NCBI RefSeq assembly: GCF_002077175.1
Contig: NZ_CP014943.1
Span: 3,658,001 to 3,722,000 of the forward strand
Direction of reading: 5' to 3'
Length of the DNA stretch: 64,000 nucleotides
Origin: Colwellia sp. PAMC 21821
Lineage (GTDB): Bacteria; Pseudomonadota; Gammaproteobacteria; Enterobacterales; Alteromonadaceae
A model generated the notes under the pieces. That model was not told where the DNA came from and did no database searches. It was given only the letters and a program-made list of their open reading frames with translations. The first letter of the stretch is position 1, and the number at the start of each line of letters is the position of its first letter. Below are positions 1 to 64,000 of this stretch, piece after piece. Both the position numbers and the translations under genes were made by a program.

Positions 1-33
1 TAATTGCAACAGTAAGCAGCCATAAGTAGTCAT

Positions 34-582
34 ATGAGTAAAAAAAATAGTCGTTCGAGCTCAAAACCCACAAAAGTCGTTGTCGAACGTTTTTGGGAAA
101 CAAAAACATTAAATGAGATGACGCGAAGTGAGTGGGAATCATTGTGTGATGGTTGTGCTAAATGTTGCCTGAATAAATTCATTGATGACGATAGCACTAC
201 CGATGAAACCGAGTTGATGCCGACCACGCATATTGCTGAAGGTGAGCAAATGAGCTACTCAAACATTGCTTGTCATTTACTCAATGATAAAACTTGTCAG
301 TGTTCAAAGTACGAGCAGCGTACTGTACTCGTGCCAGACTGCGTGCAGTTAACCCAAGAGAATTTAGATGATGTGTTTTTTATGCCGCCAAGCTGTACTT
401 ATCGGCGCTTAAAAGAGGGCAGAGGTATGCCGTCTTGGCACCCACTGTTGCACAATGGCAAAAAATCAGCCATGCACCAAGCAGGTATGTCAGTGCGTGG
501 TAAAATCATTAAAGATAACGATGTTGAATTAGACGATTTTGAAGACTATATCGTGCTTTGGCCACTGAACGATATTAATTAA
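34..582 (+). CDS. YcgN-family cysteine-cluster protein (UPF0260)
   Basis: A 182-residue soluble protein of the YcgN/UPF0260 family, part of the wider CxxCxxCC (Fe-S or zinc cluster) superfamily; its biochemical role is not established. A cysteine cluster is visible at residues 38, 41, 44 and 45 (CDGCAKCC), with more cysteines around residues 80-105, as expected for metal binding. The N-terminus is longer and more basic and serine-rich than the family core, which begins near WETKTLNEMTRSEWE. The ATG follows only 33 bases of window, so its promoter lies outside. A hairpin follows the stop. Family assignment is firm; function is unknown. Confidence 0.85.
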   Translation: MSKKNSRSSSKPTKVVVERFWETKTLNEMTRSEWESLCDGCAKCCLNKFIDDDSTTDETELMPTTHIAEGEQMSYSNIACHLLNDKTCQCSKYEQRTVLVPDCVQLTQENLDDVFFMPPSCTYRRLKEGRGMPSWHPLLHNGKKSAMHQAGMSVRGKIIKDNDVELDDFEDYIVLWPLNDIN

Positions 583-643
583 TTCATCAGAATATTCGTA
601 TCATGCATAATAAGTGATGCTAGATATTAACCATGCTACTAAC

Positions 644-674
644 CTGAAAGCTTAAAGTAATAGTAAGCTTTCAG
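644..674. terminator. Hairpin after the YcgN gene
   Basis: CTGAAAGCTTA and TAAGCTTTCAG form an 11-bp perfect stem with a 9-nt loop between the YcgN stop and the convergent ROK remnant. There is no clear T run on either side, so it may be a weak bidirectional terminator. Confidence 0.4.
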
Positions 675-697
675 CCATTTATTCAGCAACTTTTATA

Positions 698-1066
698 TTA
701 AAGGCATAATGCTCTAAAGGGCAAACTCGCTGCGCCGACAGATACTGGCTCATAAGTTACTTCTGATATCAGCAATTCTGGTTTAGGCCGCTCGGAAGAA
801 CGACGATGTAACGCATACATAACCACTTCCTTGATCAATAATTTAGATAATGATTTTGGTATGTGTCCACCAATGACAATGGCTTGGGTATCTAATAAAG
901 CGGCTGATGATGACGCCACCAAACTTACTGCATCTTTAACTTTTGTTATCCACTCTTGAACGCCAGGCCAGTTAATATCGAACGACGCCATTAAGTCAGC
1001 ATGAGTGCTAATATTAACCCCATTATTGATTAATATTTGTCGTAAGTTTTCTAAGTTAGGGTAGAC
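698..1066 (-). pseudogene. C-terminal remnant of a ROK-family sugar kinase
   Basis: The minus-strand frame stays open from about 1080 down to the stop at 698. It reads through a typical ROK C-terminal region: LRQILINNGVNISTHADL, then a helical stretch, then LLDTQAIVIGG, the conserved LLDPxxIVIGG strand of ROK sugar kinases. The N-terminal half with the ATP-binding DxGGT motif and the CxCGxxGC zinc motif is absent; the sequence upstream belongs to the symporter remnant on the other strand. The first ATG (991) lies inside the conserved domain, so this is a fragment and not a small gene. The sugar specificity cannot be read from what is left. Confidence 0.75.
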
Positions 1067-1074
1067 ATATATTT

Positions 1075-1614
1075 TTGGCGGAAGAATATCGCCAACCTCT
1101 CCAGCGTTGCCGTATTACCAATAAAACACCCGACGATGAAACCTACATGAAATATGCTAAATATACTTCTGTTATTTGGGGTGTTGTGACGCTAACGTTG
1201 TCACTATACGCAGGTGATATAGCCGCAACGGTTATTGAAGCAATAAATAAAGTTGGCTCAGTGTTTTATGGTCCAATATTAGCTATTTTCTTATTAGCTG
1301 TTTTTGACAAACGCTTGTCTGCTTTACAAGTTAACATTGGTTTACTTGTTGGTGTTGCACTTAACTTGTTTCTTTGGTTATCAGTACCAGAGTTATTCTG
1401 GTTTTGGTGGAATTTAATTGGCTTAGTAGTTACGTGTGTAGTTGCTTACACCATATTAATTTTTAGTAATAAAGAGCGTCCAGCTTATAATCCAAAATTA
1501 ACGTCTTTATCTGATACTCCTGCAATTTTAACAAGAAAAGACATGATGGTTTTAATAGCTTACTTTATCGTCATGATCGCTATTTGCCTATCTATTCCAA
1601 TGCTGTTTCATTAA
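1075..1614 (+). pseudogene. C-terminal remnant of a sodium:solute symporter (SSS family)
   Basis: About 180 residues matching the end of an SLC5-type sodium/solute symporter. EEYRQPLQRCRITNKTPDDETYMKYAKY resembles the cytoplasmic loop that normally follows TM8 of these 12-14 TM carriers. At least four hydrophobic helices follow, the last being MVLIAYFIVMIAICLSIPMLF. A full protein would be 500 residues or more, so some 60-65 percent of the N-terminus, including the sodium site, is missing. The only starts are an internal TTG (1075) without a ribosome-binding site and a later ATG. It lies head to head with the ROK fragment, and the junction falls at about 1066-1080. Confidence 0.75.
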
Positions 1615-1684
1615 GACCAGAAGCCTTAGAACCCAGAGGGCTGAAAAGCCTTTTGTCTCTTTTTATTTTATGTGTGAAATAATC

Positions 1685-2949
1685 ATGAAAACCAAACAAT
1701 TTTTACAAAACCTTTTTGAAATCGCGGTCAATGAAAGTCTACCTTCGGTCTGTATGCCTAAACACCTTGAAAACATAGATGCGAGTAATGGTTTATGTGT
1801 TATCGGCGCGGGTAAAGCGGCTGTCGATATGGCTAATACTATGCATCAATTTTTCGGTGATAAATGCTATGGCACGGTTGTTACTCGTCATGGTTATACA
1901 ACAAAGTCGACTATTGGACGCATAAAAATATTAACCGCGGGCCATCCAATACCTGATGAAGGCAGTGCTAACGCCGGGAAAGAAATTTTAGCCTTAGCTA
2001 AAAGTGTCCCTGAAAATGTGCCAGTAGTTTTCTTAATTTCAGGCGGCGGATCTGCGTTACTTTCTTTACCAATCGAAGGCGTTTCTTTTGAAGAAAAAAT
2101 GAAGCTAAATAAATTTTTATTAGGCTCAGGTGCCTCTATTGATGAAATTAATTGCGTTCGAAAACAATTATCACAAATAAAAGGCGGCAGGTTGGCACAA
2201 GCCATAAAAGGTGATTTTTACACCCTTATTATTTCTGATGTTGTTGGTGATGACCCTGCCACTATTGCTTCAGGTCCAACAGTTAAAGATCATACAACTC
2301 CCGAGCAAGCATTAACTATCTTAACTAAATATGGTTGGACACGCGTTCCCGCCATTGAACAAGCATTATTAGCAGGGCATAAAAGTGCAGTTAACAATGT
2401 ACCTTCGCCTGATGTAATTAAAAACTTTACCATCATGGCGAATGCTAGACAGTCAATTGATAAAGCTATTTCTACGATTGATAAATCAAAATGGCATGTT
2501 GAAGTGCTAAATTATGATGAAGTAGGGGATGCCAATAAAGTTGCGGAGCAACACGCTGCAATCGCATTACGTGCGCTTAAAACTAATAAACCTACCTTAC
2601 TATTTTCTGGGGGGAACTAACCGTTACTTTAGCTGATGCTTCTGGTCAAGGGGGCCCTAATCAACAATATATGCTGGCATTAGCCATTGCACTTAAGGGC
2701 GAAAAAGGCATTGTTGCATTAGCTTGTGATACCGATGGTATTGATGGCAGCGAAGATGTAGCAGGCGCTTATATTGACGCAACTACGTTACTTAGATCGA
2801 ATGAACTCGGCTTGTCAGCGATTAATTATTTAAAGACCAATGATTGTTTTAACTTTTTTAAGCCACTAGATGATTTAATAATAACGGGGCCAACACATAC
2901 CAATGTTAATGACTTTAGGGTGATTATGATTGATCCAAGTTTGTCATAA
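1685..2949 (+). pseudogene. Glycerate 2-kinase, MOFRL/TtuD family, frameshifted
   Basis: Glycerate kinase of the GckA/TtuD (DUF4147 plus MOFRL) family, which phosphorylates D-glycerate to 2-phosphoglycerate. Frame 1 runs from ATG 1685 (an upstream ATG at 1670 has no ribosome site) through VIGAGKAA, AGHPIPDEGS, FLISGGGSALL, KQLSQIKGGRLA and IISDVVGDDPATIASGPT. It ends at LFSGGN-stop at 2620. The continuation ELTVTLADASGQGGPNQQYMLALA is in the next frame to 2949. It joins perfectly if the six-G run at 2609-2614 is seven Gs, giving SGGELTVT, close to the family SGGETTV. The restored protein is about 421 residues, normal for the family. Either a real frameshift or a homopolymer error. It sits behind the two truncated sugar genes. 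Confidence 0.85.
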
Positions 2950-3059
2950 ATTATAACTGGCCTTGCAGAGAATAAGTTACAAGGTCAGTTTTTTAACGAT
3001 ATTTAATGGTTCGTATTTTAAATAGTAAAGTTAAATACATTCAGCCAAAACTACTACGG

Positions 3060-3581
3060 CTAATCCACTTGCTCTAAATCTTTCAAATAGCGTTCGCCAT
3101 TTTCAACATAATGCATTGCAGACTTTGTAAACATTTCTCGGGTTGACTCATCAAGTGGTTTAATAATTTTAGCGGGCGATCCTATAACTAAGTGTCCGTC
3201 TGGTACTTGCATATTTTCAGTGACTAAACTGTTAGCACCAATTAAGCAGTTTTTACCAATATTAGCGCCATTGAGTACGACCGCGTTCATGCCCACTAGG
3301 GTGTTATCTCCTATGGTGCAACCATGCAACATAACTTTATGGCCAACCGTAACATTACTGCCAATGGTCATGGGGTATTGTGCATCAACATGTAAAATTG
3401 AACCGTCTTGAATATTGGTTTGCTCACCGATGTTAATGCTGGCTACGTCGGCACGAATGACGACATTAAACCAAATGCTGGTCTGTTTTCCTAAGGTTAC
3501 GTCTCCGATTAGTGTGGCATTGGGGGCGATAAAGTTACTCTCATTTAAACTAGGGACTAAATCAGCTAATCGATAAATCAT
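3060..3581 (-). CDS. Gamma carbonic anhydrase-like hexapeptide protein (YrdA/PaaY type)
   Basis: A 173-residue left-handed beta-helix protein built of hexapeptide repeats such as IGDVTL, IGEQTN, IGSNVT, IGDNTL and IGANSL. Three histidines at residues 64 (LHVD), 81 (GHKV) and 86 (LHGC) match the zinc triad of gamma-class carbonic anhydrases. The family contains true CO2 hydratases as well as acyltransferase-like or thioesterase-like members such as PaaY, so the substrate is not certain. Length and start (MIYRLADLVP) are typical of YrdA. It is transcribed alone, convergent with the glycerate kinase. Confidence 0.88.
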   Translation of the reverse strand: MIYRLADLVPSLNESNFIAPNATLIGDVTLGKQTSIWFNVVIRADVASINIGEQTNIQDGSILHVDAQYPMTIGSNVTVGHKVMLHGCTIGDNTLVGMNAVVLNGANIGKNCLIGANSLVTENMQVPDGHLVIGSPAKIIKPLDESTREMFTKSAMHYVENGERYLKDLEQVD

Positions 3582-3650
3582 CTACTTTTCCTTTTTTAGA
3601 ATATATCTCTTTATATTAATCTATTCATGTCATAGCGCAAACTAGACCTT

Positions 3651-3810
3651 ATACCAATTGATATAAACAATCGATCATTCTAAAGCGGTTTAAATATCCA
3701 GTATCTACGTTGCTTTCAATCCCAATAGCCTGCTATTGCTCAATCAAGCTCCTTGCTACTGAAAATTTATCCTCGTTTAAAATTGATCGATTCATTAAAT
3801 CAATTGGTAT
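3651..3810. repeat. MITE-like interspersed repeat with ATACCAATTGAT termini
   Basis: A 160-bp non-coding element. It begins ATACCAATTGAT (3651-3662) and ends ATCAATTGGTAT (3799-3810), 12 bp of perfect terminal inverted repeat that extends imperfectly to about 30 bp through an ATCGATCA core. It carries no ORF. A diverged copy in opposite orientation surrounds the IS element at 16407-18073; both share the GAGGATAAATT and TTTAAACCGC blocks. It occupies the 447-bp gap between the carbonic-anhydrase-like gene and pntA. Nothing else was recognised in that gap. Confidence 0.7.
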
Positions 3811-4028
3811 TAGACTACGACCAACAAAATTATAAAGGTTGTCCTATAATGAAAATAAACCAGCTTGATGTATGAAAATTAAACAATTAATGGTAAAACA
3901 TTAATCTAGTTAGTAATAATAATAATTTTAACGTTCAGTCGAATCAAATAACTCGTAAGTAAGCTCGGCATAATAAATTAAGTCTTGAGCTTGTGAACTG
4001 GGTTTTTATGATGAAATAAAGGTGATTT

Positions 4029-5567
4029 ATGATTATTGGTATACCCAAAGAAGCATTGTCAGGTGAGAACCGAGTCGCAAGCGCGCCAACGGCGGTAACT
4101 TCCTTGCTCAAGCTTGGTTTTGAAGTGCAAATACAAAAAGGTTGCGGTACAAAAGCAAGTTTTACCGATCAAGAGTTTATTGATGCCGGTGCAAGTGTTG
4201 TGACTAAGAAAAATGTTTGGTTGTCAGATATTATCTTTAAAGTAAATCCGCCAACGATTGAAGAAGTCGCAGCAATGAAAGATGGGGCTTATCTCATTGG
4301 CTTTATTGCACCAGCCCAAAACGACGATATTTTAGCCGCGTTAAAAGCCAAATCAATCACTACGTTAGCTATGGAAATGGTGCCAAGAATGACCCGCAGT
4401 CAATCCATGGACGCGTTAAGTTCAATGGCCAATATTGCGGGTTATCGTGCCGTTATTGAAGCCACTCATCAGTTTGGCCGTTTTTTAACGGGGCAAATAA
4501 CCGCGGCGGGCAAAATGCCACCGGCTAAAGTGATGATTATTGGTGCTGGTGTTGCTGGTTTAGCGGCCATTGGCACGGCGAGTAGTTTAGGGGCCATTGT
4601 TCGAGCCTTTGATACCCGTCCTGAAGTAAAAGAGCAAATCGAAAGTATGGGGGCTGAGTTTCTAGAACTTGACTACGAAGAGCCAGAAGATACCGGATCG
4701 GGTGATGGTTACGCCAAAGAAATGAGCAAAGCCTTTATCGATGCAGAAATGGCGTTATTTGCAGCACAAGCAAAAGATGTTGATATTATTATTACCACCG
4801 CGATGATCCCCGGAAAACCGGCACCTAAGCTGATTACCGCAGCAATGGTTGAGTCGATGAAAACCGGTAGTATTGTGGTTGACTTAGCAGCCGCAGGTGG
4901 CGGTAATTGTGAATTAACAGAAGCGGGTAAAGTGGTTAATGCCAATGGCGTAAAAATCATTGGTTACACCGATTTAGTATCCCGTTTACCTAATCAGTCA
5001 TCACAACTTTATGCAAACAACTTGGTGAGCTTAGCGAAACTGCTCTGTAAAGAAAAAGACGGCACACTACATATTGATTTTGACGATCTCGTTATTCGTA
5101 ACATGACGGTAGTTAATCAAAACGAAATCACCTTCCCGCCACCACCAATTCAAGTGAGTGCAGCGCCTGCTAAAGCGAAAGTAGCGCCGGTTAAAACCGC
5201 AGAAGTTAAGCCTGATGAACCGATGAGCCCCGCTAAAAAATACGGCATGATGGCGGCTGGTGCTTTACTGTTTGGTTGGGTCGCAAGTGTTGCACCTGCT
5301 GATTTTCTCTCACATTTTACGGTGTTTGTTCTAGCCTGTGTAATTGGTTACAACGTGGTATGGAATGTTAGCCATTCGCTACATACTCCGTTAATGAGCG
5401 TAACCAATGCCATATCAGGCATTATTATCGTTGGCGCAATTTTACAGGTGGGTAATAGTAGCCCACTCATTCAATTGCTCGCCGGTGTCGCAATACTTAT
5501 TGCCACTATCAACATTGTTGGTGGCTTTGTTGTCACTAAACGTATGTTAAAAATGTTTAGAAAATAA
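4029..5567 (+). CDS. pntA: NAD(P) transhydrogenase subunit alpha
   Basis: Subunit alpha of the proton-translocating transhydrogenase of the inner membrane, which moves hydride between NADH and NADP+ using the proton gradient and so supplies NADPH. It is 512 residues, matching the E. coli form. An alanine dehydrogenase/PNT N-terminal domain ([17 protein letters not shown]) comes first. A Rossmann NAD-binding domain follows with [13 protein letters not shown] near residue 175 and the RQD-loop-like [16 protein letters not shown] proline/alanine/lysine linker is at about residues 375-400, and the C-terminal membrane part has four helices. pntB follows 11 bases after the stop, so the two are co-transcribed. 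Confidence 0.97.
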
Positions 5568-5578
5568 GGGACACTGTA

Positions 5579-6982
5579 ATGGAATTTTCTCAAGGTTTTA
5601 TTAGTGCAGCGTATATTGTTGCCGCGTTATTGTTCATTTTTAGTTTAGCCGGATTAAGTAAACAGCAAACCGCTGAAACGGGTAATTGGTATGGTATTGT
5701 CGGTATGGCCATTGCGCTTATTGCTACCATTGCTGACCCACGTGTCGACAACGTTTGGATTATTTTAGTGACTATGGTCATTGGCGCAATCATTGGCTTA
5801 AAGTTAGCCAAAAAAGTTGAAATGACTCAAATGCCAGAGCTAGTGGCCATATTGCATAGCTTTGTAGGCTTAGCGGCGGTAATGGTTGGCTTTAATAGCT
5901 ACTTTGAAATGGATCATTCAATGGGCACTTTGTACACTCAAAGTGATCTCATGGCGATTAATATCCATTTAGTTGAAGTTTTTCTTGGTGTATTTATCGG
6001 CGCGGTAACTTTTACCGGTTCCATTGTTGCGTTTGGTAAATTACGTGGCGTGATTAACTCGGCGGCATTAATGCTACCACATCGTCATAAACTCAACTTA
6101 GCCGCTGGCGTATTATCATTTATGCTGTTAGCGAGTTTTGTCGAGCAAGGTGGCGGTGATGGTACTTTATATCTTATGGCGATAATTGCGCTAGCTTTTG
6201 GTTGGCATTTAGTGGCGTCAATTGGCGGTGCTGATATGCCGGTGGTGGTATCTATGCTCAACTCTTATTCTGGTTGGGCCGCCGCCGCCGCAGGTTTTAT
6301 GTTAAATAATGATTTGCTTATTGTTACCGGCGCATTAGTGGGTTCATCAGGGGCTATTCTTTCTTATATTATGTGTAAAGCGATGAACCGCTCATTTATC
6401 AGTGTTATTGCCGGTGGTTTTGGTACTAATGTGGTTATCGATACCGACACCGATTATGGCGATCATGTTGAAACGACCGCTGAATCAGTCGCAGATATGC
6501 TAAATGGCGCTAAGTCGGTCATTATTACACCAGGTTACGGTATGGCAGTCGCGCAAGCTCAGTATCCCGTGTATAAATTGACCCAAGCACTCAAAGAAAA
6601 AGGTATTGAAGTGCGTTTTGCTATTCATCCCGTGGCTGGTCGTTTACCTGGTCATATGAACGTATTATTAGCAGAAGCTAAAGTGCCTTACGATATTGTC
6701 TTAGGTATGGAAGAAATTAATGATGATTTTGCTGAAACTGATGTGGTGTTGGTGATAGGGGCAAACGATACGGTAAACCCCGCAGCGGCCGAAGATCCCA
6801 CAAGCCCGATTGCTGGCATGCCGGTATTAGAAGTTTGGCACGCGAAAAATGTAGTGGTATTCAAACGTTCAATGAGCACAGGTTATGCCGGTGTACAAAA
6901 TCCATTGTTTTTTAAAGACAATACACAAATGTTGTTTGGTGATGCTAAAGACTCGGTTGAAGAAATATTTAAGGCCTTATAG
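5579..6982 (+). CDS. pntB: NAD(P) transhydrogenase subunit beta
   Basis: Subunit beta of the transhydrogenase. The N-terminal two thirds are membrane helices carrying the proton channel. The C-terminal dIII domain binds NADP(H), with the [10 protein letters not shown] fingerprint near residue 320, followed by [21 protein letters not shown] and the NDTVNPAA segment that contacts the nucleotide. It is 467 residues, normal for PntB. It lies 11 bp behind pntA, with GGGACACTGTA before the ATG. A strong intrinsic terminator 45 bp after the stop closes the operon. Confidence 0.97.
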
Positions 6983-7025
6983 CTTGCTAGAGCTTTGCTC
7001 GCGTAAAGTTTAAAAAATATAAATT

Positions 7026-7051
7026 GCCGATACTTGTTATCGGCTTTTTTA
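7026..7051 (+). terminator. Intrinsic terminator of pntAB
   Basis: GCCGATA-CTTGT-TATCGGC forms a 7-bp stem directly followed by TTTTTT; a classical rho-independent terminator 45 bp after pntB. Confidence 0.88.
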
Positions 7052-7251
7052 TTGCTAAAACTCAATTCTGTAATAGCCAGACGCTAAAATTGTAATTTAT
7101 ACATGTTTTACTTCATATTGACTTATTTTTAACCATGCAAGTTGTTATTGATTTTATTCGTTATTGTGATGATAAATTTATTTATCCGACAGACTATTTT
7201 GCTAAACTACGCGAGTTGAAATTTCTAAAAATAAATCCTTCGGAGAATAAC

Positions 7252-8688
7252 GTGATAGAACCCAGTGTAATTGAGCCCAGTATCATAGAATTATGGGTAG
7301 GAACTATTAACGGTTATTTATGGGGTAGTATTTTAATTTATCTGCTTAGTGCTTGTGGTATCTGGTTTACGTTTCGCTTGAAAGGCTTACAATTCAGACG
7401 CTTTTTTCATATGTTCACCATTTTAAAAACCAGTCGTAAAAGTTCAAGCCAAGGTATTTCTTCTTTTCAGGCACTTTGTACATCGTTGGCGGCTCGTGTT
7501 GGTACTGGCAATTTAATGGGCGTTGCGGTGGCTATATCTCTGGGTGGTGCTGGCGCGGTATTTTGGATGTGGTTAATTGCTTTAGTCGGCATGGCTACCG
7601 CATTTGCTGAAAGTACCTTAGGTCAGCTCTATAAAGAGCGTGATAGCATGGGCAACTTTCGTGGTGGTCCCGCGTATTATATGAGCAAAGGCTTAAAGAA
7701 TAAAAAATTAGCCATTACTTTCTCGCTGTGTTTGTTTTTTGGCTATGGTTTTGTTTTTAGTGCCGTACAAGCGAATTCTATTACCAGTGCATTTAATGGC
7801 TCATACGGTTTTAATCCACTTTACACAGGCATAGTTATAACCCTAGCGGCAGGCTTTATTATTTTGGGTGGACTAAAAAATATTGCCCGCTTTGCTGAAC
7901 TAACCGTACCTTTTATGGGCTTGCTTTATTTATTGGTTTGCTTCGCGGTTATTTGGATGAACATTGAAAGAGTGCCGATGGTCATCAGTGATATTTTTGC
8001 TTCTGCTTTGGGCTTAAAAGAAGCGGGTAGTGGGCTTGTCGGTGCTGCTATTGTGCAAGGCGTTAAGCGTGGTTTGTATTCTAATGAAGCCGGTATGGGT
8101 AGTGCGCCTAATGCCGCTGCTGCTGCCGAACCATTTCCTCCGCATCCGGTATCGCAAGGTTATATTCAAATGCTGGCCGTGTTCTTCGACACCATTGTTA
8201 TCTGTTCATGTACGGCAATTTTAATCTTACTTTTTAAAGATACCGGTGGTGAAGCGCAAGGCATTCAACTAACGCAACAAGCATTGGCTTATCAAGTGGG
8301 CGATTGGGGCAGCGACTTTATTACTATCGCTATTTTGTTATTTGCTTTTACGTCAATCGTGGCAAATTTTGCCTATGCTGATAATAATTTAAAATATTTA
8401 AAAATGGATAACGTTTTAGGCCGCTGGTTTTTACGTATTGGATTTTTACTGATGTTGGTCTTTGGCTCTGTCGCGACTTTACCTGAAGTTATCGCCTTAG
8501 CTGATTTATCGACCGGCTTAATGACCATATTTAATGTTACTGCGTTGTTTATGTTATCTAAAGTGGTGGTTAAAATCACAAAAGACTACCATAACCAGCA
8601 AGATAAAGGCTTATTGCCGACTTATCAGGCTGATGAAGCCGAAGAACAACGCTTAAATTTAACGAAAGGCATCTGGCTTAAAAAGTAG
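7252..8688 (+). CDS. Alanine/glycine:cation symporter (AGCS family)
   Basis: Sodium- or proton-coupled importer of alanine or glycine in the inner membrane, AGCS/DagA-AlsT family, with about ten hydrophobic segments. The AGCS signatures are clear: FQALCTSLAARVGTGNLMGVA, GNFRGGPAYYMSKGL and SNEAGMGSAPNAAAAA. I choose GTG 7252 because GGAG (7242-7245) lies 6 bases upstream and the resulting 478 residues fit the family. The longer reading from ATG 7135 adds 39 residues, has no ribosome site and no homology-like content. The gene stands alone between the pntAB terminator and the helicase. Exact substrate and ion are inferred from the family. Confidence 0.92.
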   Translation: MIEPSVIEPSIIELWVGTINGYLWGSILIYLLSACGIWFTFRLKGLQFRRFFHMFTILKTSRKSSSQGISSFQALCTSLAARVGTGNLMGVAVAISLGGAGAVFWMWLIALVGMATAFAESTLGQLYKERDSMGNFRGGPAYYMSKGLKNKKLAITFSLCLFFGYGFVFSAVQANSITSAFNGSYGFNPLYTGIVITLAAGFIILGGLKNIARFAELTVPFMGLLYLLVCFAVIWMNIERVPMVISDIFASALGLKEAGSGLVGAAIVQGVKRGLYSNEAGMGSAPNAAAAAEPFPPHPVSQGYIQMLAVFFDTIVICSCTAILILLFKDTGGEAQGIQLTQQALAYQVGDWGSDFITIAILLFAFTSIVANFAYADNNLKYLKMDNVLGRWFLRIGFLLMLVFGSVATLPEVIALADLSTGLMTIFNVTALFMLSKVVVKITKDYHNQQDKGLLPTYQADEAEEQRLNLTKGIWLKK

Positions 8689-8813
8689 TGTTTACACGCG
8701 TAATATTTAATACAAGCAACTGTTAACAAAGCTGCTATAATGCGCGCCTTAATATTTTGGCGTGCTGCTTTTAGTCGGTACGTTGTTTACGATAATACAG
8801 AAATGGTGATGTG

Positions 8814-10154
8814 ATGAGTGTGGATTCAATAGGTTTATCGGCTGACTTACTTAAAGCGGTAAAAGCCTGCGGTTATAAAAATTTAACACCGATTCAACAA
8901 ATAGCTATTCCTGTTATTCGTACCGGTGTTGATGTTTTAGCAAGTGCCCAAACAGGTACGGGTAAAACAGCTGCTTTTACTTTGCCAATTCTTGATGGCT
9001 TAGCAAAAAAAGTAAAGCCCAATATCGATGGTTTTGACACCACAACGACAGTAAAAGCCCTGATTTTGACTCCAACGCGTGAGTTAGCGGCACAAGTTGA
9101 GAAAAATGTGAAAGCTTACAGTGAGTTTTTACCTTTGCGCTCTGGTGCTATATTCGGTGGTGTAAATATGCCGCCACAAACAAAAATGCTTAAAAGTGGT
9201 GTTGATATTTTAGTCGCGACACCTGGCCGTTTAATTGAGCACCTTGAACAACGTAATTTAGATTTGTCGCAAGTACAATACCTTGTACTCGATGAAGCCG
9301 ATCGCATGTTAGACATGGGATTTTACAACGATATTGAACGTATCGTAGCCATGATCAAAGCAAAGCATCAAACCTTGATGTTTTCGGCAACATTCTCAAA
9401 TAAAGTTAAAACGCTCGCAAAGAAAGTGCTTAAAACACCTAAAACTATTGAAGTAGCGCGTCAAAACTCAACGTCGGGCAAAGTAAAACAGTCAGTATAT
9501 TGGGTTTCTGAAACCCGTAAAGCTGAGTTGTTGTCTGAACTTATTGGCGTAAATAATTGGCAGCAAGTTTTAGTTTTTGCTGGTACTAAAGAAAGTGCAA
9601 ATGTTTTAGCGAAAGAACTAAAACTCGATGGTATAAAAACCGCTTTATGTCATGGCGATAAAACCCAAGGTGCACGTAATAAAGCCCTAGAGCAATTTGT
9701 TGATGGCAGTGTTCGTGTATTAGTTGCGACCGATGTTGCTGCTCGCGGACTCGATATTGCGAACTTACCTTATGTGGTTAACTTCCATTTACCTTTCCTA
9801 CCAGAAGATTATGTTCACCGTATTGGTCGTACAGGTAGAGCAGGTAAGTCAGGAACTGCGATATCATTAGTTAGCCCTAAAGATGAGCAGTTTCTTGATA
9901 ATATTGAAGCCCTAATTGAGCGAAAGTTTGAGCGTATTATCGTACCGGGTTACGAGTTAGATCGTCCTTTACCGGCACATTACGACGCTAAAGAAGACGC
10001 TCCTTTGAAGAAAAGCCGTTATAAAGCGACACAAGAAAAGAATCAGTTAATTGCTCGTAAAAAAGCTGATGCTACACCTGCAGCGCAACGTAGAGCAAAA
10101 GCAAACAAGAAAAATAAAACGGTTAGTAAAACAGTAAATAAAAAACGTAAATAG
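8814..10154 (+). CDS. DEAD-box ATP-dependent RNA helicase, RhlE-like
   Basis: RNA helicase that remodels structured RNA or RNPs (ribosome assembly or mRNA decay) in the cytoplasm. All motifs are present in order: Q motif (YKNLTPIQQIAIP), AQTGTGKT, PTRELA, DEAD (VLDEADRMLDMGF), SAT, VATDVAARGLDI and HRIGRTGRAG. The last 70 residues are a lysine/arginine-rich tail (KKSRYKATQEKN through KKNKTVSKTVNKKRK), typical of RhlE relatives and probably used for RNA binding. The ATG at 8814 is preferred over the GTG immediately before it. A GGTGA stretch serves as ribosome site. Which of the several paralogues it corresponds to cannot be decided here. Confidence 0.93.
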   Translation: MSVDSIGLSADLLKAVKACGYKNLTPIQQIAIPVIRTGVDVLASAQTGTGKTAAFTLPILDGLAKKVKPNIDGFDTTTTVKALILTPTRELAAQVEKNVKAYSEFLPLRSGAIFGGVNMPPQTKMLKSGVDILVATPGRLIEHLEQRNLDLSQVQYLVLDEADRMLDMGFYNDIERIVAMIKAKHQTLMFSATFSNKVKTLAKKVLKTPKTIEVARQNSTSGKVKQSVYWVSETRKAELLSELIGVNNWQQVLVFAGTKESANVLAKELKLDGIKTALCHGDKTQGARNKALEQFVDGSVRVLVATDVAARGLDIANLPYVVNFHLPFLPEDYVHRIGRTGRAGKSGTAISLVSPKDEQFLDNIEALIERKFERIIVPGYELDRPLPAHYDAKEDAPLKKSRYKATQEKNQLIARKKADATPAAQRRAKANKKNKTVSKTVNKKRK

Positions 10155-10189
10155 TCCATTTCTTAACTTTATAAAGTCACAAGTTATTT

Positions 10190-10828
10190 ATGTTTGATAA
10201 CACTTACATCGATGTTCCATTTAACTATCGGCATCACTGCTGGTTCTGTTCAGAGCCAGCAGGACACTCTTTTACGTTTCCTCATTCAGCACATCTCGTT
10301 TTTGATTGCCCACATGACCCGCTAACTATACCCAGTTGTTTAGAGTGCGCTCGTGCGGCAAACAAGGCTGAAGTGCGTAACATTTGGCAAGTTGAGCAAA
10401 GTGTTAAAGTGTATCTCATTAAAAAATATCGCCAAGACCTAGCAATAGGACTAAATTGGACAGAAGAAGAGTTAGCTAATGCTGGCTTTGAAGGAGGCAG
10501 TTTTGCCGGCTTTCAAAAAAGTGCTTGGTTTATGTATCAAGTCGCAAAAGATAGAGTTAATTTTCGAGGTTGGCCGCTAGTGCTTGATGGTGTTGAAATT
10601 ACTAACGAAGATATTGAACGAGAATTCTGCTTTGACGGGGTCAGTTACCCAAGTATTGATCAGGCAATGGAACACTATAGTCTTAATTTTAATTTAGACT
10701 TGGATTTTTTACGTCGAGTACTGGCAAAAATTGGTCCACAAAGTTTTGCAAAAGCGGTAAGGTTTTGCCGCTTGTATGTTGGTGCTACACCGAATGAAAA
10801 GTCTCATGCACTGCGAGAATTTAGCTAA
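10190..10828 (+). CDS. Conserved-looking protein with an N-terminal zinc-binding motif
   Basis: A 212-residue soluble protein of unknown function, 35 bp after the helicase and perhaps co-transcribed with it. The first 60 residues hold a CxxC (CWFC), a histidine pair (FPHSAH), CPHDP and a second CxxC (SCLECARAANKAEV). This arrangement could form a treble-clef or zinc-ribbon and vaguely recalls HNH-type zinc folds. The remainder is aromatic- and acid-rich with no recognised domain and ends in a helical, arginine-containing segment. No signal peptide or membrane helix is present. It is probably a real gene, given its length, coding-like composition and the following hairpin; no function is proposed. 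Confidence 0.7.
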   Translation: MFDNTYIDVPFNYRHHCWFCSEPAGHSFTFPHSAHLVFDCPHDPLTIPSCLECARAANKAEVRNIWQVEQSVKVYLIKKYRQDLAIGLNWTEEELANAGFEGGSFAGFQKSAWFMYQVAKDRVNFRGWPLVLDGVEITNEDIEREFCFDGVSYPSIDQAMEHYSLNFNLDLDFLRRVLAKIGPQSFAKAVRFCRLYVGATPNEKSHALREFS

Positions 10829-10897
10829 AGTAATATCTCGTCATTGGCTAAGTAAAGGGTAGGTAAAGGCTGGGTAAAGGCTAGGTATTGACTAGGT

Positions 10898-10930
10898 AGG
10901 TCTGAGAATATAGTTTGTATTCTCAGACCT
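10898..10930. terminator. Strong hairpin between convergent genes
   Basis: AGGTCTGAGAATA and TATTCTCAGACCT form a perfect 13-bp stem with a 7-nt loop. It is preceded at 10856-10897 by short degenerate repeats of a GGTAAAGGCTG type. It lies between the zinc-motif gene and the convergent GGDEF gene, so it probably ends transcription in both directions, although flanking T runs are poor. Confidence 0.6.
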
Positions 10931-11024
10931 CTAAATATAATTATTATTTAATTCATTACTCAATTCTAAGCTCTAATCTAACTCTAATCTTAGCTCAACT
11001 TAACTCATTACAATTCAGAAAAAA

Positions 11025-11921
11025 TTAACGTTGAGAAACTATACTCAACGTTTGCGGCATAGTCATTTTCTGGGAATATAACGCTTTATCTGCACGTTTA
11101 AAAAAACTTGTCGGGTTGTCAGCTCTATTCATAAAAGCTAAACCTAAACTACTGGTAACATTGTATTTTGCTAGCAAAGCATCTTGTGACATAGCATGGT
11201 AAATTCTATGTTCAATAACGGATAATGACTGCTCAGTGGCATCCGCAACAATAATCGCAAACTCATCACCACCAAAGCGGAACACACAATCTGTATCTCG
11301 AACACTTTGGCGCAATGCCTTGGCAAATTGTACTAATACATTATCACCTATGTCGTGACCGAAGCTGTCGTTAACAGCTTTAAATTTATTCAGATCACTC
11401 AATATTAATCCAACACGTGTATGTCGACGGCTTGCTTGTGCCATTGTGCGTTTTATTTGTTCGTCAAAACTTCGTCGGTTGCCTAATTGAGTTAAACTGT
11501 CTTGCATAGCCAATTGCATAGCTTGATGATACTGCACCGCATTTTTCAACGGATTCAGCAGTAATTCATGCAGTTCAGTTAATACTTTATAATTACCCAT
11601 ACTGATAGGCATGTTAACCGCATAGGAAATTATGCCAAAAAACTGACCATTAATTTTTAATTCAAACTGACGCTCTGACTTCGCTTGACGACTGCCTCTT
11701 GCCGTTGCACTTACTTCAACATGTTTAAAGTAAAGTCCAGTAAAATCAAGATATTTTGCTACTTCAATAGCAAAGATATCGATAAGCTGTTTTACATCTA
11801 ATGTCGTTTGTAATTGCTCAAGTAAGGCCAAATTGCGTTGGCTTTGTTGCTCACTATGTTGAAATAATGTGAAGGCATTAAATTTTGATTTAGGGTGATT
11901 AACAACATTGACTGTGCGCAT
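11025..11921 (-). CDS. Diguanylate cyclase with GGDEF domain
   Basis: Cytoplasmic enzyme that makes cyclic di-GMP from two GTP, affecting attachment and motility. The C-terminal GGDEF domain begins at about residue 128 (DSLTQLGNRRSFDEQ). It contains ILSDLNKFKAVNDSFGHDIGD, the intact active-site loop FRFGGDEFAIIV, and an RxxD inhibitory site (RDTD) the usual distance ahead of it. The first about 120 residues have no membrane helix and look like a small GAF-like sensory domain (DVKQLIDIFAIEVAKYLDFTGLYF). The signal is unknown. Transcribed alone; about 330 bp separate it from the divergent antiporter gene. That gap holds only a CCTCTAGAGG palindrome and no obvious operator. Confidence 0.9.
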   Translation of the reverse strand: MRTVNVVNHPKSKFNAFTLFQHSEQQSQRNLALLEQLQTTLDVKQLIDIFAIEVAKYLDFTGLYFKHVEVSATARGSRQAKSERQFELKINGQFFGIISYAVNMPISMGNYKVLTELHELLLNPLKNAVQYHQAMQLAMQDSLTQLGNRRSFDEQIKRTMAQASRRHTRVGLILSDLNKFKAVNDSFGHDIGDNVLVQFAKALRQSVRDTDCVFRFGGDEFAIIVADATEQSLSVIEHRIYHAMSQDALLAKYNVTSSLGLAFMNRADNPTSFFKRADKALYSQKMTMPQTLSIVSQR

Positions 11922-12252
11922 AGTTTTTCCCTGTTAATTTTGACGTTTTAACTTTCTGTAGTTATCTGTGGTTAACTAAAGCAAAAAGCATACCTACTAT
12001 TCTATTTTTAGGGGATTTATTCATATTTAAGGTGAAAATAACTTTTTAAGCGTAAAGCGTTACAGCCTGTGAGGATAAATTAAAGCCTAATTTACTAAGT
12101 TAAGTCACCGTTTTAATGCATGTTTTTCTTTTGCTGACAGAAAATAATTTAGACAAAAGGGCCTCTAGAGGGCTACACTTATAACAGGCTATTAAGCTCA
12201 ACAACCAGCCAAACTCTACCATTATCCGTTTTTCACCTTGTAAGGAATACAT

Positions 12253-14219
12253 GTGACAAGTCACCTTGAGTTACTCGCTATATTGTCCAGCGCCGTTTTA
12301 ATTGTTTGGCTGTTTCGTCGATTACAATTACCGGCCATTTTAGCTTATTTAGTAGCAGGTGTTTTGGTGGGCGATCATGGGTTGGCATTGGCTCAAGAGC
12401 ATGTTGACTATGAACATTTTGCAGAGCTGGGTATTGTATTCTTACTCTTTACCCTCGGGCTCGAATTTTCACTACCCAAACTTGTTGCAATGCGGCACTT
12501 AGTATTAACGGTAGGCAGTTTACAAGTGGTTATTACACTTGTGCTGTTTATGTTAGTAGCGATGTTTTTTGGGCAAAGTTTTGCCGCAGCAATAACTATT
12601 GGCGGCATATTAGCACTGTCGTCTACCGCTATTGTTATTCGCCAATTAAGTGAAAGCGGGGGATGAAGAAAAAATCAGGGCAACTTTCTGTCGCTGTATT
12701 GTTATTTCAAGACGTAGCCGTAGTTCCACTTTTAATCGTTATACCTTTATTGGCACAGGGCGGAGACTCTTCTTTTATAATGGCATTGTTGTTCGCACTA
12801 GTTAAAGGGGTGTTTGTTGTTTCTCTTTTACTCTTTGCCGGTAAATGGCTGCTACCCAGATTATTCAACTTAGTTGCTCAAGTTAGAACTGATGAGTTGT
12901 TTGTATTAACAACACTATTGGTAACCTTAGTTGCATCAGCGTTAACGCAATGGTTTGGGCTTTCTATGGCATTAGGCGCATTTTTAGCTGGGATGATGTT
13001 AGGCGAAAGCCAATACAAACACCAACTTGAAGCCGACATTAGACCCTACCGTGATATTTTACTGGGTTTGTTTTTTGTTACTGTTGGCATGAAGCTCAAT
13101 ATCAGCGTTGTTTTCTCATCTCCCTTGATCATTATTTCGCTATTAGTTTGTTTTATGGTGGTAAAAGTACTGGTCGTTGTTTTATTAGCAAAGCGCGCGG
13201 GAGAGTCATCTAAAGATGCTTGGGCAGCAGGTATTATGTTGGCACAAATGGGCGAATTTGGTTTTGTTTTAATCGCGTTAGCAAGCCAAGTTGAAGTGTT
13301 ACCAGAAACAACCGCATCTATTTTATTGGGAACAGGTGTGCTGAGTATGGCAATAACACCTTATATGATCAGCCATGCTCGTGGTTGGGCGCTTTGGTTA
13401 AGTCATGAAAAACAACTTGATACTCAAGCATTAGAAGAATTACCTCAAAATACAGATCTACATGATCACGTTATTATTTGTGGCTTCGGTCGTATTGGCC
13501 AAACCGTCAGCCGATTTTTAAAACAGGAGTCGATCGATTTTGTTGCCATCGATATCGACCCTTTACGCACAACAAAAGCACGAGAAGCAGGTGAAAATGT
13601 ACTTTTTGGCTCTTCAAGACAGGCAGAGTTACTGCATGCCGCAAAGTTATCTAAAGCTAAATTGGTTGTTATCGCTTTTGGTGAAGACAAGCAATCACTC
13701 GATGTTATCCAAAAAGTGCGCTCCTTAGCGCCAGACGTACCTATTTTAGTTCGTACCCGTAATGATGATCAATTAGATGAATTACACGCCGCCGGTGCAA
13801 ATGAGGTGGTACCTGAGAGCTTAGAAGGTAGTTTAATGCTAGTTTCACAAGTACTGTCATTATCTGGCGTGCCATTCTCTAGAATTGTTCGCCGTGTACA
13901 AAAAGAGCGAAAGAATCACTACAATCATTTACATGGATTTTTTCAAGGTGAACACACTGATATGAGCCCAGATGCAATTGATCGCATTGAATTTGCTCAC
14001 GCTATTATCTTGGTAGATGACTCATTTGCTACAGGTAAATCTATAAGGTCATTAAAACTAGATGAGCGCCGTATTTTTGTTATAGCACTAAGACGTAATA
14101 ATATCGAAAGTGAAGAACCTGATGTAGATACCATATTACTACCACAAGATACGTTAATTGTGCGTGGCAAGCCTAGAAGAGTAGAGCGTGCAGAGCGTTT
14201 TGTGCAAGAAGGGCATTAA
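12253..14219 (+). pseudogene. CPA2 cation:proton antiporter (KefB/YbaL-like), frameshifted
   Basis: Monovalent cation:proton antiporter of the KefB/KefC/YbaL group with an RCK domain. The start is GTG 12253 with AAGGA ahead. Frame 1 covers the first four to five helices and stops at 12666 after LALSSTAIVIRQLSESGG. The next frame starts with an overlapping ATGA at 12663 and continues KSGQLSVAVLLFQDVAVVPLL, the direct continuation in intact homologues. A sixth G in the run at 12658-12662 restores one frame of about 655 residues. The C-terminal part has the NAD-binding RCK fold (HVIICGFGRIGQTVSRFL) and a TrkA-C domain. The ATGA overlap might permit coupled translation of two halves, but a split inside the transport domain is not normal for this family. 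Confidence 0.85.
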
Positions 14220-14313
14220 GAGGGAGCTAAACTGAATTTTGCGCTAGATTTTGTCAATTAAACCTGACGTTTTTTGGCGGTAAATTCAGGCTTGGTGAGT
14301 AATCATTAATAAT

Positions 14314-14410
14314 GATATTAGATATTAGATATTAGGTATCAGATATTAGATATTAGATATTAGGTATCAGATATTAGATATTAGATATTAGGTATCAGAT
14401 ATTAGATATT
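14314..14410. repeat. Heptamer minisatellite (GATATTA/GGTATCA)
   Basis: About 13-14 tandem 7-bp units. The order is three GATATTA plus one GGTATCA, repeated as a 28-bp superunit about three and a half times. It lies between the antiporter gene and the convergent patatin gene, and the patatin stop codon (14402-14404) is inside it. Confidence 0.9.
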
Positions 14411-15553
14411 CAGGAATTCACGTATTTTGGTTTCTTGCTCTAGTGCATCGTTAAAGCCAAGGTTTATTAACTCTTTACAGTAATTTTTTTCAAACAACAG
14501 GTAGCTGAGTAAGCTTGATTCTGCATCATTGCTGATACCTATGCTGCGTAGTAATAATCTAATCGATATAGGCAGTTTATCGTAATATTTTACGGCAATA
14601 CTGTTAAAATTGTGGCTGGGGTTTAATACATAAGATTCGATATTTTTTAAACCTGAGATGTTCTTTTTATTTTCGTCAGGGATCAGCGATAGGGTATGGT
14701 TAACTCTTTCCATACGTTCAATATCACTTTGTAAAGTATCTGAGAAAATAGAATCGAGTAAGTGACCCGCGATAGACGCTGTTGTTGGCGGATGAGGGTT
14801 ATTCTCAAGCGCATGTAGAGGTTCTTTGGGTTGGTCGACACCGACGATAAATATTTTTTCTGCGCCTAAGTGTATTGCAGGGCTTAACGGCGAAAGTTGA
14901 TGCACTGAACCATCACCCAAATGATGTCGTTTCACCTTTTCTGATGGAAATACTAGCGGTATAGCCGCTGATGCCATTAAGTGCTGGCTGTTTAACTGTG
15001 TCGGCTCTCCACGTCGTTTGGATCTAAACCATGGGGAAATTGACTCTTCTGATTGAAAAAAACTAATAGAATCGCCACTGGTATAACTTGATGCTGTAAC
15101 CGATACCGCAGAAAGATAGCGGCGTCTTATATTTGTATCAATTCGGCTAAAGTCCACTACGGTTTCGAGCAGCTGCCTAAGCGGCGCATTATTCAATAAA
15201 CTTCTTGCATTTTTATTGGCATAATCTGCTTGAAATCCTCCCAGAAAACCTCCAATTATATGACTAGATACACGTATAGGATCAGTATGATAAATTCTAC
15301 ATGGATCGAGGTTTTTCCATACCCATTCTAATTTTTTGACGGCTAGTTGAAAGCATGAGGCGTAACAAGCTAATGCGGTAGAGTTAATAGCACCTGCTGA
15401 TGTGCCACAAATGATTGGAAAGGGCACTCCATGGCTGCGCGGCATAAACTTAGCAATTGCAGATAAAACACCAACCTGATAAGCAGCACGTGCACCGCCT
15501 CCTGTTAATACTAAGGCGTTATTACTGTTAATGTAACTGCGTTTGTTGGGCAT
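14402..15553 (-). CDS. Patatin-like phospholipase
   Basis: Predicted serine lipid hydrolase of the patatin family, 383 residues. The oxyanion-hole motif GGGARAAYQVGVL is at about residues 18-30, and the nucleophile elbow GTSAG (CGTSAGAINS) follows at about residue 50. The dyad aspartate lies in GDGSVHQLSPLSPAI, where the usual DGG/DGA is DGS. No signal peptide, so cytoplasmic or peripheral. The C-terminal third (SDTLQSDIERMERVNHTLS onward) is like that of bacterial patatins near 350-400 residues long. The reading frame ends inside a heptamer minisatellite, so copy changes could alter the last residues (NI-stop). The native substrate cannot be told from sequence. Confidence 0.9.
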   Translation of the reverse strand: MPNKRSYINSNNALVLTGGGARAAYQVGVLSAIAKFMPRSHGVPFPIICGTSAGAINSTALACYASCFQLAVKKLEWVWKNLDPCRIYHTDPIRVSSHIIGGFLGGFQADYANKNARSLLNNAPLRQLLETVVDFSRIDTNIRRRYLSAVSVTASSYTSGDSISFFQSEESISPWFRSKRRGEPTQLNSQHLMASAAIPLVFPSEKVKRHHLGDGSVHQLSPLSPAIHLGAEKIFIVGVDQPKEPLHALENNPHPPTTASIAGHLLDSIFSDTLQSDIERMERVNHTLSLIPDENKKNISGLKNIESYVLNPSHNFNSIAVKYYDKLPISIRLLLRSIGISNDAESSLLSYLLFEKNYCKELINLGFNDALEQETKIREFLNI

Positions 15554-15654
15554 TAATTGAACCGAATTGATTGAAATAGAAGCTTTGGCGTGATTTTAAT
15601 CAGTTTTAGGCGGCATGGCTAGCTGAAATTAATCTTTCAAGAAATTCAGCTGAA

Positions 15655-15682
15655 AAAAAGGTCAGCAAAAGCTGACCTTTTT
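15655..15682. terminator. Bidirectional intrinsic terminator
   Basis: AAAAAGGTCAGC-AAAA-GCTGACCTTTTT is a perfect 12-bp stem with flanking A and T runs. It lies downstream of the DUF3718 gene (minus strand) and upstream of the patatin gene. Confidence 0.88.
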
Positions 15683-15756
15683 AATGACACAGAAATATTA
15701 ACTAGTAAAACATCGAACTTACAAAAAAGTATAAACGTCTACAAGAGAATAAATGT

Positions 15757-16116
15757 CTAGCTGCTAACGCGTTCGTTTGCAGCGTCGATTAATGGTTGCG
15801 ATCCATTTTGAATAAGTGCCAAGTTAGCTGAAACCGTTTTCTTTGGCAATTTACTAATCATCAAAGTACCTGTTTCAACCGAACCTTTAGTAGCAGCGAA
15901 TTCTAACAAGTTTTTACCGTTACACATAATACCTGCAAAGATATTACGGATTTTTAATTTATTTGTCTTTAAGAATGAACGCATACGTTTTTTGTCGTCA
16001 GCGGCAACATACTCACATACACTTTGTGCAACGTTAGCAGCTTGCGCTTTCGGGGCCGAAATAATAGACGTCATTGTTAAAGTAGTAATGGTAATAACTA
16101 GTAATAATTTTTTCAT
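15757..16116 (-). CDS. Small exported DUF3718 protein
   Basis: A 119-residue protein with a clear signal peptide (MKKLLLVITITTLTMTSIISA, cleaved near AQA-AN) and a mature part with two cysteines (SVCEYVAADDK and GIMCNGKNLLEFA). These could form one disulfide. The spacing and the KKRMRSFLKTNKLKIRNIF stretch match DUF3718, a periplasmic family common in Alteromonadales and Shewanella with no known function. It is monocistronic: terminator downstream, and about 290 bp upstream (16117-16406) with no gene. That gap contains an AAAACCAC (about 16156) and a facing GTGGTTTT (about 16229), which could pair or act as a protein site, but I cannot assign them. Confidence 0.82.
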   Translation of the reverse strand: MKKLLLVITITTLTMTSIISAPKAQAANVAQSVCEYVAADDKKRMRSFLKTNKLKIRNIFAGIMCNGKNLLEFAATKGSVETGTLMISKLPKKTVSANLALIQNGSQPLIDAANERVSS

Positions 16117-16539
16117 TTTAATAACCTTTTATAATACAAGTAGAGTTAGTAAAAGAAAAAACCACAGGATGTACCTAATAACACGGTAACTCCGCTGTCA
16201 TAGATAAAGAGTATATTTATCCTTAGACCGGTGGTTTTGCGTAACACGTTTTCGCGTGTTTTGCCTTTTCTTTGTCTATTTCAGTATCGCTAATGTAGCC
16301 ATAAATTGCAACATAACTGTAACAATCTATAGGTGATAGATGAGGTTATATTCGCCGTACTGTACACATAGCAATGCATTGATGAAGACGCTGATTATTT
16401 TAAGTTATACCAAATGTAATAAGTTATTGACCAATTTTAAGCGAGGATAAATTGTTCAAGAATACATGTTTATTGTTCCAGACTAAACATAAGTACCTGC
16501 ATATATGGACCCACTCCGTTTGCAAGACATTTAATCGTT

Positions 16540-16700
16540 ATGTAAGAGAAAATCATTGCTCTCATATATCCGGCCTGTTTATGAAGGATTTTTACCTTCT
16601 GGCCCCGATGGTTGTTTGCGCTCACACTCCTCATCATCCCTCCGGCTTTTTTTATTAGCCAATGCAAGTACCAGGTTTTGTGCAAGCCAGTCTGACTATC
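16540..16700 (-). ncRNA. Candidate bridge RNA (seekRNA) of the IS1111-type element
   Basis: In RNA sense (minus strand) the order is as follows. Stem arm GCTTGCAC (16687-16680). Target guide 1 GTACTTGCAT (16671-16662). A hairpin GGCT...AGCC. Target guide 2 GGGATGATG (16640-16632). Closing arm GTGTGAGC (16627-16620), which pairs with the first arm with two wobbles. A second loop then has ACCAT (16612-16608), an inner hairpin (AGAAGG/CCTTC) and ATATATG (16569-16563). Guide 1 equals the left flank GTACCTGCAT (16493-16502) except U for C, a G-U wobble. Guide 2 equals the complement of the right flank CATTATCCC (17906-17914) except one wobble. ACCAT and ATATATG match the two joined IS ends. Boundaries are approximate; no promoter was identified. 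Confidence 0.72.
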
Positions 16701-16800
16701 TTACCATCCGATTAATTTATCTTTTGCAACTGAAGTAAAAGGGTTTTACTGTTATCTCATCACTGAAACCAATCTAACTTGCTTCAGTTTTGAGCTTTAT

Positions 16801-17817
16801 TTATATAGCCGGGCGATAACTTTCCCCCTTCGCCATTATTACCCAAGCCATTCTTGCTATTTTATTCGCCACAGCAACGCATGCTTTGTTGTGTCCTCGT
16901 CGGGATTTTAACGCTTGTGCCCACAAACTAAATCGGTCAGTTTTGTTTTCACTGTGCCTTAATACTGCCCGGGCCCCGTGGATGTATAGTGTTCTTAAAT
17001 AACTATTACCGCGTTTACTTATACCGAGTAAGGTGGCCTTTCCACCCGTTGAATGCTGCCCAGGAACAAGCCCAAGCCATGCCGAAAAATGTCGACCATT
17101 TACAAAGTCTTTTCCATCTCCTGCCGCTGCATAAGTAGCGCTAGCTGTGATTGCCCCAATACCTAATATTTCATCTAAGCGAACACATATTTCATTTTCT
17201 TTATTCATCGTGTTTAAGCGAACTTCACACGCTTTAAACTTCACTTCTGTGACTTGAAATTCAAGCCATAACTCATTAAATATCTCCCGACTTAAATACG
17301 TTAACTCATTTGTCGCATCCTCTAAAATATCCGGCAGTTCATTGTGAATTGCAGAAATACCTTTATTGATGACAATGCCATATTCTCCTAACAAGCCTCG
17401 TATCTGACTTGCTAATGCTTTACGTTCTTTCTTTATGCGTTCACGTTGTCGATGGAAGTTTTGAATATCTTGTTGTTCTATCGATTTAATTGGCACAAAC
17501 CTCATGGTCGGGCGTTGCGCTGCCTCTGCAATACCTTCGGCATCGTTATAATCATTTTTATTGCCTTTAACGAAGGGTTTTACATATTGAGGCGCAATAA
17601 GTTTTACTTGGTGCCCCAATTCAATAAATTTTCTCGCCCAGTAGTTCGCACTGCCACAAGCTTCCATTACAATTAGGCAAGGCTCTAATGTTGCCATGAA
17701 ACTCAACACTTGTTTTCTTCTTAATTGTTTCTTTTTTACAAATCGCCCATTTTTATTCACAGCAAACATGTGAAAAATTGATTTTGCAATATCTAAACCG
17801 ATTGTAGTAATCTTCAT
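16801..17817 (-). CDS. IS1111-type transposase (IS110 family DEDD recombinase)
   Basis: A 338-residue recombinase. The N-terminal DEDD (RuvC-like) domain shows D9 (IGLDIAKSIF), E52 (IVMEACGSANYWAR), and D89 and D92 (NKNDYNDAEGI). A coiled-coil-like basic linker is at about residues 120-145. The C-terminal Transposase_20 domain has LDEILGIGAITASA and the catalytic serine region HFSAWLGLVPGQHSTGGK (Ser256), then LLGISKRGNSYLRTLYIHGARAVL. Length and order are those of an intact IS110-family enzyme. Members of this family act with an element-encoded bridge RNA that pairs with both target and donor; the non-coding region beyond this gene's stop fits that role. Confidence 0.95.
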   Translation of the reverse strand: MKITTIGLDIAKSIFHMFAVNKNGRFVKKKQLRRKQVLSFMATLEPCLIVMEACGSANYWARKFIELGHQVKLIAPQYVKPFVKGNKNDYNDAEGIAEAAQRPTMRFVPIKSIEQQDIQNFHRQRERIKKERKALASQIRGLLGEYGIVINKGISAIHNELPDILEDATNELTYLSREIFNELWLEFQVTEVKFKACEVRLNTMNKENEICVRLDEILGIGAITASATYAAAGDGKDFVNGRHFSAWLGLVPGQHSTGGKATLLGISKRGNSYLRTLYIHGARAVLRHSENKTDRFSLWAQALKSRRGHNKACVAVANKIARMAWVIMAKGESYRPAI

Positions 17818-18135
17818 TATGATCCACTCCGCTTTTATAAATGATTGTTGTCACTTTCATTTTGGCCCTAAAGAGGCCTGAAATAAAGTTGGAGTGGGTC
17901 CATACCATTATCCCTGCAGGCAAGGCGTTTGATTGATTAGGGCTTGGATGCCCGTAAGTAGAACAATGCAGGAGCTATTGTCGAGTAATAGCGGGCGTGT
18001 GTGATTGAAAACAACGCAGTTATTGACGATTTAAACCGCCTTAAAATGATCGATTATTTATTTCAATTGGTATTACTCATACTTTTATGAAAATAATTTA
18101 AATCGGTAAGCCGGTAGAGTTTGCCTACAAAATAA

Positions 18136-18153
18136 AAGGGGCGATCGCCCCTT
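18136..18153 (-). terminator. Terminator at the end of the liu/CoA-transferase operon
   Basis: AAGGGGCGATCGCCCCTT is a perfect GC-rich palindrome with a GATC loop. On the minus strand it runs into TTTTATTTTG. It lies about 155 bp beyond the last gene of the minus-strand operon (stop at 18310). Confidence 0.75.
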
Positions 18154-18309
18154 AGTATATGTTTTGTTCAGTAGCAGTTTTATTCAGTAGTGAATGTAAT
18201 AACCATTTGATTAATTATGCGACCAACTTTTTCATGAGGAAAAATTGATATAGTTATCATTTTAACCATTAAAAATGATCAGACAATTAATCAACTTGGT
18301 ATCAACACT

Positions 18310-18966
18310 TTATAATTTCATTTCAGGCACATCGCCATCAACAATCAGTTCGCCTTCAGTTAATGACATTATTTCTTCAACTGAAACGCCAGGTGCACGC
18401 TCTAATAAGTAAAATTTGCCATCTTTAATCTCGATAAATGCTAGGTCGGTTAGTACTTTTTTAATACAACCTTTACCGGTTAGTGGTAGCGTACAGTTAC
18501 TTAACAGCTTAGAAACGCCATGTTTTGAAGCATGGGTCATGGTCACAATAATATTGTCAGCACCGGCAACTAAATCCATCGCGCCACCCATGCCTTTAAT
18601 TAACTTGCCAGGGATCATATATGAAGCAATATTACCGTTAACATCAACTTCAAATGCGCCTAAAACGGTTAAATCAACATGGCCACCGCGGATCATCGCA
18701 AATGACTCAGCTGAATCAAAAATTGATGCACCTTTTGCCATAGTTACCGTTTGTTTTCCGGCATTGATTAGGTCAGCGTCAATTTCGTCTTCAGTAGGGA
18801 ACTGTCCCATACCAAGTAAACCATTTTCCGATTGCAGCATAACTTCCATACCTTCTGGAATATAGTTTGCCACTAACGTTGGAATACCTATACCTAAATT
18901 AACGTAATAGCCATCTTGTAGTTCTTGTGCAACGCGCTGTGCTAGTTGTTCTCTTGATAAAGCCAT
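18310..18966 (-). CDS. 3-oxoacid (acetoacetate) CoA-transferase subunit B
   Basis: Beta subunit of a family I CoA-transferase (AtoA/ScoB type). It contains the catalytic glutamate segment LQSENGLLG (SENG motif) near residue 45 and ends in the usual LTEGELIVDGDVPEM region. With subunit A it moves CoA from succinyl-CoA or acetyl-CoA to acetoacetate. It is 218 residues, normal for the family. It lies 13 bp after subunit A and at the end of the leucine operon. There the acetoacetate released by HMG-CoA lyase would be activated before thiolysis. Donor CoA (succinyl versus acetyl) cannot be decided. Confidence 0.93.
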   Translation of the reverse strand: MALSREQLAQRVAQELQDGYYVNLGIGIPTLVANYIPEGMEVMLQSENGLLGMGQFPTEDEIDADLINAGKQTVTMAKGASIFDSAESFAMIRGGHVDLTVLGAFEVDVNGNIASYMIPGKLIKGMGGAMDLVAGADNIIVTMTHASKHGVSKLLSNCTLPLTGKGCIKKVLTDLAFIEIKDGKFYLLERAPGVSVEEIMSLTEGELIVDGDVPEMKL

Positions 18967-18979
18967 AAATTACTCCTTA

Positions 18980-19678
18980 CTAACTGCGAATAGTGCGCTG
19001 TTCAATGCGTTTTTCGAATGTACCTAAAATTAAGCGATTAACATAAATACCAGGAGTATGAATGTGATCAGGGTCTAATTCGCCAGGTTCAACAATTTCT
19101 TCCACTTCAACAACGGTTATTTTGCCTGCAGTTGCCGCCATAGGATTAAAGTTACGTGCAGTTTTTCTAAACACTAAGTTGCCATAGCGGTCAGCTTTCC
19201 ATGCTTTTACGATAGCAAAGTCACCTTTAATCGCAGGTTCTAGAATGTAATGTCTTCCGTCAAATTCACGTTCTTCTTTGCCTTCGGCGACCGGTGTTCC
19301 GTAACCTGTTGCGGTAAAGAATGCCGGAATACCCGCTCCGCCAGCACGCATTTTTTCGGCTAAGGTACCTTGAGGTGTTAATTCAACCTCTAGTTCACCG
19401 TTCATCATTTGACGTTCAAATTCGGCATTTTCACCGACATAAGAGGCAATGATTTTTTTGATTTGACGGTTAGGCAGTAAAATACCGAGACCAAAATCGT
19501 CAACACCGCAGTTGTTAGAAACAACAGTTAATCCTTTCGTGCCTTTACGTTTTATTTCGCTAATCAGGTTTTCTGGAATACCACATAAACCAAAACCACC
19601 TGCAATAACGGTCATATTGTCTTCAAGACCGGCCATTGCTTCTTCATAGCTTGACACTACTTTGTCAAATCCTGCCAT
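18980..19678 (-). CDS. 3-oxoacid (acetoacetate) CoA-transferase subunit A
   Basis: Alpha subunit of the family I CoA-transferase (AtoD/ScoA type), 232 residues from ATG 19678. I use this start because TGAGGATC lies just upstream and [15 protein letters not shown] is the normal N-terminus; the longer frame to 19756 adds 26 unrelated residues. The CoA-transferase fingerprint [16 protein letters not shown] is at about residues 22-37, and [16 protein letters not shown] is also conserved. It is followed by subunit B at 13 bp. The gap to the HMG-CoA lyase gene upstream in the operon is about 120 bp and carries no terminator. Confidence 0.93.
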
Positions 19679-19799
19679 TGTTTGATCCTCAATAAAAATT
19701 ATTGTTTTTTGTGCTTGTTGGCTAACGCAGATAATAGGTCTTATATGCGTTAGCAAAATTATTAATAATGTTATTTAAGTACATTAACCAATTAACGCG

Positions 19800-20741
19800 T
19801 TATTGTGCACGATATGCCACAGATACTTTTGATATTGGCGCTTTACCTAATTTGTCGCTAATAAACCAACCAGCGTTAAGTAACTTGTTGAAATCAATAT
19901 TGGTTGTTATGCCTAAACCGTTAAGCATATACAATACGTCTTCAGTCGCAACATTACCTGATGCGCCCTTAGCATATGGGCAACCACCCAGTCCTGCAAT
20001 AGCACTATCGACTACCTTTACGCCAGCTTGTAACGCCGCGTAAATATTCGTTAACGCTTGACCATAGGTATCATGGAAGTGTACGGCCAACTTTTCAACC
20101 GGTACCTTAGTACTAACCGCCTGTAACATTTTTGTTACGCTTGCCGGTGTACCAACACCAATAGTGTCGCCAAGTGATATTTCGTAACAACCCATTTTGT
20201 ATAACTTTTCGGCAACTTTTGCGACTTGCTCTGGCGCAATATCACCATCGTAAGGGCAGCCCACCACACAAGAAACATAACCTCGGACGGGAATATTTGC
20301 GGCTTTGGCCGCCTGCATTATCGGCTCAAAGCGTTGCAAGCTTTCTTCAATTGAGCAATTGATATTCTTTTGGCTGAACGCTTCTGAAGCTGCGCCAAAA
20401 ATAGCCACTTCATTCGCATTAACGGCCATGGCGGCTTCAAAGCCTTTCATGTTAGGCGTTAGTGCGGCGTAAGTAACACCTGTTTTGCGTTTAATACCGT
20501 TAAACACATCGCTCGACGTTGCCATTTGTGGCACCCATTTAGGGGAGACAAAACTGCCACTTTCAATGTAGCTAACCCCAGCATCGGCGAGTTGCTCAAT
20601 TAACGCTATTTTATCTTCAGCGCTAATTTGCACTTTTTCATTTTGCAGGCCATCACGTGGGCCAACTTCAACTATTTTTACTGACGTTGGCAACGCAATA
20701 GGTAACGAAGCTGCTAGTGAAGGAGTAAATACATCAGTCAT
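19800..20741 (-). CDS. liuE: Hydroxymethylglutaryl-CoA lyase
   Basis: Cleaves HMG-CoA to acetyl-CoA and acetoacetate, the last step of leucine breakdown proper. A TIM-barrel (HMGL-like) protein of 313 residues. The start of the barrel, [12 protein letters not shown], carries the catalytic Arg-Asp. The metal and catalytic loop is seen in [10 protein letters not shown], and the HMG-CoA lyase signature [19 protein letters not shown] includes the active-site cysteine. The start codon overlaps the end of liuD by one base (20741), so translation is probably coupled. Confidence 0.96.
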
Positions 20742-22753
20742 TATGCGTCCTCAGGGGTGAAAGCGACTAATTCAGCGCCACCGTCAACCATTTCGCCATC
20801 GTTATAATAAATAGCATCTACCACACCATTACTCGGCGCGCGAATAGTATGCTCCATCTTCATCGCTTCCATGATCATCAAGGGTTGGTCTGCTATAACG
20901 CTGTCGCCCGCTTTAATTAATACTGACACCATAGTGCCGTTCATTGGTGCTACTAGGCCACCATGGCTATCGTCACCGGTATTGTCGCCACAGTCAGGTA
21001 AAATATGCGTAAAGTTAAAGACACCATTTTGATGATAAAGACTAATTTGGTTAGCATTTTGTGCAATAGTTGCATGGCTGCGGTAACCATCGATACTGGC
21101 GTACAAGGTATCGTTTTCAATTCGACCTTGGCAATCAACGGTTTGACCATCAACGGTAATTAAATAGTAACTACCGCTGCCTTGGCGTTTTTGCTCGACG
21201 ACAATGGGGTATTCGGTGCCGTTATGGGCTAAAACGATATGATGAATGTTCGCTTCATTTAAACGCCATGCATTAGTCATATTCCAAGGTGAAAATGGGT
21301 CGTTAGTTTTAGCCGCTTTTACTTGCGCTTGTTGTGCTTGCGATAACACTAAATAAAGCGCTGCCATTGGCAATTCACCGGCAAGTGCTTGCTCATTTTC
21401 ATGGAAAATAATCGCTTGGTTTTTCTCTATAAAACCCGTGTCAATATCCGCATTTACAAAAGGCGCACTAGTGGCTAAATTATATAGAAAGTCGATATTG
21501 GTCGTAACACCACTAATGCGATATTCTGATAAAGCTTTGGCTAAACGTTGTAAGGCTTTTTCACGGTTTTCATCCCACACAATTAATTTTGCAATCATAG
21601 GATCGTAAAACACGCTCACTTCATCACCTTGACGAACACCGGTATCTACTCGGACAAATTCACTTTCAAGCGGTGGTTGTAAAAAATCTAGTGTACCCGT
21701 AGCAGGTAAAAAGTCGTTGTTTGGATCTTCAGCATAAATACGTGCTTCAAAAGCATGACCGTTGATTTTTAGTTCGTGTTGAGCTTTAGGTAATATTTCG
21801 CCAGCGGCTACACGCAGTTGCCATTCAACTAAGTCTTGGCCAGTAATTAATTCTGTAACTGGATGTTCTACTTGTAAGCGAGTATTCATTTCCATAAAGT
21901 AAAATGAACCGTCGATATCAAGTAAGAATTCAACCGTACCAGCGCCTTGATAACCAATAGCTTGGGCTGATTTTATTGCAGACTCACCCATTTGAGCGCG
22001 TAATTCTTCGCTCATGCTAAAGGCAGGGGCTTCTTCTATTACTTTTTGATGACGACGTTGTACAGAACAGTCGCGTTCGAACAGATAAACTGCGTTTTGA
22101 TGATTATCACAAAATACTTGAATTTCAACATGGCGTGGTTGCGTTAAGTATTTTTCAACCAGCATAGTATCATCACCAAATGATGATTTAGCTTCGCGTT
22201 TAGCGGCCGCAAAGCCTTCAGAAAACTCGCTTTCGTTCCAAACTTGGCGCATACCTTTACCACCGCCACCAGCCGTCGCTTTAAGTAGCACTGGATAACC
22301 CATGTCATCAGCAGCTTTTTTAATGACTGCTTCAGATTGGTCGTCACCATGATAGCCCGGCACTAAAGGTACGTTCGCTTTTTCCATGATGTTTTTAGCC
22401 GCAGACTTAGAGCCCATAGCTTCAATGGCAGCAACCGGTGGGCCAATAAAAGTAATACCTTCTTTAGCACACATACGACAAAAATCAGCATTTTCAGAAA
22501 GGAAACCGTAACCCGGATGAATAGCTTGGGCGCCAGTGCGCTTGGCGGCTTCAATGACTTTTTCTGATAATAAGTAACTTTCACGCGAAGGTGAACCACC
22601 AATGTGAATAGCTTCATCTGCCATATTAACGTGCAGAGAGTCAGCGTCAGCATCAGAATAAACTGCGACGGTTAATATACCCATTTTACGGGCAGTTTTA
22701 ATAACACGACAGGCGATTTCACCACGGTTAGCAATTAGTATTTTAGTAAACAT
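20741..22753 (-). CDS. liuD: Methylcrotonyl-CoA carboxylase, biotin-containing alpha subunit
   Basis: Alpha subunit of 3-methylcrotonyl-CoA carboxylase, which fixes bicarbonate on biotin with ATP for the leucine pathway. The 670 residues comprise a biotin carboxylase domain ([14 protein letters not shown]-grasp loop [36 protein letters not shown]), a BT linker domain, and a C-terminal biotinyl domain with [10 protein letters not shown], the lysine between the two methionines being biotinylated. It lies 5 bp behind liuC and overlaps liuE by one base, a tight operon. The partner beta subunit is liuB. Confidence 0.96.
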
Positions 22754-22758
22754 GAATA

Positions 22759-23646
22759 TTATCCTTCGCCTTTATTTGTTGATGTTGTTGGCTCTGCTGA
22801 ACTGTTTGGCGTTGCTAAGTTGATTGGCTTAGCTTGCCAAGCAGGTTGGCGTTTTTCAAAAAATGCCGTTAGGCCTTCTTGGCCTTCTGAAGAAACGCGA
22901 ATGGCGGCAATACGTTCGCTGGTGTCTTTAATTAATGTCTCGTCAATATCTTGGTAGGCAACATCGAGTGCTAACTGTTTTGCTTGTCGCACCGCTAACG
23001 GGCCATTAGCTAATAAGGTATTTACCATGGTCGCAACGGCGGAATCTAACTCTGTTAACGCATAAACTTCATCGACCAAACCCAATTGTTGTGCTTTTTC
23101 AGCAAAAAATCGTTCAGCAGTTTGAAAATAACGTCGACTCGCTTTTTGACCAATCGCATTAACCACATAAGGGCTAATAGTTGCTGGAATTAAACCAAGT
23201 TTAACTTCACTCAAACAAAAGCTCGCTTTTTCGCTGGCCAGCACAATATCGCAACAACTGGCTAAGCCTACTGCGCCGCCAAAAGCTGCACCTTGCACTT
23301 TAGCAATGGTAGGTTGTGGTAAAAAATTGAGGTTTTTTAACATTTGCGCTAGGGCGTTTGCATCCGACAAGTTCTCTTCGTAAGAATAAGAAGCCATACG
23401 CTGCATCCAGCCTAAATCTGCACCAGCAGAAAAGCTTTTGCCCGTTGACGCTAGCACCATGACATTAATGTCATCGCACAGTGCTATTTCTTTAAATAGT
23501 TGGTTTAGCGCATAAATAATGCTGTCATCAAAGGCGTTGTGCTTATCAGGATTATTTAATGTCACGGTTGCTACGCCACGGCTGTCAACGTCGAACAATA
23601 CTTGTTCGCTAGGGCTTTTTATATTGTTATGTGAAAACATTTTCAA
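22759..23646 (-). CDS. liuC: Methylglutaconyl-CoA hydratase
   Basis: Enoyl-CoA hydratase/isomerase family (crotonase fold) that hydrates 3-methylglutaconyl-CoA to HMG-CoA. The crotonase signatures are AGADLGWM (acyl-CoA oxyanion region) and IAKVQGAAFGGAVGLASCCDIVLASEKASFCLSEVKLGLIPA, which holds the catalytic glutamates and the second oxyanion glycine. It is 295 residues, slightly longer than the about 265-residue norm because of a polar, Ser/Thr-rich C-terminal tail (PINLATPNSSAEPTTSTNKGEG). The specific substrate is assigned from its place between liuB (8 bp) and liuD (5 bp). Confidence 0.93.
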   Translation of the reverse strand: MKMFSHNNIKSPSEQVLFDVDSRGVATVTLNNPDKHNAFDDSIIYALNQLFKEIALCDDINVMVLASTGKSFSAGADLGWMQRMASYSYEENLSDANALAQMLKNLNFLPQPTIAKVQGAAFGGAVGLASCCDIVLASEKASFCLSEVKLGLIPATISPYVVNAIGQKASRRYFQTAERFFAEKAQQLGLVDEVYALTELDSAVATMVNTLLANGPLAVRQAKQLALDVAYQDIDETLIKDTSERIAAIRVSSEGQEGLTAFFEKRQPAWQAKPINLATPNSSAEPTTSTNKGEG

Positions 23647-23654
23647 TTACCCCC

Positions 23655-25262
23655 TTACATTCTAAATAGACCAAATTTGGTCTCTTTAATCACTTTATTT
23701 AATGAAGCTGAAATAGCTAACCCTAGTACTTGACGAGTTTCAGCCGGGTCGATAACACCGTCATCCCATAAACGCGCAGAAGCGTAATATGGATGACCTT
23801 GACGTTCGTAGTCATCAATAATCGGTTGCTTGAAGTTTGCTTCTTCTTCGGCGCTCCACTGCTCGCCAAGTTTATCTTTTTGATCGCGTTTAACTTGCGC
23901 TAATACGCCTGCTGCCTGCTCGCCACCCATTACTGATATGCGAGAGTTTGGCCACATAAATAGGAAACGTGGGTCATAAGCGCGGCCACACATACCGTAG
24001 TTACCTGCACCGAAACTACCTCCAATTAAAATGGTAAACTTAGGCACTTGCGCAGTAGCAACAGCCGTTACCATTTTCGCGCCGTGTTTTGCTATGCCGC
24101 CAGCCTCGTATTGTTTTCCGACCATAAAACCAGTAATGTTTTGTAAAAATACCAGAGGAATTTTTCGTTGTGCACAAAGCTCGATAAAGTGAGCACCTTT
24201 TTGTGCAGACTCACCAAATAAAATCCCATTATTGGCGACAATGCCTACTTGATAGCCGTAGATACGAGCAAAACCACAAACTAAGGTTGTGCCGTAAAGT
24301 GCTTTAAACTCATCAAATTCACTGCCATCAACCACACGGGCGATAATTTCTCGTACGTCGAATGGCTGGCGAGAGTCTTTTGGTACTATGCCGTAAACTT
24401 CTTCCATAGCATATGCAGGTTCAACCACTTCTTTAATCGCCATTTGTACGGGTTTAACACGGTTTAAGTTACCAATAGCACTGCGGGCAATTTCTAAAGC
24501 ATGGTGGTCATTTTGCGCCATGTGATCAGCAACACCTGAAGTACGACAATGCACATCAGCGCCACCTAAATCTTCAGCACTCACCACTTCACCGGTGGCC
24601 GCTTTAACTAATGGCGGGCCTGCAAGGAAAATAGTGCCTTGTTCTTTAACGATAATAGATTCATCAGCCATGGCAGGAACATAAGCGCCACCTGCGGTAC
24701 ATGAACCCATAACCACGGCAATTTGCGGAATACTTTGTGCTGACATATTGGCTTGATTGAAGAAAATACGACCAAAATGTTCTTTATCAGGGAAAACGTC
24801 ATCTTGGTTAGGTAAGTTTGCACCGCCTGAATCTACTAAGTAGATACAAGGTAAATTGTTTTCTTGTGCGATGGTTTGCGCGCGTAAATGTTTTTTAACG
24901 GTTAACGGGAAATACGTGCCGCCTTTAACCGTTGCGTCGTTGGCAACAATAATACATTCTTGGCCACCAACACGGCCAATGCCGGTAATAATGCCAGCAG
25001 CAGGGACGTTATCGTCGTAAACTTCATAAGCGGCTAATTGTGATAATTCAAGAAAGGCAGAGCCTGGGTCGAGTAGGGCATATACGCGATCTCTAGGCAA
25101 TAATTTACCCCGTGATAAATGACGTTCGCGACTGCGTTCGCCGCCACCCAATTTTATTTCTTCGAGTTTGACTTTTAAGTCATCAACTTGCACTTGCATA
25201 TGCGCAGCGTTTTCGATGAACTCAGGGCTGCGGGGATTAATTTTCGATATTATCTTAGCCAC
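23655..25262 (-). CDS. liuB: Methylcrotonyl-CoA carboxylase, carboxyltransferase beta subunit
   Basis: Carboxyltransferase subunit that moves the carboxyl group from biotin to 3-methylcrotonyl-CoA, giving 3-methylglutaconyl-CoA. It is 535 residues of two crotonase-like halves. Conserved pieces include [57 protein letters not shown], the C-terminal [20 protein letters not shown] and [13 protein letters not shown]. Length and sequence favour methylcrotonyl-CoA over propionyl-CoA carboxylase. The gene begins the tight liuBCDE part of the operon, 259 bp after liuA. Confidence 0.96.
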
Positions 25263-25468
25263 GTTATAACCTTCTTTTTGTTAATCTTGTGCTTCGTTAG
25301 CGTGTTTCTATTTAACAGAGCATATTGATATTGTTGTCGATGCACTAATGTTTAAAATTTACATTTAATTTGATGCTCAACGTAATGAGCGTTCAATAGC
25401 AATAGTCACTGGTTTAGCCTATCTTGCTTGGTTTAGCCTGTTGTAACTCTGTTTAATCTGCTTTTAAA

Positions 25469-25504
25469 GCCAATGGCGTGAGTATTAAAATCACGCGCAT
25501 TGGC
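25469..25504. terminator. Hairpin between liuA and liuB
   Basis: GCCAATG-g-CGTGA and TCACG-cg-CATTGGC make a long bulged stem 18 bp after the liuA stop. On the minus strand it runs into TTTAAAAG, a weak T run. It may partly terminate or process the transcript inside the 259-bp liuA-liuB gap and so set different levels of dehydrogenase and carboxylase. Short GGTTTAGCCT repeats are also present in the gap (about 25411-25440). Confidence 0.5.
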
Positions 25505-25521
25505 GATTAGGAAAAGTTAAA

Positions 25522-26691
25522 TTAAACTGATTCGTTGAACAACTCGCGGCCAATTAGCATACGACGAATTTCTGATGTGCCGGCGCCAATTTCATACAAC
25601 TTAGCATCACGTAATAAACGTCCCGCTGGAAATTCATTTATGTAACCGTTACCACCGAGTAACTGAATCGCGTCTAACGCCATTTTAGTCGCCAGTTCGG
25701 CAGAATATAAAATAACGCCTGCAGCATCCTTACGCGTTGTTTCGCCGCGATCAGCTGCCATTGCACATAAATAAGCATAAGATTTTGCTGCATTCATTTG
25801 CGTGTACATGTCGGCAATTTTGCCTTGAATTAATTGAAATTCACCAATGGCTTGACCAAATTGTTTTCTGTCGTGAATGTAAGGTACAACTAAGTCCATA
25901 CAAGCATCCATAATGCCTAGCGGGCCGCCGGTTAATACTAAACGCTCGTAATCTAGGCCAGACATGAGTACGCGCACGCCTTTGCCTTCTTCACCTAAAA
26001 TGTTTTCAGCAGGTACTTCACAATCTTGGAAAACTAATTCACAAGTATTAGAGCCACGCATACCTAATTTATCGAGTTTTTGATGACGAGAAAAACCTGG
26101 ATAGTCACGTTCAACGATAAAGGCGGTAATACCTTTAGAACCAGCACTGGTATCAGTTTTGGCATAAATGATAAAAACATGAGCGTCAGGACCGTTAGTG
26201 ATCCACATTTTGTTGCCGTTAAGAATATACTTATCACCTTGTTTTTTAGCGGTAAGTTTCATGCTGACAACGTCTGAACCGGCATTAGGTTCAGACATTG
26301 CTAAGGCACCAATATGTTCACCGGTACAAAGTTTTGGTAAATACTTTTCTTTTTGTTCATGGCTACCATTTTTGTTTAATTGGTTTAAACAAAGATTAGA
26401 CATAGCACCGTAACTTAGGCCAACAGAGGCAGAAGCACGTGAAATTTCTTGCATCGCAACCATGTGCTCTAAATAGCCTAAACCAGAACCACCGTATTGT
26501 TCATCTACAGTCATGCCCAATAAACCTAAATCGCCAAACTTGCGCCATAAATCCATCGGAAATTCATTGTCTTTATCGATTTGTTCTGCGCGAGGAGCAA
26601 TTTCGTCACGAGCAAAAGCGTTCACCGAGGTGCGGATCATGTCAACGGTTTCACCCAAGTTAAAATTCATTGATGAGAATGTAGAAATCAT
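25522..26691 (-). CDS. liuA: Isovaleryl-CoA dehydrogenase
   Basis: FAD-dependent acyl-CoA dehydrogenase that oxidises isovaleryl-CoA to 3-methylcrotonyl-CoA and passes electrons to ETF. It is 389 residues with the three-part acyl-CoA dehydrogenase fold: [36 protein letters not shown] and [17 protein letters not shown]. The catalytic glutamate lies in helix G ([15 protein letters not shown]), which marks the isovaleryl-CoA branch, and the C-terminal signature is [33 protein letters not shown]. It lies 91 bp after liuR on the same strand, probably as one regulated transcript. Confidence 0.96.
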
Positions 26692-26782
26692 AGTAGGTCC
26701 TTTAATAATTGTTTGTCGTGTTAACGCGTTTACTGTTGGCGTTAGCTGTTACTTTAATTTGTGTTTTTTTATCGTGCTTTAT

Positions 26783-27175
26783 TTATTTATCTATCGAAGC
26801 GAGCGCATTTTGACAGTTGCTTTCTAAGCCTGTTAATTCAATTAATACAGCTTGAATGTCTTCTAGCTGTTGGTTTAAATCATTTTTCTTGTTCGAGATT
26901 AAATCCATAATTGTATTTAGCTGCGTTACACTCGATTTATCGGCATCGTAAAGCTCAAATAAGCGACCTGTTTCAGCTAATGAAAAACCTAAGCGTTTAC
27001 CACGTAGAATTAACTTTAGTCGAACTCTGTCTCTTTGGTTGTAAATTCTTGTTTGTCCTTTGCGAGTAGGAGTGATCAAACCTTGGTCTTCGTAAAAACG
27101 GATACTGCGGGTGGTAATATCAAACTCTCTCGCTAACTCACCAATAGCGTAGGTGACTGGGGTAATATCGCTCAT
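26783..27175 (-). CDS. liuR: MerR-family regulator of leucine degradation
   Basis: A 130-residue transcription factor. The N-terminal MerR winged helix-turn-helix is YAIGELAREFDITTRSIRFYEDQGLITPTRKGQTRIYNQRDRVRLKLI. A coiled-coil dimerisation helix and short C-terminus (LTGLESNCQNALASIDK) follow, with no cysteine arrangement for metal sensing. Its location next to liuA and the divergent thiolase matches LiuR, the regulator of branched-chain amino acid catabolism in gammaproteobacteria. A perfect palindrome (TTTACGTTAACGTAAA) lies 54 bp upstream of its start, and a second copy lies before the thiolase, so it probably controls both directions and itself. Confidence 0.92.
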   Translation of the reverse strand: MSDITPVTYAIGELAREFDITTRSIRFYEDQGLITPTRKGQTRIYNQRDRVRLKLILRGKRLGFSLAETGRLFELYDADKSSVTQLNTIMDLISNKKNDLNQQLEDIQAVLIELTGLESNCQNALASIDK

Positions 27176-27228
27176 TTTTATTGCTCGAAGTTAATGTGTA
27201 TTTTAGCTATACGATACCTTACAACAAG

Positions 27229-27244
27229 TTTACGTTAACGTAAA
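27229..27244. promoter_or_regulatory. Predicted LiuR operator, liuR-liuA side
   Basis: TTTACGTTAACGTAAA is a perfect 16-bp palindrome in the liuR/thiolase intergenic region, 54 bp upstream of liuR. It shares the TTTACGTT..CGTAAA frame with the second site at 27377. The role in LiuR binding is inferred from position and the MerR-type dyad. Confidence 0.78.
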
Positions 27245-27376
27245 GTGCGAGGCGTGAGTAAGCTATGCAATACGACATTTATTATTGCTAATATTAGTTA
27301 GGTTTTATGCGCGTGTTGTAAAGAATGCTTGGCGAATTTGCAATCAGAGGCAAAGATAACACTAAAGGACTACGAT

Positions 27377-27394
27377 CTTTACGTTGGCGTAAAG
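27377..27394. promoter_or_regulatory. Predicted LiuR operator, thiolase side
   Basis: CTTTACGTTGGCGTAAAG is an 18-bp dyad with two mismatched central bases, 80 bp upstream of the thiolase ATG. It is the same motif as the site at 27229. Confidence 0.78.
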
Positions 27395-27473
27395 CTGTAA
27401 TTGCGGTAATCTGTTGCGCAATTATTATCGATTAATAGCTACATTTATCGAATTACACTTTTCGGAGAGCCAC

Positions 27474-28658
27474 ATGTCTACTCAAGATCCTATCGTTATC
27501 GTTGCAGCAAAACGTACCCCTATGGGCGGTTTTATGGGCGGTTTATCTGCAGTTAGTGCTACCACATTAGGTGCAACAGCTATTCGTGGTGCTATGGCAG
27601 CCGCTAATTTATCTAATGATCAAGTCGATGAAGTGATCATGGGTTGTGTTTTACCTGCCGGTTTAAAACAAGCACCTGCCCGTCAAGCGGCATTAGAAGC
27701 TGACTTAGACTTGTCTACGACTTGTACTACGATTAACAAAGTTTGTGGCTCAGGTATGAAAGCGGCTATGCAGGCACATGATGCTTTATTAGCAGGTTCT
27801 ATTGATGTTGCTATTGCGGGCGGCATGGAAAGTATGACGAATGCGCCGCATTTATTACCCAGTGGTAGAGCTGGTATTAAAATGGGTCACGGTCAAGTCC
27901 TTGATCATATGATGACTGACGGTCTAGAAAATGCTTACGACGGTGTTGCTATGGGGTGTTTCGCACAAGCTACTGCCGATGAGTCAGCATTTACTCGTGA
28001 AGACATGGATGCTTATGCTATTCGCTCTTTAGAACGCGCAAATGCTGCGATTGCAGATGGTGCTTTCGTTAATGAAATATCACCAGTAACCATTAAATCT
28101 CGCCGTGGTGACTCAGTATTCGACATTGATGAACAACCGGGTAATGCGCGTCCTGATAAAATTCCTAGCTTGCGCCCAGCATTTAAAAAAGACGGTACAA
28201 TTACTGCTGCTAACTCAAGCTCTATTTCTGATGGCGCAGCCGCATTAGTGATGATGAAATTGTCAGAAGCACAAAAGCGTGGTTTAACGCCATTATGTAA
28301 AATTGTTGCTCACGCTATGCACGCGCAAAAGCCAGCAGAATTTACCGTAGCACCGGTTGGCGCTATGAAAAAAGTTTTAGAAAAAGCTAATTGGACAACA
28401 GCAGATGTAGATTTGTTTGAAATCAACGAAGCCTTTGCCATGGTAACTATGCTAGGTATTAAAGCGTTAGACTTAGATGTTGCGAAAGTAAACGTTAACG
28501 GCGGCGCTTGTGCTTTAGGTCACCCGTTAGGCGCTAGTGGCGCACGTATTATGGTGACATTAATTCATGCCCTGAAAAACAGAGGTTTAAGCAAAGGTCT
28601 TGCTTCTTTATGTATTGGCGGCGGCGAAGCAACAGCGATTGCTATTGAAATGATGTAA
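27474..28658 (+). CDS. Acetyl-CoA C-acetyltransferase (thiolase)
   Basis: Biosynthetic-type thiolase (AtoB family) that splits acetoacetyl-CoA into two acetyl-CoA. The start is ATG 27474 with GGAG eight bases upstream; the longer frame to 27414 has no such site. The 394-residue protein has the active-site cysteine in TINKVCGSGMKAAM, the histidine in GGACALGHPLGASGARI and the second cysteine in LCIGGGEATA. The LiuR-like operator ahead of it ties it to the divergent liu operon. There, HMG-CoA lyase and the CoA-transferase would deliver acetoacetyl-CoA. A clear terminator follows. Confidence 0.95.
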   Translation: MSTQDPIVIVAAKRTPMGGFMGGLSAVSATTLGATAIRGAMAAANLSNDQVDEVIMGCVLPAGLKQAPARQAALEADLDLSTTCTTINKVCGSGMKAAMQAHDALLAGSIDVAIAGGMESMTNAPHLLPSGRAGIKMGHGQVLDHMMTDGLENAYDGVAMGCFAQATADESAFTREDMDAYAIRSLERANAAIADGAFVNEISPVTIKSRRGDSVFDIDEQPGNARPDKIPSLRPAFKKDGTITAANSSSISDGAAALVMMKLSEAQKRGLTPLCKIVAHAMHAQKPAEFTVAPVGAMKKVLEKANWTTADVDLFEINEAFAMVTMLGIKALDLDVAKVNVNGGACALGHPLGASGARIMVTLIHALKNRGLSKGLASLCIGGGEATAIAIEMM

Positions 28659-28695
28659 CCACTCAGGTTATACCAAGTTGATAAATGGTATTACT

Positions 28696-28726
28696 TAAAA
28701 AGCCCACTTATTTGTGGGCTTTTTTG
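28696..28726. terminator. Intrinsic terminator after the thiolase gene
   Basis: AAAAAGCCCAC-TTATTT-GTGGGCTTTTTT: 11-bp stem with A and T runs, 38 bp after the thiolase stop. Confidence 0.9.
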
Positions 28727-28924
28727 ATTTTAGTGTTTACTCAAGCATATTTTTATATGGCTAGGCGATATTAATATGAGCTAACGAAATCAAAGTAATT
28801 CAAATAAAAAGAAATACTTAGTAACACTTATCTGAATGAAATATATTGAACTACTAACGTAATATTGAGTATAAAGTGTGGGTATATCAATCACTGAAAA
28901 TTAAAATAATAAACAGGGTAAGTT

Positions 28925-29694
28925 ATGACATTAAAAAATATTCACATAACGGTATTAGCTGTGCTTACGTGTTTCCTCACTCAAAATGTTTGGGCTGACA
29001 GCTTAGCCGACTTACAACAAGCTTTGGCAAAGCTCAACGGTAGTGAGCCTGTCACAGGTGTATTAGACGTTTCATTTTCTGAGTCTAGAGGTGAGGGAAA
29101 AGATAAAAAATTAAAAACTGGCGCAATTAAATCAACATTGTCTGAGAGTATTGAAGGCTTAGATATCCGTTATTCTAAGGACGTACTATTACAAATAGCA
29201 GAAGAAAATCGCCTTAAGTTGGCCGATGAAGAAGCTGATACGCCGGCGTTAAATGGCGCAGAAATTTTATCAGCGTCATCATTAATCCCAATCCTTTCAT
29301 CGGCACAGCCAATTTTAGATGCTATCTCAAAGGGGGAGCTTAGAGGGGAGACCCGCATTGAGTATTTTGATCAACAGGTACGTGTTTTGGACTTTGAGTT
29401 ACCGCTCGAAAGTTTTATTGATGATAAAAAAACGCGGGTTATGTCAATAAGTTTAAAGGGAGTTACCAGGTATTGATTGATGATGAAGGTGTTCCTATTG
29501 AAACTCGCCTAACGTATTCAGGAAAAGGCAGTGCTTATATCTTTTTCTCTATGTCTGCAGAAAGTCAGATTACTTCACAATTTCAAATTAAAGGCACTCG
29601 TTTAGTGAGAGTTAATAAAACGATCGAGTCGAACTCAACGTCTACGTTTAACGACCGCACTTATAGTGGTCGATGGCAGTTGGCGCTGCAGTAA
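28925..29694 (+). pseudogene. Secreted protein of unknown function, frameshifted
   Basis: An exported protein with a signal peptide (MTLKNIHITVLAVLTCFLTQNVWA, cleavage after VWA). The mature part begins DSLADLQQALAKLNG. Frame 1 ends at 29476 after SISLKGVTRY. The sequence makes better sense if it continues in the next frame as SLKG-SYQVLIDDEGVPIETRLTYSGKG to 29694, which needs one extra G in the GGG run at 29458-29460. The joined protein is about 256 residues, largely beta-strand in pattern, with an acidic region near residues 95-105. I recognise no domain. AAACAGGGTAAGTT precedes the ATG. The 266-bp upstream gap holds the thiolase terminator and an AT-rich stretch. Confidence 0.7.
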
Positions 29695-30069
29695 TATATT
29701 AACGATCACTTATGTAAGTTTTGGGCTCTTGAAAAACCTAATTTCAATAGCCCTGATTGTCTGATGTTTTAAATAGAGTGAAATTAGTGCCATATATTTG
29801 GCCTCTATTTAACGCAGCGAATAGCGGCCAATAACGCAGAAGTTGGTTACTTTTCAGTAGAAATATACCGGCTATTAGTCATATTGGCATTACAATTATA
29901 GTTAGCGGTAAATTTTCATGGCTGGTGAATTTTAGTCACATCGAATTTCTTGAACCTTGTACTGCTAATACCAATATCACTCATTAAGTATTCTACTTTT
30001 TCATGAGAAAAAATAAATAAATACAAGCTATTAAATGGTGTGTTATTGATTCTTTCTAGCTGAGGAACA

Positions 30070-33000
30070 TTAATTGTGTACTTCGCGCCACGATATAATA
30101 CGGTCGTTGCCCCTGTAGACACCAAAAGTAGCGGTGGCATTAGGATTGTTATCATGTAGACCATTATTATCCCAATCAAACTTTAACCAATGATAGCTAT
30201 CATATGACACGCCTATTTGTCCTTGATTACCAGAGCCAGTAGCTTCTAATTCAACGGCCTGAGTTTTACCTGCAATAATATTCCCTGTTCCGCCGACCAC
30301 GCTACTTAGTGCGGGGTCTAAACTAATATTGGTAAGTGAAACTTTACTCGCATCATAAGTAACGCAATTATTATTTGAGGTCACCACAAAGGCCGTACCG
30401 TCGAAATGTTCAATTTGCATAGGTTGCGGTAAATTTGATGTTTCAGAGCCAAAACTATTGTTCAACACCCACCGGCCAAATCTAATGTCAACACCTGTGG
30501 GTGAGGCGGCAATAGTTGTTGTTACATTGACCGAGTCTGTATCTATGATGCTAGCGATAGAGACATCAATATCCGCGGTAAAAGGCGCTACCAAGGCATT
30601 GGCAGAGCGATTATAGAAAAAGTTATCGCTATCAGACAATTGGTAGTGCAGCACACCTTTGGGTAATGGATTATTAGCAGGTACTAGTGTCGTTAAATCA
30701 TTTTGACTTAAGGTGCCTGAATGCATATTAGCCGTTAACGATAGTTTATTAAGTGGATTGGCATCAACACCTATCGCGACTTGGTCCACCGTTGGTGCAG
30801 TAACATTAATATCGGCAACGCTGAGCTTCATATAGTCATTTGCACTAGCCTGACTATCCTCATAATAATTTTGGGTAATATCACCTTGCTTATTGTAAGC
30901 CGTAATGGCAAATACTGGCTTGGTTAAGTATGAAATGGCACCAATACTATCGCTTGCTTGGTCTTTTTGACCACTATAAGCAAACGTTGTACCTGTGTTA
31001 CAAGTTGCAAGAAAATAACCGTCATCGGCGATTGTTTGTTTAAAGTGCTCAGGGATAAAGCGACCAATATTAATGGCCGAAGCAGGTACAATAATACCTA
31101 AATTTCCGTAATTACTGTCTTGAAGGGCTAAATTAAGTAAGCCTACTTCTGAATATTGTGCAGCGGTAAAAGTCGATATGCCGAAAGCAAAGTTAGTCAG
31201 TGTGATATTTTTAAAAATAGGATTAGTGCTACTTATTGCTACAGAGCCTTGGGCATATTGTAAACTAGCATCTGAGCTATCAATTAAAGTAGGGCCCTTT
31301 CTTTCCAGCATTAGTTGAATTTGTCCAGGATTATAGTTTGGCGTAATAACTGCAGGAGTCGCAGCATTGTAGGCTGCTACGGTCAATTCAAAATCCTCAC
31401 CAGCTTTATGCGTTATATTCGCGGTGGCTGACGTACCGTTTAAGTCAGTTGCGCCTGAAGTTGCCGTTACAACAAGTGCTGCTGGGCTAACCCAAAAGGC
31501 ATTACTACTACCAAGCAGTGATATTCCACCTGAATTATAATTAGCATGTAAGCGAATTCTTCCTGCATCGTTATATAAAGGGCTTGGTATTATCGCCGTA
31601 CTGTCTGCCCCAAAGTTCAAGGTTGTACTGGGCGGGGGGCTAATGGTATTGGGGTGCTTCACAATATCATTACCTGAAATACTAAAGCTTAAACCTGTGA
31701 CGCCTCCTGGGTTAATGTTTTCCTGCGACATTTCAATATTTTTATTGCCACTAAATACGCCAGTACATACGCCATTATCACCCTGTACAGCTTGTATTTT
31801 TAGGGTGTCACCAAATACGACACCTGCCGTTTGATTAGGTAAAATGGTGCTATTGCCATAGATAAATCTAAAGCCTGAATCACTAAATGCCATATCACAA
31901 CTATTATCACTGCTGTCGTCACACACTAAAGGGCCACTTGGAGTAACTGAGGAATTGGCTATTGAAAAGAGCAATGTTTCAATGTCCGTATGATTAAAAT
32001 TAACGGTGGTACTACCGGTAAAGGTTGTATTGATAGTTTTAGTGAGTGCACCAACAGCGAGAAAATCTACGTTAACGGGTTCAATTGCTAAACTTGAACA
32101 ACTTTCATCAGCACAGGCTTTAATAATTACAGCCTCACTCTCACAGGTTAATCCTTGGTCGTCATGAACAATTTCAAAATGATCTATAACAGGTAGAGCA
32201 CAAGTATGGGTTTCAGCCATAAGCGTTGCTACTTCGTTGGTGGTTAAAGGTTTGTTGTAGACGCGTACCTCGTCTATTAATCCGTGAAACTCATAAGTAG
32301 AATTTATTGTCCAGCCGCCTATACGCAGTTCACTGTTCACATAGGCTTGGCTATTATTTGGTGTATTGCGACGCTGAGTAAGTACTTGCTCTACACCATC
32401 AATATGTATTCGATTATTAGTTACGCTACCGTTGGTAAACTCTACTGCGATATGATGCCAGCCATTAGCTAATCCGTCACTCGACATGCCATACAGATCA
32501 CCCTGTCCGGTGTTGAATCCGATTGAGCCTTGGTAAATCCAGATAGAGTGAACGTTCCAACCTATGGGCATTACACTGTCAGTACCATCCCAGTTCATCC
32601 AGAAGGTAACTGTGGTTTTTACACCATTGGTGGTGGCATCTAATGGTAATCCTGTTGCTTGAATAGAACCATCATTTTGATTAGCGTAACCACAAGTGCC
32701 TGGATTACCTGATATAGCTGGTAAGCTCGTGTTAGGCGTAGAATTATTATTAACCTGTGCATGATGGCCATTGCCTGAGCTGTCAAGAATTTCACCAGCT
32801 GTGCCGTTCCAAAGCGTTTCCTCAAAACGGTATTCTGCTATTTCGTATGCCGATAAATCTAACGGTGAACAAAAGCCATTATAATTAGCCGTGTTAATGC
32901 TATAAGGTGCATAAGTAATTGTGACCCTTTCTGCTAACTTAATTTCATCAGCATTAATGGCACCTTCCAAAATACTGTCTTCTGCTACTTCAACTTTCTT

Positions 33001-33723
33001 CTCGCCATAAATAAAGCCATTAAATTGAGAGCGTTTACCTAATTTGACATCATCATAGGCAATTATTACTAACTGATCTGGTGTTCCATTAACATTAATA
33101 TTTATATCTTCTTCATTCAAATCAGCTTTTTTAACAATTAACGTTACTTTGTCGTTACCGTTAATAATAATATTGGTTCTTTCGCCAATATTAAAATCTT
33201 CAATCCAATACACACCTTGTTCAAAGATAAAATTAGTGTCGGTATCATCATCTATTTTTCCAGTATCATCTGACTTTAATGTTTTAATAAACGTGTCTTG
33301 GTTGGTATTGGTAAAATGCACCGTACCTTGCTTTTTTATTTCAATTTTATCATACGAGCCTTGCGACAAATAAAGCGTGGTTTCTTCATTGATTTTAAAA
33401 TCTTGGTCTGATGTAGATTGTGGCAACTCCGGTAATATAAATGCCTCCGCTCTGTTGGTTGAGTCTATGCATTTTTGAGAAATACAGCTCGGATCACTAT
33501 CAATTGTTTCATCTTTAGCAATTTTAATATCTAGAGTGCCGTTTGTTCCGAACAAATCAACATCGACTTTTAATTCAGTTTTACCAGCAATTATCGTAGA
33601 CGATAATACGGTTGGAAAGACATCCAGACAAATAGGTACCATGGCGTTGGCAGAGACTGAAAAGAGTAGAAAAATAGCCACTAGGTTGAGGTTTTGTAAG
33701 CGTCTTTTTATCATACTTTTCAT
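30070..33723 (-). CDS. mshQ: MshQ-like surface protein (DUF6701, LamG domain)
   Basis: A very large (1217-residue) exported protein similar to MshQ of the mannose-sensitive haemagglutinin pilus loci. A signal peptide (LVAIFLLFSVSANA) comes first. A parallel-beta stretch follows (residues about 150-270, DKVTLIVKKADLNEEDININVNG and FNGFIYGEKKVEV). Next is a LamG/concanavalin-like domain (about 290-470: YEIAEYRFEETLWNG, IWIYQGSIGFNTG, GLIDEVRVYNKPLTTNEVATL). The long C-terminal part ending in GNDRIISWREVHN is typical of DUF6701/MshQ. Many cysteines suggest disulfides. No other msh gene is in the window, so this is an orphan copy, presumably an adhesin-like or pilus-associated surface protein. 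The 375 bp after its stop contain no gene I can support. Confidence 0.85.
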   Translation of the reverse strand: MKSMIKRRLQNLNLVAIFLLFSVSANAMVPICLDVFPTVLSSTIIAGKTELKVDVDLFGTNGTLDIKIAKDETIDSDPSCISQKCIDSTNRAEAFILPELPQSTSDQDFKINEETTLYLSQGSYDKIEIKKQGTVHFTNTNQDTFIKTLKSDDTGKIDDDTDTNFIFEQGVYWIEDFNIGERTNIIINGNDKVTLIVKKADLNEEDININVNGTPDQLVIIAYDDVKLGKRSQFNGFIYGEKKVEVAEDSILEGAINADEIKLAERVTITYAPYSINTANYNGFCSPLDLSAYEIAEYRFEETLWNGTAGEILDSSGNGHHAQVNNNSTPNTSLPAISGNPGTCGYANQNDGSIQATGLPLDATTNGVKTTVTFWMNWDGTDSVMPIGWNVHSIWIYQGSIGFNTGQGDLYGMSSDGLANGWHHIAVEFTNGSVTNNRIHIDGVEQVLTQRRNTPNNSQAYVNSELRIGGWTINSTYEFHGLIDEVRVYNKPLTTNEVATLMAETHTCALPVIDHFEIVHDDQGLTCESEAVIIKACADESCSSLAIEPVNVDFLAVGALTKTINTTFTGSTTVNFNHTDIETLLFSIANSSVTPSGPLVCDDSSDNSCDMAFSDSGFRFIYGNSTILPNQTAGVVFGDTLKIQAVQGDNGVCTGVFSGNKNIEMSQENINPGGVTGLSFSISGNDIVKHPNTISPPPSTTLNFGADSTAIIPSPLYNDAGRIRLHANYNSGGISLLGSSNAFWVSPAALVVTATSGATDLNGTSATANITHKAGEDFELTVAAYNAATPAVITPNYNPGQIQLMLERKGPTLIDSSDASLQYAQGSVAISSTNPIFKNITLTNFAFGISTFTAAQYSEVGLLNLALQDSNYGNLGIIVPASAINIGRFIPEHFKQTIADDGYFLATCNTGTTFAYSGQKDQASDSIGAISYLTKPVFAITAYNKQGDITQNYYEDSQASANDYMKLSVADINVTAPTVDQVAIGVDANPLNKLSLTANMHSGTLSQNDLTTLVPANNPLPKGVLHYQLSDSDNFFYNRSANALVAPFTADIDVSIASIIDTDSVNVTTTIAASPTGVDIRFGRWVLNNSFGSETSNLPQPMQIEHFDGTAFVVTSNNNCVTYDASKVSLTNISLDPALSSVVGGTGNIIAGKTQAVELEATGSGNQGQIGVSYDSYHWLKFDWDNNGLHDNNPNATATFGVYRGNDRIISWREVHN

Positions 33724-33959
33724 TAATTAATTCTCTTGCCTTGGATAATATAAAAACAGCGAGTAGCCTCGTAGCAGAAGTGCTTAGGCTATTACAGTTG
33801 GTTATCAGTTTTTACTATAGCGTATAAACTGATGACAGGAAAATAGTGGTATTAATAGTCAACTGAAGGTCAGCATTAATTTGTGACAGATATAAGTGCA
33901 ATACTAACGTCATTTGAGTTCATTTGATATGTTGAACATCAACGTAAAGGGTATAAATA

Positions 33960-34025
33960 TATTGTTATTTTGAATTAATATGTTGTTATTTTACATTGAT
34001 AAGTTGTTACTTTGAATTGATAAGT
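33960..34025. repeat. Imperfect tandem repeats upstream of mshQ
   Basis: Three AT-rich copies of about 22 bp, of the form (T/G)TTGTTATTTTGAATTGATAA with a few changes, in the 598-bp gap between mshQ and the YegD-type gene. Confidence 0.6.
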
Positions 34026-34176
34026 TAACGTCATTGTTAATTTAAGGTGAGAAAAGTTACTACTTAACTGAGTAAATTTAAAGCGTCATAGTGACTCAAT
34101 ATCGAATTCATATGAATGGTATTATAAGTAACGAGCCATAGTGCGAAAGTTAGGGGATTTCACAAGCCAAAATGCT

Positions 34177-34213
34177 GCTAACAATATGGCTAACAATATG
34201 GCTAAACAATATG
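34177..34213. repeat. Three tandem GCTAACAATATG units
   Basis: Two perfect 12-bp units followed by a 13-bp unit with an extra A, in the same non-coding gap upstream of mshQ and downstream of the YegD-type gene. Confidence 0.75.
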
Positions 34214-34238
34214 GCTATATTAGACTGTTGTTATAGTA

Positions 34239-34314
34239 ACTGACTTTATATTCTAAGCTGAGAGTCAGGTAATTAAAATTAGCCGTGAATTATTTAATTA
34301 CCTTTAAAGTCAGT
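34239..34314. terminator. Nested double hairpin after the YegD-type gene
   Basis: An outer stem ACTGACTTTA/TAAAGTCAGT (34239-34248, 34305-34314) encloses an inner stem GGTAATTAAA/TTTAATTACC (34268-34277, 34293-34302). It lies just beyond the stop at 34322. No long T run, so termination is only one possible role. Confidence 0.4.
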
Positions 34315-34321
34315 TTTGTAA

Positions 34322-35679
34322 TTATGAGTAAATAGTTTTAGCCCAACGCGTAAGCCCAGCGGTAACACTACCAAAATGGTCACCAATGACAATAGGGGTA
34401 TCTTGGAATTGCTGCTGCAAAAATTGGTTTAATACCGGAGATTTAGCGGTACCGCCAGTGACAAATACTACATCTGGCTGACAGTTTGCCTGCAAAATCG
34501 CATCTTTCATTAGTACGGCGATAGCATTCAACTCTCTTTTACATGCCGTGGCAAAGCCATTCCTATCAAGATCTACGGTGAGCCCGTCATCGATATCAGA
34601 TAAGTCTATTTGTTGTGCAGTTTGCTCGGTTAAGGCAATCTTAGTTTGCTCTGCAGCATTCACCACGCGGTAACTTAGTTTTTGCTGTTGAACTGTTAAT
34701 AACCGTGTTAACAAGTCTGGCTGCTCGGCATCACGAATAAGCTGCTCTAAATAACGGCCATTAGCCGAACTGTAAAACTCAGTTTGATGGTTAATATTAT
34801 TAATAGCCATTGCTTGCCAGAAACTATTACTTGGCATAGGTTTGCCTGTTTTTAACAAACTATTTAAACCAAAACTGGGCATAATACCTTTAAGCGCAAA
34901 AGCAATATCAAAGTCATTACCGCCAACACGTTCACCACTGTGGCTCAATAAATCACGCGTTCTATCGGCTAATACTGCTTGTTTTGGCCCCATTAATAAC
35001 ATTGAGCAATCTGTGGTACCACCGCCAATATCGACCACTAAAACCTTGGTTTCTTCAGTAAGGCTAGCTTCATATTCAAAACCTGCTGCAACCGGTTCAA
35101 ATTGAAATTCCACATCTTTAAAGCCAACACGCTTTGCGGCATTCGTTAATAGGTTTATTGCTTGTTGGTTACTTTCTTCGCCGCGAAGGCCTTGAAAGTT
35201 AATCGGGCGTCCAATAACCGTTTGGCTTACACTTCTGCCAAGTGCTGCTTCGGTGAGGCTTTTTACGTTACTCATCATGGCAGCAACAATATCTTCAAAT
35301 AACTCCATTTGTTGCGGCAATAAACCACTGGCACCAAGAAATGACTTTGGTGATTTTATGTAATAGCCTTCATCGGGTTCTTGCAAATAGTTATTTAATG
35401 CTTGTTGGCCAAACGATAATTCAGTTGGGTAACCGTCTAAAGTAAGCTCTCGTAAGGAATTTTGTCCTTTTTGTAGCTGCCATTGACGTTGCTGTTGAAA
35501 GTTTTTTTGTTCGGGTAAACTCAAGCGCTTTTGTAGCCAATTAACGATCACGTCACGACTGGGGCATACAAAGTTGACGATATATATCGACCATGATCGC
35601 CTAAAGATAATAGTTTTGGCGTATTGTTTTCCATAACGCCGACAGCACAATTTGAGGTGCCGTAGTCAAATCCGATCAT
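34322..35679 (-). pseudogene. YegD-type Hsp70 family protein, frameshifted near the N-terminus
   Basis: A DnaK-like ATPase without a peptide-binding domain, similar to E. coli YegD (about 450 residues), role unknown. The true start is ATG 35679, MIGFDYGTSNCAVGVMENNTPKLL, the phosphate-1 loop of the actin/Hsp70 fold. That frame reaches STLYAPVVT-stop. The rest (PSRDVIVNWLQKRLSLPEQ onward, including VLVVDIGGGTTDCSMLLMG and VVFVTGGTAKSPVLNQFL) is in another frame. One extra G in the plus-strand run 35561-35564 restores YAPSRDVIVNWL. The ATG at 35650 is an artefact of the shifted frame. The 316 bp upstream to rnhA hold only the rnhA terminator. Confidence 0.85.
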
Positions 35680-35928
35680 GTTGAAGTCCAAAGATAAAAT
35701 GGCCGCGTAGAATACTGGTATATTACACAGTAGGCAAGGGTTTTCAGGTTGTTCGGTGACAAAGTTTACGATTAAATTTCTTCCCCGTTAAGCTACAATT
35801 CATTTGTTTCAACATAACACTCAATGAGTACTTCGATAAAGAACTCACTTTAGAACAGGATTTTGGGATACTTATTGTTTTAACTTTTAGTCAGTGTAGA
35901 TTCTTTGGCGGGGTATTTTCTGGTAGAT

Positions 35929-35969
35929 AATAAGAAAAAAGACAGTAATGAACTGTCATTTTTCTTATT
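35929..35969. terminator. Intrinsic terminator of lgt-rnhA
   Basis: AATAAGAAAAAA-GACAGT-AATGA-ACTGTC-ATTTTTCTTATT: a long A/T-flanked hairpin just beyond the rnhA stop on the minus strand. Confidence 0.85.
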
Positions 35970-35995
35970 ATTCTGGAGCCTATATAAGCAATAAA

Positions 35996-36790
35996 TTAGC
36001 CTGAGGCCATTGCCAATATAGTCTTAATATCTAATGTTTCTTGGTATTGAACAAAACCTTTTGTGCATTTAACCCGAGCTAACACGGCCATTCTATCGGA
36101 AAGCTCGTTACCTTCGATATTGGCGTGACCTTTGACATGACTAATAATTAAATTAGTTTTTAGCGCTTGGTAGAGGGTAAAACATTGTTTGATGATCTCA
36201 AGGTTTTTAATTTCTTCACCTTTGCCACGTGTCCAGCCTTTTGCCTGCCAACCTTTTGCCCATTTAGTGATGCAGTCGATTGAATATTTAGAATCAGAAA
36301 GTACTTGAACTGTTTTGCCTTGTTTAATGTGATCTTGTGCGTAATTAAAGGCGGCAAGTAAGCCATTAAGCTCAGCAGTATTATTAGTGCCCATTGGCTC
36401 ATATAAACCGTACCACAGCTCAATTAATTGCTGCTGTTGATATACCGCCATGCCCGTGCCTGATTTTCCAGGGTTTGGAGAACAAGCACCGTCACAATAA
36501 ATATTGATATCAGCAGTTTTCCCCGATGTTGAGCTATTACTCGTACCGGTAGTATCAGCTTTAACGTAGGCGGCAGTAGCAACAGGTTTAGCGCCGCTAC
36601 TTTTACTCATCGAGCGTTTTGTTAAGGCCTTAGTGTAAGTTGATTGGAATGCCGCATCAGCTTCTGCTTTTGATGGAAACCCCATATATTGCGCATCTGC
36701 ACGTCCTTGAGTGTGACTTTTAACATCATTCCACTGTTCAAATACACCGGTTTTTGCGCCTTTCCATACCACGTAATATTTTTTACTCAT
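35996..36790 (-). CDS. rnhA: Ribonuclease H with N-terminal viroplasmin (RNase H1-type) domain
   Basis: Degrades RNA in RNA:DNA hybrids. From ATG 36790, MSKKYYVVWKGAKTGVFEQWNDVKSHTQG is a caulimovirus VI/viroplasmin hybrid-binding domain, as in eukaryotic RNase H1. A low-complexity Ser/Thr/Ala linker (about residues 60-90) follows, then the RNase H catalytic domain. The catalytic acids are visible in IYCDGACSPNPG, NNTAELNGLL, VLSDSKYSI and GNELSDRMA. The longer frame to 36835 adds 15 residues without a ribosome site. It is 264 residues. It follows lgt by 79 bp and ends at a strong terminator. Confidence 0.93.
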   Translation of the reverse strand: MSKKYYVVWKGAKTGVFEQWNDVKSHTQGRADAQYMGFPSKAEADAAFQSTYTKALTKRSMSKSSGAKPVATAAYVKADTTGTSNSSTSGKTADINIYCDGACSPNPGKSGTGMAVYQQQQLIELWYGLYEPMGTNNTAELNGLLAAFNYAQDHIKQGKTVQVLSDSKYSIDCITKWAKGWQAKGWTRGKGEEIKNLEIIKQCFTLYQALKTNLIISHVKGHANIEGNELSDRMAVLARVKCTKGFVQYQETLDIKTILAMASG

Positions 36791-36869
36791 AAATTTTGAC
36801 CATACTTTATTATTTATAATTGTGTTTATACCCAAACTTATTGAGGGGTTTGGGTACCAGTGAAAATCG

Positions 36870-37664
36870 TTAAGCTTGTTTTATTTTTTGGTTACTTTTT
36901 ATTGACCAAATAACTAATACAACACCGGCGATAAAAAACGGAATACTCAACATTTGGCCTGCAGTCAGCGCAATATCGGCAGTGTAAGCGGCTTGTTTTT
37001 CTTTTAACATTTCAATCAGAAAACGCGCGGTAAAAATTAAGATTAAAAATATGCCTAAAACAGAGCCTTGTGGTGTTTGGGCTTTTTTCTGTTTATAGAA
37101 AACCATCAATATAAAAAATATAGCTAAATAAGCAAAGGCTTCATACAGTTGTGAAGGGTGGCGAGCAACGTTATCAATGCGCGCGAAAATTACTGCCCAA
37201 GGCACATTACTCGCGGTGCCTAATATTTCAGAGTTGACGAAGTTGGCGCTGCGGACAAAAAAGCCAAATAAAGCCGTACATATCGCGAGTCTGTCGAGTA
37301 ACCATAGAAAGTTCATGCTATGTTTTCGACTATATATGCCAGCAGCAATAATCGCACCAAGACCACCACCATGGCTAGCCAATCCGCCTTCCCAAATGGC
37401 GAGTATTTTCATCGGGTTGGCAAAGTAATAACCCGGCTCGTAAAAGAAGCAATGCCCTAAACGTGCGCCGACAATCACACCGATAACAATGTAAACCAGT
37501 AAGTTATCTAACGCAGTTAAGTCTTGCTTTTCGGTTTGAAATATCCATTTCATTACTTGCAAGCCAGATAAAATAGCAGCAGCGAATAACACGCCATACC
37601 AATGTATAGTCAGTGGTCCAATGGAGAAAAATACGGGATCCAGATCCCAAACTAAATGTTGCAA
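36870..37664 (-). CDS. lgt: Prolipoprotein diacylglyceryl transferase
   Basis: Inner-membrane enzyme that attaches diacylglycerol to the lipobox cysteine of prolipoproteins, the first step of lipoprotein maturation. It has seven hydrophobic segments, with VGARLGHCFFYEPGYY, the SHGGGLGAIIAAG signature and FVRSANFVNSEILG. I favour TTG 37664 (LQHLVWDLDPVFFSIGPLTIHWYG), with AAGG eight bases upstream, because it gives the usual N-terminus. The ATG at 37727 would add 21 atypical residues. The upstream gap to 38179 (about 515 bp) contains only AT-rich sequence with no feature I can name. Confidence 0.94.
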   Translation of the reverse strand: MQHLVWDLDPVFFSIGPLTIHWYGVLFAAAILSGLQVMKWIFQTEKQDLTALDNLLVYIVIGVIVGARLGHCFFYEPGYYFANPMKILAIWEGGLASHGGGLGAIIAAGIYSRKHSMNFLWLLDRLAICTALFGFFVRSANFVNSEILGTASNVPWAVIFARIDNVARHPSQLYEAFAYLAIFFILMVFYKQKKAQTPQGSVLGIFLILIFTARFLIEMLKEKQAAYTADIALTAGQMLSIPFFIAGVVLVIWSIKSNQKIKQA

Positions 37665-38179
37665 AGCGTAACCCTTAATATTGCTAATGTTGAATAATGT
37701 GAAGTGCCTCTTCTGATAGGCCGGCACATATTTTTCGATATTCTATCAAGCTCCTTGTTGCTGTGGTGAATTAATTTGTGCCAAAGCGTTAATGACTGCT
37801 GTGGGTTGTTAAATTTTGCTTGAAACTTGTGCAAACGATTTAATGAAACTGGACTTACACGACTAACGTTTCTCTTTGTTTGTTGGAAGGTGCTTATGCT
37901 TTTTTAATACTCCTTGTCTAAGTTAAGTCACTTTATTCACCAACAGGAATTCAACACTAACTTAATACGTCACTTTAATATTCACTATTTTTATAGTAAT
38001 TAACTGTGCTGATTACTGAATTTGATGCTTTACTTAAACTGTAAATGGACTTATCCAAAATTAAATTACGTCTTAGATGATAAATGATTGTTATAGAAGG
38101 TGAAAATCATTAAACACGCTGGGCAATTGAGTGTTTTATAGCAATATCATTAATCAGTTGTAGTAAGGAGTACTACGTT

Positions 38180-38644
38180 ATGGAAGGGATGATGACGATT
38201 GAATCAAAAATTGATATTTTTGAAATAGATCAGCCACCGATTAGTTGTAAGCTTACCATTGCTGCTGAACAGCAAGTAGTAAATGGTATTTTTGTTGATT
38301 TTATATTATTTAATCACAGTGAGGGCGACTTATCTGTGTTGACTTGGCATACACCATTAGAAGGGTTTTATTCAAAACTTTTTATTATTACTGATCAATA
38401 TAATGAGCAAGTGGCCTATCAAGGACCTATGATTAAACGCGCGAATCCGAGTGCTGCAGATTATCAATTGATCAGGGCCAACGGTAATGTTGCCACCTTA
38501 CTAGACTTAAGTTTAGTGTATGATTTAATTCCAGGTGATTATAAATTACAGCTGAACAAGAAAACCCTGCAAGTTATTGAAAATGAGATGCCATTTTGTA
38601 TTTGTCAGTGCGAAATAGACACGATAAATTTTAGCGTTAATTAG
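38180..38644 (+). CDS. Small protein resembling the propeptide of M35 deuterolysin-type proteases
   Basis: A 154-residue protein without signal peptide or membrane helix; AAGGAG lies 9 bases before the ATG. The segment SVLTWHTPLEGFYSKLFIITDQYNEQVAYQGPMIKRANPSAADYQLI resembles the Ig-like pro-domain of M35 metalloendopeptidases (pattern WxTPLEG, PYQGPxxKRxxPxxxDYxxL, then a DLxxxYDLxxPGxY stretch). The HExxH protease domain is absent. It could be a stand-alone pro-domain, an inhibitor, or an unrelated beta-sandwich protein. The product may be cytoplasmic because no export signal is seen. Transcribed alone with its own terminator. Confidence 0.6.
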   Translation: MEGMMTIESKIDIFEIDQPPISCKLTIAAEQQVVNGIFVDFILFNHSEGDLSVLTWHTPLEGFYSKLFIITDQYNEQVAYQGPMIKRANPSAADYQLIRANGNVATLLDLSLVYDLIPGDYKLQLNKKTLQVIENEMPFCICQCEIDTINFSVN

Positions 38645-38682
38645 CTGAAGGTTAAGTAATATTAGGCGTTAATTTTATATAA

Positions 38683-38714
38683 AAAAAGCTTATTGCATTG
38701 CAATAAGCTTTTTA
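38683..38714. terminator. Intrinsic terminator after the M35-propeptide-like gene
   Basis: AAAAAGCTTATTGCA facing TGCAATAAGCTTTTT gives a 15-bp perfect stem with A and T flanks 38 bp after the stop. Confidence 0.88.
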
Positions 38715-38978
38715 GTTTCAAGGGTAATATATCCACATCATATTATTATTTCTCTATGGATTAGAGCAAATTCAGTCAGCAATTTATTTTATTTCATTAA
38801 GCTAATTATTTGGATGCGCTTGTCGTCTTTAATTAGTGGTGTGAGGGGATGGTGCTTGTATATAAAGTAGGGTACTAATATTTGTCACGATTTATGTTTT
38901 AAGTCGTCAAAGTAGTTATATATCTATCACTTTAACTACAAAACAGTAATGAGTGTTTTGCAAAATATGCCATTTGTT

Positions 38979-38990
38979 ACATACGTATTC
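38979..38990. promoter_or_regulatory. ATACGTAT palindrome upstream of the TonB receptor, site 1
   Basis: ACATACGTATTC, centred on a CG step as in LacI-family operators. Same core as the sites at 63201 and 63240 next to the LacI-type gene. It lies in a 608-bp non-coding leader (38715-39322) of the receptor gene. Confidence 0.55.
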
Positions 38991-39176
38991 AACGCTGTTT
39001 TTAAATGAAAAATATTAAGTAATCTGCTAGTTATTATTTTGAATTTTGTTTGTTTGTTTATTTATTTAACTTACTGATACCAATATATTAAATATCGATT
39101 GTGTCGATTTTTATTTTACGATTAATTCTTTGGTGGCTGTTTTTAGCTTCTCTGTAGGTTTTTAAGCTGACGTTAT

Positions 39177-39188
39177 GAATACGTATGC
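39177..39188. promoter_or_regulatory. ATACGTAT palindrome upstream of the TonB receptor, site 2
   Basis: GAATACGTATGC, 135 bp before the receptor ATG; nearly the reverse complement of site 1 at 38979. Likely operator for a LacI-type regulator, by analogy with the pair in the glgP/lacI region. Confidence 0.55.
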
Positions 39189-39322
39189 AGATAGTATTCA
39201 TCATCAAGCCTCCACTCTATATTAGAATTGTCTGCAAAACTAAGCAGAAAATACAAATTATCGACATCAGCGTCGGATCGCTGAATAATAATTAAAGCAT
39301 GGATGTATAGGGGAGTTCACCA

Positions 39323-42079
39323 ATGTTAAATTTTAAACCAAGCCGAGTCACTTTGGCTTTGCTATCAAGCGGTATTATGGCATTAAGCATGCCTGCTTTT
39401 GCAGAAGAAGTAGCAATTGAAACAGCAAAAGAAAAAGAAGTAGAAACAATCACAGTTACCGGTATACGTGGAAGCTTACAAAGAGCTCAAGCAATTAAAA
39501 TGAGTTCAAGCTCTATCGTTGAAGTTTTATCGGCGGAAGATATTGGTAAATTGCCTGATACAAGTATTGCTGAATCATTAGCACGACTTCCAGGTGTTAC
39601 GGGTGAAAGAAGAAATGGCCGTACCAGTGGCTTATCTGTTCGTGGTTTTAATGAAAACTATGTTGGCACCTCACTAAACGGTCGTGAATTACTCGGTATG
39701 GGTGATAACCGCGGTGTAGAATATGATTTATATCCAACTGAAATTATATCTAACGTTGTTGTCTATAAAACCCCTGAAGCTGGATTAGTGTCACAAGGCC
39801 TTGGTGGTACCGTTGATTTACAAACAGTCAGCCCGCTAAATTCAGATTCTGTTATGGCATTTAATGTTAATTTTGAACAGAATGAAAAAGATTCAGCAAA
39901 CCCAGATTACGATAATGACGGACACCGCTTTTCATTCAACTTCGTTGATAAGTTCATGGATGATACTTTAGGCGTTGCTTTAGTATTATCTTCTTTAGAA
40001 ACACCACGCCAAGAAGAAAACTTCCGTGCATGGGGTTATGCAGATACACCTGAAGGCAATAAAATATTAGGTGGTCACGATTCATTCGTTCGTTCAGCAC
40101 TTTTAGAGCGTGACTCTATTGCTGCTATTATCGAATATGAACCAACCGATGCGTTAAAAATTCAATTTGATGCTTTATATATAGATTTCAGTGAAAATGA
40201 TGTTCGCCGTGGCCTTGAAGAGGGCGGTCCAGTGTGGGGGGGCGTAAATTATACCGAAACTAATGTAGAAGATGGTTTAGTGACTTCTGGTTACTGGGAT
40301 GGCTTTCAATCTGTTGTTCGAAATGATGCCCGTACTCAAGATTCAAAACTAACCACATTTGGCTTAAATGTTGAGTATGTATTGAATCAAGACTGGACCG
40401 CTGAACTGGATATTTCAACAGGCTCTGTTGAGAAATCAATTATTGATGTAGAGAGTTATTCTGGTGTTGGCCGTGCCGGCATTGATGGTCGACCTGGTGC
40501 TGCACGCTCTTGGGAAATGACTCCAACAGGTGTAATGTATAGTGATCATCCAACACTCGCGGGTGTTGATTATACTGATGAAAGCCTTATGCGTTTAGCC
40601 GGTCCTCAAGCTTGGGGCGCACCTATCATTGGTAGTGACGCACAAGATGGCTTTATTAATCGCCCAGAATTTGAAGAAGACTTAGACAGTGTTCGTCTAG
40701 AAGTTAATGGTTTATTAGAATACGGTATTATTTCAGGTATCGAAGCCGGTGTACTTTATTCTGACCGAACTAAAGAAAAAATAAATGAAGGTGATTATTT
40801 AACTGCACCAGAATATCCAAATGATGGTCCTATCCCTAATGTATTAGGTGTCGCTGATTTGGGTTTTGTCGGAATTAATGGCGTTTTAGCTTACGATAGT
40901 ATTGGTTTATATAAAAGTGGCTACTACACAGCAACAGCAGCTTCGTTAGTGCAAACTGATCGCTTAGGTGATACTTATACAATTAATGAAGAGCAATTAT
41001 CTGCTTACGTAAAACTAAATTTAGAAGCTGAATTTGGTGATGTGTTAATGAGTGGTAATGTTGGTTTACAAGTTGTAAGCATTGATCAAACATCTACAGG
41101 CTTCTCCGTTGTTGATAATGCGACTGGCTTTGTTGATGCTACTCCGGTAAGTGGTGGTGATTCATATACTGACATTCTACCCACTTTAAACTTAAGCTTT
41201 GAAATTGCTGAAAACCAGTTTATTCGTACAGCAATGGGTAAAGTGTTAAGTCGTCCTCGTATGGATGATATGCGCCCTAATACTAGAGCAACTTTCTCAT
41301 TCAACGATAACAATATTAATAGCACTGACCCTGAAAATGGTGCATGGTCTGGCAGTAGCGGAAATCCGACACTTAAACCATTAGAAGCCAATCAATTCGA
41401 TTTGTCTTACGAAAATTACTTTACTGAAGATGGCTATTTTGCAGCAACATTCTTCTATAAAGATTTAAAAAATTGGCATCGAAGTGGTCAAGCGTTAACC
41501 GATTTTTCAGACGTTTATATTCCTGAGTATCATCAAGGATCAACGGGCCAGGCGCCAGCAAGCTTTTTAGGTTTTGTTGACTCAACGGAAGATGGTTTAC
41601 AAGGGTTCGTGCGCGGCTATGAATTTCAAGCTAGTTTACCATTTCGCTTAGTTCACGAAAAATTAGAAGGTTTTGGTCTTGCAGTTAGTGCAACTTTCAT
41701 CGATGGTGAATTAGAAGACGGCGGTCGAATTCCTGGTTTGTCACAAGAAAGCTATTCTTTAACAGCTTATTATGAATATAAAGGTTTCGAATTCCGTATT
41801 GCTGGCACTAAACGTGATGAATTTTTAACTGAAACTCGTGGTTTAAGCCTTGCGCTTGATGAAACTGAAGATTTAGGCTCAGAGATTTGGGATGCACAAA
41901 TTAGTTACGACTTTAAAGAGTCTGGTATCGAGTCACTTGAAGGGTTGCGTATTACGTTACAAGCGCAAAACTTAACAGACGAAGACACCTTGCAAGCTGA
42001 AGCAACTGACGGTCGACAAATTAGGTCTTATCAATCGTTTGGTGCAAACTACTCGTTAGGTCTTAATTACAAGTTTTAA
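39323..42079 (+). CDS. TonB-dependent outer-membrane receptor
   Basis: A 918-residue outer-membrane transporter. Signal peptide with cleavage near AFA-EE. A TonB box-like VETITVTG is at about residue 40. The plug domain follows (SIVEVLSAEDIGKLPDTSIAESLARLPGVTGERRNGRTSGLSVRGF) and then a 22-strand beta-barrel ending in SLGLNYKF with the terminal phenylalanine. The plug is of the TonB-Xanth-Caul subfamily, usually for oligosaccharides. It is followed by a tryptophan-halogenase-family gene, a common pairing in carbohydrate loci of Alteromonadales. ATACGTAT operators shared with the glgP region suggest, but do not prove, maltodextrin-type substrates. GGGGAG lies before the ATG. Confidence 0.93.
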   Translation: MLNFKPSRVTLALLSSGIMALSMPAFAEEVAIETAKEKEVETITVTGIRGSLQRAQAIKMSSSSIVEVLSAEDIGKLPDTSIAESLARLPGVTGERRNGRTSGLSVRGFNENYVGTSLNGRELLGMGDNRGVEYDLYPTEIISNVVVYKTPEAGLVSQGLGGTVDLQTVSPLNSDSVMAFNVNFEQNEKDSANPDYDNDGHRFSFNFVDKFMDDTLGVALVLSSLETPRQEENFRAWGYADTPEGNKILGGHDSFVRSALLERDSIAAIIEYEPTDALKIQFDALYIDFSENDVRRGLEEGGPVWGGVNYTETNVEDGLVTSGYWDGFQSVVRNDARTQDSKLTTFGLNVEYVLNQDWTAELDISTGSVEKSIIDVESYSGVGRAGIDGRPGAARSWEMTPTGVMYSDHPTLAGVDYTDESLMRLAGPQAWGAPIIGSDAQDGFINRPEFEEDLDSVRLEVNGLLEYGIISGIEAGVLYSDRTKEKINEGDYLTAPEYPNDGPIPNVLGVADLGFVGINGVLAYDSIGLYKSGYYTATAASLVQTDRLGDTYTINEEQLSAYVKLNLEAEFGDVLMSGNVGLQVVSIDQTSTGFSVVDNATGFVDATPVSGGDSYTDILPTLNLSFEIAENQFIRTAMGKVLSRPRMDDMRPNTRATFSFNDNNINSTDPENGAWSGSSGNPTLKPLEANQFDLSYENYFTEDGYFAATFFYKDLKNWHRSGQALTDFSDVYIPEYHQGSTGQAPASFLGFVDSTEDGLQGFVRGYEFQASLPFRLVHEKLEGFGLAVSATFIDGELEDGGRIPGLSQESYSLTAYYEYKGFEFRIAGTKRDEFLTETRGLSLALDETEDLGSEIWDAQISYDFKESGIESLEGLRITLQAQNLTDEDTLQAEATDGRQIRSYQSFGANYSLGLNYKF

Positions 42080-42114
42080 TCATTAAGTGTAATTAATTAA
42101 ACGTTCGTAAAATT

Positions 42115-42142
42115 AAAACCTGCTAGGCTTCTAGCAGGTTTT
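42115..42142 (+). terminator. Terminator between TonB receptor and halogenase-family gene
   Basis: AAAACCTGCTAG-GCTT-CTAGCAGGTTTT followed by ATTATTT: a 12-bp stem 36 bp after the receptor stop. It probably separates abundant receptor mRNA from the less expressed downstream genes. Confidence 0.85.
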
Positions 42143-42208
42143 ATTATTTGGACCGTGATAAAGTTTTATATTGAATCAATTTAGTGCTAAAAAAGTAGAG
42201 AATTACAC

Positions 42209-43699
42209 ATGACAAATAAAATTAAAAAAGTTGTTGTTCTAGGCGGTGGTACTGCAGGTTGGATGTCAGCCTCATTAATTAAAAAGTTAATGGGCAAGTC
42301 AATTGATGTTGAATTAGTTGAGTCAGAAGATATAGCGAGTGTAGGTGTCGGTGAAGCGACTATTCCTCCTATTCGTTTATTTAATAGCGTGCTTGGTATT
42401 AATGAAGCTGAGTTTCTGCGCGAAACTAAAGCGACTATCAAGCTTGGTATTAAATTCGAAAATTGGAAAAACACCGAAGAAAGCTATTTTCATACTTTTG
42501 GTGCTGCAGGAAAAAGTTCACCATTTTGTCATTTTCATCATTATTTAAAACGAGCACAAGATAACGGACTCAAAGATAATCTCTGGGATTACGACCTGAA
42601 TTATTTATGTGCAACCCAAGGTAAGTTTGCGCAGATAAAGTCGAAAGATCCCATTATTGATATTCCTTACGCCTTCCACTTTGATGCTGGCTTATACGCA
42701 CAATTTTTAAGAAAATTTAACGAAAAAATCGGCGTTAAAAGAACTGAAGGCATGGTTGAAAAAGTTGAGCAATGTAAAAAAACGGGCAACGTAAATTCAT
42801 TAGTATTAAAGAGTGGCGAAGTCATAAAAGGGGATTTATTTATAGATTGTTCTGGCTTTCGTGGGCTTTTAATACAACAAACGCTAAATACAGGTTATGA
42901 AAATTGGGGGCATTGGTTGCCTTGTGATAGAGCGGTGGCAGTACCTTCAGAAAGATTTGATGAAACCGTGCCATATACTCGCTCAATTGCCCATGCCGGC
43001 GGGTGGCAATGGCGTATACCGTTACAGCACCGAAATGGTAATGGGCTTGTTTATAGCAGCAAACATTACAGCGATGATCAAGCCAAAGCCTTATTATTAG
43101 CTAATATTGAATCTGAGCCTCTTGCCGAGCCACGGGTTATTAAATTTACTACTGGACGCCGACGTAAGCAGTGGCATAAAAATGTAATCGCGGTAGGGCT
43201 ATCAAGCGGATTTTTAGAGCCGCTTGAATCAACCAGTATTCATTTAATTCAATCGGCCATTGTGCGCTTGATTCATATGTTCCCGCAAAATGGTATCAGT
43301 TCAGCACAAGTTGACGAATACAATCGTCAATCGAAAGTAGAGTATGAACAAATTCGAGACTTTATTATCTTGCATTACCATGTTAACCAACGAGACGATA
43401 GCCAGTTTTGGCGAGATCTGCGTGAAATGGATATACCAGAATCTTTAGCGGAAAAAATTAAACTCTTTAAAGAAAGCGGCAAAATATTTCGTGAGCAAAA
43501 CGACTTGTTTAATGAAGGTTCATGGTTACAAGTGATGTTAGGGCAGGGAATAGAGCCAGAAGATTATCATCCTATGGCGAATGATATGCCGCTTGAACAG
43601 CTGAACTCGATGTTAGAGAAAATTAAAGCTATCAAACATGAGCCGCTTTCAAAGCTGCCAAGTCATGATGAGTATTTAACTAATTTTTGTCGGTTGTAA
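42209..43699 (+). CDS. Tryptophan halogenase-family flavoprotein
   Basis: FAD-dependent protein of the tryptophan 7-halogenase (PrnA) fold, 496 residues. The GxGxxG-type dinucleotide site is VVVLGGGTAGWMSASL, residues 8-22. Further family marks are VGVGEATIPPI, GGWQWRIPLQHRNGNGLVYSS (the WxWxIP motif region of halogenases) and AVGLSSGFLEPLESTSIHLIQSAI. The lysine stretch TIKLGIKFENW corresponds to the active-site lysine area. Proteins of this type next to TonB receptors are widespread in marine Alteromonadales and Caulobacterales; their real substrates are largely unknown, so halogenation is only a family-level guess. It is followed by the aldo/keto reductase 104 bp on. Confidence 0.88.
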   Translation: MTNKIKKVVVLGGGTAGWMSASLIKKLMGKSIDVELVESEDIASVGVGEATIPPIRLFNSVLGINEAEFLRETKATIKLGIKFENWKNTEESYFHTFGAAGKSSPFCHFHHYLKRAQDNGLKDNLWDYDLNYLCATQGKFAQIKSKDPIIDIPYAFHFDAGLYAQFLRKFNEKIGVKRTEGMVEKVEQCKKTGNVNSLVLKSGEVIKGDLFIDCSGFRGLLIQQTLNTGYENWGHWLPCDRAVAVPSERFDETVPYTRSIAHAGGWQWRIPLQHRNGNGLVYSSKHYSDDQAKALLLANIESEPLAEPRVIKFTTGRRRKQWHKNVIAVGLSSGFLEPLESTSIHLIQSAIVRLIHMFPQNGISSAQVDEYNRQSKVEYEQIRDFIILHYHVNQRDDSQFWRDLREMDIPESLAEKIKLFKESGKIFREQNDLFNEGSWLQVMLGQGIEPEDYHPMANDMPLEQLNSMLEKIKAIKHEPLSKLPSHDEYLTNFCRL

Positions 43700-43803
43700 A
43701 TGTTTTAGTTATAAAATTTAACTGATCATCAATGGTTATTAGGTAACCGTTAATCGCTTTAATACGTAATGTGTAAATTCAAATTTTAATCAAGAGTATC
43801 AAG

Positions 43804-44724
43804 ATGGAAAAAACAATAATTGGCAGTTCGAATATTGAATCATCGCGCCTGATCTACGGCTGTATGCGCATAGCAGGCGACAATACAACTGCTGATAGAA
43901 ATAAAGGAAAAAAAGCCATAATGGCGGCGTTAGATACAGGCTATACACACTTTGACCATGCTGATATTTATGGCTCGGGTAATAGTGAAAGCTTGTTTGG
44001 TGAACTACTAGCCGAGCAACCTAGCATGCGTGATAACGTTATACTGACATCAAAAGCTGGTATTCGACCAAAGTTAAATGAGCCAAATGCCTACGCACCT
44101 ACACGTTATGACTTTAGACAAAAGTACTTGCTCGAGAGTGTTGAAGGCTCATTAAAACGTTTAAATACCGATCATTTAGACTTGTTTTTACTGCATCGCC
44201 CCGATTATTTATTTGATGCAAATGAAGTCGCAGAAACTTTCGCGTTGTTAAAAGCCAGCGGTAAAGTAAAACATTTTGGTGTTAGTAACTTTAAACCTTC
44301 TCAAGTTGAGCTATTAAAGTCGGCAATGTCGATGCCTTTATTAGTCAATCAAGTGGAAATTAATATTCACAATATTGATACTTTACTCGATGGCACGCTT
44401 GATCAATGTCAACAACACGATATTACGCCTATTGCTTGGTGTCCGTTAGGCGGTGTCGCTTATTCGGCTTGGGGTAATACCTTTTCAGCTGCAGACGAGC
44501 AACGTATTGCTAGCGAATTAGCCCAGCAAAGCGAAAAATATAGTTGTGCACCTTGGCAGGTTATTCTCGCTTGGTTATTAAAGCACCCAAGCAATATTTG
44601 TCCGATTATTGGTTCAACAACGCCAGAGCGTATAGTTGCTGCTAAACAATCACTGACAATAGAGTATACCCGTGAAGATTGGTATCGCTTGCTAGAAGCT
44701 AGGAATGGCCAAGCAGTGCCATAG
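43804..44724 (+). CDS. Aldo/keto reductase (YdhF-like)
   Basis: NADPH-dependent oxidoreductase with the (beta/alpha)8 barrel of the AKR superfamily, 306 residues. The catalytic set is Asp/Tyr in FDHADIYGSGNSESLFG (usual DxAxxYG), Lys in ILTSKAGI and His in LDLFLLHRPD. The NADP pocket is seen in GVSNFKPSQV and IIGSTTPERIVAAKQSL. It resembles E. coli YdhF. It probably belongs with the preceding halogenase-family gene. The last 218 bp are repeated, about 94 percent identical by eye, at 47852-48069. The physiological substrate is unknown. Confidence 0.93.
   Translation: MEKTIIGSSNIESSRLIYGCMRIAGDNTTADRNKGKKAIMAALDTGYTHFDHADIYGSGNSESLFGELLAEQPSMRDNVILTSKAGIRPKLNEPNAYAPTRYDFRQKYLLESVEGSLKRLNTDHLDLFLLHRPDYLFDANEVAETFALLKASGKVKHFGVSNFKPSQVELLKSAMSMPLLVNQVEINIHNIDTLLDGTLDQCQQHDITPIAWCPLGGVAYSAWGNTFSAADEQRIASELAQQSEKYSCAPWQVILAWLLKHPSNICPIIGSTTPERIVAAKQSLTIEYTREDWYRLLEARNGQAVP
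44507..44724 (+). repeat. 218-bp direct repeat, copy A (3' end of the aldo/keto reductase)
   Basis: From TTGCTAGCG to the stop codon; 206 of 218 bases equal those at 47852-48069 by my count. Copy A is the functional gene end. Confidence 0.88.
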
Positions 44725-44946
44725 TCGATAGATAAAGCCGTTTTATATAGCCGTTTGATAAAGTTGCTAGGTGTTAACGACATAATATGAAGTGGCTCTA
44801 ACTTTATCTGACACTTTTAAATAATAGGGCTTAGCTAAATCTTACAGGGAGTAAAAAGCTAAAAGTAGATAGAGGTGATTGATAACTAATGACCATTGTG
44901 AACATTGCCGATATTTCAACGAACCTGACCCCGCAGGTACCTTTGC

Positions 44947-44979
44947 AATTTAACGCAGTTTATTAAACCGCGTTAAATT
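44947..44979. terminator. Hairpin between aldo/keto reductase and LLM oxidoreductase
   Basis: AATTTAACGC and GCGTTAAATT form a 10-bp stem extended inward by GTTT/AAAC. It lies between two convergent genes, so it may end both transcripts; T runs are weak. Confidence 0.5.
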
Positions 44980-44988
44980 AAGCATGTA

Positions 44989-45978
44989 TTATTTTTTTAT
45001 TGCCATTAATATTTCAAGTGCGTGGTGGCGTTTTTCACTGTCGTATAAGTCATTGGTGAATATAAATTCATCCACAACAAGTTCTTCAACAATAGTTTCT
45101 AATTTACTTTTTATCGTCTCAGGGCTGCCAATAACACTTAATGATAAAAAGTTATCAACTTGCGCTTTTTCTTGTGGGCTCCATTTCCCAGCCATACTTT
45201 CAACAGGTGCTTGTAGCCACAACTCTTGACCTCGCATAAGTGCAAGTACACGTTGCTTTGATGTGCTTGACAGGTATTGAGCCTCTTCATCTGAATCGGC
45301 TGCAACCACAGGTAATGCCAACATAAAGTATGGTTTTTTCAGTGTGGATGACGGTGTAAATTCTCTTCTATATAATGCAACCGCCTCTTTTAAGAAGTGT
45401 GGTGCGAAGTGTCCTGCAAATACATAAGGTAAGCCTTTTTTAGCCGCCAGTTGCGCACTAAATAAACTAGAACCTAATAACCAAATAGGTACATTGGTAT
45501 TTTCACCGGGAATTGCGCGTACCGGATGCGTACCATCGTAAGGACCTAATAGCTTTTGTAGCTCTTGTACTTCTTCTGGAAATCTTTCAGCACGGCGCAT
45601 ATCACTGTTTAATGCATGGCTAGTCACTTGGTCGCTACCGGGCGCTCGGCCAAGGCCTAAATCTATTCGGTTTGGGTATAAGCTTTCCAGTGTACCAAAC
45701 TGTTCAGCTACGACTAAGGTTGAGTGATTTGGTAGCATGATCCCACCTGAACCTACACGTATACGTTTGGTTTTTCCTGCAATATGGCCAACTAATATAG
45801 ATGTGGCGGCGCAGATTATACCAGGCATATTATGATGCTCTGCTAACCAAAAACGATTGAAGCCAAGTTCATCTGCTTTTTGTGCATATTGGGTACTTTT
45901 GTTTATGGTTTCAGATACGGTAGACCCTTTTTGCATGGGGGCAAGTTCTAATAATGAAAAAGGAATGTTTGATAACAA
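44989..45978 (-). CDS. LLM-class (luciferase-like) flavin-dependent oxidoreductase
   Basis: Bacterial-luciferase-like monooxygenase fold, 329 residues, close to E. coli YhbW and its relatives. Conserved stretches are LLELAPMQKGST at the N-terminus, FNRFWLAEHHNMPGIICAATSILVGHIA, RVGSGGIMLPNHSTLVVAEQFGTLESLYPNRIDLGLGRAPGSD (flavin and phosphate binding) and VIGSPETIKSKLE. It needs reduced FMN supplied by a reductase; the natural substrate is unknown. It is a single gene between the aldo/keto reductase and the RAYT region. Upstream (45979-46087) are a TATGCATATGCATA stretch and a 60-bp repeat. Confidence 0.93.
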   Translation of the reverse strand: MLSNIPFSLLELAPMQKGSTVSETINKSTQYAQKADELGFNRFWLAEHHNMPGIICAATSILVGHIAGKTKRIRVGSGGIMLPNHSTLVVAEQFGTLESLYPNRIDLGLGRAPGSDQVTSHALNSDMRRAERFPEEVQELQKLLGPYDGTHPVRAIPGENTNVPIWLLGSSLFSAQLAAKKGLPYVFAGHFAPHFLKEAVALYRREFTPSSTLKKPYFMLALPVVAADSDEEAQYLSSTSKQRVLALMRGQELWLQAPVESMAGKWSPQEKAQVDNFLSLSVIGSPETIKSKLETIVEELVVDEFIFTNDLYDSEKRHHALEILMAIKK

Positions 45979-46027
45979 AATAGCACCTCTTAACTAATAC
46001 AAATTAGTATAAATACATTTATGCATA

Positions 46028-46087
46028 TGCATAACTAGATATGCTCTTATATGGCTCTGCTTAGTAGATAATTCAAGGTGCTAAACT
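46028..46087. repeat. 60-bp direct repeat flanking the RAYT block, copy 1
   Basis: Starts TGCATAACTAGATATGCTCT and continues through GATAATTCAAGGTGCT; repeated almost exactly at 47743-47803. The 1.65-kb REP/RAYT block lies between the copies. Confidence 0.85.
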
Positions 46088-46500
46088 TAGAACTTATTAA
46101 GCCACCCATAGAACTTATTAAGCCACCCATAATAATTTGTTCACAACTTATAAACTTATAAACTTATTAAGCCACCCATAATAATTTGTTCATATTTTCA
46201 GCAATAAACTAGAACTTATTAAGCCACCCATTAGAACTTATTAAGCCACCCATAATAAGTTGTACATATTTTCAAAGCTTATTTAGCCACCCATAATAAT
46301 TTATTCATATTTCCAGCAGTTAAACTTATTAAGCCACCCATAATAATTTGTTCATATTTCCAGCAGTAAACTACACTTAGTTCACACTTTTTAACTGTGG
46401 TTACTGTTATGCCCAAGCCTCGTACAACTTATTAAGCCACCCATAATAAGTTGTACATATTTTCAGGAAACTTATTTAGCCACCCATAATGATTTGTTCA
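46088..46500. repeat. REP-like array upstream of the RAYT gene
   Basis: Nine copies of a unit with core AACTTATTAAGCCACCCATA, often followed by ATAATTTGTTCATATTTCCAGC. Two copies have TTATTTAGCC. In each unit TTATTA and TAATAA can pair around the AGCCACCCA loop, an imperfect palindrome as in REP sequences. Copies occur at about 46092, 46114, 46160, 46212, 46235, 46276, 46324, 46427 and 46470. Confidence 0.85.
46346..46423 (+). repeat. Duplicated RAYT 5' end (78 bp, first copy)
   Basis: From ATTTGTTCAT through TTACTGTTATGCCCAAGCCT and CGT, identical by eye to 46492-46569. It carries the RAYT start codon and first five codons (MPKPR) but then runs into another REP unit. Offset 146 bp, so a tandem duplication of REP units plus gene start. 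Confidence 0.88.
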
Positions 46501-46554
46501 TATTTCCAGCAGTAAACTACACTTAGTTCACACTTTTTAACTGTGGTTACTGTT

Positions 46555-47535
46555 ATGCCCAAGCCTCGTTCACAACAAATCAATTTATCCAGCACACCGT
46601 ATTATCATGTTTGCAGTCGCACCGTTCGCAAAGCTTTTTTATGCGGTATTGATAAAGAAACAGGGGTGAGTTATGAGCATAGGCGTAGTTGGATTGAAAA
46701 GCGTATTTTTCAATTATCTCAAGTATTTGCTATTGATATTTGTGCTCATGCTGTCATGAATAATCACTTGCACCTCGTACTGCATGTTGATAGCGAGCAA
46801 GTGAAAAACTGGACTACGCTAGAAGTGCTTACTCGGTGGCATAAGTTGTTTAAAGGTACAGTTTTGACCGGTAAATATCAGCGAGAACAACCGTTAACAC
46901 AGTTTGAATTGAAAACGGTTGAAGAAACAGCGTTGGTTTATAAACAGCGCCTCATCGATATCAGCTGGTTTATGCGGGCTTTGAACGAGCCTATTGCTAG
47001 GCAAGCAAACAAAGAAGATAAGTGCACAGGCCATTTTTGGGAAGGACGTTTTAAATCTCAAGCCCTGCTCGATGAAGCTGCATTACTTGCCTGTATGGCT
47101 TATGTAGATTTAAACCCTGTCCGCGCAGGTATTGCCCCGACACCCGAAAAATCTAGCTTTACTAGTATTCAACTGCGTATCAAGGCAGCGATTAAAGGGG
47201 GGCAACCCAAAGTCTTATTACCTTTCACTGACAATGAACATCAAGAGAAAACTACTGGCATTTCTTTTAGCTTAAAAGATTACTTAACACTGGTTGATGA
47301 AACAGGACGCGTGATTAGAGAAGACAAGCACGGGGCTATCAATGCCAAAACAGCTGAGATACTGTCAAGACTACATATCAGCAATGAAAGCTGGTTAAAA
47401 CTCACCACCAACTTCGAAGGTATGTTCACTGGCGCAGTTGGCACAGCTGAGCATTTGTGTGAATTCACTGAAAACGTGGGGTTGAAACGCACACATGGGA
47501 TAGCCAATGCTCAGGCCTGTTTGAATAGCGCTTAG
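46555..47535 (+). CDS. REP-associated tyrosine transposase (RAYT, Y1_Tnp/IS200-like)
   Basis: A single-strand-DNA transposase of the HUH/Y1 class linked to REP sequences. From ATG 46555 (MPKPRSQQINLSSTPYYHVCSRTVRKAFLCG, the standard RAYT N-terminus), 326 residues. The metal-binding HxH is at 71-73 (MNNHLHLVLHV), the GHFWEGRFKSQAL signature at about 159-171 and the likely catalytic tyrosine is Tyr183 (MAYVDLNPVRAG). The GTG 12 bases upstream is in frame but not needed. The C-terminal tail (about residues 225-326) is longer than in the E. coli RAYT. Flanked on both sides by REP-like units, its probable substrates. It appears intact. Confidence 0.93.
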   Translation: MPKPRSQQINLSSTPYYHVCSRTVRKAFLCGIDKETGVSYEHRRSWIEKRIFQLSQVFAIDICAHAVMNNHLHLVLHVDSEQVKNWTTLEVLTRWHKLFKGTVLTGKYQREQPLTQFELKTVEETALVYKQRLIDISWFMRALNEPIARQANKEDKCTGHFWEGRFKSQALLDEAALLACMAYVDLNPVRAGIAPTPEKSSFTSIQLRIKAAIKGGQPKVLLPFTDNEHQEKTTGISFSLKDYLTLVDETGRVIREDKHGAINAKTAEILSRLHISNESWLKLTTNFEGMFTGAVGTAEHLCEFTENVGLKRTHGIANAQACLNSA

Positions 47536-47715
47536 CAATTTAACTACCACACTAATAAGAGCCAATTACCTTTGTGTAACAGGGAAAACTTGCCTGAAAT
47601 TCAACTGATGATGAGAAAACTCTACAAACAAACAACATCTTCCGTATTACTTACTCAATTGGCCTATTAAAGCAGCAGTAAGTTTCCGTTTCTATGTTTG
47701 GCTATTTTACAAAGT

Positions 47716-47843
47716 TATTATGGGTGGCTTAATAAAAACGTCTGCATAACTAGATATGCTCTTATATGGCTCTGCTTAGTCGATAATTCAAGGTGCTTAA
47801 CTTATTAAGCCAACCATAATGCTAACTTATTAAGCCACCCATA
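47716..47843. repeat. Downstream REP-like units, one inverted
   Basis: TTATTATGGGTGGCTTAATAA (47716-47736) is an inverted unit, and two direct units lie at about 47803-47819 (variant AAGCCAACCATAAT) and 47824-47843. An inverted pair around the RAYT gene is the usual BIME arrangement. Confidence 0.8.
47743..47803. repeat. 60-bp direct repeat flanking the RAYT block, copy 2
   Basis: Second copy of the sequence at 46028-46087, with one substitution (TTAGTCGATA for TTAGTAGATA) and small end differences. Confidence 0.85.
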
Positions 47844-47851
47844 ATAATTTT

Positions 47852-48069
47852 TTGCTAGCGAATAAGCCCAGCAAAGCGGAAAATATAGTTGTGCACCTTG
47901 GCAGGTTATTCTCGCTTGGTTATTAAAGCACCCAAGCAATATTTGTCCGATTATTGGATCAACAACGCCAGAGCGTATAGTTGCTGCTAAACAATCACTG
48001 ACAATAGAATATACCCGTGAAGATTGGTATCGATTGTTAGAGGCTAGGAATGACCAGTCTGTGCCGTAG
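47852..48069 (+). pseudogene. Duplicated 3' fragment of the aldo/keto reductase gene
   Basis: The last about 72 codons of the reductase at 43804-44724, with 12 differences, several in third positions and several in the last six codons. It has no start, and the in-frame TTA after GCTAGCGAA has become TAA, so it cannot be translated as such. It begins abruptly 9 bp after the last REP-like unit. It could be the true downstream end of an older or paralogous copy, cut off by insertion of the LLM/RAYT segment. Confidence 0.85.
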
Positions 48070-48194
48070 TAATCAACCTCTTGTCTTTATGATTGTTTTA
48101 AATTAATTAATTATCGCTATTCGATAACTAATTGTTGTTTTTATCATTGTGTATGTTAGCTTAAGGTCAATTACTACTTTGAGCTAACATAGAT

Positions 48195-48767
48195 ATGCTA
48201 AAGATTTCACGTATTAGTCAATACATTCGTTATTTAATTTTATTCCTCGCTGGTTTGCAATTACTTGCCTTTATTCTCGTTGCGCTGTTAGGTGAAAATA
48301 CCGGAGTAGGACAAAAAGTATCGCTTAACTTTGGCTTATTTTACAGTGATTTCAATATCGACTTTAATCACGCTTGGCAAGACATCGCTAAAAACCTACA
48401 ACAAGAGTATTTCAATACCACCTTAATTCTAGGCGCCGCAGAGTTACTGCCTTATTTTCTTATTTATTATTTTCTATGGCGTTTGTTTTCTTATTATCAA
48501 CGTGGTGAAATTTTCACGGTGAATACTATTTATTGTTTAAAAATGTTGGGTAAAACGCTACTGTTTTGGTTGCTATTAAACCTAATTTATCCGGTTTTAG
48601 TGGCGGTAACTATGCGTATTGCCGGCCTAAGTGACACCTTACCCATCATACTTAACTTTGGCTCTACAGAATTAACCTACTTGCTTCTTGGCAGTGTTGT
48701 TTATGTTATAGCTTGGGTCATGCAGGAAGGTTTGCTGATTCAAGAACAACAAGAGCTGGTGATCTAA
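48195..48767 (+). CDS. DUF2975 membrane protein
   Basis: A 190-residue integral membrane protein with four predicted helices (YIRYLILFLAGLQLLAFILVALL; LLPYFLIYYFLWRLF; LLFWLLLNLIYPVLVAV; YLLLGSVVYVIAWVMQEGLLI). The GEIFTVNTIYCLKMLGK loop and the closing QEGLLIQEQQELVI are typical of DUF2975. Function unknown. Its stop codon overlaps the start of the small HTH gene (TAATG), the standard pairing for this family, so the two proteins probably work together, perhaps as membrane sensor and DNA-binding partner. Confidence 0.88.
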   Translation: MLKISRISQYIRYLILFLAGLQLLAFILVALLGENTGVGQKVSLNFGLFYSDFNIDFNHAWQDIAKNLQQEYFNTTLILGAAELLPYFLIYYFLWRLFSYYQRGEIFTVNTIYCLKMLGKTLLFWLLLNLIYPVLVAVTMRIAGLSDTLPIILNFGSTELTYLLLGSVVYVIAWVMQEGLLIQEQQELVI

Positions 48768-48994
48768 TGGCGATAGTTATTGAATTAGACGTCATGCTGG
48801 CAAAACGGAAAATGAAGTCGAACGATTTGGCGCAAATTATTGGCATTACACCGCAAAACTTATCAGTGTTAAAAAGCGGTCGGGCGAAAGCCATACGCTT
48901 TTCAACTTTAGATGCAATTTGTCAGGCATTAGACTGCTTGCCTGGGGACATTTTATGTTATCAGCCAAATGAAGTTGATTCGCAAACACCTTAG
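48767..48994 (+). CDS. Small XRE-type transcriptional regulator (YozG-like)
   Basis: A 75-residue single-domain helix-turn-helix protein: MAIVIELDVMLAKRKMKSNDLAQIIGITPQNLSVLKSGRAKAIRFSTLDAICQALDCLPGDIL, the XRE/Cro fold seen in YozG-type regulators. The start overlaps the DUF2975 stop in TAATG, implying translational coupling. The upstream reading to 48713 is the other frame of the membrane gene. No operator could be assigned. Confidence 0.9.
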   Translation: MAIVIELDVMLAKRKMKSNDLAQIIGITPQNLSVLKSGRAKAIRFSTLDAICQALDCLPGDILCYQPNEVDSQTP

Positions 48995-49043
48995 CGCGTT
49001 CGGCTAAAAGTTATAAAATTAAATTAAATTAAAGGATTAAATT

Positions 49044-49898
49044 ATGAAGATTAGATTTATGTTAATAGCGTTGTTACTCAACTTAGTTGCCTGCAGCGCA
49101 CAATTGACTCAAAAAGGATTTATTGCTCAAGATGAACTAGTGAGCTTTTACAGCAACGAACAATGGCACGAATGGCAATTAAAATATGCCGCATTCGAAT
49201 TAAAACCGCTGGTAGTAAAAAGAGCAGAAAGTAGCGGTGAAACCACAGAGCTTCATGGTGTGTTTCTCAACCATCCAACTTCAACAGAGGTGATCTACTT
49301 TTTGCAGGGAAATGGCATGACTGTAGCAAGTTCTATGACATCTGTTATGGCGTCTTTAGGGAAGCTAAATAAAGATATCGTTATTTTTGACCGTCGAGGA
49401 ACTGGAGCAAGTAATGGTATAGCTACGATAAATAACTTAATAGCGGACGCAAACTATCAATTTGACTATATTAAACAGCAACTATCGCCAGATAAAATTA
49501 TTATTCATGGCTTTTCGCTCGGCAGTTTTATTGCTGGGCAGGTTGCAAAAGAGAAGACACCCAATGCGTTAATATTGCAAGGCTCAGCCACTAATGTAGA
49601 TGAATGGATAGACGCAAGAATGCCATGGTACAGCAAAATATTTATTGATATAGAAGTTGAAGCTGAGTTTTATCAAGTTGATAATGTTGCAGTATTATCA
49701 GAGGATTATAAAAATCCGTTACTGATTATTGCTGGCGAAAATGATCAACAAGCTCCAGTAGAGCTGTCTCGTCGTTTATTTAACATTAGCCAATCGCAAA
49801 GCAAGCAATTAATTGTCGTAAAAAATGCGAGCCACGGCACTATGTTGGATGACTCGCAAGAAATAGAGTTATATAAAAAGTTTTTAGCCAGCCTTTAA
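49044..49898 (+). CDS. Alpha/beta-hydrolase lipoprotein
   Basis: A 284-residue alpha/beta-hydrolase with a lipoprotein signal (MKIRFMLIALLLNLVAC, lipobox LVAC), so anchored to a membrane facing the periplasm. Catalytic triad: nucleophile Ser in GFSLGSF, acid in LLIIAGENDQQAP, His in KNASHGTML. FDRRGTGASNG precedes the elbow, as in serine aminopeptidase or BEM46-like hydrolases. Substrate unknown (ester or peptide). The ATG follows AAAGGATTAAATT. Transcribed 49 bp after the HTH gene; a strong shared terminator follows. Confidence 0.88.
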   Translation: MKIRFMLIALLLNLVACSAQLTQKGFIAQDELVSFYSNEQWHEWQLKYAAFELKPLVVKRAESSGETTELHGVFLNHPTSTEVIYFLQGNGMTVASSMTSVMASLGKLNKDIVIFDRRGTGASNGIATINNLIADANYQFDYIKQQLSPDKIIIHGFSLGSFIAGQVAKEKTPNALILQGSATNVDEWIDARMPWYSKIFIDIEVEAEFYQVDNVAVLSEDYKNPLLIIAGENDQQAPVELSRRLFNISQSQSKQLIVVKNASHGTMLDDSQEIELYKKFLASL

Positions 49899-49950
49899 TC
49901 ATTTCTAAGTTTACTGGCGAATAGCATAGTAATGTCTTGTATCCCAGAAT

Positions 49951-49993
49951 AAAAAAGCCCCCAATTTACTTATAAGTAAATTAGGGGCTTTAA
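49951..49993. terminator. Terminator shared by convergent hydrolase and U32 genes
   Basis: AAAAAAGCCCC and GGGGCTTT border a long stem (AATTTACTTATAAGTAAATT inside, nearly self-complementary). The run of T is best on the minus strand, so it mainly ends the U32 peptidase transcript. Confidence 0.85.
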
Positions 49994-50032
49994 TGTTTCT
50001 TCTATTCTTTTCGCTAACTCAATTTGAACTAC

Positions 50033-52333
50033 CTACAAACCATTATGATATTGAATATTGGTTGATTCAGGCACTAAATTATTAAGTTGTTGTTTTACGG
50101 GTGACGCTTCATCTTGTGATTTATTCGACAACAGGGCTTCAAATTGCTGGATTAACAACGCTTTATCTGGAGACTCTTTATCGCCGGCGCCGATGTTAGT
50201 TAAATCAATCATAAAACTGTCGAATAAGTTAGATAAGTCTTCAATAATTTCCATATTTAAAAACTGATCTTGGTTATAAATACTTGGATAACCCGCTTTT
50301 TGCTTATCAATCGCAAACGACACGCCTTTAAGGTTAGTGATGCTTGTCGACTTATCACATGAGAGCATACAGCCATTGTCGATACGTGGTTTTTCACAGC
50401 CAACACTTTGTTGGAAGAAACACTGGCGGCTAGTCATCAACAAAATAGGGTGGTAAATGCTGTAAAACAATTTAAAGTTTTCAGGGCGCGCAATATGCTT
50501 CATTTGCATGGCATTAATTTCGTTTGAAATAAACGCGCCGCTACAATCAAAGTCTTCTTTCATGGCTAATAATGCGTATGAATTGGTGGTGTTTAAAAAC
50601 GGGCCCGCAATCCACTTTATGCCTAATGCATTGGCTTTATACGCAATACCGGTGTTATTTGTGACGATAAGTTCAGGTTTTACTTTCTCTAAAATCGTTA
50701 CAGCTGCATCGTAGTCTTTACCAATTAGTACGGCAGGAAACCATGGAATTAAACGTGGATTGTCCTGTAAAAAACCAACATATTTGGTACAGCCACGTTT
50801 GTAAGCATCAGGTAATTTAAAGTAAATATCGGCATCAGTAACGTCTGTTAGCGCAACATCGGCTTCGTCACAAATCAAAATTGATAATTCAGCTTTACTG
50901 GCGTTTTTAGTGTCACTTTTCGGGTGATTAACCAACTTAGGTAACGTTACTTCAGGAATAATATCAACAGCATTATTTAACGTGCTGGCGATTTGGTTTT
51001 TAAGTACAGTTAGCTCTTTAAATGGGATGCTTAAGCCTGCAGCTAAGTTGTCGCAGTTTAACTCGGTCAGTAAAAACTCGGCGTTGTTAAAACTTTTAAA
51101 ACGTTTTTCTATCGTTGCTTTATCAATGCTCGCGTTTTCACTAGCGCGCAATAAGCTAGTCGATTGCACAGTAAAGGTGTTTTGCTCAATAGAAAAGCCC
51201 GTTGTTGTAACGGTAATGATTAACGGTTGATCAAGTTGAGCTGAAAAGCTTAAGGTTAGCGGCACTTTTTCAATACTTAAATGCTTTATTTTCTCAACCA
51301 CTTCCGCTTCAATGTCGTTTTTATCTGTTTGCAGACTTTGCTCTACATCTTGAATTTGTACTACTGAAATAGCTTGGCTTTCATCGGCTTTAAATTTACT
51401 CACCGCATGCACCTTTGAGTTATCGCGTGGGTTATCAATAAACATTGATTGATTTAAATCACCACGTAAAAAGGCATTGGAAAAGTCGCGATTAAAGACT
51501 TTGTAAAGACGTTCGCCATCTTCAGTTAACTCGCCGGTATTGAGGAAACCATCAATTTGTTTACGGAAACTATCAACCACTGTGTGTACGTAGTTAGCGC
51601 CTTTAATTCGGCCTTCAATTTTAAATGAATGTACCCCAGCTTCGATTAAGGCAGGTAAGTCGAAAAAGGCGGAGTTGTCTTTAATATTTAGCGGAAAGTT
51701 ATGACCCGTCGGTGTGGTTTCATATTCTTCACGACACGCTTGGCTGCAACGACCACGGTTACCTGAATTACCCACACTGGCTGAAGTTGAATAACATAGG
51801 CCTGAAAAGGCCACGCAAAGTGAGCCATGCACGAATACTTCGGTTAGCACATTGTATTCATTACAAACTTCAGTGATGGTGGTAATTTCACGTAAATTTA
51901 ATTCTCGAGATAAATTAACCCGTGAAGCACCTAATTTTTTCAAAAAAGGTATTTGGCCGATATTATGGGTAGTTAGCTGTGTAGATGCATGAATATCTAA
52001 GGTCGGAAAATGCTTTTTAATAATGTTAAACATGCCAATGTCTTGCACTATAACACCATCTAACGTGGTATTGACTAGCTTACTTAATAATTTAGCTATT
52101 GAGGGAAATTCACGTTCTAAAATGATAACGTTTAAGGTCAAAAATATTTGGCATTGGTATTGGTGCGCAAGGCGAATAATACCGATAAGTTGCTCAAAAG
52201 AAATGTTAGAAGCACGGTTTCGGGCATTGAGTGTATCTAAGCCACAATATACCGCGTCAGCGCCTGCAATAATGGCTGCTTTAATTGCATCGACATCGCC
52301 GCCAGGCGCTAATAATTCTATTTTATGATCCAT
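50033..52333 (-). CDS. U32-family peptidase/RlhA-like protein
   Basis: A 766-residue member of the U32 'peptidase' family, whose characterised bacterial members (RlhA, TrhP, UbiU/V) modify RNA or ubiquinone and use a cysteine-bound Fe-S cluster. The N-terminal TIM-barrel core shows IELLAPGGDVDAIKAAIIAGADAVYCG, DIHASTQLTTHN, and the motif EVFVHGSLCVAFSGLCYSTSASVGNSGNRGRCSQACREEYE with conserved cysteines. FKIEGRIKGANYVHTVVDSFR follows. The C-terminal half includes a second cysteine-rich stretch (CFFQQSVGCEKPRIDNGCMLSCDKS). Its layout is nearest to RlhA (23S rRNA C2501 hydroxylation), but it is about 110 residues longer than the E. coli protein, so I give no symbol. Confidence 0.85.
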   Translation of the reverse strand: MDHKIELLAPGGDVDAIKAAIIAGADAVYCGLDTLNARNRASNISFEQLIGIIRLAHQYQCQIFLTLNVIILEREFPSIAKLLSKLVNTTLDGVIVQDIGMFNIIKKHFPTLDIHASTQLTTHNIGQIPFLKKLGASRVNLSRELNLREITTITEVCNEYNVLTEVFVHGSLCVAFSGLCYSTSASVGNSGNRGRCSQACREEYETTPTGHNFPLNIKDNSAFFDLPALIEAGVHSFKIEGRIKGANYVHTVVDSFRKQIDGFLNTGELTEDGERLYKVFNRDFSNAFLRGDLNQSMFIDNPRDNSKVHAVSKFKADESQAISVVQIQDVEQSLQTDKNDIEAEVVEKIKHLSIEKVPLTLSFSAQLDQPLIITVTTTGFSIEQNTFTVQSTSLLRASENASIDKATIEKRFKSFNNAEFLLTELNCDNLAAGLSIPFKELTVLKNQIASTLNNAVDIIPEVTLPKLVNHPKSDTKNASKAELSILICDEADVALTDVTDADIYFKLPDAYKRGCTKYVGFLQDNPRLIPWFPAVLIGKDYDAAVTILEKVKPELIVTNNTGIAYKANALGIKWIAGPFLNTTNSYALLAMKEDFDCSGAFISNEINAMQMKHIARPENFKLFYSIYHPILLMTSRQCFFQQSVGCEKPRIDNGCMLSCDKSTSITNLKGVSFAIDKQKAGYPSIYNQDQFLNMEIIEDLSNLFDSFMIDLTNIGAGDKESPDKALLIQQFEALLSNKSQDEASPVKQQLNNLVPESTNIQYHNGL

Positions 52334-52450
52334 TGGTACAACTTTTTTGTTCGCTAAATTTCAGAGCAGGGATTTTACCCGTATATTTCCCTAATGAATA
52401 CCGTTAAAGTTACAGGATTAAAAGAAAAAGTATTCATCAAGAAGAGCACT

Positions 52451-53149
52451 ATGGCACTCCCTATCCTTTATTCGTTAAGAAACTGCCCTTATGCAATGCG
52501 CGCACGTATTGCTATTTTTAAGTCGCATCAACCAGTTGCGTTGCGCGATGTGGTGTTAAGTAATAAACCGCCAGAAATGATTTTAGCTTCCCCAAAAGCT
52601 ACTGTACCTATTTTAGTGTTAAATGAAGAAAGTGAAATTGTTACCAGCGTTGCTAGCGAAGCAGGTACAAAAGGCAAAATTATTGATGAAAGCCTAGATG
52701 TTATGTTGTGGGCGCTGCATGAATCGGATCCTCATGATTTACTTCATCATGAAACGCCTGAAACGTTAGCACAAATGTTAAGCTTTATTACTGAGTTTGA
52801 TGTTGAATTTAAACGCTGCTTGGAAGCTTATAAATGTGCAAAGCGTTATCATGAAAGCAATATTATTGAATGTAGAACTGCATGCGAGCATTATATTTTG
52901 CAGCTTGAGGCAAGATTAGCGCAGCATGATTTTTTAACGTCATCACGAGAAAGCTTACTCGATATAGCGCTGCTACCGTTTATTCGTCAATTTGCGCGTA
53001 TAGAGCGCCAGTGGTACTTGCAATCGCCGTATCCCAACTTAAAAAAATGGTTAAATCGTTATTTACAAAGTTCAATGTTTACTAAGGTAATGGCGAAACA
53101 TCCATTATGGCTAGATAGTGGTGAGGAAGTGATTTTTGTTGGTCAGTAA
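52451..53149 (+). CDS. Glutathione S-transferase-like protein
   Basis: A 232-residue cytoplasmic protein with an N-terminal thioredoxin-like GST domain (PILYSLRNCPYAMRARIAIFKSHQPVALRDVVLSNKPPEM). The CPYAMRAR motif replaces the usual Ser/Tyr-based glutathione site and suggests a glutaredoxin-2 or omega-like thiol transferase. A helical C-terminal domain follows (LLDIALLPFIRQFARIE, PNLKKWLNRYLQSSMF). The start is ATG 52451, with AAGAG upstream and the natural N-terminus MALPILYS; the frame extends to 52394 without support. Transcribed divergently from the U32 gene. Confidence 0.88.
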   Translation: MALPILYSLRNCPYAMRARIAIFKSHQPVALRDVVLSNKPPEMILASPKATVPILVLNEESEIVTSVASEAGTKGKIIDESLDVMLWALHESDPHDLLHHETPETLAQMLSFITEFDVEFKRCLEAYKCAKRYHESNIIECRTACEHYILQLEARLAQHDFLTSSRESLLDIALLPFIRQFARIERQWYLQSPYPNLKKWLNRYLQSSMFTKVMAKHPLWLDSGEEVIFVGQ

Positions 53150-53174
53150 AATAAATGGTTTAAGTGGTCGTTAG

Positions 53175-53411
53175 ATGAGTTTAGCGATGGACATATTCTT
53201 TTGGTTATTCATTGATACTATATTGGGTTTTATATTTTATTTTACCGGCTGTTTAATACTTAAAATAATCACTTTGGGCCAGTGTAAAGTTAGGTTTAAG
53301 AATTTTGCAGCTTTTAAGGCGAGTAAATCTGCAAAAAGAAACTTCATTTGTCTGTTAGGAATATCTTTTTACATAATCTTAATTTTCTTAGTCGCTTATT
53401 TAAGTAATTAA
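53175..53411 (+). CDS. Small two-helix membrane protein, unknown
   Basis: 78 residues with two hydrophobic helices (MDIFFWLFIDTILGFIFYFTGCLILKIITLG and FICLLGISFYIILIFLVAYL) separated by a basic loop (KVRFKNFAAFKASKSAKRN). No family recognised. It starts 25 bp after the GST gene with AAGTGG ahead of the ATG, so co-transcription is possible. Short length makes it less certain than its neighbours, but the amphipathic pattern and codon use look real. Confidence 0.6.
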   Translation: MSLAMDIFFWLFIDTILGFIFYFTGCLILKIITLGQCKVRFKNFAAFKASKSAKRNFICLLGISFYIILIFLVAYLSN

Positions 53412-53511
53412 ATAATAACGAGCTATTAAATTGGACAAATTGAGCTAGCAGATTATATTTAACGTAGACATATTAATGCCCTTTATCTGGGCTTTCCAAG
53501 GAGGATTCAAT

Positions 53512-53973
53512 ATGGAACCCAATTATTCAGCGTATTCTTTAGATGAACTTAGAGAAGCTTTAACTCAAATAGACTCAGAAGCTTTCCCCGAAAATGCAGA
53601 TAACCTTCGTCAGGAATTAAATAAAAGGCAGTCGTCAGTTCCTGAAGCGATTTCAGTTGATAATTTCGACTACAATGAAAAGTTTTATGCTTGTCCAAAT
53701 TGTGAAGTAAAAATTGGCTTTTTTTCTAAAGAAATGAATAAATGGAGCAAGGATAAAACGTGCCCTCATTGTGGAAAGCCCTATGTTGTTAAATCAGATT
53801 TAAAATTTCTCGCTTACCTTTTTATTCCGGTGATGGTTGCCCATTTTCTGCTGCTTAAACCTATTTTACTGACTTTAGGTGTTAATGGTGCTTTCAGTAC
53901 CGGTATTTTGTCAGGTTTAATTGTTGTTTTATCAATTCGGCTTCAGAGAGTGAGAAGTAACGATAACGTTTAG
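53512..53973 (+). CDS. Zinc-ribbon membrane protein, unknown
   Basis: A 153-residue protein. The start at 53512 is fixed by a perfect AAGGAGG (53498-53504); the longer frame to 53476 runs through that site. An acidic N-terminal helix (YSLDELREALTQIDSEAFPENADNLRQELNKR) comes first. A zinc ribbon with two CxxC pairs follows (YACPNCEVKIGFF, KTCPHCGKPYVV), and two C-terminal membrane helices end in a basic tail. Function not recognised. Confidence 0.8.
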   Translation: MEPNYSAYSLDELREALTQIDSEAFPENADNLRQELNKRQSSVPEAISVDNFDYNEKFYACPNCEVKIGFFSKEMNKWSKDKTCPHCGKPYVVKSDLKFLAYLFIPVMVAHFLLLKPILLTLGVNGAFSTGILSGLIVVLSIRLQRVRSNDNV

Positions 53974-54217
53974 TGCCGCGATAATCATTGCGCGTTGATG
54001 ACCGTATTATGCTGCTGGAAAAAGGTCTCAGTGAATAATGTTAACTTAATTTATGATGGGTTCGTGACGTGTTAATGACAGCTTTAAGAGACATTTAATA
54101 ACGCGCATTACACCGTTATATTATTCAATATGAGTGCACTTTTAAATGTTTGAATAGCAAATGTAGAAGCGAGCTGACAATAAAGCAACTCACTTCTCTA
54201 TTAGCTAACTTAAGCAT

Positions 54218-54586
54218 TTATAATAAATGGCTAGATATTATTTTTGATACTTCCAGCATTGATGTTTTACCAGAAAACTCGAATCTCACTTTACCGATCG
54301 CCGAAAAATATATTTCTAATTCAGAATCAAGATCAAAGGTGCCTGATGTTTCAATAGAGTAGGCTACAATGTTTTTGTAGGGTAGTGAGGTAAAGTCTTT
54401 TTTGCTACCAGTAATACCTTGAACATTAACCGCTATTATTCTTTTGGTGGTAAATACCACGCCGTCTCGCATAGTTTTATATGCGTCTACTATTTGCTCA
54501 TCTTCTAACAGTAAGTCTGTTACTTTTTCTGCGTAGTCAATATCTTGTTTAAGTTTAAAAAAACCTTTGTTTTCAAAATCAATCAT
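54218..54586 (-). CDS. Bacterial PH-domain protein (bPH_1)
   Basis: 122 residues forming a single bacterial pleckstrin-homology domain: ADV-like start (MIDFENKGFFKLKQDIDYAEKVTDLLLEDEQIVDAYKTMRDGVVFTTKRIIAVNVQGITGSKKDFTSLPYKNIVAYSIET is the bPH_1 pattern, given here only for its key words VVFTTKRIIAV and LPYKNIVAYSIET). Such proteins form ring oligomers in solution; function unknown. It is convergent with the zinc-ribbon gene across a 244-bp gap without recognisable content. The ATG is preceded by CTAAGGATGTTCA (AAGGA). Confidence 0.85.
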   Translation of the reverse strand: MIDFENKGFFKLKQDIDYAEKVTDLLLEDEQIVDAYKTMRDGVVFTTKRIIAVNVQGITGSKKDFTSLPYKNIVAYSIETSGTFDLDSELEIYFSAIGKVRFEFSGKTSMLEVSKIISSHLL

Positions 54587-54898
54587 TGAACATCCTTAGG
54601 TAGTAAATAGTAGTACTGAACGGTTGATAACCGCGTTTATAGATCTTGAGTTAATTGAATAGATGTAAGTAATTGAAATTTAATTGACTTACATTACTCA
54701 TTCAACTTTACTCAATGCTTGTATAGCAGTTTACTTAAGTGCGTTATTTTTACAAGCGCAATGCGAGGTCGCTGTTATTCTTGCGTGAAACACTAGTGTA
54801 TAACTAAAGCTGTAACTAACCCTGACGATTAAACGGGGATCGTTAAGCTTTAAAAGTACAACCCTTAATGGCGTAAATAATGGCGTAAATTCTTACGA

Positions 54899-55450
54899 CT
54901 AAAACCAATACTTAGGGTAATGCCTGAGTGGGTTTTTAGATAAGTTATTTATGACTAAAGCTATGACTAATAAAATTAGGGTCCCAATGGCAACCGGAGT
55001 CACAACAAAGTAATAACCTGCACTGTGAAGCTCTGTACTACCAATAACGGCAATTAAAGCGGTTGCTCCACCTGGAGGATGCAATGTGCGCGTAAAGTGC
55101 ATAGCTACAATTGACAATGACACCGCTAGTGCACCCAGTAATGCGATATCCAAGGTTAAATACTTTTGCAAAGACACGCCGATAAAAGCCGATATTATAT
55201 GGCCGCCAATCAGGTTTCTTGGTTGAGAGAAGTCAGCTTGAGGCGCGCCATAAATGAGTACTGCAGATGCGCCGAACGAACCGACAAGAAACATGCTTTT
55301 TAAAACATCAACTTCTGTAAGGCTACTCAAAATAGCGACAAAATACATACTTAGAAATGCGCCTAGCCAAGACCATGCAACCTTTGAAATTGGCACTCTA
55401 GGGGGACAGCTATCGCTAGCTTTCATTCGTGAAAAAACGACTTTTATCAT
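54899..55450 (-). CDS. HPP-family integral membrane protein
   Basis: 183 residues with four to five membrane helices and the family signature PRNLIGGHIISAFIGVSL plus HFTRTLHPPGGATALIAVIGS. The HPP motif (LHPPGGATA) names the family. Some members transport nitrite in chloroplasts and cyanobacteria; the bacterial role is unclear. The 312 bp between it and the PH-domain gene contain only a short direct repeat (AATGGCGTAAAT twice, about 54866-54890) and AT-rich sequence. Confidence 0.88.
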   Translation of the reverse strand: MIKVVFSRMKASDSCPPRVPISKVAWSWLGAFLSMYFVAILSSLTEVDVLKSMFLVGSFGASAVLIYGAPQADFSQPRNLIGGHIISAFIGVSLQKYLTLDIALLGALAVSLSIVAMHFTRTLHPPGGATALIAVIGSTELHSAGYYFVVTPVAIGTLILLVIALVINNLSKNPLRHYPKYWF

Positions 55451-55524
55451 AATAAAAAATATGTCCGTTAAACTTTTAATTATGGCGACTTAACTAATTA
55501 TTGAATGCTATTGGCATTATTAAT

Positions 55525-55740
55525 CTATTTAGTTTCCATGGTGGCGTGCCACATATCGCATATTGCGACAATATCGCTTATTGCCTGATGTTTGTTGATA
55601 GTAGATACCGACACTAACTGACTAAAGTCGTTAGTGATAATTTTTTCAATACCTTTAACTTGAGATAACCTTTGATAAAAAATGTCTTCATCGGCCTGAC
55701 ACTTAAATATCGCTCCTGATATTTTAATTTCTGTGCTCAT
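55525..55740 (-). CDS. Small protein of unknown function
   Basis: 71 residues from ATG 55740 (an in-frame TTG at 55749 is also possible): MSTEIKISGAIFKCQADED, then a mixed alpha/beta pattern ending in VAICDMWHATMETK. No signal peptide or domain recognised. It lies 74 bp upstream of the HPP gene on the same strand, so the two may share a transcript. Shape and size recall small ACT-like or ferredoxin-fold partners, but I see no motif to support that. Confidence 0.55.
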   Translation of the reverse strand: MSTEIKISGAIFKCQADEDIFYQRLSQVKGIEKIITNDFSQLVSVSTINKHQAISDIVAICDMWHATMETK

Positions 55741-55966
55741 TGAGCTCAACCCTGTCAGTTTGTTTATAAAATGTAATGCTTACAGCTCACATTACACAAC
55801 GTCGGGTAATGTCGCATACTGGGTTAACCATTGAAAATAATTTATCTTAGTCGTTTGTACAATTTGTTATTAGTAATAATTTGTAATCAGGCGCTGACAC
55901 GCGATTAAGGTGGTTTGTTTTACTTACAAGAATTTCGCTTAAAACTGTTAATTTTAGTGATAAAAA

Positions 55967-55997
55967 AAGTCCACATCTAGCGGCTAGGTGTGGACTT
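55967..55997 (-). terminator. Terminator of the amylase operon
   Basis: AAGTCCACATCTAG-CGG-CTAGGTGTGGACTT forms a long near-perfect stem. On the minus strand it is followed by seven Ts. It ends the glgP-malQ-amylase transcript about 70 bp after the amylase stop. The rest of the 319-bp gap holds only an ATTTGTTGATT direct repeat (about 56036-56060). Confidence 0.85.
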
Positions 55998-56068
55998 AAT
56001 AAGTCAAAATTTTGTGGCTGTATTTACTTGCCCATTATTTGTTGATTATTTGTTGATTATTTTTTAAT

Positions 56069-57928
56069 TCATTGTTTTTCATATATCGCGAAACTAAGCG
56101 CCGGCATTTCAATGGTCTGAATATCTTTGCTTGATTGTGTCAATTTGCTTTCACCAACAACTAATCGATAACGTTCACCTTGCAGCGCAATATTAGCTTT
56201 TGCTGGCTTATCAGCAGTATTAAAAGCAATTAACATTTCTGAGTTTTGTTCAGCTGAACTTGTATTTTCATGATCAGCAGCTAAGGTACGAGTAATGGCA
56301 AAAATAGCATTGTCATCGGCTTGATATACCGTTTTTTGCTCTCCTCGACGTAGTGCTGGATATTGATAAAAAACATCAGCGTATTGCGCGAAGCTTTGGT
56401 AAATAGGGTGCTGAGTATCAAAGTTATCGTCAGCGGTTGTAGCGTCTGTGGCTAATAAGTCATCGTCATTATAACTAGCAACTAATGAGGGCATCATGTC
56501 TTGTCGAGACGCTTGGTCACCGCCATCACCGACAAAACCTTGTTCGTCACCGTAATAAATAATTGGTACACCACGCATAAAATAGGTCATGGCATGTGCC
56601 AGTAAAGTTCGTTTAACCATTTGTGCTTCACTGTAATTAAACTCGCTTTGTTTTAGCATATAAGCAAAGCGTCCCATGTCGTGATTACCCGTAAAGTTCA
56701 TTAACTGGTTAGCGTTGCTGTCATGGTCCAAGTAATCAACATCATTGGCAAAAAGTGTCGCTAATGATTTCGTGCCTTTTTGTTCAATTAAGCTTTGCAC
56801 CATGGCACTTTGAAAACCAAAATCTAATACTGACTGCATATTGCCGGCAGTGGTGTATTCACTTAACTCTTTACTCGTAAAACTATAAACTTCGCCGAAC
56901 ATAAAAAAGTTCACAATGCCAAGGCTTTGTGCGTGATTAACTAAGGCTGGAGAAAACTCAGCCCAAAAATCAGTATTTACATGCTTAACGGTATCAATGC
57001 GAAAGCCGTCAGGCTTAAATTCAGTGATAAGGTTTTTAAAGATATCGATCATACCTGCTAGTACTTCAGGATTGTTGGTATCGATATCGTCAAGGCCAGC
57101 GAAATCACCACGTTTTGAGCTTTCGCCTTGCCAGAAAGAGTCACCCTGATTATGGTAATACTTTGGATCGTTTAACCAAGCTGGGGTTTTTAATTGTTCG
57201 TGACCCTTTGGAATAACGGTTGTGTATTTATCGCCGCTTGCCACTTGCTCTGCTGATTTAAATGGGCAGCCTTTATCAGATTTAACTAGCCACTGAAGAC
57301 CATCTTCACCATGGCATTCAACGTACTTAATAACATCAGCGGTGTGGTTTGTAATAATATCGAAATAAATTTTAATGTTTTCAGCATGAGCACTGCTAAT
57401 AAGATCTTTTAAATCGTCATTACTCCCCAAGTGCGGGTCAATTTCAGTAAAATCTAAGACCCAATAACCGTGATAGCCTGAACTGTCAGCTTGCATGGCT
57501 TGGTTACGTAAAATAGGCGTTAACCAAATGGCAGAAATGCCCAGCTCTTTTAAATAAGGGAGTTTATCTTTTAACCCTTGAATATCACCGCCATGAAACA
57601 TGCCTTTGTTGGTTTTATCAAGTCCGCCAGCAGAAATAGGCTGGGTTTTTGAACCTAAGTCATTATCGGTATCGCCGTTATTAAAGCGATCTGGCATGAC
57701 AAAATAAAACACTTCTTCTTGCACATCGCGCTCAAGGTAATGCGGTAGATCTGCAGCGGTTTTATAGTGTTTTTTGGTGTTGGTTTGCCCTAATTTTCCA
57801 TGTACCCCTGCAACTGGTGTAGGTTCAACATGTGTATCATCGCTTATTTTATCACTGCCACAACCGGCGAAAACCAATGTTGTAAAGGTTGATAATAGTA
57901 ATGCGGATAGTTTGTTCTTTTTAAACAT
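56069..57928 (-). CDS. Alpha-amylase family glycoside hydrolase (GH13), lipoprotein
   Basis: A 619-residue GH13 enzyme that cleaves alpha-1,4-glucans. A lipoprotein signal (LLLSTFTTLVFAGC, lipobox FAGC) places it on a membrane, probably facing the periplasm or the cell surface. Catalytic barrel motifs: YFDIITNHTAD (region I), GFRIDTVKHV with the nucleophile Asp (II), MFGEVYSF with the acid/base Glu (III) and NFTGNHDMGR with the transition-state Asp (IV). A C-terminal beta domain follows. It is the last gene of a maltodextrin cluster behind malQ (74 bp), so it probably makes or trims maltodextrins for import. Exact product size is not predictable. Confidence 0.92.
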   Translation of the reverse strand: MFKKNKLSALLLSTFTTLVFAGCGSDKISDDTHVEPTPVAGVHGKLGQTNTKKHYKTAADLPHYLERDVQEEVFYFVMPDRFNNGDTDNDLGSKTQPISAGGLDKTNKGMFHGGDIQGLKDKLPYLKELGISAIWLTPILRNQAMQADSSGYHGYWVLDFTEIDPHLGSNDDLKDLISSAHAENIKIYFDIITNHTADVIKYVECHGEDGLQWLVKSDKGCPFKSAEQVASGDKYTTVIPKGHEQLKTPAWLNDPKYYHNQGDSFWQGESSKRGDFAGLDDIDTNNPEVLAGMIDIFKNLITEFKPDGFRIDTVKHVNTDFWAEFSPALVNHAQSLGIVNFFMFGEVYSFTSKELSEYTTAGNMQSVLDFGFQSAMVQSLIEQKGTKSLATLFANDVDYLDHDSNANQLMNFTGNHDMGRFAYMLKQSEFNYSEAQMVKRTLLAHAMTYFMRGVPIIYYGDEQGFVGDGGDQASRQDMMPSLVASYNDDDLLATDATTADDNFDTQHPIYQSFAQYADVFYQYPALRRGEQKTVYQADDNAIFAITRTLAADHENTSSAEQNSEMLIAFNTADKPAKANIALQGERYRLVVGESKLTQSSKDIQTIEMPALSFAIYEKQ

Positions 57929-57949
57929 ATTTTTTATCCAATGTTAGTT

Positions 57950-57990
57950 GATTTTAGTCAGTTTTAGTCAGTTTCAGCCAGTTTTAGACA
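57950..57990. repeat. Four 10-bp GTTTTAGTCA-type tandem repeats
   Basis: GATTTTAGTCA, GTTTTAGTCA, GTTTCAGCCA and GTTTTAGACA lie in the 74-bp gap between malQ and the amylase gene. Confidence 0.7.
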
Positions 57991-58002
57991 ATGTTAACTA
58001 AT

Positions 58003-60177
58003 TTAATTTCGGTTAGTTCGAGGTCGAGCAATGTTCATTGCTGTCGCTAGTTCAGTAACCGAATCAATTTGATCAAACGCTTCTACAGTCACGGGTAATT
58101 TTTGTAGCCAATTAGGATGCTCATCTATGGTGCCAGGAATATTGACCTGTTCAACGACTTCTAAAACATCTTCAAGCGGAATTAATTGAATATGACTTGG
58201 CGCTTTTGCCATATATTTTTGCACGCCAAGGGTTAGTTCTCGGTTCATTGTTGCAGGAGCTTGCACAGGTGCTTTACTGCTATCAATGACGTTAAGGTCA
58301 TCTAAAGCATCAAGTAACAACTGTCGATCTTTAATTCGGCTATTACGCTCCTGCTGGCCCATTTCTTCGTTTGGATAAAGCTGAAGTTTTTGACGCCACT
58401 CAAGATCTTTGCCTGTCCACCAGCCCGCAAGTGTTGGTAAGTCGTGGGTTGATACTGTCACCATAGATTGCGCAGGGTAAAGCTCTGGACGCATAAAAAA
58501 TCCTGAATCCCAACGTTCAAAAAATAGAACTTTGTACGATAACAAGCCCGCACGTGCCATTATTTCGCCAAAGCCATCGGGCACAGTACCCAAATCTTCA
58601 CCTATAACAACACAGTTATTACGGCGAGACTCTAACGCTATAATACGTAAAATATCTTCTAGTGGAAAAGTGATATAGACACCTTGATCGGCTTTCATGC
58701 CGGGTGCTACCCAGTACTGACGCATTAATCCCAAAATATGATCGATGCGCAATGCACCGGCATACTGCATATTGCTGCGCAGAGCTTTAACAAGTGGTTG
58801 ATAACCTTGTTTTTGTAGTGCAACAGGATTAATAGGCGTAAGTCCCCAATCTTGTCCTATGGTATTCATCGCGTCAGGAGGTGCGCCAACGGCTGCGCCA
58901 GCAACATAAACATCTTTATCTGACCAAACATCTACACCTGAGCCGTCACAACCCACGGCTAAATCAAGATACAAGCCGATAGGCATTCCTGCTGTTTTTG
59001 TTTGCTTGGCAATCGCCTTTAATTGCTCATGAGCTAACCATTGTACAAAACTAAAGTAGTTAATACGGCTTGCGTATTCTTGTTGAAAAGCTTTTACCTC
59101 AACGCTGTCAGGTGTTTGAAATTCTGTTGGCCAATCTGGCCAGCCATACGCGTTAGCGTCAGTTTTTCTAAAGTGTTCGTAAAGTGCTTCAAAAGTTGCT
59201 AACTGTAATAACTCATTGCCTTGGCTATTTTTAAAGTCAGTAAATTGGCTATACTCATCGGGCTTTTTCGTCATAAAGTCTTGAAATAATATCTCTAAAA
59301 TTTCAAATTTAACATCGGCAACAGCAGGGTAGTCAATTAATTTTGTTTGTTTAGCGTAAGCTATTTTGTCTTGAATTTCTTCGCTGTTGAAGCGCGCCTG
59401 TGCTGCTTGGCAAGCAGCAAAGTTAGGGACTTGTTTAAGGTCAATATACAAGGTATTTAAAAAACAACGGCTAGTGGGAGAATAAGGGCTGCGATGTGCC
59501 GGGTTATTTTGATATAACGGGTGCAATGGATTTAAACCGATGGCAGACGCTTGTTGTTTGGCTGATAGTTCAACCAGTTTAGCCAAATCACCAAAGTCAC
59601 CCATGCCCAAGTTATCTGCACTGGTTAATGAGTATAATTGTGCGGCATAACCCCACATTTTATCACTTGAAGCTTCTTGTGGGCTAAAACACGTTTGTGG
59701 CGCACATATCAGCGGACAAGTTGCACTACTTTCGCCGTAATGCAGCGTTAATTGATGATAACCTTCAACTAAAATCGGTAATACTAGAGCATATTTGCTA
59801 AATGATGCATCGCTGAATGTGGCAGTATCTAGCAGGGTTAACGCTTTTAAGGCTATGCTGTCGCTAACGGTATCACCTGACTCCAGAGTAATTACCCAGC
59901 TCAGTTCAGCTATTGCAGAGTCGGCAATACTTACGGTTAGTTGATGTTGCTCGGCTTCAAGTTCTGCAATATGTGCTGGTGGTAGCATGTTGCGCCAAGA
60001 CTTTTGCTCTAACTCAGTAATACTGGTTGCGATCTTTTTATCACATGAAAGATCATAACCCATAGCATTAAGTAACGAGTACCTCGCCTCATCCTTGGCA
60101 TAAACTTGTTCGCCAAATGAATTGGTATAAGTTGCATGAAAGCCAACCAGTTCTGCAAGTTTCTCAATTAAATTCAT
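58003..60177 (-). CDS. malQ: 4-alpha-glucanotransferase (amylomaltase)
   Basis: Transfers glucan segments between maltodextrins and releases glucose (GH77), cytoplasmic. The 724 residues match the long MalQ form of gammaproteobacteria, with an N-terminal about 140-residue extension. Active-site regions include MGDFGDLAKLVELSAKQQASAIGLNPLHP, SPYSPTSRCFLNTLYID, GLYLDLAVGCDGSGVDVWSD, LRIDHILGLMRQYWV (nucleophile Asp), VIGEDLGTVPDG (acid/base Glu) and STHDLPTLAGWW. It lies between glgP and the amylase on one strand. The 276 bp to glgP contain no recognised feature. Confidence 0.96.
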   Translation of the reverse strand: MNLIEKLAELVGFHATYTNSFGEQVYAKDEARYSLLNAMGYDLSCDKKIATSITELEQKSWRNMLPPAHIAELEAEQHQLTVSIADSAIAELSWVITLESGDTVSDSIALKALTLLDTATFSDASFSKYALVLPILVEGYHQLTLHYGESSATCPLICAPQTCFSPQEASSDKMWGYAAQLYSLTSADNLGMGDFGDLAKLVELSAKQQASAIGLNPLHPLYQNNPAHRSPYSPTSRCFLNTLYIDLKQVPNFAACQAAQARFNSEEIQDKIAYAKQTKLIDYPAVADVKFEILEILFQDFMTKKPDEYSQFTDFKNSQGNELLQLATFEALYEHFRKTDANAYGWPDWPTEFQTPDSVEVKAFQQEYASRINYFSFVQWLAHEQLKAIAKQTKTAGMPIGLYLDLAVGCDGSGVDVWSDKDVYVAGAAVGAPPDAMNTIGQDWGLTPINPVALQKQGYQPLVKALRSNMQYAGALRIDHILGLMRQYWVAPGMKADQGVYITFPLEDILRIIALESRRNNCVVIGEDLGTVPDGFGEIMARAGLLSYKVLFFERWDSGFFMRPELYPAQSMVTVSTHDLPTLAGWWTGKDLEWRQKLQLYPNEEMGQQERNSRIKDRQLLLDALDDLNVIDSSKAPVQAPATMNRELTLGVQKYMAKAPSHIQLIPLEDVLEVVEQVNIPGTIDEHPNWLQKLPVTVEAFDQIDSVTELATAMNIARPRTNRN

Positions 60178-60453
60178 TCTATGTTTCTCTCTGCTTATCG
60201 CCTTGCACTTGTGTGCTAGCGTTATTATTTTTAAAAGTAGACTCTGATAGCACAGAGGCGATAATAATTCGTGTTGTAGATATTTTTATTTGTTTATCGC
60301 AACTGGATTTTAAATCGGCAAAAAATGCGCTTTTAAAAAACTGATGCACGGTCATTCATTTTTCTCGAATAACCTTTATGTATAACAGTACAAGGCAAAT
60401 TAGCTGTTAATGGCTCAGCCAATAAACAGCTAAATTTAAGTTAACCGCTGGCG

Positions 60454-62964
60454 CTATTTACTGACAGTTAAGTGCCAAATGTTTTGCACATAATCTTCAA
60501 TAGAACGATCTGAGTTAAATTTACCCATAAGTGCAGTATTTAATATTGCCATTTTTGCCCATTGACTTGGATTTCTATAAGCCTTGTCTAATGCGATTTG
60601 CGCATCTGCATAGCTTTGAAAATCAGCCAACACTTTGTAAGGATCGCCACCCGCTAAAAAGCTTTCTTTAATCGCCGATAATTCACCCGGATTACCAGGG
60701 GTAAAGTAATCAGTGTCCAACCAATCTAAACAAGCGCGAATCTCGGCGTTGTTCTGGTAGTATTGGTAAGAATTATAACCTTGTGTATCCAAGGCTTTAA
60801 CTTCATCGACGGTTAAACCGAAAATAAAGATGTTGTCATCGCCAACTTCTTCAGCAATTTCGATATTGGCACCATCAAGCGTGCCGATAGTGACTGCGCC
60901 ATTAAGGGCTAACTTCATGTTACCAGTGCCAGAAGCTTCTTTACCTGCGGTTGATATTTGCTCAGAAACATCAGCTGCAGGAATGATTTTTTCCGCTAAA
61001 CTGACACGATAATTAGGTAAAAACACCACTTTAAGCTTGTCTTGTATGCGTGCATCGTTGTTGATTTTTTCAGCGATTTTATTCGTCGCGTAAATAATCT
61101 CTTTTGCTAGCTTGTAACCCGGAGCCGCTTTAGCGCCAAAGATAAAAACACGAGGTTGCATATCTAGCTCAGGATTAGCTAATAGCTGTCGGTATAGCGA
61201 AATAATGTGTAGGAGATTTAAATGCTGACGTTTGTATTCATGCAAACGTTTAATTTGCACGTCGAAAATAGCATCAGGACTGACCGTAACACCGGTAAGT
61301 TTTTTAATTTCTTTCGTCAAGGCAATTTTGTTTTGTTGCTTTATCGCCATAAATTGTTGTTGGAAATCAGCATCGTCAGCAAGGAATTTCAGTTCGCTTA
61401 AACTGTTGAGATCTTTTGCCCAATCACCATCAATAGTGTTATCAAGCAAGTTGGCTAATAAAGGATTACACGCTTTTAACCAACGGCGAGGAGTAATGCC
61501 GTTAGTCACATTGGTTAATTTTGTCGGCCATAATTGATCAAATTCTGGAAATAGGTCTTGTTTTACCAGGTCAGAATGAATTTGCGCTACGCCGTTCACT
61601 CTATGTGCAGTAACAACACAAAGGTGAGCCATGCGAACTTTAGGTTCATGACCCTCTTCAATCAATGATAAGCGAGCGCGCATGTCATCATTATTTGGCC
61701 AAAGCGCATTAACCTCATTGTTTAAGAAGGCTTCGTTAATGCGGTATAAAATACTTAAGTGGCGAGGTAGTACGCGCTGAAATAAAGCCACTGACCATTT
61801 TTCTAAAGCTTCAGGCAATAAAGTATGGTTTGTGTAGGCAAATACTTTTTGGCAGATCGCCCAAGCACTATCCCAATCAACATGATGGTTATCAATCAGC
61901 GTACGCATTAATTCTAAAATAGCGATAGTAGGGTGGGTATCGTTTAACTGAATAGCCACTTTTTCACAGAACGTTTGCCAATTACGCTGCTCTGAAAGCG
62001 CGCCATATTGGTTTTCAAAACGGGCAATAATGTCTTGTACTGAACATGCGCAGAAGAAATACTGCTGAACAAAGCGCAGCTCTTTACCGGCATCATGTTC
62101 GTCATTTGGATAAAGTACTTTCGATACGGTTTCAGCAGCTACTTGTTGTTGGTGTGCTTGTAAATAATCACCATGATTGAATGTATCCCAATCAAAAGCG
62201 TTATCGGCACGACACTCCCACAAACGCAGGGCATTAACTGTATCTGAGTTATAACCAACAATTGGCACATCCCAAGGTACGCCCTTTAACGATTTACCGG
62301 CATGCCAAACTGGTTTTATTGTTCCATTAGCTTGAGCAACTTCTTCAATATGACCATAAAGTGGAATAGTTTGGCTTGATTCAGGGCGACATATTTCCCA
62401 TGGACTACCGAACTCACGCCACATATCCGGAGTTTCTATCTGTTGACCATCGGCAAAGCTTTGTTTAAATAAACCATGTTGATAATGTACGCCGTAGCCC
62501 ATTGCGTTGTAATCTAACGTTGCAAGTGAGTCTAAAAAACATGCTGCTAAACGGCCTAAACCACCGTTACCTAATGCTAAATCAGCACCTTGTTCGCATA
62601 AATCGGCCAGTTCAAAGCCCATTGTTTTTAAGGGTTTTTCAGTATTTGTATATAGGCCTAAGTTATGTAAATTGTTCGACAGTAAACGGCCCATTAAATA
62701 TTCAAGTGACAAATAATTAACTGACTTTACTTCACTTTGTTGTTGGCGAGCTTTAGTGTTTTGTAGTTTTTCAACGATTATATCGTTAAGCGCAAGGGAG
62801 GTAGCGCGCCAGTATGCTGGTTTTTGGTCTACGTTGATTTGTTCATCTAAAGTAAATTTTAAATGGTGTTCGATACGTTGGCTAATTTCAGCCACAGTAA
62901 TTGATTGTGTTTTATTTTTAGTTGAAGACTGTGTGTTAGTCGACGTTTTTGTTTTAGTAACCAT
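60454..62964 (-). CDS. glgP: Glycogen/maltodextrin phosphorylase
   Basis: PLP-dependent GT35 enzyme that releases glucose-1-phosphate from alpha-1,4-glucans. About 836 residues. ATG 62964 (MVTKTKTSTNTQSS) is taken over the ATG at 62991 because the latter has no ribosome site; neither is strong. Marks: YLMGRLLSNNLHNLGLY, DLALGNGGLGRLAACFLDSLAT, GYGVHYQHGLFKQ, LNDTHPTIAILELMR, NVTNGITPRRWL, and the PLP-lysine motif EASGTGNMKLALNGAVTIGTLDGANIEI. With malQ and the amylase it turns maltodextrins into glucose and glucose-1-phosphate. Two palindromes 240-290 bp upstream and the divergent LacI-type gene indicate repressor control. Confidence 0.95.
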   Translation of the reverse strand: MVTKTKTSTNTQSSTKNKTQSITVAEISQRIEHHLKFTLDEQINVDQKPAYWRATSLALNDIIVEKLQNTKARQQQSEVKSVNYLSLEYLMGRLLSNNLHNLGLYTNTEKPLKTMGFELADLCEQGADLALGNGGLGRLAACFLDSLATLDYNAMGYGVHYQHGLFKQSFADGQQIETPDMWREFGSPWEICRPESSQTIPLYGHIEEVAQANGTIKPVWHAGKSLKGVPWDVPIVGYNSDTVNALRLWECRADNAFDWDTFNHGDYLQAHQQQVAAETVSKVLYPNDEHDAGKELRFVQQYFFCACSVQDIIARFENQYGALSEQRNWQTFCEKVAIQLNDTHPTIAILELMRTLIDNHHVDWDSAWAICQKVFAYTNHTLLPEALEKWSVALFQRVLPRHLSILYRINEAFLNNEVNALWPNNDDMRARLSLIEEGHEPKVRMAHLCVVTAHRVNGVAQIHSDLVKQDLFPEFDQLWPTKLTNVTNGITPRRWLKACNPLLANLLDNTIDGDWAKDLNSLSELKFLADDADFQQQFMAIKQQNKIALTKEIKKLTGVTVSPDAIFDVQIKRLHEYKRQHLNLLHIISLYRQLLANPELDMQPRVFIFGAKAAPGYKLAKEIIYATNKIAEKINNDARIQDKLKVVFLPNYRVSLAEKIIPAADVSEQISTAGKEASGTGNMKLALNGAVTIGTLDGANIEIAEEVGDDNIFIFGLTVDEVKALDTQGYNSYQYYQNNAEIRACLDWLDTDYFTPGNPGELSAIKESFLAGGDPYKVLADFQSYADAQIALDKAYRNPSQWAKMAILNTALMGKFNSDRSIEDYVQNIWHLTVSK

Positions 62965-63200
62965 ATAACTACAAACTCTTTTATCGGACATTGTATTGTC
63001 GGTAAATGTTAACTACTTCTGACGTAATGCAAAAAGTGAAGTACGGTCTCGCTATTATTAATGCGCGAACGAGACAAGGTGCAAAAGACTTCATCGTGTA
63101 AATGCACGTGTGAAAGCTAACTTTAATTTAGTGCTTTAATTTAGTTCATAAATAGCGCTTGAATTAATTATGCCGATGTAAGTAATTAGAGCAATGCGCT

Positions 63201-63212
63201 ACATACGTATGC
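63201..63212. promoter_or_regulatory. LacI-type operator candidate, copy 1 (glgP/lacI intergenic)
   Basis: ACATACGTATGC, with the 10-bp perfect palindrome CATACGTATG centred on CG. Exact reverse complement of the 12-mer at 63240. It lies in the 490-bp region between glgP and the divergent LacI-family gene. Confidence 0.72.
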
Positions 63213-63239
63213 ACTGCAAAAATCTGATTTAAAATGCAT

Positions 63240-63251
63240 GCATACGTATGT
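63240..63251. promoter_or_regulatory. LacI-type operator candidate, copy 2 (glgP/lacI intergenic)
   Basis: GCATACGTATGT, 39 bp centre to centre from copy 1. A spacing near four helical turns would let two dimers lie on the same face or loop. The rest of 62992-63483 is AT-rich with no other recognised feature. Confidence 0.72.
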
Positions 63252-63483
63252 ATTTGAGCTTTTTATGCACATTAATTTTACGTGAGTAAATGTATTGTTT
63301 AAAAAGTAGAGATGACGGCGATAAATGCCTGCTTTTGTCTTAGCTGGTTGTCTGATAAATTTAGTGATTGTACTAGGGAGGGCCTATGTTCTCTAAGGGT
63401 GTTGATTCATCATCAATTAAATTATGTACTTAGCTTAAACCCTCGGTTAATATGAATTAGATATTTTCACTTATAGGTTTGCT

Positions 63484-64000
63484 GTGAGATCAAAACAAAC
63501 ATCATTTGATATTGCTTATCGTGCTGGCGTTTCTCAATCGACCGTGTCACGAGCGCTTCGTAATAGCCCATTAGTTAATGAAGAAACGCGTCTTCGTGTG
63601 CAAGCAATTGCCAAAGAGTTAAACTATAAAGTTGATAAAAATGCCAGTAGTTTACGCACACAGCTTAGCGGCACTATTGCATTATTACTTTTTGAAGATC
63701 CGACCAATGACGATTCGTTAATTAACCCGTTTTTCTTATCTATGTTAGGTAGCATTACTCGTGCAAGCGCGAAAAAGGGCTATGACTTATTAGTCTCGTT
63801 CCAACAAATGAGTAATGACTGGCATGCTGATTTTGAAGATACCCGTAAAGCTGACGGTATTATTTTGCTGGGTTATGGTGATTACACAGACTATGAAGAA
63901 AAGCTGGTTCAACTTATAAAACAAGAAACCCATTTTGTGCGTTGGGGAGCCGACGTTAAAGGGCTATCTGTAGTGTCTGTGGGTTGTGACAATTTTCAAG
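63484..64000 (+). CDS. LacI-family transcriptional regulator (cut by window end)
   Basis: The first about 172 residues of a LacI/GalR repressor, running off the window. Start GTG 63484 (RSKQTSFDIAYRAGVSQSTVSRALRNSPLVNEETRLRV, shown as key words FDIAYRAGVSQSTVSRALR). The N-terminal helix-turn-helix and hinge (KELNYKVDKNASSLR) are followed by the periplasmic-binding-protein-like core (GTIALLLFEDP, FFLSMLGSITRASAKKGYDLLVSFQ, KADGIILLGYGDY). It is divergent from glgP-malQ-amylase and presumably controls them in response to a maltodextrin or sugar. Ribosome site weak (TAGG). Confidence 0.9.
   Translation, partial: MRSKQTSFDIAYRAGVSQSTVSRALRNSPLVNEETRLRVQAIAKELNYKVDKNASSLRTQLSGTIALLLFEDPTNDDSLINPFFLSMLGSITRASAKKGYDLLVSFQQMSNDWHADFEDTRKADGIILLGYGDYTDYEEKLVQLIKQETHFVRWGADVKGLSVVSVGCDNFQ

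Follow-up and report, generated by a model that had tools for sequence, protein, structure and literature searches.

A candidate two-loop guide RNA of an IS1111-type insertion sequence in Colwellia sp. PAMC 21821 matches the element's own insertion target in a MITE-like repeat

How does an insertion sequence choose its target, and can the choice be read at a single locus? The question is raised by an IS1111-type element in the 64,000-nt stretch of the closed Colwellia sp. PAMC 21821 chromosome (4,884,300 bases) that was analyzed here (contig NZ_CP014943.1, positions 3,658,001 to 3,722,000; hereafter the window, whose numbering is used unless the genome is named). RNA-guided systems have been described for the IS1111 elements ISEc11, ISPa11, ISKpn4 and ISPst6, where the guide is called seekRNA (Siddiquee et al., 2024, PMC11187229), and bridge RNAs of IS110/IS1111 elements, with IS621, are treated in the available sections of Durrant et al. 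(2024, PMC11208160). An original prediction made for the window had placed such an RNA beyond the transposase stop codon and had matched its guides to the flanks of the insertion. We consider it very probable (roughly 0.93) that this IS1111-group element finds its target with a two-loop RNA whose sequence follows the transposase gene on that gene's strand. The RNA would fold into two loops, the target guides overlapping at an AT core. Guided by it, the transposase would place a circular copy of the element, always the same way round and without extra target bases, at a near-palindromic site of the MITE-like host repeat; by analogy with the published family, the RNA would be made, processed and bound by the transposase, and insertion would proceed through a circular intermediate and strand exchange.

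The element comprises 1409 bp (16502..17910, minus strand), as follows from the insertion point within GGG-AT-GCAGG in uninterrupted repeats and from the 25 full copies in the genome, and its boundary is ambiguous by the 2-base AT core; the start at 16504 assumed earlier is thus corrected to 16502. The transposase gene (16801..17817, minus strand) encodes, by translation of the reading frame, a protein of 338 aa with the IS110/IS1111 family domains DEDD_Tnp_IS110 and Transposase_20 (PF01548 and PF02371, both over the Pfam cut-off). Its translation contains GLVPGQHSTG, an instance of the GL-P----S(t)G motif named for IS1111 transposases (PMC11187229), and among solved structures only ISCro4 and IS621 gave sequence matches at E 0.001. 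Subterminal inverted repeats of 13 bp, ATGGACCCACTCC at the left end (17891..17903, minus strand) and GGAGTGGGTCCAT at the right end (16505..16517, minus strand), were read inside extensions of 7 bp (TAATGGT, 17904..17910, minus strand) and 3 bp (ATA, 16502..16504, minus strand). Right extensions of 3 bp are a feature of the IS1111 group. The repeat length falls within the 7-17 bp given for IS1111 elements in the available sections of PMC11208160, and left extensions of 7 bp occur in IS1111 elements as well (PMC11187229). The distribution of non-coding DNA, about 300 bp past the transposase stop codon vs. about 93 bp ahead of the start, is likewise that of the IS1111 group. Just upstream of the transposase start, at 17818-17819, the window copy reads TA where 24 copies read AC, deviating here more than any other of the 25 full copies.

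Genome-wide, 26 matches to the element were found, namely 25 full copies and one fragment, and all 25 full copies share the same ends, the same target core and a single orientation, with no target bases added in comparison with uninterrupted sites. The fragment is a truncated copy at 2339287-2340077 of the genome, which covers 791 of 1406 query bases and has the same MITE flank at its intact side. From the uninterrupted repeats the true target was established as CCTGCAGGG-AT-GCAGGTAC, the uninterrupted copies reading TTGCCTGCAGGG-AT-GCAGGTACTTA and the empty target sequence being CCTGCAGGGATGCAGGTAC; in the window its halves, each including the AT core, are GTACCTGCAT (16493..16502, plus strand) and ATCCCTGCAG (17910..17919, plus strand), as delimited by flanks and empty sites. 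The target implied by the original prediction, i.e., the two flanks joined around an ATAATG center, was rejected, as it has no match in the genome at ≤3 mismatches, and the target was therefore redefined from the uninterrupted repeats, which place its center elsewhere. A pattern search with the redefined target recovered 20 uninterrupted sites at ≤3 mismatches, including 11 exact ones. A single-base change of the target is present in four uninterrupted repeats, all empty; 11 intact targets are likewise empty, and none of the 24 IS-holding repeats is changed; this contrast gave a Fisher value of 0.017 (0.007 when the deletion in L066 is counted), for a comparison that was picked after seeing the data.

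Against this target the guides can be read in the minus strand. Guide 1 (the top-strand guide, 16662..16671), which would pair with AT-GCAGGTAC, is GTACCTGCAT in the other 24 full copies, a perfect 10-nt target match, and GTACTTGCAT in the window copy, where a private C-to-T change at 16667 (1 of 25 full copies) leaves a G-U pair. The match had been predicted with that G-U pair included; it holds and is stronger than claimed, the wobble pair being a private mutation of the window copy. Guide 2 (the bottom-strand guide, 16635..16641) is the short string AGGGATG. The earlier version of it, GGGATGATG, is present at 16640-16632, but its extent was wrong, for the right flank CATTATCCC with which it had been compared consists in part of the element's own end (4 to 6 of its 9 bases, 5 with the cut inside AT), given that uninterrupted host repeats read GGG-AT-GCAGG. 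The two target guides overlap at the AT core, and the top-strand guide (16671-16662) lies 5' of the weaker bottom-strand guide (16641-16635), on opposite target strands, which is the arrangement of IS1111 seekRNAs; the order of top-strand then bottom-strand guide in IS1111 is reversed in ISEc21 of the IS110 type (PMC11187229), so that the present element differs from that type in guide order. The window copy also has an extra A at 16653, within the loop of the hairpin that separates the guides.

The guide matches were compared with those in 3000 dinucleotide shuffles of the non-coding region, each set against the empty target. For the consensus copy (L002), the run of 10 Watson-Crick pairs in guide 1 was reached in 1 of 3000 shuffles, and the combined ordered match of both guides in none with Watson-Crick pairs and in 3 with G-U pairs allowed. 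The combined match of the window copy was reached in 0 of 3000 shuffles with G-U pairs and in 24 with Watson-Crick pairs only, because the private mutation breaks the run. Guide 2 on its own is not significant, being within chance (311-763 of 3000 shuffles).

The core of the putative RNA (16556..16696, minus strand) was delimited by an alignment of 18 sequences, their fold and covariation. RNAalifold recovers the two-loop layout, in which 97.0% of 468 cells are paired, vs. 33-44% in slid controls, and 14 of 26 pairs show two-sided changes. These include all 8 pairs of helix 1, the stem that closes the target loop, formed by GCTTGCAC on the 5' side (16680..16687, minus strand) and GTGTGAGC on the 3' side (16620..16627, minus strand). 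Four of five structure measures were reached by 0 of 500 shuffles and the fifth, further pair types, by 48 of 500, numbers that are not probabilities, since the aligned sequences are related. Folded alone, the window RNA is unremarkable (z -1.09), and the only Rfam match at gathering scores is a c-di-GMP-I riboswitch. The two-loop layout that had been proposed, including the closing stem at 16687-16680 / 16627-16620, is supported by covariation among relatives. Neither the same guides at unrelated targets nor a lack of conserved structure, either of which would have spoken against the original prediction, was seen among copies and relatives; its core, an IS1111-type bridge RNA or seekRNA with guides matching the element's own flanks, withstood all tests run, while its target center and the extent of guide 2 did not.

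The second loop carries, as predicted, ACCAT (16608..16612, minus strand), a possible pairing partner of the left-end ATGGT, and ATATATG (16563..16569, minus strand), a possible match to ATATAT of the right end. The former covaries in part. Where the left end is ATGGA, the loop has TCCAT (L129, L130) or, with a G-U pair, TTCAT (L041); the left end ATGAA of L040 is accompanied by TTCAT, and L035 retains the pairing via a G-U pair. The loop mismatches the left end in L038, L039 and L131, and the right-end match ATATAT is constant throughout the alignment. Together with the donor complementarity predicted for IS1111 RNAs in the available part of PMC11208160, the changes that follow the left end in L129, L130, L040 and L041 hint that the second loop might recognize the element's own ends by pairing. 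Somewhat short of an even chance, in our estimate, is that the target loop works as stated and the ends are recognized by protein through the subterminal inverted repeats, with no second-loop pairing. The ACCAT/ATGGT match of only 5 nt, the mismatches kept in L038, L039 and L131, the invariance of the ATATAT match, the fact that the donor matches, unlike the target guides, do not overlap at the crossover, and the sufficiency of an 82-nt RNA with target matches for ISEc11 (PMC11187229) all favor recognition by protein; the loop changes just listed (that of L041 through a G-U pair) and the predicted donor complementarity speak against it.

Judged by its sequence, the insertion site is near-palindromic and lies inside a MITE-like host repeat. 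In the window this repeat, interrupted by the IS, spans 16408..18072 (no strand assigned) and is about 256 bp long without it, as outlined by the flanks that 24 of the 25 full copies have in common, the uninterrupted copies and the repeat ends. It occurs in many copies with imperfect inverted ends (TACCAA.../...TTGGTA), as expected of a short MITE-like repeat with terminal inverted repeats, and its count is incomplete, 40 of 107 candidates having been scored. TTA stands on both sides of the window MITE (16405-16407 and 18073-18075); duplications at other copies were read by eye. Among the copies, identity continues into the flanks, for about 165 bases at one end of the element and 96 at the other. 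The presence of 24 of the 25 full copies in one repeat family would also be expected if the IS had ridden as a passenger inside the MITE, the constant flanks then reflecting movement of the MITE with no repeated RNA-guided insertion, and few separate insertion events can be counted among copies that are nearly identical. We consider this improbable. L009 resides in a variant of the MITE and L013 in a different repeat, which shares the target core, with one base changed in the left half of the target; haplotypes of IS and flank are not significantly associated (Spearman 0.13 over 23 copies, equaled or exceeded in 1,130 of 5,000 permutations, with low variation among the copies); and a passenger leaves unexplained that the other flanks of relatives, in other genomes, track their guides.

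This last point rests on relatives of the element, 22 loci being taken from public contigs and further ones from a survey of 394 same-order genomes, of which 62 had a match at E 1e-60. No relative was found in the viral contigs searched; at least 5000 plasmid records contain one, all under 60% identity among the matches listed. Pattern reading of the loop mostly failed in distant relatives, and the guide tests were therefore performed on close ones, whose non-coding regions align well, the guides excepted. The guide-1 test comprised 15 elements, those whose right flank was usable. Own-genome copies such as L001 and L013 were left out as the same IS as L002, and L030 as having the flanks and non-coding region of L029. 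Other loci were set aside for a right flank of only 3 and 7 nt at a contig end (L028 and L032, respectively), no right flank (L039), no right end found (L034 and L036, the latter with a run of N), contigs ending ahead of the region (L037, L046) or no matching end repeats (L043, L044, L047). From two further searches for relatives, including that of same-order genomes, only L129-L131 entered the test. The guide-2 test (16 elements) excluded L040 and L048, whose left flank is short or missing.

Guide 1 scored on average 7.6 of 10 on the flank of its own element vs. 5.4 on those of other elements, a sum reached by 0 of 200,000 permutations; the result was the same within the closest 11 elements and with one element per target. 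The own flank ranked first for 9 of the 15 guides (with ties of L031 with the L002 flank and of L038 and L131 with each other) and second for three (L033, L035, L129), and the test failed for three (L042, rank 5; L045, rank 9; L027, rank 12), so that guide 1 and flank go together in most relatives. Guide 2 follows the flank across groups (0 of 200,000 permutations) and weakly within the closest 12 elements (3,691 of 200,000), and showed no demonstrable link to it among the three elements of the L038 group (323 of 2,000 permutations); these data partly support a role of guide 2 in targeting. L048 is identical to the consensus copy L002 in 117 of 123 columns outside the guides (95%), differs from it in guide 1 and flank, and scores 9 of 10 with guide 1 on its own flank. 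The copies L158-L165 were read for guides outside the permutation tests, two of the eight regions (L163 and L165, both in G294) giving no parse. Genome G327 (L158-L162) has two IS types, represented by three and two copies, respectively, that agree in the second-loop 9-mer and disagree in their guides. In one of the two copies of the second type, the flanks are matched exactly over 9 bases by guide 1 and over 6 by guide 2, and in the other copy guide 1 meets a single mismatch; guide 1 of the first type pairs with its own flank at the cost of one or more mismatches. The two sister types, alike in the second loop and unlike in guides and flanks, form a natural retargeting pair.

The flanks of these elements also have a symmetry of their own: inverted repeats of 5-7 bp surround a GG center in 7 of 15 elements, and a permutation test of flank palindromes in 13 elements gave 3 of 100,000 values as high. 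A hairpin could therefore be recognized as such, the site being selected by the transposase or by folded DNA and not by the RNA, with the guide-like matches as a by-product. This explanation appears very improbable to us, as closely related transposases use different arms, each matching its own guides; the target in the window itself scores 0 on the strict palindrome measure, because one mismatch adjoins the center; and the RNA sets the target in this family according to published work (PMC11187229). Chance, for which one could cite guide 2 taken alone and the 24 of 3000 shuffles for the Watson-Crick-only combined match of the window, is practically dismissed by the 0 of 200,000 permutations across relatives and the 10-nt guide 1 that matches perfectly in 24 of 25 copies.

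With target choice by the two-loop RNA as the preferred reading, the element is a well-documented further example of the published IS1111 RNA-guided kind. RNA-guided targeting by IS1111 elements and natural redirection among relatives have already been published (PMC11187229), as has insertion into a MITE palindrome, in the available part of PMC5896051. The element resembles ISEc11, ISPa11, ISKpn4 and ISPst6 in transposase type, subterminal inverted repeats and the non-coding region downstream of the gene; as in IS1111 seekRNAs, each target strand is matched by one short guide, that for the top strand lying 5', relatives have been redirected naturally, and the target is a repeated or foldable sequence, there REP for ISPa11 and attC for ISKpn4 (PMC11187229). 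Element, target and host are different from theirs, and here a single genome lets one read, from sequence, how guide and target match, along with numerous copies, unoccupied targets and a mutated guide. With the IS621 bridge RNA, as presented in the available sections of PMC11208160, it shares a two-loop RNA, target guides overlapping at the core dinucleotide and a donor pairing proposed for the second loop; unlike in IS621, the RNA lies downstream of the gene, the inverted repeats are long and the donor pairing is weaker. Coxiella burnetii IS1111 is found in the MITE family QMITE2 in 20 of 21 cases, vs. 24 of 25 full copies here (available parts of PMC5896051; also PMC10969869), and QMITE2 differs from the MITE of the window both as a MITE and in its palindrome (PMC5896051); the available parts of that work contain no comparison of a guide with its target.

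The value of the locus lies in a legible natural experiment, since a guide, the target it used, 25 filled sites, 11 exact targets left vacant and one guide mutant are all present in one closed genome. The joint change of guide and flank in close relatives supports the published RNA-guided model outside the bench-tested elements, and the set of loci offers material for asking about guide length, tolerance of G-U pairs and a possible reading of the element ends by the second loop of IS1111 RNAs. We tentatively suggest, with rather less confidence than in an even bet, that this IS1111 subgroup specializes on palindromic host repeats and switches between them mainly by rewriting guide 1, the reader of the right palindrome arm, with little change in the RNA scaffold, the second loop or the site center (often CATGGAT). 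Such a rule would not be absolute, as guide 2 has also changed in G327. If true, guide rewriting would be the route by which such elements keep up with REP- and MITE-type repeats as these turn over from one genome to the next.

Several minor observations concern the host repeats and the neighborhood. Altered centers were seen in four uninterrupted repeats (L051, L057, L049 and L066), namely GGGATAATGGTAC twice, GGGATATGCAGG once and one deletion between TGCAGG repeats; L051 and L057 lie near 3059639 and 815719 of the genome. The GGGATAATGGTAC and GGGATATGCAGG centers look like scars of lost IS copies, and the GGGATAATGGTAC sites would fit loss of the element via recombination between GGTA repeats. 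A target-like palindrome, CCTGCATGGATGCAGG or a near form of it, may mark a second sequence type; one such site, at L013, holds an IS copy, and those at 1229302, 2716578 and 539727 of the genome are empty. Finally, the c-di-GMP-I riboswitch (16182-16275, minus strand, 73.4 bits in Rfam) is situated between the interrupted MITE and a gene for a 119-aa DUF3718 protein (15757-16116), and by this position the gene is probably under c-di-GMP control.
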